Origin: Erysipelotrichaceae bacterium
Lineage (GTDB): Bacteria > Bacillota_I > Bacilli_A > Erysipelotrichales > Erysipelotrichaceae
Direction: 5' to 3'
Assembly: GCA_030526485.1 (NCBI GenBank)
Contig: JAUNCS010000022.1
Location: forward strand, 1 to 32,342
DNA length: 32,342 bases
How positions within the stretch are numbered: position 1 is the first letter of the stretch; every line of letters starts with the position of its first letter. Below the pieces are notes generated by a model, which saw only the letters and a program-made list of their open reading frames with translations, had not been told where the DNA came from and did not search any database. The position numbers were made by a program, and so were the translations under genes. This document shows, in pieces, positions 1-32,342 of this stretch.

Positions 1-125
1 AATCTCTGTGCTAATATAATCTAAAATTTAGGACAAAATCAATTTGGAATCACAGACATAATTATTGATAAGTATTCATTAGCAATCCTTTAACAATCCT
101 TTTTCTAGCTTTTCAATAAAGTATT

Positions 126-134
126 TGTTATAAT
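126..134 (+). promoter_or_regulatory. Extended -10 promoter of tig
   Basis: TGTTATAAT matches the extended -10 form (TGn followed by a perfect TATAAT at 129-134). No good -35 hexamer is seen 16-18 bases upstream. Transcription would begin near 141, just ahead of the Shine-Dalgarno at 149-153. Upstream there are two near-identical 11-base units (81-91 and 92-102, both ending CAATCCTTT) of unknown role; otherwise bases 1-125 hold nothing recognisable. Confidence 0.6.
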
Positions 135-158
135 TTAGGGGCGTTTATGGAGGAAAAT

Positions 159-1424
159 ATGGCTGAATATAAAAAAATTGAAGACGGTAAAGTCGAATTA
201 ACATGTACAGTTGATGGCGATAAATGGGCTGAAGCTAAGAAAAAGGCTTTCGCTAAGCTATCTAAAGATTTACAGATCAAGGGTTTCAGAAAGGGTCAGG
301 TTCCAGCTTCTTTAGCTAAGAAATATGTTTCTGATAACCAGACTTGGTTAGAAGCTGCTAGCTCAGTTGCAGATGAAACTTTCTCTGCTGCTTTAAAGGA
401 ACACGATGTTGAATTAATCGACCAGGCTAGCATGGACTTAAAGGAAATCAACGAAAACCAGGTTGTAATGGTATTCGCTTGTCCTGTTAAACCAGATGTT
501 AAGTTAGGTGATTACAAGTCACTTAAGTATGAAGTAGCTGAATCAGTAGTTACTGATGAAGAAGTTGAAAATGATATCAAAGCTGTTTTAGACAGAAAGG
601 CTGATCTTGAACTTAAGGAAGACGGCGCTGTTGAAATGGGCGATACAGCAGTTATCGATTTCGAAGGTTTCAAAGATGGCGTAGCTTTCGAAGGTGGTAA
701 GGCTGAAAACTACGAACTAGGTATTGGTTCTGGTTCATTCATTCCTGGCTTTGAAGAACAGGTAGTAGGTATGAAGGCTGAAGAAACTAAGGAAATCAAC
801 GTTCAGTTCCCTGAAAACTACCACGCTGAAGACTTAAAGGGTGCTCCAGTAGTATTCAAGGTTACAGTTCATGAAATCAAGAAGAGAGTTCTTCCTGAAT
901 TAAATGACGAATTCGTTAAGGAATTAAAGATCGAAAACGTTAATACTGTTGAAGAATACAAGAATCACATCAAGGAAACTAAGTTAGCTGGTAAGAAGAA
1001 CCAGGCTGAAAACGAAGCTCAGACTAAGTTATTAGAAGAATTCGCTAAGATGTGTGAAGTAAACATTCCTGCTAAGATGATCGAAAGAGAAGTTGATCAG
1101 CAGATTCAGGAACAGGCACAGAGATTAGCTTACCAGGGCTTAAAGTTTGATCAGTACTTACAGTTCACTAATCAGACAATGGATGAAGTTAGAAAGAATC
1201 TTGTAGCTCCATCTACTGAAAGAGTTAAAGTTTCTCTTTGCTTAGAAGCACTTGCTAAGGAAGCAAATGTAGAAGTATCTGAAGAAGATATCGAAAAGTA
1301 TTATGATGATATGGCTTCAACATATGGCATGCCAAAAGAAGATGTTAAGAAGTATGTTGATGTTGAAACTGTTAAGGGCGATTTAAAGCTTAACAAGGCA
1401 TTAGAATTACTTAAGAACAACTAA
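159..1424 (+). CDS. tig: Trigger factor (ribosome-associated chaperone and peptidyl-prolyl isomerase)
   Basis: Trigger factor binds at the ribosomal exit tunnel and shields nascent chains. The N-terminal domain carries the ribosome-binding signature (GFRKGQVP), the middle third is FKBP-like (GDTAVIDFEGF onward), and the C-terminal third is the Lys/Glu-rich helical chaperone domain. The length of about 421 residues is usual for the family. I start at ATG 159 rather than the in-frame ATG 147: GGAGG at 149-153 lies five bases before ATG 159 and overlaps the earlier ATG, which has no ribosome site of its own. A stem-loop terminator follows and lon comes next, so the two genes sit together but are probably partly uncoupled. 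The many GCT, GAA and AAG codons suit a highly expressed protein. Confidence 0.97.
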   Translation: MAEYKKIEDGKVELTCTVDGDKWAEAKKKAFAKLSKDLQIKGFRKGQVPASLAKKYVSDNQTWLEAASSVADETFSAALKEHDVELIDQASMDLKEINENQVVMVFACPVKPDVKLGDYKSLKYEVAESVVTDEEVENDIKAVLDRKADLELKEDGAVEMGDTAVIDFEGFKDGVAFEGGKAENYELGIGSGSFIPGFEEQVVGMKAEETKEINVQFPENYHAEDLKGAPVVFKVTVHEIKKRVLPELNDEFVKELKIENVNTVEEYKNHIKETKLAGKKNQAENEAQTKLLEEFAKMCEVNIPAKMIEREVDQQIQEQAQRLAYQGLKFDQYLQFTNQTMDEVRKNLVAPSTERVKVSLCLEALAKEANVEVSEEDIEKYYDDMASTYGMPKEDVKKYVDVETVKGDLKLNKALELLKNN

Positions 1425-1435
1425 TATAAACTAAT

Positions 1436-1460
1436 AAAAGACGCCTAGCGTCTTTTAATT
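1436..1460 (+). terminator. Intrinsic terminator between tig and lon
   Basis: A perfect 9-bp stem AAAAGACGC / GCGTCTTTT (1436-1444 with 1448-1456), a CTA loop and a short T-rich tail. The lon Shine-Dalgarno begins only a few bases later, so some readthrough into lon is likely. Confidence 0.8.
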
Positions 1461-1476
1461 TAAAAGGAGGTTTTTT

Positions 1477-3786
1477 ATGGAAAATATCCACGAATATCCT
1501 GTGTTATGCACCAGAGGTGCAGTATTATTCCCATTACAAGAACTATCTGTTGAAGTAGGTCGTGACCAGAGCGTTAAGGCTGTTAACTATTCTTTAAATA
1601 AGATGGTAAATATGGTTCTTGTTTCGCAAAGATCAGTTGGTGTTGATTTCCCTGAGGATGATGACTTATATGAATATGGTACTTTATGCCGTATCAAGTC
1701 AAGCAGAGTCAGAGAAGATCATTTGAAGGTTGTCTTTGTCGGTTTACAAAGAGTTAGAATCAATAAATATACAGCTGTTGATGGCGTTAAACATGCTGAT
1801 GTTGAACTTTTAGAAGACATTGGTGAAAACAGCGTTGAAATTGAAGTTTTATGTAAGAAGGCTTTAACTGAATTCAACATTATTGCGCAAAAGTTTGGCC
1901 GTCAGGGCTTTCCTTTAAATGGTGTAAACAAGTTTGATATCAATCTGGCTTCAAATCTTGTAGATACTTTTGCCCAGGTTTATGTCCAGGGCGTTGCTGA
2001 AAAGCAGAAGTATCTGGAAGAACTATCTGTAGAAAACAGATTAAACATGATGCTTGATCGTTTAACTCGTGAAAAGCAGATGGATGCCATTGAGAAGGAA
2101 ATCAATGAAAAAGTTAAGATGAAGATTGAGGATTCTCAAAAGGACTATTACCTAAGAGAAAAACTTAAGGCTATTAAGGATGAACTGGGTGATGGTGGTC
2201 CTTCTTCTGATATCGATGACTTAAGAGAAAAACTGGAAAACAATCCTTATCCGGAAAATGTTGTGGCTAAGGCCAAAGAAGAATTCAAGCACTATGAAAT
2301 GCTTCCAGCTTCTTCAGGTGAAGCAGGGGTTATCAGATCATATCTTGAATGGCTTTTAAATGTCCCTTGGTGGCAGAAATCCGTTGATAACGAGGATTTA
2401 AATGAAGTAAGCAGAATTCTCGATGAAGATCACTATGGTCTTGAAAAAGTTAAGGAAAGAATTCTTGAATATCTGGCAGTTAAGCAAATGACTAAATCTT
2501 TAAAGTCACCAATTATCTGCCTTGTTGGTCCTCCAGGTGTTGGTAAGACATCTTTGGCTAAATCAGTTGCTCGTGCACTTGATCGTAAGTTTGTTAAGAT
2601 CTCTTTGGGTGGCGTTAGAGATGAGGCTGAAATTAGAGGGCATAGAAGAACTTATTTAGGTTCGATGCCTGGTCGTATCATTCAGGGTATGAAGAAGGCT
2701 CAAACTCTAAATCCGGTCTTCTTAATCGATGAAATTGATAAGATGGCTTCAGACTTTAAGGGTGATCCAAGTTCTGCCATGCTGGAAGTACTTGACCCAG
2801 AACAGAATAACCTGTTCTCTGATCACTACCTTGAAGAACCATATGACTTGAGCGATGTATTATTCATTGCGACAGCCAACTATATGGAGAATATTCCGCC
2901 TGCTTTATTAGACAGACTGGAAATTATTAATTTAAGCTCATATACCGAAGTTGAGAAGTTAAGCATAGCTAAGAACCATTTAGTGCCTAAACAGCTAAAT
3001 GAAAACGGTTTAAAGGGGTCTCAATTTAAGATTGATGACGATATGCTGCTTGACTTGATCAGACATTACACCAGAGAAGCTGGTGTAAGGCAGCTTGAAA
3101 GACAGATTGGTGCGCTATGCCGTAAGTCAGTTCTGCAGGTTTTAAGAAACGGTAAACGTTCAGTTAAGATCAATAAGAAACTGCTAAAGGAATGGCTTGG
3201 CAATCCTAAGTTTGAATATGGCTGCAAAGAGAAAAAGAACCAGGTTGGTGTAGTTACTGGTCTGGCTTATACATCTTTTGGTGGCGATATCCTGCCAATT
3301 GAAGTTAACTACTTTGAAGGTAAGGGTAAACTGATTGTTACTGGTCAGTTAGGTGATGTTATGAAGGAAAGTACTGAAATCGCCCTAGACTATATCAAGG
3401 CTAATGCCAAGAAGTTTGGTGTGGAAGTGGCTTTCTTTGAGACTCATGATATTCATATTCACGTACCAGAAGGGGCTGTGCCAAAGGATGGTCCTTCAGC
3501 TGGTATCACTCTTACAACAGCAATCTTGAGTGCTGTAAAGGGTTCTGAAGTTTATGCTGATCTGGCTATGACTGGTGAAGTTACTTTAAGAGGTAATGTT
3601 TTACCGATTGGTGGCTTAAAAGAAAAGTCGATGGCAGCTCATCGTTCAGGTATTAAAAAGATTATTATTCCAAAGGGCAATGTCAAAGACCTTGATGATG
3701 TCCCTGAAACAGTTAAAAACGATATCACCTTTATCCCTGTAGAAAAGGTTGATGCGGTTATTAAGGAAGCGTTTGTAAATGATTAG
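1477..3786 (+). CDS. lon: ATP-dependent protease La (LonA)
   Basis: Lon degrades misfolded and regulatory proteins in the cytoplasm as a homohexameric AAA+ serine protease. The N-terminal substrate-binding domain spans roughly residues 1-200, followed by a coiled-coil region. Walker A (GPPGVGKT) lies at residues 351-358 and Walker B at FLIDEID. The protease domain has the catalytic Ser674 in PKDGPSAG and the catalytic Lys717 in GLKEKS, so the Ser-Lys dyad is intact. At 769 residues it is the normal size for LonA. A strong AAAGGAGG site sits at 1463-1470. The stop codon overlaps the start of ysxC by 8 bases, a lon-ysxC arrangement found in many Bacillota. No CIRCE or CtsR-like operator is visible upstream. 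Confidence 0.98.
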   Translation: MENIHEYPVLCTRGAVLFPLQELSVEVGRDQSVKAVNYSLNKMVNMVLVSQRSVGVDFPEDDDLYEYGTLCRIKSSRVREDHLKVVFVGLQRVRINKYTAVDGVKHADVELLEDIGENSVEIEVLCKKALTEFNIIAQKFGRQGFPLNGVNKFDINLASNLVDTFAQVYVQGVAEKQKYLEELSVENRLNMMLDRLTREKQMDAIEKEINEKVKMKIEDSQKDYYLREKLKAIKDELGDGGPSSDIDDLREKLENNPYPENVVAKAKEEFKHYEMLPASSGEAGVIRSYLEWLLNVPWWQKSVDNEDLNEVSRILDEDHYGLEKVKERILEYLAVKQMTKSLKSPIICLVGPPGVGKTSLAKSVARALDRKFVKISLGGVRDEAEIRGHRRTYLGSMPGRIIQGMKKAQTLNPVFLIDEIDKMASDFKGDPSSAMLEVLDPEQNNLFSDHYLEEPYDLSDVLFIATANYMENIPPALLDRLEIINLSSYTEVEKLSIAKNHLVPKQLNENGLKGSQFKIDDDMLLDLIRHYTREAGVRQLERQIGALCRKSVLQVLRNGKRSVKINKKLLKEWLGNPKFEYGCKEKKNQVGVVTGLAYTSFGGDILPIEVNYFEGKGKLIVTGQLGDVMKESTEIALDYIKANAKKFGVEVAFFETHDIHIHVPEGAVPKDGPSAGITLTTAILSAVKGSEVYADLAMTGEVTLRGNVLPIGGLKEKSMAAHRSGIKKIIIPKGNVKDLDDVPETVKNDITFIPVEKVDAVIKEAFVND

Positions 3787-4333
3787 TTTTATTTCTTCAG
3801 CTACAAAGCTTTACCAGTATCCTGAAAGCCAGGGTGAGGTAGTTTTTGTTGGCCGCAGTAATGTTGGCAAATCTTCATTAATCAACGCCTTATATGGCAA
3901 GATTGCCTATGTTGGTAAAACTCCAGGTAAGACGCGTTTACTAAACTTCTTTAATGTAAACAATAAATATACAGTATGCGACGTTCCCGGATATGGCTAT
4001 GCCAGAAGAAGTGATAAGGAAATCATTGAATTTGGTCAGATGATGGATGAATATTTTACACAAAGAGAGGCTTTGAGACTTTGTGTGCTTATTCTTGATA
4101 TCAGAAGAGTGCCAAATCAGGACGATATCGACATGTATAACTATTTAAAAGACAACAATATTCCTGTACTTGTTGTGGCAAATAAAAGTGATAAATTTTC
4201 TAATAATCAGCTGATAAAACAGAAAAAAATCATCTGTGAAACGCTTTCATTAGAGGACATCACTTGCATTTCAACTTTAAAACGTAGTAATATAGTACTT
4301 GTGGCTGAAAAAATAGAGTCACAGGTGGTATAA
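3779..4333 (+). CDS. ysxC: Ribosome biogenesis GTP-binding protein YsxC/EngB
   Basis: A TRAFAC-class GTPase needed for large ribosomal subunit assembly. The P-loop GRSNVGKSS is at residues 25-33, the G3 motif is DVPGYG, and the G4 motif is NKSD with a C-terminal switch region after it. The 184-residue length is typical of a single-domain EngB. The ATG lies inside the last codons of lon (8-base overlap), indicating translational coupling. The next ORF starts directly after the stop codon, so lon, ysxC and the NlpC/P60-like gene probably share one transcript. Confidence 0.96.
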   Translation: MISFISSATKLYQYPESQGEVVFVGRSNVGKSSLINALYGKIAYVGKTPGKTRLLNFFNVNNKYTVCDVPGYGYARRSDKEIIEFGQMMDEYFTQREALRLCVLILDIRRVPNQDDIDMYNYLKDNNIPVLVVANKSDKFSNNQLIKQKKIICETLSLEDITCISTLKRSNIVLVAEKIESQVV

Positions 4334-4882
4334 ATGGAAAGTATTTTTAACGTTGTAAAAAGAATGCCGTTACTGCTTGAAACGTTGTTTGTAGTATTAG
4401 TACCAAGTTCAACTGATGTTGAAGCAGAGATGTTACTTGGCAGTAATAGCGAATATATTCTTAATCAAAAAGCTGAAACTGTAGGCACTGAAGAATTCGT
4501 TCAGGTCCGCACTATGATGGAAGAAAGAATCGATCTTGAAGAAAGCATCGTTTATGACCAGCTTAGTGAAAAGGCCTGGAAGATTGCTAAGAGCTTAGAA
4601 TGGCGAACAGGTAACTGTTATGAAATCTGCATGTTATTTGTTAACCAGTTCTATGGCCCAGGATATAAGATTTCTGAAGCGACTATCGTCGATGAACCAA
4701 GACCTGGCGATTTAATCTATTATTCGGATGGCGGATTGGGTATTGAACACTGGGGCGTCTTCTTAGGTGGAACTGACGCTTTACAGGGTAATCATAATGG
4801 TTATGCCCGTTTAAAGAGTGTTTATATCAGAAACGCTTCGGCTCCTATTTTTTACAGAATGAATCAAAAGAATAATGACTAA
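4334..4882 (+). CDS. Putative NlpC/P60-like (cell wall hydrolase-type) protein
   Basis: Not firmly recognised. The 182-residue product has a hydrophobic N-terminal stretch (about residues 11-24, MPLLLETLFVVLVP) that could act as a signal peptide or anchor, then an acidic linker. The C-terminal half has a layout like NlpC/P60 or CHAP amidases: Cys95 in TGNCYEIC, then PRPGDLIYY, then His139 in EHWGVFLGG and Asn153 downstream. Those would be the nucleophile, the strand leading to the active site, the base and the third polar residue. This assignment is by motif order only. The gene begins at the base after the ysxC stop and has only a weak ribosome site (GGTGG), suggesting reinitiation. A terminator overlaps its stop codon, making it the last gene of the lon operon. 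Confidence 0.6.
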   Translation: MESIFNVVKRMPLLLETLFVVLVPSSTDVEAEMLLGSNSEYILNQKAETVGTEEFVQVRTMMEERIDLEESIVYDQLSEKAWKIAKSLEWRTGNCYEICMLFVNQFYGPGYKISEATIVDEPRPGDLIYYSDGGLGIEHWGVFLGGTDALQGNHNGYARLKSVYIRNASAPIFYRMNQKNND

Positions 4883-4910
4883 GACTTATCCAATGGGTAA
4901 GTCTTTTTCT
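4881..4910 (+). terminator. Intrinsic terminator of the lon-ysxC operon
   Basis: An 11-bp stem (4881-4891 with 4895-4905, one G-T wobble), an AAT loop and a T-rich tail. The left arm includes the last two bases of the upstream stop codon. Confidence 0.88.
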
Positions 4911-4925
4911 TTGAAAAAATGTAAA

Positions 4926-4964
4926 ATGAAAACATTTTCATAAATATGAAAAAGTTATGAAAAA
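4926..4964. repeat. Cluster of ATGAAAA repeats and a palindrome upstream of the liv promoter
   Basis: ATGAAAA occurs at 4926, 4946 and 4957. The first copy forms a 7-bp inverted repeat with TTTTCAT at 4935-4941 (2-base spacer), and a second overlapping inverted pair joins AAAATGT 4916-4922 with ACATTTT 4932-4938. The cluster ends just before the -35 box at 4969. It could be an activator or repressor site, but AT-rich upstream DNA gives such repeats by chance, so this is tentative. Confidence 0.35.
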
Positions 4965-4968
4965 TTTG

Positions 4969-4997
4969 TTGACTTCTTTTTTCTAGGGACATAACAT
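4969..4997 (+). promoter_or_regulatory. Promoter of the liv leader and operon
   Basis: TTGACT at 4969-4974, a 17-base spacer, and TAACAT at 4992-4997. Transcription would start near 5004, about 24 bases before the leader peptide ATG. Confidence 0.7.
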
Positions 4998-5027
4998 TAA
5001 ATATGTAAACAGAAAGGGGTTATAAAA

Positions 5028-5153
5028 ATGAAACGAAATATGTATTCCAATTGTTGTAGATTTATGGCCTCTGCATGTGATCAGATAGCTATAATTATTG
5101 ACGTCATTATTATTAGATTACTAGTCTTACGTAATTTGATTTTGTGTGGTTAA
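5028..5153 (+). CDS. 41-residue BCAA-rich leader peptide of the liv operon
   Basis: A small ORF whose codons appear to be a sensor rather than a functional protein. AAAGGGG at 5013-5019 sits eight bases before the ATG, and a promoter lies 30-60 bases upstream. Residues 20-29 read IAIIIDVIII and residues 30-39 read RLLVLRNLIL: 8 Ile, 5 Leu and 2 Val within the last 22 codons, using ATA, ATT, TTA, CTA, TTG and GTC. The first 19 residues are ordinary, with three Cys. The stop TAA (5151-5153) lies next to an RNA segment able to pair either with the Ile codons (5089-5099) or with the loop of a downstream terminator. This matches the layout of the enterobacterial ilv and leu leader peptides. A small membrane protein is the alternative, but the hydrophobic part is interrupted by Asp and Arg, and the position before a transporter of the same amino acids favours a leader. 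Confidence 0.8.
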   Translation: MKRNMYSNCCRFMASACDQIAIIIDVIIIRLLVLRNLILCG

Positions 5154-5196
5154 TAATTGATAGTGTTTATTTATGTTATTTAGATGAGCTATCAAT
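5089..5196 (+). promoter_or_regulatory. Attenuator: protector (1:2) and antiterminator (2:3) RNA pairings
   Basis: Segment 2 (5152-5163, directly at and after the leader stop codon) has two possible partners. With segment 1 (5089-5099, the Ala-Ile-Ile-Ile codons 21-24) it forms 11 pairs with one bulged G at 5159. With segment 3 (5189-5196, CTATCAAT) its ATTGATAG at 5156-5163 forms 8 perfect pairs plus a wobble. Segment 3 covers the loop and the top of the left arm of the terminator at 5182-5217. Expected logic: a ribosome stalled on Ile/Leu codons frees segment 2 for antitermination, while a ribosome at the stop codon, or no translation, leaves the terminator free to form. The pairings are read from sequence; the mechanism is inferred. 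Confidence 0.75.
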
Positions 5197-5217
5197 GAGC
5201 TCATCTTTTATTTTATT
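5182..5217 (+). terminator. Attenuator terminator (3:4) before livJ
   Basis: A perfect 9-bp stem AGATGAGCT / AGCTCATCT (5182-5190 with 5198-5206), a 7-base loop and the tail TTTATTTTATT. It stands between the leader peptide and livJ in the same transcript, as a conditional terminator would. Confidence 0.85.
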
Positions 5218-5221
5218 AGAA

Positions 5222-5237
5222 ACAGATAGGTATCTGT
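5222..5237. repeat. Palindrome between attenuator and livJ
   Basis: ACAGATA-GG-TATCTGT, a perfect 7-bp inverted repeat 38 bases upstream of the livJ start. A two-base loop is too tight for full pairing as RNA, though the outer pairs could form a small hairpin. As DNA it could be a protein site. Function unknown. Confidence 0.4.
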
Positions 5238-5274
5238 GTCTATAGAAAAAAACGATTAAGAAGGGAGACTTGAA

Positions 5275-6471
5275 ATGAAAAAATTATTAGTCGTTTTACT
5301 AGGTATCATGATGGTATTTGGCCTAGTTGGTTGTGGTTCTAAAACAGAAGACAACGCTCCATCAACAGGTGGTGGTGACGAAGCAAAGGCTAGCTTCAAG
5401 CTAGGTTGCTCAGGTCCACTTACAGGTGGCGCTGCAGTTTACGGTAATGACGTAAAGTGGGCTGCTGAAATGGCTGTTGCCGAAATCAATGAAAAAGAAG
5501 GTTATAACTTCTTCGAATTCAGAATGGAAGATGATGAAGCTGATCCAGAAAAAGCTCCAAACGCTTACGGTGCTTTAACTGACTGGGGTATGCAGGTATC
5601 TCTATACACTGTAACTTCAGGTGCTGGTCTTGCAGTTTCTGCTGACTACAATGCTGATAGAGTATTCGCTTTAACTCCATCTGGTTCTAACCCTGGTCTT
5701 GCTCACCCAGCTAATGGTAACTACGATAACTTATTCCAGGTTTGCTTCACTGACCCTAACTTAGGTACAGCTAGTGCTGATTACATTTCTTCAAACACTA
5801 TCGCTGGTATGGAAGTAAAGAAAGTTGCTGTTATCTACAGATCTGATGATGACTACTCTACATCTATCTACAACACATTCATGTCTAAGGCTGCTGAAGT
5901 AGGTCTTGAAGTTGTTTATGAAGGTTCTTTCATTAACTCTGATGCTGACTACTCAACTCAGTTAACTGGTGCAGCTGCTGCTGGTGCTGAATTAGTATTC
6001 CTTCCAATCTACTACGGTCCAGCTGCAACTATCTTAACTCAGGCTGCTGCTATGACTGATTTCAACCCTGTATTCTTCGGCGTTGATGGTATGGATGGTA
6101 TCCTAGGTCTTGAAGGTTTCGATCATGCACTTGCTGAAGGTGTTTACCTATTAACACCATTCGCTGCTGATGCTAAGGATGATGCTACTGTTCATTTCGT
6201 AACAGGTTTCGAAGCTGCTCATGGTTCAACTCCAACTCAGTTCGCTGCTGATGCTTATGATGGTGTTTACGCTATCTACAACGCATTAAAGGCTACTGGT
6301 TGCACAGCTGATATGGATGCTGCTACTATCTGCGATAAGCTAGTTGGTGAATTCACTACAATGACTTTTGAAGGCTTAACTGGTACTGCTAACTGGGCAG
6401 AAAACGGTGAAGTTTCTAAGACTCCAAAAGCTGTAATCATCACTGACGGTGTATACGTAGCTGCTGAATAA
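5275..6471 (+). CDS. livJ: Branched-chain amino acid ABC transporter substrate-binding lipoprotein
   Basis: The extracellular binding protein of a HAAT-family importer, probably for Leu, Ile and Val. A lipoprotein signal peptide covers residues 1-19, with the lipobox LVGC and lipidated Cys20, then a Ser/Gly/acid-rich linker. The mature part has the two-lobed type I periplasmic-binding fold (Peripla_BP_6): LGCSGPLTGGAAVYG at the first lobe and VAVIYRSDDDYS at the hinge region. The 398-residue length is normal. AAGGGAG at 5261-5267 precedes the ATG. It is first in the liv operon, behind a leader peptide and attenuator, and is followed by a hairpin that probably makes it more abundant than the membrane subunits. 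Heavy use of GCT, GGT and AAC codons suggests high expression. The ligand is inferred from family and context. Confidence 0.95.
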   Translation: MKKLLVVLLGIMMVFGLVGCGSKTEDNAPSTGGGDEAKASFKLGCSGPLTGGAAVYGNDVKWAAEMAVAEINEKEGYNFFEFRMEDDEADPEKAPNAYGALTDWGMQVSLYTVTSGAGLAVSADYNADRVFALTPSGSNPGLAHPANGNYDNLFQVCFTDPNLGTASADYISSNTIAGMEVKKVAVIYRSDDDYSTSIYNTFMSKAAEVGLEVVYEGSFINSDADYSTQLTGAAAAGAELVFLPIYYGPAATILTQAAAMTDFNPVFFGVDGMDGILGLEGFDHALAEGVYLLTPFAADAKDDATVHFVTGFEAAHGSTPTQFAADAYDGVYAIYNALKATGCTADMDAATICDKLVGEFTTMTFEGLTGTANWAENGEVSKTPKAVIITDGVYVAAE

Positions 6472-6492
6472 TTTAAAAAATTAATAATATCT

Positions 6493-6522
6493 TAAGGTTG
6501 CCTTAGAGATAAGGCAACCTTA
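6493..6522 (+). other. Intercistronic stem-loop between livJ and livH
   Basis: A perfect stem of 12-13 bp (6493-6505 with 6510-6522) capped by a GAGA tetraloop. It is followed by ATCACATTTTG, which is a poor terminator tail. This suggests either a leaky terminator or a 3' stabiliser that raises livJ mRNA over livHMGF, as known for other binding-protein transporters. Confidence 0.75.
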
Positions 6523-6568
6523 TCACATTTTGTAAAAGTCATTAAAAGTAATAAAGAAGGGGGTAAAT

Positions 6569-7450
6569 ATGGTATTTCTATCGTATTTAATAACAGGGCT
6601 TGGTCTTGGAAGTGTTTATGCGATCATAGCTCTTGGATATTCAATGGTTTATGGTATAGCGAAAATGCTGAACTTTGCACATGGTGACATCATCATGGTT
6701 GGTTCATACGTCGCATTCTTTGTTTTATATAGATTTGGCCTATCAGTTCCAGTAGGCATCATTCTATCTGTGCTGGTCTGCACAGTCTTAGGTGTACTGG
6801 TCGAAAGATTAGCTTATAAACCATTAAGACAGGCATCTTCTTTATCAGTTTTAATTACTGCTATTGGTGTTTCTTATTTCCTACAGAATGGTGCACAGCT
6901 TCTTTGGTCTTCATCTCAGAAGATGTTCAAATCTGTAGTAGGTGATGGTGGCATCTCTTTATTTGGTGGAAAGTTAACTCTTTCATATATCACACTTGTA
7001 ACAATCCTTACTTGTATCCTGATTATGATTGCTTTAACATTATTCATCAATCATACTTCTACTGGTCGTGCTATGAGAGCTTGTTCAGAAGATAAGGGTG
7101 CTGCACAGTTAATGGGTATTAATGTTAATACTACAATCTCAATTACCTTCGCTATCGGTTCAGCACTTGCTGCAATCGCTGCTGTACTATTATGTTCAAC
7201 ATATCCTTCAATTACACCAACTCTAGGCTCTATGCCTGGTATTAAAGCCTTCACGGCTGCTGTATTTGGTGGTATCGGTTCAATTCCTGGTGCCTTCATT
7301 GGTGGTTTATTATTAGGTGTTATTGAAAGTTTAGCTAAGGCATATATTTCTACACAGCTATCAGATGCTGTTGTATTTGCAGTATTGATCGTTGTCTTAT
7401 TAATTAAGCCAACAGGCTTACTTGGTAAGAAAGTATCAGTTAAGGTTTAA
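6569..7450 (+). CDS. livH: Branched-chain amino acid ABC transporter permease LivH
   Basis: One of two integral membrane subunits forming the BCAA pore. The 293-residue product is almost entirely hydrophobic with about eight predicted helices. It starts with the LivH hallmark LGLGSVYAIIALGYSMVYGI and then MLNFAHGDIIMVG. The loop TGRAMRACSEDKGAAQLMGIN is the EAA-like contact site for the ATPases, and the C-terminus has the usual FGGIGSIPGAFIGGLLLG. AAGGGGG precedes the ATG. livM follows after 12 bases. Length and motifs match the family, with no damage seen. Confidence 0.96.
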   Translation: MVFLSYLITGLGLGSVYAIIALGYSMVYGIAKMLNFAHGDIIMVGSYVAFFVLYRFGLSVPVGIILSVLVCTVLGVLVERLAYKPLRQASSLSVLITAIGVSYFLQNGAQLLWSSSQKMFKSVVGDGGISLFGGKLTLSYITLVTILTCILIMIALTLFINHTSTGRAMRACSEDKGAAQLMGINVNTTISITFAIGSALAAIAAVLLCSTYPSITPTLGSMPGIKAFTAAVFGGIGSIPGAFIGGLLLGVIESLAKAYISTQLSDAVVFAVLIVVLLIKPTGLLGKKVSVKV

Positions 7451-7462
7451 GGAGGGGAGAAC

Positions 7463-8524
7463 ATGTTTAAGAAAATTTTCGACAAAAAACATCGTGGCCG
7501 TACCTTCTCATATCTGATGGTACTTGTTGCCTATGTTGTTATTGAAATAATGTTATCAACCAAGTCAATGTCTTCTTTAATGAAGAACTTGCTTGTTCCT
7601 TGTTGCTGTTATATTGTTACAGCTTTAGCTTTAAACCTTTGTGTAGGCTTATCTGGTGAATTATCACTTGGTCATGCCGGTTTTATGTCTATTGGTGCTT
7701 ATACTGGTATCTGCTTCTCTGGTTTCTTTGAAAGCAGCATTACAAATCCAATCGTAAGACTAATACTTGCTATGATGATTGCCGCTGCTGTTACAGCTTT
7801 ATTTGGTTTCCTTATTGGTATTCCAGTATTAAAACTATCAGGTGACTATCTGGCTATCGTTACTTTGGCTTTCTGTCAGATCATCGCTTCACTTATCAAT
7901 AACTGCTACCTTGGTTTTGATTCTAATGGTATTCAGTTCTCATTTATTACAAATAATGTAAATATCGAAGCCACTGGTAAGATGCTTCTATCAGGTCCAA
8001 TTGGTGCTTCAGGTACTACACGTATTTCAACATTTACAGTTGGTGTTGTATTAATTGTTATTACTTTGATCGTTATTTATAACCTAATGTATTCAAAGAA
8101 TGGCCGTGCTATTATGGCTTGTCGTGATAACTCAATTGCTGCTTTATCAGTAGGTGTATCAGTTACCAAGACTAAGATGCTGGCCTTTGTAATTTCAGCT
8201 GCTATTGCTGGTGCTGCTGGTGCTCTATATGGCTTAAACTTCTCAACTTTAGCTCCAGCTAAGTTTAACTTCAACCAGTCAATCCTGATTCTTGTTTACG
8301 TAGTATTGGGTGGCTTAGGTAATATTAATGGTACTATTATCGCTGCATCATTACTGTACATCCTGCCTGAAAAACTAAGAGGTTTACAGGATTACCGTAT
8401 GATTATTTACTCATTAGTATTAATTGCAATTATGCTAATCTCTAATAATCAGAAGTTTAAGGTCTTTGTTGAAAAGAATACTAAATTGTTTAAAAACAAA
8501 TTTACTAAGAAGGAGGCTAAATAG
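7463..8524 (+). CDS. livM: Branched-chain amino acid ABC transporter permease LivM
   Basis: The second pore subunit, pairing with LivH. The 353-residue product has about ten hydrophobic segments. Family landmarks are ALNLCVGLSGELSLGHAGFM near residue 60, LKLSGDYLAIVTLAF in the middle, the ATPase-contact loop NGRAIMACRDNSIAALSVGV, and VVLGGLGNINGTIIAA near the end. The ribosome site is AAGGAGGGGAG, 12 bases after livH. The Lys-rich tail carries AAGGAGG at 8510-8516, which serves livG three bases after the stop. Confidence 0.96.
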   Translation: MFKKIFDKKHRGRTFSYLMVLVAYVVIEIMLSTKSMSSLMKNLLVPCCCYIVTALALNLCVGLSGELSLGHAGFMSIGAYTGICFSGFFESSITNPIVRLILAMMIAAAVTALFGFLIGIPVLKLSGDYLAIVTLAFCQIIASLINNCYLGFDSNGIQFSFITNNVNIEATGKMLLSGPIGASGTTRISTFTVGVVLIVITLIVIYNLMYSKNGRAIMACRDNSIAALSVGVSVTKTKMLAFVISAAIAGAAGALYGLNFSTLAPAKFNFNQSILILVYVVLGGLGNINGTIIAASLLYILPEKLRGLQDYRMIIYSLVLIAIMLISNNQKFKVFVEKNTKLFKNKFTKKEAK

Positions 8525-8526
8525 TT

Positions 8527-9303
8527 ATGTCAAATACAAATAACACTCCAATATTAGAAGTTAAGGATCTGGGTATTGATTTCGGCGGTCTTACTGCTGT
8601 AAACAATTTCAATATCACAATCAATAAAAATGATATTTATGGCTTAATCGGTCCAAATGGTGCTGGTAAGACTACTGTCTTCAATATGCTTACCAAGGTT
8701 TATACACCAACTCGTGGCACTATCATCTTTAATGGTCAGGATACCAAGGGTATGGATGCGATTGCCGTTAATAAACTGGGTGCTGCCAGAACTTTCCAGA
8801 ACATTCGTCTATTCAATGAATTAACTGTTGAAGACAATGTAAAGATTGGCATGCACAACGAACTGACTTATAGTACTTTAGAAGGTATTTTAAGAACTCC
8901 TAAATACTATAAGCAGGAAAAGGCTGCTCATGAAAAGGCTATTGAATTATTAAAGATTTTTAATCTTGATGAATTCGCTGATGTACAGGCTAAGTCATTA
9001 CCTTATGGTGCTCAAAGAAGACTGGAAATTGCCCGTGCTTTAGCAACTAATCCAGTATTACTGTTACTTGATGAACCAGCTGCTGGTATGAACCCAACTG
9101 AAACTGAAGAATTAATGAATACTATTCGTTTTGTAAGAGACAAGTTTAATATCGCAATTCTTTTAATTGAACACGATATGAAACTGGTTATGGGTGTATG
9201 TGAAAAGATTACTGTTTTAAACTTTGGTCAGGTATTAATGACAGGTACTCCTAGTGAAGTACAGTCTAATCCAGAAGTTATTAAGGCTTATATAGGAGAT
9301 TAA
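8527..9303 (+). CDS. livG: Branched-chain amino acid ABC transporter ATP-binding protein LivG
   Basis: A cytoplasmic ATPase that drives import together with LivF. Walker A is GPNGAGKTT (near residue 42). The signature motif has the LivG-type form LPYGAQRRLEIARAL rather than LSGGQ, and Walker B is VLLLLDEPAAGMNP with the switch His in LLIEHDM. The C-terminal BCA_ABC_TP extension ends in the usual VQSNPEVIKAYIGD. The 258 residues match the family. It starts three bases after livM and ends two bases before livF, so the subunits are tightly coupled. Confidence 0.96.
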   Translation: MSNTNNTPILEVKDLGIDFGGLTAVNNFNITINKNDIYGLIGPNGAGKTTVFNMLTKVYTPTRGTIIFNGQDTKGMDAIAVNKLGAARTFQNIRLFNELTVEDNVKIGMHNELTYSTLEGILRTPKYYKQEKAAHEKAIELLKIFNLDEFADVQAKSLPYGAQRRLEIARALATNPVLLLLDEPAAGMNPTETEELMNTIRFVRDKFNIAILLIEHDMKLVMGVCEKITVLNFGQVLMTGTPSEVQSNPEVIKAYIGD

Positions 9304-9305
9304 TT

Positions 9306-10010
9306 ATGCTAGAAGTTAAGGATTTAAATGTCAGCTATGGCATGATTGATGCTGTTAAGGGTATCAACTTTAAAATTGAAGATGGCCAGGTTGTAGCGTT
9401 AATCGGTGCCAATGGTGCCGGTAAGACTACTACCATGCATACAATTTCTGGCTTATTAAAGGCTAAGTCAGGATCTATTACGCTGGATGGTAAAGATATC
9501 ACTAAGGTTCCAGGTAACAAGATTGTTTCTATGGGCCTGGTACAGGTACCAGAAGGTCGTCGTGTCTTTACTCAAATGACTGTTGAAGAAAATTTAAAAC
9601 TTGGTGCTTACTTAAGAAAAGACAAGGAACAGATTGAAAAAGACTTTAAACATGTCTATGAACTATTCCCACGTCTGGAAGAAAGAAAGTCTCAGCTTGC
9701 TGGTACTTTATCTGGTGGTGAGCAGCAGATGCTGGCTATGGGAAGAGCCTTAATGTCTTCACCTAAGGTCTTGCTTCTTGATGAACCTTCAATGGGTTTA
9801 TCACCATTACTTGTTAAGGAAATTTTCTCAATCATTAAGGAAATCAATAAATCAGGTACAACAGTATTTGTAGTAGAACAGAATGCGAAGATGGCTTTGG
9901 AAATTGCTGATTACGCATATGTTATGGAAACTGGTAAAATAGTATTAGAAGGAACAGGTAAGGAACTTGCTGCTTCAGAAGCTGTACAGAAAGCATATCT
10001 TGGAGGTTAA
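9306..10010 (+). CDS. livF: Branched-chain amino acid ABC transporter ATP-binding protein LivF
   Basis: The second ATPase of the LIV importer. It shows Walker A GANGAGKTT, the canonical signature LSGGEQQMLAMGRAL, Walker B VLLLDEPSMGLSP and the switch His replaced by Gln in VVEQNAKMA, which is normal for LivF. The stretch VQVPEGRRVFTQMTVEENL is diagnostic for LivF. The length of 234 residues is typical. It follows livG by two bases. Its last codons carry GGAGG (10003-10007), the ribosome site for the CBS-ACT gene. Confidence 0.96.
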   Translation: MLEVKDLNVSYGMIDAVKGINFKIEDGQVVALIGANGAGKTTTMHTISGLLKAKSGSITLDGKDITKVPGNKIVSMGLVQVPEGRRVFTQMTVEENLKLGAYLRKDKEQIEKDFKHVYELFPRLEERKSQLAGTLSGGEQQMLAMGRALMSSPKVLLLDEPSMGLSPLLVKEIFSIIKEINKSGTTVFVVEQNAKMALEIADYAYVMETGKIVLEGTGKELAASEAVQKAYLGG

Positions 10011-10013
10011 AGT

Positions 10014-10658
10014 ATGTACGTTAAAGACTGGATGACAAAAAACCCAATTTGTCTGCAAGAAACTGATTCAATTTTGGATGCTTATAATGTTTTAAAATCA
10101 AATGGCTTCCATCGTATTCCTATCTTAAAAGGGGCTAAGCTTGTTGGCTTAGTAACTGATGACACATTATCAGATTACTCGCCATCAAAGGCTACAACTT
10201 TATCAGTATTTGAAATCAATTCTTTACTACAGAAAACCAAGTGTAGTGAAGTTATGATTACTGAAGTTATTGATATTCAGGATACTGAACTGCTTGAAGA
10301 AGCTGCGGAAAAGATGAAGAGATACAATATCAACTGTCTGCCAGTTATGAGCGGTGACAAACTTGTTGGTATTATCACTTTAAAGGATATCTGTTCAGCC
10401 TTCGTTAATATGATGGACTACCATTCAAAGGGTTCAAGAATCGTTATCACTATTGATGATGATCATCCTGGTATTCTGTCTGATATCGCTCAGGTCTTAG
10501 CTGAAAAAGATATCAACATCTCAATGATGACTGTTTATCACTATGAAAAGATTACTATCTTAGTAAAGGTAGATAATGAAGATTCTGTAACAGTAGCTAA
10601 CTTATTAAGTTCAAAGGGCTATACTGTTGTAGATTATCGCACAATGCAAATTGATTAA
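10014..10658 (+). CDS. CBS-CBS-ACT domain protein (AcuB-like), last gene of the liv operon
   Basis: A cytoplasmic ligand-sensing protein of about 214 residues. Two CBS domains lie at roughly residues 5-55 (VKDWMTKNPICLQETDSI) and 75-130 (CSEVMITEVIDIQDTELL), forming a Bateman module that usually binds adenosine nucleotides. An ACT domain follows at about 140-210 (RIVITIDDDHPGILSDIAQVL), a fold that commonly binds amino acids. It begins four bases after livF and shares its transcript. No catalytic motif is seen, so a regulator of the transporter or of BCAA metabolism is the natural inference; the B. subtilis relative AcuB is linked to acetoin/butanediol use, so the domain set alone does not fix the role. 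The promoter for valS overlaps its 3' end. Confidence 0.85.
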   Translation: MYVKDWMTKNPICLQETDSILDAYNVLKSNGFHRIPILKGAKLVGLVTDDTLSDYSPSKATTLSVFEINSLLQKTKCSEVMITEVIDIQDTELLEEAAEKMKRYNINCLPVMSGDKLVGIITLKDICSAFVNMMDYHSKGSRIVITIDDDHPGILSDIAQVLAEKDINISMMTVYHYEKITILVKVDNEDSVTVANLLSSKGYTVVDYRTMQID

Positions 10659-10679
10659 TTTTGCTGGCTGTAATAGAAT
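10651..10679 (+). promoter_or_regulatory. Promoter of the valS T-box transcript
   Basis: TTGATT at 10651-10656, a 17-base spacer and TAGAAT at 10674-10679. The -35 box lies in the last codons of the CBS-ACT gene. Transcription would start near 10686, at the first base-paired part of the T-box. Confidence 0.65.
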
Positions 10680-10684
10680 AGATT

Positions 10685-10884
10685 AGACGAAGAAAAGAAG
10701 GAAGTAATTATCCTGTGACATAAAGAGATATCCTGGGGCTGAGAAGGATACGAAAGGGTAGTGAAAAGTAGTCTTGGAGTTTATCGGCTGAGCTTAGTAA
10801 GCTGATACGTTACTCGCGTTAAGAGATTAAGTAAAAAATAAGGTGGTACCGCGTAATCACGCCCTTGTGCCACCTTTTTATTTT
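10685..10884 (+). promoter_or_regulatory. T-box riboswitch of valS
   Basis: A tRNA-sensing leader. The T-box core GGTGGTACCGCG is at 10842-10853, preceded by the stem III segment CTCGCGTTAAGAG that is also present in the thrS leader. The terminator pairs 10840-10849 with 10867-10876 and ends in TTTTTATTTT. Stem I closes with AGAC (10685-10688) against GTCT (10771-10774). The codon just before the 3' arm is GTA (10768-10770), a Val codon, so it is the likely specifier, although the lower stem is short. Uncharged tRNA-Val would stabilise the antiterminator and switch valS on. Confidence 0.93.
10840..10884 (+). terminator. Conditional terminator of the valS T-box
   Basis: Stem AAGGTGGTAC / GTGCCACCTT (one wobble) with an inner GCG/CGC stem, then TTTTTATTTT. 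The left arm contains the T-box bases that bind the tRNA acceptor end in the alternative fold. Confidence 0.9.
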
Positions 10885-10900
10885 GTAAAGGAGAGAAAAA

Positions 10901-13480
10901 ATGTTAGATACAAAGTATGATGCTGGCAAAGTTGAAGCTGGCAAATATGATGAATGGTTAGCTAAAAAATATTTTGAATGTGGCAAAGATGTAGCTAAGG
11001 TTCCATACACTATCGTAATTCCACCACCAAATGTAACTGGTAAATTACACTTAGGTCACGCTATGGATAATACTCTGCAGGATCTTATTTCTAGATATAA
11101 GAGACTTAGAGGCTATGACGTACTATGGGTTCCTGGTATGGACCACGCTGGTATTGCGACTCAGGCTAAAGTTGATGCCCGTTTAAAAGATGAAGGTATT
11201 TCTAGATACGATATTGGTCGTGAAAAGTTCTTGGAAAGAGCTTGGGAATGGAAGTCTGAATACTCTGATTTTATCCGTGCTCAATGGGCTAAGATGGGTA
11301 TTTCTGTAGACTATCGCAAGGAAAGATTCACACTTGATGAAGGTCTATCAAATGCAGTAAAAGAAGTTTTCGTTAGATACTATAAGGAAGGTCTAATCTA
11401 CCAGGGCCAAAGAGTTATTAACTGGGACCCTCAGGCTAAGACTGCTTTAAGTAATATCGAAGTAGTTCATAAGGATGTTGAAGGCAAGATGTATTACTTC
11501 AACTACAAGCTTGTTGATAGCGATGAAACATTTACTGTTGCGACAACTCGTCCAGAAACAATGTTTGGTGATGTTTGTGTTGTTGTTAACCCTAAGGATG
11601 AAAATACAAACTACCTGATTGGCAAGAAATGCATTAACCCAGCTAATGGTGATGTATTACCAATTATTGGTGATGAATATATCGAAATCGGTTTTGGTAC
11701 AGGCATCATGAAGTGTACTCCTGCCCATGACCCTAATGACTATCAGATCGCTTTAAGACACAAACTTGATATGCCTATCTGTATGTATGAAGATGGCACT
11801 ATGAATGAACTTTGTGGTGTATATAAGGGTCTAGACCGTTATGAATGCCGTGAAAAGCTGGTTGAAAAGATTAAAAATGATGGCAATCTTGTAAAGATTG
11901 AAACTATTCAGCATTCAGTAGGTTTCTCTGAAAGAACTGATGTAATGGTTGAGCCATATCTTTCTAAGCAGTGGTTTGTTAAGATGAAGCCTTTAGCTGA
12001 AGCAGTGTTAAAGGATCAGGAAAACGAAGATACTAAGATCAACTTCTATCCTAAGCGTTTTGAAAAGACATTCAATTCTTGGCTTGAATCAATTGAAGAC
12101 TGGTGTATCTCAAGACAATTATGGTGGGGTCACAGAATTCCGGTTTACTATCACAATGAAACTGGTGAAATCTATTGTGAAGTAGATCCACCTAAGGATA
12201 TTGAAAACTGGCATCAGGATGAAGATGTACTTGATACCTGGTTCTCAAGTGCTTTATGGCCTTTCTCAACATTAGGCTGGCCTGATAACACTGAAGACTT
12301 ACAGCGTTACTTCCCAACTTCTTGTATGGTAACTGGTTATGACATCATCTTCTTCTGGGTAGCAAGAATGGCTATTTCTAGTAAGCACTTCTTAGGCAAG
12401 TATCCATTTAAGGACTGTCTAATCCATGGCCTTATCAGAGATGAAAAGGGTAGAAAGATGTCTAAGTCACTTGGCAATGGTATTGACCCAATTGAATTAA
12501 TCGACAAGTATGGCTGCGATTCAATGAGATTGTTACTTTCTACTAACTCTACTCCAGGTCTGGATATGAACTTCTCAACTGAGAAGATGGAAGCTGGCTG
12601 GAACTTCATCAATAAGTTATGGAATGCTTCTAGATTCGTATTATTAAACAAACCTGAGGGTTATGAATATAGTGAACCAAAGCTTGAAAGTGAAACAGAT
12701 CACTGGATTATTTCTAAGTTAAACTACATTATCAAGCAGACTACTTATAACTTAGACCGTTATGAATTTGCGATTGCTGGTAATGAATTAATTGACTTTG
12801 TCTGGAATGACTTCTGTTCATCATATATTGAATTCACTAAGTCTACTTTAATGGGTGAAGATTTAGAAGCTAAGAAGAAGACTCTTGATACATTAATCTA
12901 TGTATTAACTGCTATCTTAAAGCTTCTTGCTCCATTTATTCCATTTGTTACTGAAGAAATCTATCAGGCTATCTATGGCAAGGAAGTAAGTATCAATACT
13001 GAAAGCTGGCCAGAAGAATTAGCATGTGATGAAAACAAGGCTAATGAGATTGAAACGCTTCTGGAAATCATCAAGATTACAAGAGAAATCAGAACCGAAA
13101 ACAATGTTAAGCCTTCTAAGCCTTTAGAAGTAGTAATTGAGGGTTTCAGTGCTAATGAAAATGAAATCTCTATCTTAAATAAGATGTGTAAGCTTGAAGT
13201 AGTTGATTCAATTAGTGAAGAAACTATCGTTAGACCAATGTCTAATGGTAAGGTTTACTTCGTAATGTCTGAAGTTGTAAACAAGGAAGAAGAATTAGCT
13301 AAGATTGACAAGGAATTAAAGAGACTTGAAGGCGAAATCAAGAGAAGTGAAGGCATCCTTTCTAATGAAAAGTTCTTAGCTAAGGCTCCTGAAGCTAAGG
13401 TTAATGAGGAAAAGGAAAAATTAGCCAAGTATAAGGAATCTTATAAGACTCTGGAAGCTAAGAAAGCTGAACTTCAATAG
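10901..13480 (+). CDS. valS: Valyl-tRNA synthetase
   Basis: Class Ia synthetase charging tRNA-Val in the cytoplasm. The HIGH motif is in PPPNVTGKLHLGHA near residue 45, and KMSKS is in GRKMSKSLGN. Between them lies the CP1 editing domain (TTRPETMFGD and the GTGIMKCTPAHDPND region). An anticodon-binding helical domain follows, and the last 70 residues form the Lys/Glu-rich coiled coil typical of ValRS. The 859-residue length is normal. The ATG follows AAAGGAGAG. It is controlled by the T-box directly upstream. Its stop codon overlaps the -35 box of the thrS promoter. Confidence 0.98.
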   Translation: MLDTKYDAGKVEAGKYDEWLAKKYFECGKDVAKVPYTIVIPPPNVTGKLHLGHAMDNTLQDLISRYKRLRGYDVLWVPGMDHAGIATQAKVDARLKDEGISRYDIGREKFLERAWEWKSEYSDFIRAQWAKMGISVDYRKERFTLDEGLSNAVKEVFVRYYKEGLIYQGQRVINWDPQAKTALSNIEVVHKDVEGKMYYFNYKLVDSDETFTVATTRPETMFGDVCVVVNPKDENTNYLIGKKCINPANGDVLPIIGDEYIEIGFGTGIMKCTPAHDPNDYQIALRHKLDMPICMYEDGTMNELCGVYKGLDRYECREKLVEKIKNDGNLVKIETIQHSVGFSERTDVMVEPYLSKQWFVKMKPLAEAVLKDQENEDTKINFYPKRFEKTFNSWLESIEDWCISRQLWWGHRIPVYYHNETGEIYCEVDPPKDIENWHQDEDVLDTWFSSALWPFSTLGWPDNTEDLQRYFPTSCMVTGYDIIFFWVARMAISSKHFLGKYPFKDCLIHGLIRDEKGRKMSKSLGNGIDPIELIDKYGCDSMRLLLSTNSTPGLDMNFSTEKMEAGWNFINKLWNASRFVLLNKPEGYEYSEPKLESETDHWIISKLNYIIKQTTYNLDRYEFAIAGNELIDFVWNDFCSSYIEFTKSTLMGEDLEAKKKTLDTLIYVLTAILKLLAPFIPFVTEEIYQAIYGKEVSINTESWPEELACDENKANEIETLLEIIKITREIRTENNVKPSKPLEVVIEGFSANENEISILNKMCKLEVVDSISEETIVRPMSNGKVYFVMSEVVNKEEELAKIDKELKRLEGEIKRSEGILSNEKFLAKAPEAKVNEEKEKLAKYKESYKTLEAKKAELQ

Positions 13481-13506
13481 ACAAGCCAGATAAATAGATT
13501 TATAAT
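13478..13506 (+). promoter_or_regulatory. Promoter of the thrS T-box transcript
   Basis: TAGACA at 13478-13483, a 17-base spacer, and a perfect TATAAT at 13501-13506. The TAG of the -35 box is the valS stop codon. Transcription would start near 13513. Confidence 0.78.
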
Positions 13507-13512
13507 ATCTAA

Positions 13513-13703
13513 GTATCGTAAATGAGACGAGATTATTCTTATCACTTTTATAGAGAGGCTGTGGTTGGTGTAAACAGTTATACATAAGGATAGTTACTAC
13601 TCATTAGATCTTTTTAATCAAAGACGTAAAACTCGCGTTAAGAGTAAGAGTAAAAATTAAGGTGGTACCGCGTAATAACGCCCTTATACCACCTTTTTAT
13701 TTT
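13513..13703 (+). promoter_or_regulatory. T-box riboswitch of thrS
   Basis: The T-box core GGTGGTACCGCG is at 13661-13672, with the stem III segment CTCGCGTTAAGAG before it. The lower stem I pairs AATGAG (13521-13526) with CTCATT (13600-13605). The codon on the 3' side just before this helix is ACT (13596-13598), followed by A, which fits a Thr specifier and the conserved purine after it. The terminator pairs 13659-13667 with 13687-13695. Uncharged tRNA-Thr would turn on thrS and probably the downstream lipoprotein and permease genes. Confidence 0.95.
13659..13703 (+). terminator. Conditional terminator of the thrS T-box
   Basis: A perfect stem AAGGTGGTA / TACCACCTT followed by TTTTTATTTTG. 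It is mutually exclusive with the T-box antiterminator. Confidence 0.9.
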
Positions 13704-13714
13704 GTGGAGGAATT

Positions 13715-15472
13715 ATGATTAACATTAAAGAAAATGAAAGATTAAACACTCTTAATCACTCTTGTGCACACTTGCTTGCTCAGGCAGTATCTCATCTTTA
13801 TCCTAATGCCAAGTTCTGGGTAGGACCAGTTATTGAAGAAGGTTTCTACTATGATATCGACTTAGGTGATGAAGTTATCAAGGAAGAAGACTTAGCCAAG
13901 ATTGAAAAAGAAATGAAGAAGATTTCTAAAGATGGCAAGAGAATCGTTAGAAACGAAATCTCTAAGGCTGAAGCTTTAGAAAGATTTAAAGATGATCCAT
14001 ACAAGGTAGACTTAATCTCTAGAATGGATGAAGAAGAAACAACTATTTCAACATATACTCAGGGTGACTTTACTGATTTATGTCGTGGTCCACACGTTGA
14101 AACAGTTAAGGAATTAAAGAACTTCAAGTTAATCAAGCATTCTGGTGCATACTGGAAGAATGACGCTAAGAACAAGATGTTACAGCGTATTTATGGTGTA
14201 TGTTTCGATAATCCAGAAGATCTTGAAGACTACTTAAGAGAATTACAGGAAGCAAGAGAAAGAGATCACAGAAAGATTGGTAAAGATTTAGATATCTTTA
14301 TGACTTCTTCTTTAATCGGTGCTGGTATGCCTCTATGGCTTCCAAATGGTGCGGTTATCAGAAAGAATCTTGAAAACTACATCTACAAGAAAGAACGTTC
14401 ATTAGGCTATGACCACGTATATACACCATGCGTTGGTACTAAGCAGCTATATGTAACTTCAGGACACTGGGATCACTATCAGAAGAACATGTTCCCATTA
14501 ATGAAAGTTGATGAAGAAGAATTCGTTCTTCGTCCTATGAACTGTCCTCATCATATGGTTGTTTATAAGAACAAACTTCATTCTTACCGTGACTTACCTG
14601 TAAGAATTGGTGAATTTGCAACTGACTTCCGTTATGAAGCTTCTGGTGCGGTTAAGGGCCTTGAAAGAGTTAGATGCATGTGTCAGAATGACGCTCACTT
14701 ATTCGTAAGACCTGACCAGATTGGTGAAGAATTCAAGTCTGTAGTTAACTTAATCCTAGAAGTATATAAGGACTTTGGTATCAAGAACTACAAGTTCAGA
14801 CTTTCTTTAAGAGATCCTGAAGATAAGAAAAAATACTTTGATGATGATGAAATGTGGAATACTGCTGAAGCAAAGCTTAGAGAAGTATTAAATGAATTAG
14901 GCGTTGAATACTTTGAAGCTGTAGGCGAAGCTGCTTTCTATGGTCCTAAGCTGGACGTTGAAGTTAAGCCAGCTGTTGGTCCAGAAGTAACTCTTTCTAC
15001 TTGTCAGTTAGACTTCTTACTTCCTAGAAGATTTGAATTAAACTATGTTGATTCAGATGCTGAAAAGAAGACTCCAGTTGTAATCCATAGAGCAATCTTT
15101 GGTACATTTGATCGTTTCACTGCCTTCATCATTGAAGAAACTAAGGGTGCATTCCCTCTATGGTTAGCACCAACTCAGATGGTTATCGTACCAGTTAACT
15201 CTGAAATCCACTCTGACTACGCTTACCAGGTTAAGGAAGCTTTAGCTAAGGAAGGCTATAGAGTAGCTGTAGATGACCGTAATGAAAAGCTTGGTTACCG
15301 TATCAGAGAAGCTCAGCTAAAGAAGATTCCTGTCCAGATCGTTGTTGGTGATGGTGAAATCGCTGAGGGCGCTGTAAACATCAGAAGATTCGGTGTTCAG
15401 GGCAATACTACATTAAAGCTTGAAGAAGCAATCAAGGCTTTCAAGGAAGAAACAGATAAATTTACATGCTAA
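13715..15472 (+). CDS. thrS: Threonyl-tRNA synthetase without a TGS domain
   Basis: Class II synthetase charging tRNA-Thr. The editing domain has the HxxxH motif (HSCAH, residue 16 onward) and the Cys-His pair in DLCRGPHVE, so proofreading of Ser-tRNA-Thr looks intact. The catalytic core shows the Zn site Cys in MNCPHHM, motif 2 around [17 protein letters not shown], and [11 protein letters not shown] with the motif 3 region. The C-terminal anticodon-binding domain begins near [11 protein letters not shown]. At 585 residues it is about 55-60 shorter than the E. coli form: the usual N-terminal TGS domain is absent. The T-box terminator ends 11 bases before the ATG and GGAGG sits at 13706-13710, so there is no room for a missed upstream part. 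The 3' end overlaps the next gene by 7 bases. Confidence 0.97.
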
Positions 15473-16365
15473 AGAAAATACTTTGTATTTGTCTGGCATT
15501 ATTATTAACAGCTTGTAAACCAGTGGGTGATGTAATGACTAGCAGCAATGCCTATTCATTACTTTGCTCAACTGGTACACCAGCCATTTCTTTACTTTCA
15601 ATCATTAACAGTGAACACAGTATTGATATCAGTGAGGATATAAATGTTATTGGTGAGGCTTTTGATAAGGCTGATTATGACTTTGTCATTGCCCCAATTA
15701 ATCTAGGTGTAAACAAGTCTGTAAGCTCTGGCAATTACTTATTGTTGTCAGTAGTAAGCTATGGTACCTATAATCTTGTTTCTACAGATTCTACTCTTAA
15801 TAAGGGTAATGTTCTGGCTATGAACAAGAATGGTGTCATTAAAGATGTTCTTGAATATCTAAAGCAGACTGATTTAAGAAAATATGACTTTGAATGGTGC
15901 AATTCTATGTATGATATTGAATATAATTTTAATAATTCTGGTACAGTTGCTGCCGTTGTGGATGAAGTTTCTTATAACTATTTAAGCAGTGCTTTAGGTA
16001 GGGAACTATTCAAGATTGAAGATATTAATGTCGACTATGAATATCAGTCTCATTATGATCAGATTCCTGAATACGGTATGTTTGTAAGAAAAGAAATTGC
16101 GGAAAAAGATCAGGCTAATTTAGCTTCTTTTGCCAAGACTTTAAAGACAAATATTGCCTTATACAAAACAGATAAGACAACCTTTAATAAGGTTTTAAAT
16201 GATTCAGATATTTCTAAAATTGGCTTTGACAGCAGGGAACTTATCTCGGAATCATACAACTACTGTGGCTTAGACTTTGTCTATGCAGTTAATGATTATG
16301 ACAAGATTAGTTTTGTCTTATCACTAAGTGAAAGCACAGTACCGGAAACTATTATTGTTAAATAA
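15466..16365 (+). CDS. ABC transporter substrate-binding lipoprotein (NitT/TauT-like)
   Basis: A 299-residue lipoprotein: hydrophobic signal, lipobox LLTAC with Cys17, then a small two-lobed binding fold. The segment [18 protein letters not shown] followed by [10 protein letters not shown] resembles the ligand-site region of NMT1/SsuA-type binding proteins. The exact substrate cannot be read. The ATG lies inside the thrS stop (ATGCTAA) and has no strong ribosome site of its own, so translation is probably coupled to thrS. The permease gene begins at its last stop-codon base. No ATPase gene is linked. Being behind the thrS T-box suggests induction when Thr-tRNA is short, which makes an amino acid or related nutrient a reasonable but unproven ligand. 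Confidence 0.75.
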
Positions 16366-17078
16366 TGAAGAAAACACATGCTATTTCAATTTGCCTGATG
16401 ATAATTATTTATTCATTGCTCTCTATAGTGGTGAATAAGACTTTTATCCTACCTGGTATTCTTGAAATAGCATTTTCTTTAAAAGAAATTGTCTTTAACG
16501 TTAAGTTCTTATCAATTGTATTCACAAGTCTCTTTAGAGTCTTTATTGGCTTATTAACCAGCTTTATACTGGCTTTACTTCTTTCACTATTGTCATACTT
16601 CAATAAGACTATAAAAGAATTTTTTGAACCGGTATACTTGTTATTAAAGACTATCCCTAATGTTACCTACATCATTGTTTCCTTATTGTGGCTTGGAAGA
16701 AATGGCAGTGTGCTTCTGGTGTCGGCCTTAGTAGTTTTTCCAATTCTATATAATTCAATCCTGAATGCCTTATTTAATATTGATAAGGAACTGATAGAAA
16801 TTACCGATACTTATAACGGTTCTAACATTTATAAGATAAGAAAGATTTATCTGCCTTTAATCAGAAATGATATCCTGCTTTCCTTAAAAAACAGCTGTTC
16901 CTTAGGCTTTAAGGTTGCAATTATGGCTGAGATACTTTCACAGGTTAAAACCGGTATCGGCAGGGAACTGCACTTTGCCAGAATCAATTACTTAATGGCT
17001 GATATCTTTGCCTGGACAATTATTATTATTGTCATCAGTTATTTGATTGATTATTTGCTGAATAAACTGATTAGCTGA
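16365..17078 (+). CDS. ABC transporter permease (NitT/TauT/SsuC-like)
   Basis: A 237-residue membrane protein with about six helices. It resembles the SsuC/TauC permeases: an early TM, then FTSLFRVFIGLLTSFILALLL, a segment EPVYLLLKTIPNVTYIIVSL (the Leu-Lys-Thr-Ile-Pro pattern), and a late LIEITDTYNGSNIYKIRKIYLP region corresponding to the EAA loop that contacts the ATPase. The helices IMAEILSQVKTGIGRELHFAR match the family C-terminus. Its start overlaps the last base of the lipoprotein gene. A terminator overlaps its own stop, so the expected ATP-binding subunit is not in this operon; either it is shared from another locus or the system is degenerate. Confidence 0.82.
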   Translation: MKKTHAISICLMIIIYSLLSIVVNKTFILPGILEIAFSLKEIVFNVKFLSIVFTSLFRVFIGLLTSFILALLLSLLSYFNKTIKEFFEPVYLLLKTIPNVTYIIVSLLWLGRNGSVLLVSALVVFPILYNSILNALFNIDKELIEITDTYNGSNIYKIRKIYLPLIRNDILLSLKNSCSLGFKVAIMAEILSQVKTGIGRELHFARINYLMADIFAWTIIIIVISYLIDYLLNKLIS

Positions 17079-17096
17079 GCATCTCAGCTTTTTATT
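17073..17096 (+). terminator. Intrinsic terminator of the thrS operon
   Basis: A 7-bp stem AGCTGAG / CTCAGCT (17073-17079 with 17083-17089), CAT loop, and tail TTTTATTTT. The left arm contains the permease stop codon. Confidence 0.85.
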
Positions 17097-17111
17097 TTGG
17101 CCTTCGGCATA

Positions 17112-17117
17112 TATAAT
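17112..17117 (+). promoter_or_regulatory. Possible -10 element before the first hybrid kinase
   Basis: A perfect TATAAT, 50 bases before the ATG. The matching -35 position falls in the T tract of the preceding terminator (TTTTTA) and is weak. AGGAG at 17156-17160 is the ribosome site of the next gene. Confidence 0.4.
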
Positions 17118-17166
17118 TTTAATGAATTAGAATATGTTTTAATTATGCTTAAAACAGGAGAGCAAT

Positions 17167-18240
17167 ATGAACAAAATCAATAAAAGAATAATCGGCTTAA
17201 TCTGTATACTCTTAATGGTATTTTCTTTTGGTGTAAATACATTCGCTGAAGAGAATAAACAGAAAACAGTAAAGATTGGCTATGTCTATGCAGTCAACTA
17301 TGAAGAAGGAAAAGAAGGCGAATACAAAAGGGGTTCAGGCTACGAATACTTCCAGCGTATCGCTTATCTGACCGGCTGGAAATATGAATATGTTTATGGT
17401 TCATTTTCTGAATGTTACAAGATGCTAGTTGATGGCGAAATTGATCTTTTTGGTAATGTTTCTTATACTCCTGAAAGAGCAGAATTATTTAATTTCTCGG
17501 ATTACCCGCAAGGCAAGGATACCTATTGGTTATATGCAGGCCATGATGATACTGTTTTAACAAGTGGTGATACTTCTAAACTGAATAACTGCAGGATTGG
17601 TGTTACCAAGGGTTCTTTCCAGGCTGGTGTTTTAGCTGAATGGCTGGAGAATAAACAGATATTTGCGGAAATAGTTCCTTGCAGTGGATATGATGAAATG
17701 ATGAATAGACTGGATGCTGGTGAAATAGATGCTTTTGCGGCACCGGATTTATCATCTACTTATAATTATCCAGCTATTTTTAATATTGGCTTTAGTGACT
17801 ACTATTTTGCCGTAGCCAAGGATAGGACAGATATTCTGGATGAATTAAATGCGGCTTTATATGAAATTCAGAATACTGATTCCGACTTCAATACAGCCTT
17901 AACAACCAAATATTTCTATAAGATGTCCAGCAAGCTTTCTTTCAACGAAGATGAAAAGGCCTGGCTAAATGAACACGACAATACAATTCGCATTGGCTGT
18001 TTTGATAACTATCTGCCTTTTATCGGCAAGAATGGCGATGACTTCGTGGGTGTGTTTAATACCGTTATTGAGAAGCTTAGAAATGAATATGGCGTAAATA
18101 TTATTCTTTCTACTTATCATTCGGTTGCTGAAATGAAAGAAGCTATCAATAAAGATGAAATTGATATGGCTGGTCCGGTGGTAGCTGATTTGTATCTGGC
18201 AGAACTTGATGACTATGTTTTAACCAACAAGTATTATTAA
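17167..18240 (+). CDS. Hybrid histidine kinase 1, N-terminal sensor half (two SBP_bac_3 domains), frame broken
   Basis: The extracellular sensor part of a BvgS-like hybrid kinase. A signal peptide or first membrane helix covers residues 1-28. The first Venus-flytrap domain (about 35-245) has the SBP_bac_3 pattern: VKIGYVYA, GSGYEYFQRIAYLTGWKYEY, LVDGEIDLFGNVSYTPERAELFNFSDYP. A second such domain starts near residue 270 (TIRIGCFDNYLPFIG) and is cut off by TAA at 18238-18240. The missing remainder continues in the +1 frame, which is open from 18224 (INTTPVIIFSG onward) into the kinase half. Removing one T in TATTATTAAT (about 18232-18241) would restore one continuous protein ending at 19918. 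A normal stop is unlikely because the second domain ends in mid-fold. The ligand is probably an amino acid or similar small solute, by family. Confidence 0.85.
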   Translation: MNKINKRIIGLICILLMVFSFGVNTFAEENKQKTVKIGYVYAVNYEEGKEGEYKRGSGYEYFQRIAYLTGWKYEYVYGSFSECYKMLVDGEIDLFGNVSYTPERAELFNFSDYPQGKDTYWLYAGHDDTVLTSGDTSKLNNCRIGVTKGSFQAGVLAEWLENKQIFAEIVPCSGYDEMMNRLDAGEIDAFAAPDLSSTYNYPAIFNIGFSDYYFAVAKDRTDILDELNAALYEIQNTDSDFNTALTTKYFYKMSSKLSFNEDEKAWLNEHDNTIRIGCFDNYLPFIGKNGDDFVGVFNTVIEKLRNEYGVNIILSTYHSVAEMKEAINKDEIDMAGPVVADLYLAELDDYVLTNKYY

Positions 18241-18397
18241 TACTACGCCAGTTATTATTTTTAGTGGCAATGACTACACCGACAGTACAAAAACGATACT
18301 TACTTCCAATCCAACTATTTTTACGGCTGAAGTAGCGAAAGTACTTTTCCCGGAAGCTGAAATAATTGAATGTGCCAGTGATGAAGAATGCCTTAAA

Positions 18398-19918
18398 ATG
18401 GCTTCACTTGACAAGGGCAGTATTCTTATTCCTTCTACCCGTATTAATCTGGTTAGAAGAGAATTGCAGGACTTAAACTTATCAATTGCTGAAATTTCTA
18501 CTAAAACTGAAGTCAGTTTAATGACTAATAAGGATAATAGAAGAGCGGCTTCTATTATTAATAAGGCTATTTCTTTATCTTCTAATGAATTAAGCGGCAT
18601 GGTTTTAACTGAAAATTCCGTTCTTGATGAAGATATGTCTATGCTAGAAATCCTGAAGAAAAATGCTGGTTATATTGCAATTGCCGTTATGGCAATCGCC
18701 ATGGTCTTTGCGGTTCAGAGCTTCAAGTTAATGAAAAATAAGAAGAAACTGGAAATTGCTTTAGCTGATGCTCAGGCTGCCAATATCGCAAAAACTGCTT
18801 TCCTGAATAATATGTCTCATGATATTCGTACGCCAATGAATGCCATTATTGGCTTTAGAGACTTACTGGAAAAGCATCAGGATGAACCGGAAAAGCGTTC
18901 TGATTATTTAAGAAAGATCGATGATGCTTCTTCAGTCCTGCTTTCAATTATTAATAATGTTCTGGAAATGGCCAGAATTGAAAAGGGATCAGTAGAAGTT
19001 GATGAAACTGCCTGGAGTGCCGAACAGTTTGCTGATACTTTATATTCCATCTTTTCTGATATGATGGCTGAAAAAGAAATCAGGTTTACTAAGGATATCA
19101 ATGTAAAGCATCCTTATATTTATTGTGATCCAATTAAGATTAGAGAAATATTTACCAATATCTTATCTAATGCCTATAAATATACTGAAAGAGGCGGCAG
19201 TGTCCATTTATCTTTAGAAGAGCTTCCTTCAAATGTGGAAGGACAAGTCTTAATAAAAACCACAATTAGTGATACCGGTATTGGTATGAGTGAAGACTTT
19301 CTGCCTCATTTATTTGAAGAATTCAGCAGAGAAAAGAATACTACCGATGCCAAAATCGAAGGTACTGGATTGGGTATGCCAATTGTAAAACGTCTGGTAG
19401 AAATGCTTAATGGTACGATTGAAGTTACAAGTAAAAAGGGTGAAGGTACCAAGTTTGTTGTGATTCTGTCTCATAGAATTGCTGATAAGGAAGATATTGT
19501 TAATCATAACGAGGCAGAACTAAGACCTGAGAGTTTTAAAGGAAAACGCATCCTTTTAACCGAGGATAATGAGCTTAATGCGGAAATCGCCACCGAAATC
19601 TTAACAGAGGCAGGCTTTTTGATTGAAAGAGCTGAGGATGGTCAAATCTGTCTTGATATGCTTAAAAAGGCGGAAAATGGCTATTATGATTTAATCCTGA
19701 TGGATATTCAAATGCCAAATATGAATGGCTATGAAGCTGCCAAGGCTATTCGTTCTTTAGATAATGAAAAGTCAAAGATTAAAATCCTTGCGATGACAGC
19801 CAATGCTTTTGAAGAAGACAAGCGTGAAGCCTTAAAGGCCGGCATGGATGGTCATGTGGCCAAGCCTGTCAATGTTGAAGAACTTATGAAGGCTCTGGCC
19901 AATATTTTAGAAGTTTAA
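18398..19918 (+). CDS. Hybrid histidine kinase 1, C-terminal half (membrane helix, HisKA, HATPase, receiver)
   Basis: The rest of the second binding domain, then a membrane helix (AGYIAIAVMAIAMVFAVQ), a coiled linker, the dimerisation/phosphoacceptor box with His in NNMSHDIRTPMNAI, the ATPase lobe (N box REIFTNILSNAYKYT, G1 ISDTGIGMS, G2 GTGLGMPIVKRL) and a receiver domain with phosphoacceptor Asp in LILMDIQMPNMNGYE and Lys in HVAKP. All catalytic residues are present. The frame is open from 18224 without a stop, and the first ATG at 18398 has no Shine-Dalgarno site, so this is the downstream part of the upstream sensor rather than an independent gene. No DNA-binding response regulator or separate HPt protein is encoded nearby; phosphate would pass to an unlinked partner. 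Confidence 0.88.
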   Translation: MASLDKGSILIPSTRINLVRRELQDLNLSIAEISTKTEVSLMTNKDNRRAASIINKAISLSSNELSGMVLTENSVLDEDMSMLEILKKNAGYIAIAVMAIAMVFAVQSFKLMKNKKKLEIALADAQAANIAKTAFLNNMSHDIRTPMNAIIGFRDLLEKHQDEPEKRSDYLRKIDDASSVLLSIINNVLEMARIEKGSVEVDETAWSAEQFADTLYSIFSDMMAEKEIRFTKDINVKHPYIYCDPIKIREIFTNILSNAYKYTERGGSVHLSLEELPSNVEGQVLIKTTISDTGIGMSEDFLPHLFEEFSREKNTTDAKIEGTGLGMPIVKRLVEMLNGTIEVTSKKGEGTKFVVILSHRIADKEDIVNHNEAELRPESFKGKRILLTEDNELNAEIATEILTEAGFLIERAEDGQICLDMLKKAENGYYDLILMDIQMPNMNGYEAAKAIRSLDNEKSKIKILAMTANAFEEDKREALKAGMDGHVAKPVNVEELMKALANILEV

Positions 19919-19931
19919 GTTAAAAATTATT

Positions 19932-21440
19932 ATGAAAAAGTTTAAGAAACTACTGTCTGTATTGATATGTACATTCATCTTAATGATGGCTTTTTCACCA
20001 TGTGAGACTTTTGCGAAAGAAAAGGTAGTCAGACTGGGTTATGTTAATTCTGCTGGTTATCAGGAAGGCTTAGAAGGCGAGACCAAGACAGGATTTGGAT
20101 ATGAATACTTTCAGAAGATTTCTTATTATACTGACTGGAAATATGAATATGTCTATGGTTCTTTCTCAGAACTAATTACTAAACTGGCTAATGGCGAAAT
20201 CGATATTCTGGGTGATGTTACCTATACCGAAGATAGAGCTAAGAAGATGAATTTTTCATCTTATCCGATGGGTTCTGAGAAATATTTCTTATATACAAGT
20301 GTAAATAATGAAAAATTTGATAGCCTAAATACCTCTGTTATCAACGGTGCCCGAATCGGTATTGAACCTAAAAAGGTTTCGGCCAATCTGATTAAGGAAT
20401 GGGTCGACAAGTTTGATCTGGATGTCACTTATGTTGAATGTGAAAACTTCAACGATGTTGAAACAAAGACTGACAAGGGTGAAATTGATCTGTTTATTAA
20501 TACTGATGCGATAGAGGGCTATGGCTATAAACCGGTTTTCTATATTGGCCCAAGCGACTTTTATTTTGCAGTAAATAAAAACAGAAATGATTTGCTTGAA
20601 GAATTAAATAATGCTTTGGCTATCATTCAAAGTTCTATTCCTAACTACAATGAGATTGTTCGCGATACTTATATGGGCAGTTCGGTTGGTGATGCTTTCC
20701 TGGGTAAGGAAGAAAATGAATGGCTAAAGGAACATGGCAATAAACTGACTATTGGTTATCTTGATAATAATCTGCCATACAGTGGTACGGATGAAAATGG
20801 TGAAGTATGTGGCTATCTTTCATCTGTTATAGATGTGATGGAAAATAAGCACGGTATTACTGTTGATAGGATTGCTTACGATAGTTTAAATGATATGTAT
20901 AAGGCAGTTCAAAACGGTGAACTGGATATCTATGGTCCAAGTTATGGTACTTTCTATCTTTCGGAACAGAATGGCGCTATGCAGTCCTCTTCAATTATGG
21001 AGACACAATTGGCAATTGTTTATGGAAGTGATAAGCCAGCAACCGATAGAATCGCAACTACTTATCAATCAATGCTGCCAGACTTTGCAGTAAAAGAGTT
21101 ATATCCAGATTCAGAAATTACCCAATATGAAGATCTGGAAGCCTGTATGAAGGCGGTTTATATGAATAAGGCTGATTGTCTTTTGATACCAGCTAGTCAG
21201 TTAAATCATTTAAGACATTATCGTCAGTTTAGAAAACTGAACTTCCAGGACACATCAACCAAGCTACAGATTTGCCTGTTTGTTTTAAAGGGCAACAGTG
21301 GACTTTTACAGATTCTGGATAAGAGTATTGCCTTAGCAAATAGTGAACTGCAGGGTGTTGATTTTATGGTTGATAGCTACGCGGAAAATACTTTCTGGGA
21401 TTTGATTGAAAATAATCTCGATTATGTTTATTTGCTATAG
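19932..21440 (+). CDS. Hybrid histidine kinase 2, N-terminal sensor half (two SBP_bac_3 domains), frame broken
   Basis: A paralogue of the preceding sensor. A signal peptide or anchor covers residues 1-28, with the first flytrap domain at about 32-240 (VRLGYVNSAGYQEG, GFGYEYFQKISYYTDWKYEY, LANGEIDILGDVTYTEDRA) and the second at about 260-485 (LTIGYLDNNLPYSG, LQNGELDIYGP-type region, LLIPASQLNHL). Both domains are complete here. It ends in NNLDYVYLL and TAG (21438-21440), exactly where a membrane helix should begin. That helix (FAIVIIIFVLILIL) is encoded in another frame, open from 21416, and continues into the kinase. One base is missing somewhere in 21416-21437, for instance a T in TATTTGC. 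There is no strong ribosome site before the ATG; the gene lies 13 bases after kinase 1 and may depend on its translation. Confidence 0.85.
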   Translation: MKKFKKLLSVLICTFILMMAFSPCETFAKEKVVRLGYVNSAGYQEGLEGETKTGFGYEYFQKISYYTDWKYEYVYGSFSELITKLANGEIDILGDVTYTEDRAKKMNFSSYPMGSEKYFLYTSVNNEKFDSLNTSVINGARIGIEPKKVSANLIKEWVDKFDLDVTYVECENFNDVETKTDKGEIDLFINTDAIEGYGYKPVFYIGPSDFYFAVNKNRNDLLEELNNALAIIQSSIPNYNEIVRDTYMGSSVGDAFLGKEENEWLKEHGNKLTIGYLDNNLPYSGTDENGEVCGYLSSVIDVMENKHGITVDRIAYDSLNDMYKAVQNGELDIYGPSYGTFYLSEQNGAMQSSSIMETQLAIVYGSDKPATDRIATTYQSMLPDFAVKELYPDSEITQYEDLEACMKAVYMNKADCLLIPASQLNHLRHYRQFRKLNFQDTSTKLQICLFVLKGNSGLLQILDKSIALANSELQGVDFMVDSYAENTFWDLIENNLDYVYLL

Positions 21441-21454
21441 TTATTATTATTTTT

Positions 21455-22693
21455 GTGCTGATTCTTATTTTAAATAGAGAAATATCTAATAAGAAGAAAA
21501 CACAAAAGCTAAACAAGGATTTGGAAAAAGCATTAATAGAGGCTGGTGAAGCCAATATGGCTAAATCCAATTTCTTATTCAATATGTCTCACGATATCCG
21601 TACACCAATGAATGCGATTATCGGTTTTAGAGACTTATTGGAAAAATATCAGGATGATCCCCTGAAACGTCAGGATTATCTTGATAAGATTAAAAACGCT
21701 GATGATATTCTTTTGTCTATCATTAATAATGTTCTGGAGATGACCCGTATTGAACAGGGTAATATCGAAGTAAATGAGATTCCTTCTTCAATTGATGAAC
21801 ATTGTGAAAATCTGGATGCTATCTTTAGAGTGATGATGGAAGAAAAGGGTATTGAATTCACAAGAGAAGTCAATGTCACTAATCACTATGTCTATTCTGA
21901 TGTGGCCAAGGTAAGAGAAATCTTTATTAACTTGATTTCAAATGCTTACAAGTACACTGAAAAGGGTGGTAAGGTTTCTATCATTATGGAAGAGATTCCT
22001 TGTGAAAAAGAAGGCTATACAACTTATAAGACAAGAATTTCAGATACCGGTATTGGTATGAGTGAAGAATTCCTGCCTCATATCTTTGAAGAATTTACCC
22101 GTGAACAGAATACAACTGATGCCAAGGTTGAGGGTACAGGACTTGGCATGCCGATAGTTAAAAGACTGGTAGAACTTTTGGGTGGAACGATTGAGGTTCA
22201 AAGTACTAAAAATGTAGGTACTACATTCATAGTTGAATTAACTCATAAAATTGCTGATGTAAATGAGTGTCTATCAATGCATAATAAGGCAATAGATCCA
22301 TGCGTCTTTGTGGGTAAGAGAATTCTTTTGGCGGAAGATAATGAATTAAATGCGGAAATCGCAAAGGAAATTCTAAAGGAAGCAGGTTTTGAAATAGATC
22401 ATGCCTGGGATGGCAGAGAATGCATTCAAATGCTGGTAAAGGCTGATAGTTCTTATTATGATTTAATCTTAATGGATATTCAGATGCCTAATATGAATGG
22501 CTATGAGTCTTCGGTTATGATTAGAAAACTGACTGATAAACAAAAAGCTAAAATCCCAATTATCGCGATGACAGCCAATGCTTTTGAAGAAGATAAGAAG
22601 GAAGCGTATCGCTGTGGTATGAATGGCCATGTGGCTAAGCCTATTGATGTAGATGTGCTTTTATCGGAATTATCTAAAATATTAAATAAGTAG
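21455..22693 (+). CDS. Hybrid histidine kinase 2, C-terminal half (membrane helix, HisKA, HATPase, receiver)
   Basis: Begins inside a membrane helix whose earlier residues (AIVIIIF) lie just upstream in the same frame. The only early start is GTG 21455 with no Shine-Dalgarno, so it is the continuation of the upstream sensor. It contains the H box with His in FNMSHDIRTPMNAI, the N box REIFINLISNAYKYT, the G1 box SDTGIGMSEEFLPHIFEEF, the G2 box GTGLGMPIVKRLVELLGG, and a receiver with acidic pocket LAEDNELNAE, phospho-Asp in LILMDIQMPNMNGYE and Lys in HVAKP. It is very close in sequence to kinases 1 and 3, indicating local duplication. The enzymatic parts look intact, so loss of the frame is either recent, regulated, or a sequencing error. 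Confidence 0.88.
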   Translation: MLILILNREISNKKKTQKLNKDLEKALIEAGEANMAKSNFLFNMSHDIRTPMNAIIGFRDLLEKYQDDPLKRQDYLDKIKNADDILLSIINNVLEMTRIEQGNIEVNEIPSSIDEHCENLDAIFRVMMEEKGIEFTREVNVTNHYVYSDVAKVREIFINLISNAYKYTEKGGKVSIIMEEIPCEKEGYTTYKTRISDTGIGMSEEFLPHIFEEFTREQNTTDAKVEGTGLGMPIVKRLVELLGGTIEVQSTKNVGTTFIVELTHKIADVNECLSMHNKAIDPCVFVGKRILLAEDNELNAEIAKEILKEAGFEIDHAWDGRECIQMLVKADSSYYDLILMDIQMPNMNGYESSVMIRKLTDKQKAKIPIIAMTANAFEEDKKEAYRCGMNGHVAKPIDVDVLLSELSKILNK

Positions 22694-22721
22694 AAAGGGC
22701 TTTTCATAAAAGCTCTTTTTT
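22694..22721 (+). terminator. Intrinsic terminator after hybrid kinase 2
   Basis: An 11-bp stem with one wobble (22694-22704 with 22708-22718), CAT loop, ending in a T run. Confidence 0.85.
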
Positions 22722-22737
22722 GAGAATTAATTCCCTA

Positions 22738-22766
22738 TTGACATAGTAGGGTAATAAACATAAGAT
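22738..22766 (+). promoter_or_regulatory. Strong promoter upstream of the rhodanese-TtcA gene
   Basis: A perfect TTGACA at 22738-22743, a 17-base spacer and TAAGAT at 22761-22766. Transcription would start near 22773. Confidence 0.8.
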
Positions 22767-22780
22767 AATGAAGTAAATTG

Positions 22781-22815
22781 TAGCCTGGAGACTAATGGTT
22801 TCTAGGCTATTTCTA
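22781..22815 (+). other. 12-bp leader hairpin between promoter and rhodanese-TtcA gene
   Basis: TAGCCTGGAGAC (22781-22792) pairs fully with GTTTCTAGGCTA (22798-22809) counting two G-U pairs, with loop TAATG, followed by TTTCTAT. It starts only about eight bases after the predicted transcription start. It may be an attenuator, a very short RNA with its own terminator, or a 5' stabiliser. No anti-structure or ligand site was identified. Confidence 0.55.
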
Positions 22816-22849
22816 TAGAATAAATCATTGTCAGGGGGGATTTGTTTTA

Positions 22850-24001
22850 ATGAAGGAAATAAGTATAGATGAATTAAAAAACCTACAAAACTATCAGTTA
22901 ATAGATCTTAGAGATCAAAGGATAGCTGAATATGGCATGATGCCAAGAGCTATTAATATCCCACTTAATAAATTTGAAAATAATTTTGAAGAATGTATTA
23001 AAGAATTAGATACAAATAAGGCTACTGTTCTTTATTGTCAGCGTGGTGAATTATCAAGAGATATTTCTGATCTTTTAAACAAGAGAGGGATTAATGCTTA
23101 TAGTCTGATAGATGGTTATAATGCTTATTTAAGAGAGCTTATCAGTCTTGATGAATACTATGACGAAACTGTTAAAATGACTGAAGACAGCATTAGAAAT
23201 AAATTTCATAAACAATTGTTTTCACCTTTTGCCAAGGCGTGTAAAAACTATGAATTAATCAAAGAGGGTGACCACATTGCGGTCTGTATTTCAGGTGGTA
23301 AGGACTCAATGCTGATGGCAAAGCTGTTTCAGGAAATACAAAGACATAAGAAAGTTAATTTTGAACTTACTTTTCTAGTAATGGATCCTGGCTATAATTT
23401 TGAAAATCGTGCCTTAATTGAAAAGAATGCCAAGAAACTGGGTATACCGGTAACTATTTTTGAAAGTCGAATTTTTGATGCGGTAGATACCATTGAAAAG
23501 AGCCCTTGTTATATCTGTGCCAGAATGCGCAGAGGCCATCTTTATAACAAGGCTAGGGAACTTGGCTGCAATAAGATAGCCCTGGGTCATCACTTTGATG
23601 ATGTGATTGAAACTATTCTAATGGGAATGCTTTATGGCGGGCAGATTCAGACCATGATGCCTAAACTGCATAGTTCTAATTTTGAAGGTATGGAACTGAT
23701 TAGACCCCTGTATCTTGTAAGGGAAGAAGATATCTTGAAATGGCGTGATTATAATGATTTGCATTTCTTACAATGTGCCTGTCATTTTACCGATACCTGC
23801 ACTACCTGTCATGAAGATGGTACTATTTCCAGCAAGCGTCTGGAGACTAAAAAACTGATTGCCAAGCTTAAGGAAGAAAATCCTTTTGTTGAAAACAATA
23901 TCTTTAAGAGCGTTGAAAATGTAAATCTGAGCACTATTATTGCTTATAAAAAGGATGATATAAAGCATCACTTTTTAGATGAATATGAAAAGGAAAAATA
24001 A
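22850..24001 (+). CDS. Rhodanese-TtcA-like fusion: probable tRNA thiolation enzyme
   Basis: A two-domain sulfur-transfer protein of 383 residues. Residues 1-100 form a rhodanese domain with the active-site loop CQRGELS and catalytic Cys63, which would carry a persulfide. Residues 115-383 are a PP-loop ATPase of the TtcA/TtuA group: SGGKDS at 148-153 binds ATP, CYIC at 220-223 gives two cluster-type Cys, GHHFDDVIET follows, and further Cys occur in LQCACHF and TCTTC. TtcA enzymes add sulfur to cytidine 32 of tRNA using an Fe-S cluster. Here the sulfur carrier and thiolase are one chain, so sulfur could be handed over internally. The exact tRNA base is not determinable. GGGGGG at 22835-22841 is a distant ribosome site. 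azlC starts one base after the stop. Confidence 0.82.
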   Translation: MKEISIDELKNLQNYQLIDLRDQRIAEYGMMPRAINIPLNKFENNFEECIKELDTNKATVLYCQRGELSRDISDLLNKRGINAYSLIDGYNAYLRELISLDEYYDETVKMTEDSIRNKFHKQLFSPFAKACKNYELIKEGDHIAVCISGGKDSMLMAKLFQEIQRHKKVNFELTFLVMDPGYNFENRALIEKNAKKLGIPVTIFESRIFDAVDTIEKSPCYICARMRRGHLYNKARELGCNKIALGHHFDDVIETILMGMLYGGQIQTMMPKLHSSNFEGMELIRPLYLVREEDILKWRDYNDLHFLQCACHFTDTCTTCHEDGTISSKRLETKKLIAKLKEENPFVENNIFKSVENVNLSTIIAYKKDDIKHHFLDEYEKEK

Positions 24002-24002
24002 G

Positions 24003-24689
24003 ATGACAAAAGAAATTGTTAAAAAGGCTTTTATAAAGTCTATACCTATTATGTGCAGCTATATATTTGTCAGCATGGCCTATGGCATTATGATGGCAGA
24101 AGCCGGTTTTTCCTGGATTTATTCATTGGGAATAAGTTTGAGTGTTTATACAGGTGCTTTCCAGTTTGTTCTGATTACCTTTTTGAGTTCAGGAGCATCC
24201 TTACTTACAGTAGCGGTAACAGCATTTTTGATGAATAGCCGCCAGACTTTCTACAGCTTAAGTTTTCTTGATGAATTTAAGGGTATGGGTATACGTCTTC
24301 CCTATATGATTCACACAATGACTGATGAAACCTATGCCGTAAATCTTACACTGGAAGAAGGAAAAGATAAAAAAGATATTATGTTTCTTATTGCCTTATT
24401 TTCAAGAGTTTACTGGATGTTTGGAGCGGTGCTTGGTGGAATTCTTGGACAGTTTATTACCTATGATATGACAGGCATTGATTTCTGTATGACGGCCTTG
24501 TTTCTAATAATTATGATTGATCAATGGGAAAAGAGTAAAAATCATTTACCGGCTGTTTTGGGATTGAGTGTAGCCTTGCTTTGTCTTTTGATTATCGGAC
24601 CACAGAACTTTATGCTGCCAGCATTACTGATTGTTTCTGGTATATTGCTTTTGCTTAAAGATAAGGAGGTCAATAACGATGATAATTAG
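24003..24689 (+). CDS. azlC: AzlC family branched-chain amino acid exporter, large subunit
   Basis: The membrane subunit of the AzlCD/BrnFE-type exporter. The 228-residue product has seven or so hydrophobic segments with family landmarks: IPIMCSYIFVSMAYGIMMAEAGF at the N-terminus, YTGAFQFVLITFLSSGAS, AFLMNSRQTFYSLSFLDEF, and HTMTDETYAVNL. I start at ATG 24003, because AAAAGGAAAA lies just before it, rather than at ATG 23979, which has no ribosome site and would overlap the preceding gene. azlD overlaps its 3' end by 11 bases. In B. subtilis the homologue confers 4-azaleucine resistance by export. Confidence 0.93.
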   Translation: MTKEIVKKAFIKSIPIMCSYIFVSMAYGIMMAEAGFSWIYSLGISLSVYTGAFQFVLITFLSSGASLLTVAVTAFLMNSRQTFYSLSFLDEFKGMGIRLPYMIHTMTDETYAVNLTLEEGKDKKDIMFLIALFSRVYWMFGAVLGGILGQFITYDMTGIDFCMTALFLIIMIDQWEKSKNHLPAVLGLSVALLCLLIIGPQNFMLPALLIVSGILLLLKDKEVNNDDN

Positions 24690-24981
24690 TATGATTCTTG
24701 TTTCAGCACTTATTACATTTGGTTTAAGAGCTCTTCCTTTTCTGATTTTTAAAGATGGTAAGAAAATGCCGGATAAGCTAATGTATCTGGGTAAAATCCT
24801 TCCTTCAGCCATCATGGCTGTTTTAATTGTTTACTGTTTAAAAGGAGTTATTACCAGCTTCAATTATTCAGAATTATTGGCTGCAATTGTGGTGTTTATT
24901 ACCTATAAATGGAAACATAATACCATGCTTTCAATACTGCTTGGTACCTTGTGTAATATGCTTCTTATTCATTTGTTTTAA
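24679..24981 (+). CDS. azlD: AzlD family branched-chain amino acid exporter, small subunit
   Basis: A 100-residue protein with three to four membrane helices and the AzlD pattern: ALITFGLRALPFLIF, then a short charged loop (KDGKKMPDKLMYLGKILPSA), then AIMAVLIVYCL. It pairs with AzlC to form the exporter. The start chosen is ATG 24679, ten bases after AAGGAGG (24663-24669); the earlier in-frame start lacks a ribosome site and would lengthen the family's usual 100 residues. It overlaps azlC by 11 bases, so the two are translated together. Confidence 0.92.
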   Translation: MIISMILVSALITFGLRALPFLIFKDGKKMPDKLMYLGKILPSAIMAVLIVYCLKGVITSFNYSELLAAIVVFITYKWKHNTMLSILLGTLCNMLLIHLF

Positions 24982-25008
24982 GCCAGTATTTTTCTGGCTT
25001 TTATTTTT
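24980..25008 (+). terminator. Intrinsic terminator after azlCD
   Basis: A 7-bp stem AAGCCAG / CTGGCTT (24980-24986 with 24994-25000) and a TTATTTTT tail. The left arm overlaps the azlD stop codon. No convincing promoter is visible between here and the next gene at 25058. Confidence 0.83.
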
Positions 25009-25057
25009 AGCTTATGATTATCTTGAATAGGAATAAAAACAGGAGGAATTTATAAAA

Positions 25058-26851
25058 ATGGATACAAATAGAATTAAGAACTTCCTGTTTTATGCAGGAT
25101 TAACTAAGGAAGAATACGAAGAAATTCAGGAAATATATCTGGCACCTAATAGTGCGGTTTTAAGAATTGTCTCTTTATGTTGTGGTGTCTTGACTGTTCT
25201 TTTTGGTGTTTTCTATAAGATAACAATGCCAACAGAACATAAGGAAATCTTTTACTTTGTCATTGGCTTTATCAATATAGTTGTGGCATATTTTGCCTGG
25301 GGCAAGGCCAGGGGTAACTACAAGATAGAAAAGCTTTTATCCAATATCTTTATTCTATCTTTTTACCTTTTAGGTATTTATACCGGTACAGCTGGTATAC
25401 CAGATAAGCTGGCGGTTTTGTATATTGTAGCTCTGGTAGTATCGCCAATGGTCTTTAATGACAGACCGATTATGCTGTTGAGTGAAATGCTATGTACTGT
25501 TGCTTTATTCAGTGTTCTGGCTCTTGAATATAAAGAACCTGCTGTTGCCTATGTTGATATTGCGGATGCTATTGTCTTTGCGATTGTATCGGTTGTCTTG
25601 AGTTCTTTCTTGTATAAGACCAAGGCTACCGGTTATCTGGCTGAGTATCGTACCCGTCAAAATGAAGAAGAATTAAAGAAGGCTTTAAAAGCGGCTGAAG
25701 AGGCCAATAGGGCCAAGAGTGAATTCTTATCTAATATGTCACATGACATTCGTACACCAATGAATGCGATTATTGATTATTCTAACCTGATTAAAAAGGA
25801 ATTGACCGATCCTAAGCTTCTTGACTACCAGCAGAAGATTGAGTCTTCCAGCAACCTCTTATTGTCAATTATCAACCACGTTTTGGATATGTCACATATC
25901 GATAGTGGCAAGACTAAAATCGAAGAACAGTATGCGCGTATTTCGGATATTCCTACCAATATTGTTAATGTCTTTGGTGAAGAGGCCAGAAAGAAAGATA
26001 TCTCCCTTGAATACGAAGTAAATATTTATCACGATTACATCCTTTCTGACTTGACCAAGCTTAATGAGATTTATATCAATATCGTAAGCAACGCGATTAA
26101 ATACACACCTTCTGGTGGCCATATCAAGGGCGTAATTGAAGAAATACCTAGTGACAGGGAAGGCTATGCCATGATTAGAACCATTATCTCTGATACTGGT
26201 ATCGGTATTTCTCCTGAATACCTTCCACATATCTTTGATTCTTTCAGTAGAGAAAGAAATTCAACAGTCAGTGGTATACAGGGTACAGGTCTTGGCATGT
26301 CAATAGTTAAGAAACTTGTCGATTTATTAGAAGGCACTATTACTGTTGAAAGTGAAGTTGGAAAGGGTTCTACCTTTACAGTTACACTTCCTCATAAGAT
26401 AGTTGATGAATCTAAAGTAAACATCAATACCATTGAAGAAAATGTTGACAGTAAAGAACTTCTTAAGGGTAAGCATATTCTTATGGCTGAAGATAATGAT
26501 CTCAATGCGGAGATTGCTATTGCTATCCTGGAAGAGGCTGGCTTAACAATTGACCGTGTAGAGGATGGTTTAAAATGTGTTGAAAGAATTAAGGAAGCAG
26601 ACAAGAACGCTTATGATTTAATTCTTATGGATATTCAAATGCCTAATATGAACGGTTATGAAGCGAGTAAAGCTATTAGAGCTTTAAATGATGATAGAGC
26701 GAATATTCCAATCATCGCAATGACAGCTAATGCCTTTGAAGAAGATAAGAAGAATGCTTATGATGCTGGTATGAATGGTCATGTTTCAAAGCCAATTGAT
26801 ATTGAGAAACTTCTAAGTGTTTTATCTGAAAAATTAAATAAAACAAGTTAA
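25058..26851 (+). CDS. Hybrid histidine kinase 3 with a multi-helix membrane sensor
   Basis: An intact 597-residue hybrid kinase. The N-terminal 200 residues hold about six membrane helices (for example VSLCCGVLTVLFGVFY, VIGFINIVVAYFAW, NIFILSFYLLGIYTG) with no sizeable extracellular domain, a MASE-like layout without a firm family match. A coiled linker (EEELKKALKAAEEANRAK) leads to the H box NMSHDIRTPMNAI, N box NEIYINIVSNAIKYT, G1 SDTGIGISPEYLPHIF, G2 GTGLGMSIVKKLVDLLEG, and a receiver with Asp in LILMDIQMPNMNGYE and Lys in HVSKP. Its kinase and receiver closely resemble kinases 1 and 2, so the three share an origin while the sensors differ. GGAGG at 25042-25046 precedes the ATG by 11 bases. 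No output regulator is linked. Confidence 0.93.
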   Translation: MDTNRIKNFLFYAGLTKEEYEEIQEIYLAPNSAVLRIVSLCCGVLTVLFGVFYKITMPTEHKEIFYFVIGFINIVVAYFAWGKARGNYKIEKLLSNIFILSFYLLGIYTGTAGIPDKLAVLYIVALVVSPMVFNDRPIMLLSEMLCTVALFSVLALEYKEPAVAYVDIADAIVFAIVSVVLSSFLYKTKATGYLAEYRTRQNEEELKKALKAAEEANRAKSEFLSNMSHDIRTPMNAIIDYSNLIKKELTDPKLLDYQQKIESSSNLLLSIINHVLDMSHIDSGKTKIEEQYARISDIPTNIVNVFGEEARKKDISLEYEVNIYHDYILSDLTKLNEIYINIVSNAIKYTPSGGHIKGVIEEIPSDREGYAMIRTIISDTGIGISPEYLPHIFDSFSRERNSTVSGIQGTGLGMSIVKKLVDLLEGTITVESEVGKGSTFTVTLPHKIVDESKVNINTIEENVDSKELLKGKHILMAEDNDLNAEIAIAILEEAGLTIDRVEDGLKCVERIKEADKNAYDLILMDIQMPNMNGYEASKAIRALNDDRANIPIIAMTANAFEEDKKNAYDAGMNGHVSKPIDIEKLLSVLSEKLNKTS

Positions 26852-26874
26852 AAAGGACTGTCATAGTCCTTTTT
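26850..26874 (+). terminator. Intrinsic terminator after hybrid kinase 3
   Basis: A perfect 10-bp stem AAAAAGGACT / AGTCCTTTTT with loop GTCAT; the stem's right arm supplies the U tract. It overlaps the stop codon. Confidence 0.85.
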
Positions 26875-26891
26875 GAAATGACTGTTTATAC

Positions 26892-26940
26892 ATAGACAAT
26901 TATCTATATGTGTATTATTCTTATATAGATGAATATCTAT
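26892..26940 (+). promoter_or_regulatory. Paired ArsR-type operators around the arsR promoter
   Basis: Two copies of ATAGA-N6-TCTAT, at 26892-26907 and 26925-26940, with centres 33 bases apart (about three helical turns). A promoter TAGACA (26893-26898), 17-base spacer, TATTCT (26916-26921) lies between them, so the first dyad covers the -35 box and the second covers the likely transcription start. This is the expected layout for autorepression by the ArsR-family protein encoded next. Confidence 0.7.
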
Positions 26941-26952
26941 GTGAGGTGATTA

Positions 26953-27219
26953 ATGGATACAAATAAAATGGCTCTTATCTGTAAGACGTTAAGTGATGTA
27001 AATAGATTGGAAATCGTAAAGATGCTAGTTAATGGTGAAAAGTGTGCTTGTAAGCTTCTGGAAAAATTCGCAATTACACAGCCAACCTTATCTCATCACA
27101 TGAAAATACTGGAAGAATGTGAGCTTGTATGTGAACACAAAGATGGCAAATGGCGTTACTATTCCTTAAATAAAGAAACGCTGTTTGAATTTAAAAATGA
27201 AATTGAAAAAATGATTTAA
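26953..27219 (+). CDS. arsR: ArsR/SmtB family metalloregulator
   Basis: An 88-residue winged-helix repressor. The sensor helix carries the Cys-x-Cys motif in NGEKCACKLLEKF, matching the ELCVCDL metal-binding site of arsenic-sensing ArsR proteins. The recognition helix is in TQPTLSHHMKILEECEL, and the wing in HKDGKWRYYSL. In the apo form it would bind the dyads upstream and release them on binding As(III), Sb(III) or another thiophilic metal. GAGGTGA precedes the ATG. The next gene follows after 10 bases. Confidence 0.93.
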   Translation: MDTNKMALICKTLSDVNRLEIVKMLVNGEKCACKLLEKFAITQPTLSHHMKILEECELVCEHKDGKWRYYSLNKETLFEFKNEIEKMI

Positions 27220-27229
27220 AAGGTGAAAT

Positions 27230-27784
27230 ATGACTGTTATAGAAAAAGCAGAATTAATAATAAATGAAATCAAAAAAGAAAGAGGTAATAATCCTGTAAG
27301 AATCTTTAAAAATATTGTAAAGAAGGAATTTGTGAATATGCATGGGCCAGAACATCATATTTTAGATGGTTCTTGTATACTGGTCGCCTACAAGAATGCG
27401 GGTGGAAATATTGATCTGGAAAAGGCTCTGGAGAATCTGAAAAATGAAGGTCTACGTATGCCAGGAGCAATGTGTGGACTTTGGGGAGTTTGTGGAGCAA
27501 TAAGTTCTATTGGAGCAGCCTTGGCTATTATTGATGGGACTGGTCCTTTGTCTAACGATGGCTCTTGGGGTAGCCATATGGAATTTACTTCTAATGCGAT
27601 TAAAGAACTTGGCCTGATAAATGGGCCACGCTGTTGTAAAAGAGATGCGATGATCGCTTTTAAGAATGCTGTTGAGTATATAAACACTCATTATGATGTA
27701 AAACTGGAATATGAAAAGATGACTTGCGAGTATTCAAATATAAATGCTCAGTGTATTAAGGAAAGGTGTCCATTTTATGAATAA
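27230..27784 (+). CDS. Cys-rich DUF5714-like protein
   Basis: A soluble 184-residue protein whose function is not known. The N-terminal MHGPEHHILDGSCILVAY resembles the conserved start of DUF5714 proteins, which occur in anaerobic bacteria and archaea; this match is from memory and not tested. The invariant-looking parts are Cys/His rich: HGPEHH (residues 38-43), Cys49, MPGAMCGLWGVCGA (Cys82, Cys88), a Gly-rich GTGPLSNDGSWGSH, PRCCKRD (Cys135, Cys136), and three more Cys in the tail ending CPFYE. Eight Cys in 184 residues suggest metal or Fe-S binding or thiol chemistry. It sits between an arsenic-type repressor and an arsenate reductase, overlapping the latter by 8 bases. A role in metalloid handling is inference from position. 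Confidence 0.7.
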   Translation: MTVIEKAELIINEIKKERGNNPVRIFKNIVKKEFVNMHGPEHHILDGSCILVAYKNAGGNIDLEKALENLKNEGLRMPGAMCGLWGVCGAISSIGAALAIIDGTGPLSNDGSWGSHMEFTSNAIKELGLINGPRCCKRDAMIAFKNAVEYINTHYDVKLEYEKMTCEYSNINAQCIKERCPFYE

Positions 27785-28181
27785 AAAGAAGGTAGCTTTT
27801 ATCTGTGTTCATAATTCCTGCAGGAGCCAGATTGCTGAAGCACTTGGAAAGCATTTAGCTTCTGATGTCTTTGAAAGCTATTCTGCAGGCACAGAAGTAA
27901 GGCCTCAGATTAATTGGGATGCCGTTCGTATTATGAAAGAACTTTATGGAATTGATATGGTAGCAAATGGTCAATACAGTAAGTTAATCAATGATATTCC
28001 AAAAGCAGATATCGCTATCTCTATGGGTTGCAATGTTAAATGTCCATATATTGGCAGGGAGTTTGATGCCAACTGGGGACTTGAAGATCCTAGCGGTAAA
28101 GAAGATGCGGACTTTATTTATACAATCAAAGAGATAGAGAAAAGAATTCTGTCCTTAAAAGAAGAACTGCTTAATAAATAG
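27777..28181 (+). CDS. arsC: Arsenate reductase, thioredoxin-coupled LMW-phosphatase type
   Basis: A 134-residue protein of the low-molecular-weight tyrosine phosphatase fold. The CX5R loop is CVHNSCRS (Cys10 to Arg16), and the general acid region is GLEDPSG. Two further Cys in ISMGCNVKCP (Cys85 and Cys89) match the redox pair (Cys82 and Cys89) of the staphylococcal thioredoxin-linked ArsC, which ordinary phosphatases lack. It would reduce arsenate to arsenite with electrons from thioredoxin. I start at ATG 27777, which has AAAGG upstream and overlaps the preceding stop by 8 bases; an earlier non-ATG start in the same frame would add an unlikely extension. No arsenite exporter follows. Confidence 0.9.
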   Translation: MNKKKVAFICVHNSCRSQIAEALGKHLASDVFESYSAGTEVRPQINWDAVRIMKELYGIDMVANGQYSKLINDIPKADIAISMGCNVKCPYIGREFDANWGLEDPSGKEDADFIYTIKEIEKRILSLKEELLNK

Positions 28182-28196
28182 AAAAGGGGAACTGTT

Positions 28197-28943
28197 TTGA
28201 AGAAAATAAGAATATATTTAGATGTCGTTTTAACAATTTTGATATTAACGTTATATTCCAGGCGATTTTTTGGAATGCATTATCATGAAGTATTCGGAAT
28301 TTTAATACTGCTACTTGTCTTAATACATATATTAATAAACATTAAGATGCTTAAGGGCCTGATGCGTGCTTGTCACAAAGTACCGCTTAATCTTAAATTG
28401 TGTTTGATTATCGATATTCTGCTAATGTTGATATTTATTTTAATTGGTTTAAGTGGAGTGCTGATTTCAAAAACAATCTTAATAACTTTATCTATGAGCA
28501 GCCTTTGGCTTAAGACAATTCATCTTTTCTTTAGTGGACTGGCATTAATTCTTTTAGGAATCCATATCGGTTTACATCTTTGTAGAAAAGAAATGTATAA
28601 AGGTTTCGCCATCGTATTAAGCGTTATTTCTCTTTGTTTAGGTCTATATGGTTTTAAAGACACGCAAATGCAAAGATGGCTTACCATGCCATTAACAGGC
28701 CAGGTTTTACATGTTGAAGAAAACGGATTACATCTTCAGGGGGTACAAAATGGAAAAGGCAAGGGCTATGGCAAGGGTCTTCATCTTGGTGGTGGCTATG
28801 AGGATAATAAAGAAGTTTTAAGTCTAAATCAGAAACTTGTCTTATACAGCGAGTTCTTTGGTTTGATGTTTACAGGTACTATGGCTACTTATTGGCTGGT
28901 GAGAATAAATAAAACAATTAACTCATTATCAGAAAAGCATTAG
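28197..28943 (+). CDS. DUF4405-like membrane protein (possible cytochrome b-type)
   Basis: A 248-residue membrane protein, start TTG 28197 with AAAAGGGG eight bases upstream. About four N-terminal helices carry paired His: GMHYHEVFGILILLLVLIHI, then LKTIHLFFSGLALILLGIHIGLHL. This pattern of His in helices fits DUF4405 proteins, which are thought to be cytochrome b-like; haem binding is not shown. After the helices there is an extracytoplasmic loop rich in Gly, Lys and His (NGKGKGYGKGLHLGGG) and a last helix near the C-terminus. It ends the arsR transcript. It does not resemble ArsB or Acr3 exporters. Its job in the operon is unknown; a redox partner or metal-handling role is speculation. Confidence 0.65.
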   Translation: MKKIRIYLDVVLTILILTLYSRRFFGMHYHEVFGILILLLVLIHILINIKMLKGLMRACHKVPLNLKLCLIIDILLMLIFILIGLSGVLISKTILITLSMSSLWLKTIHLFFSGLALILLGIHIGLHLCRKEMYKGFAIVLSVISLCLGLYGFKDTQMQRWLTMPLTGQVLHVEENGLHLQGVQNGKGKGYGKGLHLGGGYEDNKEVLSLNQKLVLYSEFFGLMFTGTMATYWLVRINKTINSLSEKH

Positions 28944-28944
28944 A

Positions 28945-28966
28945 AAAGGATCCGTGAGGATCCTTT
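28945..28966. terminator. Bidirectional terminator between the arsR operon and proS
   Basis: A perfect 9-bp stem AAAGGATCC / GGATCCTTT with GTGA loop. T-rich tracts follow on both strands, serving the two converging transcripts. Confidence 0.82.
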
Positions 28967-28973
28967 ATTTGAT

Positions 28974-30659
28974 TTATTTGTTTACTTCGTTCTTTAGGAA
29001 TTCAACTACTTCTGCAATTGTCATTTCCTTAACTTCATCGCTTCCGCGTCTCTTTAATTCAACAATACCCTCAGCAGCTTTCTTACCAACAGTGATACGG
29101 TAAGGGATACCAATTAATTCAGAGTCATTGAACTTGATACCAGGTCTTTCGTTACGATCATCAAGCATAGCTTCTACGCCATTGGCATTTAATGTCTTAT
29201 ATAAGTCATTAGCCACCTGACACTGAGTTTCATCCTTAGTAACCATAATTAGGATTGATGCATGGTATGGTGCGATATTTAATGGCCAGATAATACCTTT
29301 TTCATCATTATTCTGTTCAACGATGGCAGCCATTGTACGGCCAATACCGATACCATATGAACCCATCCATACAAGTTCTTCCTTGTTTTCAGAATTTAAG
29401 AACTTAAGGTCAAGAGCCTTAGAGTACTTAGTACCAAGCTTGAAGGTGTTACCAACTTCAATACCCTTAGTGAACTTAAGTGGCTGACCACAGACTGGAC
29501 ATACGTCACCATCTTTAACGTTGACGATATCGCCAGTGATGTCATACTTGAAATCCTTAGGATTTACGTTGATTAAGTGATAGCCTTCTTTGTTTGCACC
29601 ACAAACGAAGTTTCTCATCTTTAATACTTCGCTGTCCACAACAATCTTGGCATTTAAGCCAACAGGACCTGTGAAGCCAGGAACAGCATTTGATGTAGCG
29701 ATTAAGCTATCATCAGCGAAATTAACTTCTGAGCAGCCTAATAACTTGCATACCTTATTTTCATTTAAGTCTCTATCACCTCTGATGAAGAAGACAACAA
29801 GTTCATCATTAACATTCATTAATAAGGCCTTAACAGTCTTCTTTGGATCCTTACCTAAGAAAGCAGATACTTCTTCAATGGTTTCGGCATGAGGGGTAGC
29901 AACTTCTTTCATATTTAATTCAGCTTCAGCAGTTTCATCGATACCAACATTAGCTGCAACTTCGATATTGCTTGAATAGCCACAATCACAATAGATAACT
30001 GAGTCTTCACCAACTGGAGTAATAGCCTGGAATTCTTCTGATAAAAGACCGCCCATGATACCAGTATCAGCTCTTACGATTCTGTAGTTAATGCCCATTT
30101 CATCAAATGACTTCTTGTAGGCGTCAAACATCTTCTGGTAAGAAACGTCAAGTCCTGCTTCATCTCTATCGAAAGAGTAAGCATCTTTCATAACGAATTC
30201 TTTAACTCTGATTAGACCAAATCTCGCTCTAGGTTCATCTCTGAACTTAGTCTGGAACTGGTACAGGTTAAATGGCATATCCTTATAAGATCTGATCATT
30301 GACTTAGATGCAAAGGCAAATAGTTCTTCGTGAGTTGGACCTAATACCATGTCCTTGCCAGTTCTGTCTTTTAACTTGAAGATAGAAGGGCCAAAACCAG
30401 AAAGTCTACCTGAGTTTTCGTAGTATTCAGAAGCGATGATAGCTGGCATCTTAACTTCTTGAGCGCCGCTTTCATTCATATGCTTTCTGATAATGTTTTC
30501 TATTTTATTTTGCACTCTTAAACCCAGCGGCAGCATCATATAGACACCAGCTGATGTTTTCTTTACATAGCCAGCTTTTACAAGTAAATTACCACTGGTA
30601 GAGTCTTCATCTCTAACGTCTTCTCTTAGAGTGAAAAAATAAGAATCTTTTAATTTCAT
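28974..30659 (-). CDS. proS: Prolyl-tRNA synthetase (bacterial type with editing insertion)
   Basis: Class II synthetase charging tRNA-Pro, 561 residues. Motif 1 region: GVYMMLPLGLRVQNKIENII; motif 2: FRDEPRARFGLIRVKEF; motif 3: SYGIGIGRTMAAI. Between motifs 2 and 3 lies the long INS editing domain (about residues 220-400, with EVSAFLGKDPKKTVKALL), so it is the bacterial form that clears Ala-tRNA-Pro. A C-terminal anticodon-binding domain follows. I start at the Met of MKLKDSYFF (ATG read from 30659), which has TTAGGAGAA ahead of it; the longer in-frame reading adds 23 residues without a ribosome site. No T-box is visible in the short leader, unlike valS and thrS. It is divergent from guaB. 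Confidence 0.97.
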   Translation of the reverse strand: MKLKDSYFFTLREDVRDEDSTSGNLLVKAGYVKKTSAGVYMMLPLGLRVQNKIENIIRKHMNESGAQEVKMPAIIASEYYENSGRLSGFGPSIFKLKDRTGKDMVLGPTHEELFAFASKSMIRSYKDMPFNLYQFQTKFRDEPRARFGLIRVKEFVMKDAYSFDRDEAGLDVSYQKMFDAYKKSFDEMGINYRIVRADTGIMGGLLSEEFQAITPVGEDSVIYCDCGYSSNIEVAANVGIDETAEAELNMKEVATPHAETIEEVSAFLGKDPKKTVKALLMNVNDELVVFFIRGDRDLNENKVCKLLGCSEVNFADDSLIATSNAVPGFTGPVGLNAKIVVDSEVLKMRNFVCGANKEGYHLINVNPKDFKYDITGDIVNVKDGDVCPVCGQPLKFTKGIEVGNTFKLGTKYSKALDLKFLNSENKEELVWMGSYGIGIGRTMAAIVEQNNDEKGIIWPLNIAPYHASILIMVTKDETQCQVANDLYKTLNANGVEAMLDDRNERPGIKFNDSELIGIPYRITVGKKAAEGIVELKRRGSDEVKEMTIAEVVEFLKNEVNK

Positions 30660-30710
30660 CTTTAATTCTCCTAACTTTTTAATTTTAACATATTTATTTT
30701 TAATAGAATG

Positions 30711-30719
30711 TGCTATATT
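30711..30719 (+). promoter_or_regulatory. Extended -10 promoter of guaB
   Basis: TGCTATATT fits the extended -10 form (TGn plus TATATT at 30714-30719). The -35 region is weak. Transcription would begin near 30726. The 82-base proS-guaB gap must also hold the proS promoter, which I could not place with confidence. Confidence 0.5.
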
Positions 30720-30741
30720 AGAAGTCAAATAGAGGTATTAT

Positions 30742-32244
30742 ATGGCAACATTTTTTAAGGAAGAATCACGTACATTCAACGAATATTTATTAGTTCCTGG
30801 TCTATCTACTAAAGAGAATACACCAGACAAAGTTGATTTGAGAACACCACTGGTTAGATTTAAAAAAGGTGAAAAACCATCTATCGAATTAAAACTACCA
30901 ATGGTATCAGCTATCATGCAGTCAGTTTCTGGTGACCAGCTGGCTATCGCTTTAGCTAAAGAAGGCGGTATTTCATTTATTTATGGTTCACAGTCAATTG
31001 CTGATGAAGCAGAAATGGTTAGAAAAGTTAAAATGTACAAGGCAGGTTTTGTACTATCAGATTCTAACATCAAGGAAGATGCGACTATTACTGAATTATT
31101 AAAGCTTATTGAAAAGACAGGTCATTCAACTGTAGCTGTTACAGATGATGGTACTTGCAATGGTAAGCTATTAGGTCTTATCACTTCTAGAGACTACCGC
31201 GTAAGCAAGGTTGAAGAAGGTGATACTGTTAAGAAATATATGACACCAATTGAAAAATTAATCTGTGCTAACATCAATGATGATTTAAGCAAGTGTAACG
31301 ATATCATTTGGGATCACAAATTAAATACACTACCTATCGTTGATAACGAAGGCAGACTGGCATACATGGTATTTAGAAAAGACTATGTATCTCATAAGGA
31401 CAATCCAAACGAACTTCTAGATGAAGAAAAGCGTTATATGGTTGGTGCTGGTATCAATACAAGAGACTATGAACAGAGAGTTCCGGCACTAGTTGAAGCA
31501 GGTGTTGACGTCTTATGTATCGACTCAAGTGAAGGTTTCACTGAATATCAGCAGGACACTATTGCCTGGATCAGAAGCAAGTATGGCGACAAGATCAAAG
31601 TTGGTGCTGGTAACGTTGTAGATGCTGAAGGCTTTAAGTTCTTAGCAGATTGTGGTGCTGACTTTGTTAAAGTTGGTATCGGTGGCGGTTCTATCTGTAT
31701 CACAAGAGAAACTAAGGGTATTGGTAGAGGTCAGGCTACTGCGGTAATCGAAGTTGCTAAGGCAAGAGATGAATACTTTGAAAAGACTGGCATCTATGTA
31801 CCAATCTGTTCAGATGGCGGTATCGTATATGACCATCACATTACTCTGGCATTAGCTATGGGTGCTGACTTTGTAATGTTAGGCAGATACTTCGCTAGAT
31901 TTGAAGAATCGCCAACAGCTAAGATCAGTTTCAATGGTGCTTACTATAAGGAATACTGGGGTGAAGGTTCTGCCAGAGCGAGAAACTGGCAAAGATATGA
32001 CCTTGGCGGTAAGGCTGGCTTCAAGTTTGAAGAAGGCGTTGACTCTTATGTACCGTTTGCTGGTAACTTACACGACAATGTTGGTATGACTATCACTAAG
32101 GTTAAGTCAACTATGTCTAACTGTGGTGCAAACGACTTACCTGAATTTAGAGAAAAGGCTAGATTAACTGTTGTATCAGCTACTTCAATCGTTGAAGGTG
32201 GCGCACACGACGTTGTGGTTAAGTCTAATAACGTAAATAACTAA
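30742..32244 (+). CDS. guaB: Inosine-5'-monophosphate dehydrogenase (Tritrichomonas-like subtype)
   Basis: Oxidises IMP to XMP with NAD+, the committed step of guanine nucleotide synthesis. A TIM-barrel enzyme of 500 residues with two CBS domains inserted at about residues 95-220. The catalytic loop is [19 protein letters not shown], with Cys319 as nucleophile. The loop after Cys reads [13 protein letters not shown] rather than the TTRIVAGVGVPQ seen in most bacterial enzymes, and the flap region is [11 protein letters not shown] / [19 protein letters not shown]. These features, and the Cys319 numbering, resemble the IMPDH of the protozoan Tritrichomonas foetus, an enzyme thought to be of bacterial descent. 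The enzyme appears complete. It is transcribed away from proS and has its own terminator. Confidence 0.95.
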
Positions 32245-32264
32245 TCTTGAAAAATGCTTAATAG

Positions 32265-32294
32265 ATACTCTCACACTTGTGGGAGTATTTTTTT
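32265..32294 (+). terminator. Intrinsic terminator after guaB
   Basis: A 10-bp stem with one wobble (32265-32274 with 32279-32288), loop ACTT, then seven T. Confidence 0.88.
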
Positions 32295-32303
32295 GTATTA
32301 GAA

Positions 32304-32326
32304 AACCCCACGATAGTCGTGGGGTT
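32304..32326. other. GC-rich hairpin at the window edge
   Basis: A perfect 10-bp stem AACCCCACGA / TCGTGGGGTT with loop TAG. On the minus strand it is followed by TTTTC, so it could terminate a minus-strand gene lying beyond the window. A subterminal hairpin of an IS200/IS605-type element is the other option; the flank AGAGCTTTAGCG cannot decide it. Confidence 0.45.
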
Positions 32327-32342
32327 CAGTAGAGCTTTAGCG

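Follow-up and report, generated by a model that had tools for sequence, protein, structure and literature searches.

The livJHMGF importer operon of an Erysipelotrichaceae genome is, with a probability that we put at about 0.9 from sequence comparison, controlled by a ribosome-mediated transcription attenuator that senses a shortage of charged Ile-, Leu- or Val-tRNA. The element lies in a stretch of 32,342 nucleotides, referred to as the window, and the alignment of its relatives shows that the leader ORF, the spacing and the pairings 2:3 and 3:4 are conserved and are jointly present or absent. What happens in the cell, namely that the leader is translated, that the ribosome stalls when tRNA is uncharged and that transcription terminates or reads through, we infer. 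With charged Ile-, Leu- and Val-tRNAs at hand, a ribosome would reach the stop codon of the leader and cover segment 2 of the RNA; segments 3 and 4 would then form the terminator and liv would not be transcribed. If any one of the three charged tRNAs were short, the ribosome would stall in the Ile/Leu/Val cluster and mask segment 1, and the free segment 2 would pair with segment 3 before the 3' arm of the terminator is made, letting RNA polymerase read through into liv. When there is no translation, 1:2 and 3:4 would both form and lead to termination. An earlier note, made from the letters of the window, had already read the region as a branched-chain amino acid (BCAA) leader-peptide attenuator of liv in a Bacillota-type genome. 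The taxon does belong to the Bacillota (Erysipelotrichales), and the reading is supported by the conserved ORF with its ribosome site and spacing, by the changes in 2:3 and 3:4 and by the joint loss of the parts.

The promoter, the ribosome site, the 41-codon ORF with its composition and the three pairings named in that note could all be read directly from the + strand, on which these parts and the liv genes lie. The sigma-70-type promoter TTGACT-17-TAACAT (4969-4997) has its -35 box TTGACT at 4969-4974 and, after a spacer of 17 nt, its -10 box TAACAT at 4992-4997, and a similar promoter (TTGAC(A/T)-16/17-TAAACT or alike) precedes the leader ORF at about the same distance in more than half of the relatives. 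It is followed by the Shine-Dalgarno (SD) sequence AAGGGG at 5014-5019, which has an SD-like counterpart (AAGGAGG or AAGGGG) at the equivalent place in 27 of 29 relatives, a clear SD not being found before the leader ORF in the other two (L006 and L114). The leader ORF itself, the putative sensor, occupies 5028-5153 and encodes MKRNMYSNCCRFMASACDQIAIIIDVIIIRLLVLRNLILCG, with the stop codon at its end. All of its 15 Ile/Leu/Val residues (8 Ile, 5 Leu and 2 Val) fall within codons 20-41. When the 392-nt intergenic region was shuffled 5000 times with its dinucleotides kept, an SD-preceded ORF with at least 12 such residues in 16 codons arose only once, by which a chance BCAA-rich ORF was ruled out, and with a threshold of at least 11 the leader ORF stands alone among the 58 SD-preceded ORFs of 20-60 codons on both strands of the window. 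As in attenuators, it is a short SD-preceded ORF rich in codons for the amino acids of its operon.

Segment 1 (5089-5099) lies over the first Ile cluster, and its sequence CUAUAAUUAUU pairs with AAUAAUUGAUAG of segment 2 (5152-5163) by 11 bp with one G bulge; the loop of this stem encloses an inner hairpin (5112-5121/5131-5140), which is present in the minimum free energy (MFE) fold and has a 4-bp counterpart in the RNAalifold consensus. Segment 2 starts at the stop codon in the window and only a few nucleotides from it in the relatives, where a terminating ribosome would cover it. Segment 3 (5188-5196) consists of the terminator loop and the last bases of the 5' arm and pairs with segment 2 as AUUGAUAG (5156-5163) with CUAUCAAU (5189-5196), plus a U-G wobble, giving an alternative antiterminator that is exclusive with the terminator. 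Segments 1 and 3 are alike (AUUAUCG and UUAUCG) and compete for segment 2. Between the leader stop and livJ there is an intrinsic terminator, a 9-bp hairpin (3:4) at 5182-5206 with the arms AGAUGAGCU/AGCUCAUCU, followed by the U tract UUUUAUUUUAU (5207-5217). The MFE fold of the window RNA contains 1:2 and 3:4, and the attenuator region folds at -52.1 kcal/mol compared to -37.9 kcal/mol for shuffles (z -3.6, with 0 of 200 shuffles as good).

livJ is found in 33 of the 36 genomes of the genus and is preceded by leader and terminator in 29 of these 33. The 29 leaders have 32-41 codons, start 196-253 nt before livJ and are Ile/Leu/Val-rich, with on average 6.7 Ile, 4.8 Leu and 4.0 Val per 37 residues. 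From the leader stop to the 5' arm of the terminator there are 28-39 nt (median 33), and the terminator carries a T-rich tail. The conservation upstream of livJ that the earlier note had proposed to look for is thus present for the BCAA-rich ORF, its site and its spacing, and the pattern it had named as contrary evidence, a terminator kept after loss of the ORF, occurs in no genome. In the remaining four genomes (G016, G018, G008 and G025) leader and terminator are both missing, neither being kept alone, and the distance from promoter to livJ is short. As the divergent asnA neighbour of the attenuator-bearing genomes is also kept in G016, the attenuator was likely lost in place there. At the livJ loci of these four (L003, L005, L025 and L029) there is no T-box in place of the missing attenuator. 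Weak hairpins near livJ in L005 (AT-rich) and L029 (the terminator of the upstream gene) were rejected as terminators of the attenuator.

In other genera of the family the attenuator is absent from the sampled readable livJ loci, whose leader region is short; BCAA-rich ORFs before livJ in other genera (L034, L138, L140 and L149) were discarded, as they had no SD, overlapped a promoter or gene, or had no terminator. The distribution of the element was judged by a protein profile of the leader, which gave 28 matches within the genus (E <= 5e-5), one per genome and every one at the livJ attenuator. Run against 296 genomes of the class, it returned no relative that was convincing. Three weak matches in the class (E 0.0016-0.0096, one with internal stops) were taken as chance. 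Among the genomes examined the attenuator, as recognised by this profile, is a genus-level feature.

For the terminator, 97.7% of the cells are paired in the relatives, and double-sided compensatory changes are seen in 5 of 8 tested pairs, a level reached by 0 of 500 shuffles. The antiterminator 2:3 is built from two blocks: in one, segment 2 proper pairs with the terminator loop, and in the other an AGCU-like stretch pairs with the 5' arm of the terminator. It is paired in 85% and shows 16 double-sided changes compared to 6.6 expected, with 0 of 500 shuffles reaching it in all five measures, and its signal is destroyed when the partner is slid by 1-3 columns. In single genomes the 2:3 duplex beats shuffles (p<0.05) in 26 of 29 cases. 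These covariation counts are to be read as strong hints and not as probabilities, because the shuffle control ignores the kinship of the sequences. The compensatory changes that the earlier note had suggested looking for in three stems were thus found above all 500 shuffles in 2:3 and 3:4, whereas covariation in 1:2 stays at the level of the shuffles; the columns of 1:2 are nearly invariant, so that covariation gives no proof of this stem. Nevertheless 87.5% of the 1:2 cells are paired compared to 20-59% when slid, the register of the window being shifted relative to the consensus.

The leaders share the consensus MKRxxxxxxISFxxExxxxIIDxLVLRxLRGIIIMxxC with a conserved core IIDxLVLRxLRGIIIM. 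The peptide is hydrophobic and its conservation extends beyond the BCAA content (IID, LR, RG), which would suit a small functional, possibly membrane, protein followed by a constitutive attenuating terminator that is not regulated. We regard this as very unlikely, as the N-terminal half of the leader is free to vary, the antiterminator covaries, leader and terminator are lost jointly, and the conserved residues other than BCAA are encoded in paired parts of the RNA, Asp within segment 1 and LR/RG within the inner hairpin. The conservation of these Asp and Arg/Gly codons may therefore be explained by RNA pairing. The same motif of about 16 residues, conserved in most leaders, could also point to a sequence-specific arrest of the nascent chain, in which an arrest peptide would sense free BCAA or another ligand and not tRNA charging. 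This has an equally small chance of being right, since Ile, Leu and Val interchange freely among the leaders, and the leaders of the window, L026 and L027 are without the motif yet stay Ile/Leu/Val-rich, as sensing of tRNA charge predicts.

How attenuation by tRNA charge could work was modelled with a ribosome whose leading edge lies 15 nt past the A site, on a transcript ended after segment 3 and before the 3' arm of the terminator. In this model the median length of 2:3 is 16.3 bp for a ribosome on Ile/Leu/Val codons and 8.6 bp for one at the stop codon; of the 29 genomes, 28 have the higher value under the Ile/Leu/Val stall (p = 1e-8). When the full-length RNA is folded to equilibrium, the terminator is the preferred structure with no ribosome or with one at the stop (typically >=0.9) and falls for many, not all, stall positions; often it is preferred even with segment 1 masked, and antitermination, which the truncated-transcript model reproduces, is not cleanly reproduced. 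Because the full-length equilibrium often favours the terminator, antitermination must be kinetic and decided during transcription. The same holds for known attenuators. In ribosome-free truncated RNA 1:2 loses out in several genomes, including that of the window, which makes termination without translation uncertain.

Downstream of the attenuator follow the genes for a livJ-like BCAA substrate-binding lipoprotein as the first gene of the operon (5275-6471), livH-like (6569-7450) and livM-like (7463-8524) permeases, livG-like (8527-9303) and livF-like (9306-10010) ATPases and, as the last of the run and directly 3' of livF, a protein with two CBS domains and one ACT domain (10014-10658). The liv names are the best NCBIfam and Pfam matches; the scores fall short of the NCBIfam cut-offs set for E. 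coli-type equivalogs, which is what distant relatives should give. ACT domains often bind amino acids, and the CBS-CBS-ACT protein may thus have a regulatory or sensing role connected with the importer. Neither CodY nor, over the cut-off, the ketol-acid reductoisomerase IlvC was found in the 36 genomes of the genus, many of which are incomplete. BrnQ occurs in 3 of the 36, including the genome of the window, whose brnQ (L132) has neither leader nor T-box upstream. Given the absence of CodY and IlvC from these gene inventories, import is probably the main BCAA source of the genus and the attenuator probably its main specific BCAA sensor. The remark in the earlier note that Gram-positive BCAA genes are better known for T-box and CodY control is moot here as far as CodY is concerned.

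T-boxes do occur in the window, as that note had claimed, before valS (10681-10869, an Rfam match) and before thrS (13510-13688, a match of 82.6 bits and thus below the Rfam cut-off of 93). The ThrRS encoded after the second one has no N-terminal TGS domain by Pfam. These are the only matches to the T-box family RF00230 in the window, the livJ leader giving none, and no Rfam family matches 5004-5217 at the gathering threshold or at E<=1. Control of liv by a T-box or by a riboswitch that binds a ligand, with the ORF present only by accident, could be argued from these two T-boxes and from the livJ motif, a riboswitch candidate reported mostly from Streptomyces (PMC11109978). It is the least probable of the alternatives, as no Rfam family matches the leader, no T-box is found upstream of livJ in the relatives, and what is conserved is an ORF rich in BCAA codons and constant in its spacing. 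With the attenuator as the preferred reading, this genome apparently uses both a ribosome and T-boxes, all within about 9 kb, to sense tRNA charge.

At L019 (G030), L030 (G021) and L111-L114 livJ is far more diverged (53-54%) from that of L010 than are the attenuator and the upstream asnA at the same site. For G030 and G021, the divergent asnA is 77% identical to that of G028 (others 75-87%) and the attenuator 75 and 71% identical at the nucleotide level (others 72-80%), whereas livJ is only 53-54% identical, compared to 79-89% for attenuator-bearing peers and 57-65% for other genera. Identity is reduced in their livH as well (71-73% compared to 83-85% for L007), and these types are deeply separated in the livJ tree, whereas Lon places the same genomes within the main group. 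The simplest reading that these identities suggest is a replacement of importer genes below a retained attenuator. We see roughly even odds that livJ, and probably the whole operon, was swapped at least twice in the genus at one site marked by divergent asnA, promoter, leader and terminator, with the attenuator kept. Fast evolution of livJ could explain part of the divergence, and so could mixed bins; G029 gives several hits for Lon and is 6% contaminated. If the swaps are real, BCAA importers would be interchangeable beneath a generic tRNA-charge switch that serves them as a stable docking place, in a lineage that has neither CodY nor IlvC, and the element would be a case of a regulatory RNA that appeared in one genus, was lost in place and was kept while the downstream gene changed.

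The BCAA leaders of enterobacteria have about 30 codons and combine the 1:2/2:3/3:4 logic with a U-tract terminator. With ilvL, ivbL and leuL, the leaders of ilvGMEDA, ilvBN and leuABCD, the liv leader shares the BCAA-rich peptide, this logic and this terminator; those attenuators control biosynthesis, whereas here an importer is the target, and the Bacillota genus that carries it has no ilvC. For the biosynthetic genes of enterobacteria, BCAA attenuation mediated by the ribosome is established (reviewed in PMC6123439). The earlier note had held attenuation of a liv importer by leader translation to be little described. No leader-peptide attenuator of a liv importer was found in the limited body of literature searched, but Gram-positive BCAA attenuators are already established for biosynthetic operons. 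Rli60 of Listeria monocytogenes (ilvD) is likewise ribosome-mediated and was tested by mutants of ATG, RBS and terminator and with an E. coli reporter (PMC5864092), but it has a leader of 13 residues, belongs to a biosynthetic operon and acts together with CodY, which is missing here. The Leu-rich attenuator of ilvD in Staphylococcus aureus (PMC5794164) is of the same mechanistic class in the Bacillota, but is Leu-centred, biosynthetic and combined with CodY. From the account given in PMC11109978, the uORF of ilvB-II in Corynebacterium (PMC10272879) also has a conserved BCAA-rich peptide, antiterminator and terminator, but in another phylum and for biosynthesis. Within the same order, leader-peptide attenuators have been predicted for His in Erysipelotrichales (PMC9413887), with a His leader, a biosynthetic operon and other genera as the differences. 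Known is thus the ribosome-mediated BCAA attenuation of biosynthesis, and new are the importer target and the taxon: a putative classical leader-peptide attenuator, well backed by comparison of relatives, that is placed on a BCAA importer and not on biosynthesis genes, in uncultured Erysipelotrichales of the gut that have neither CodY nor IlvC.
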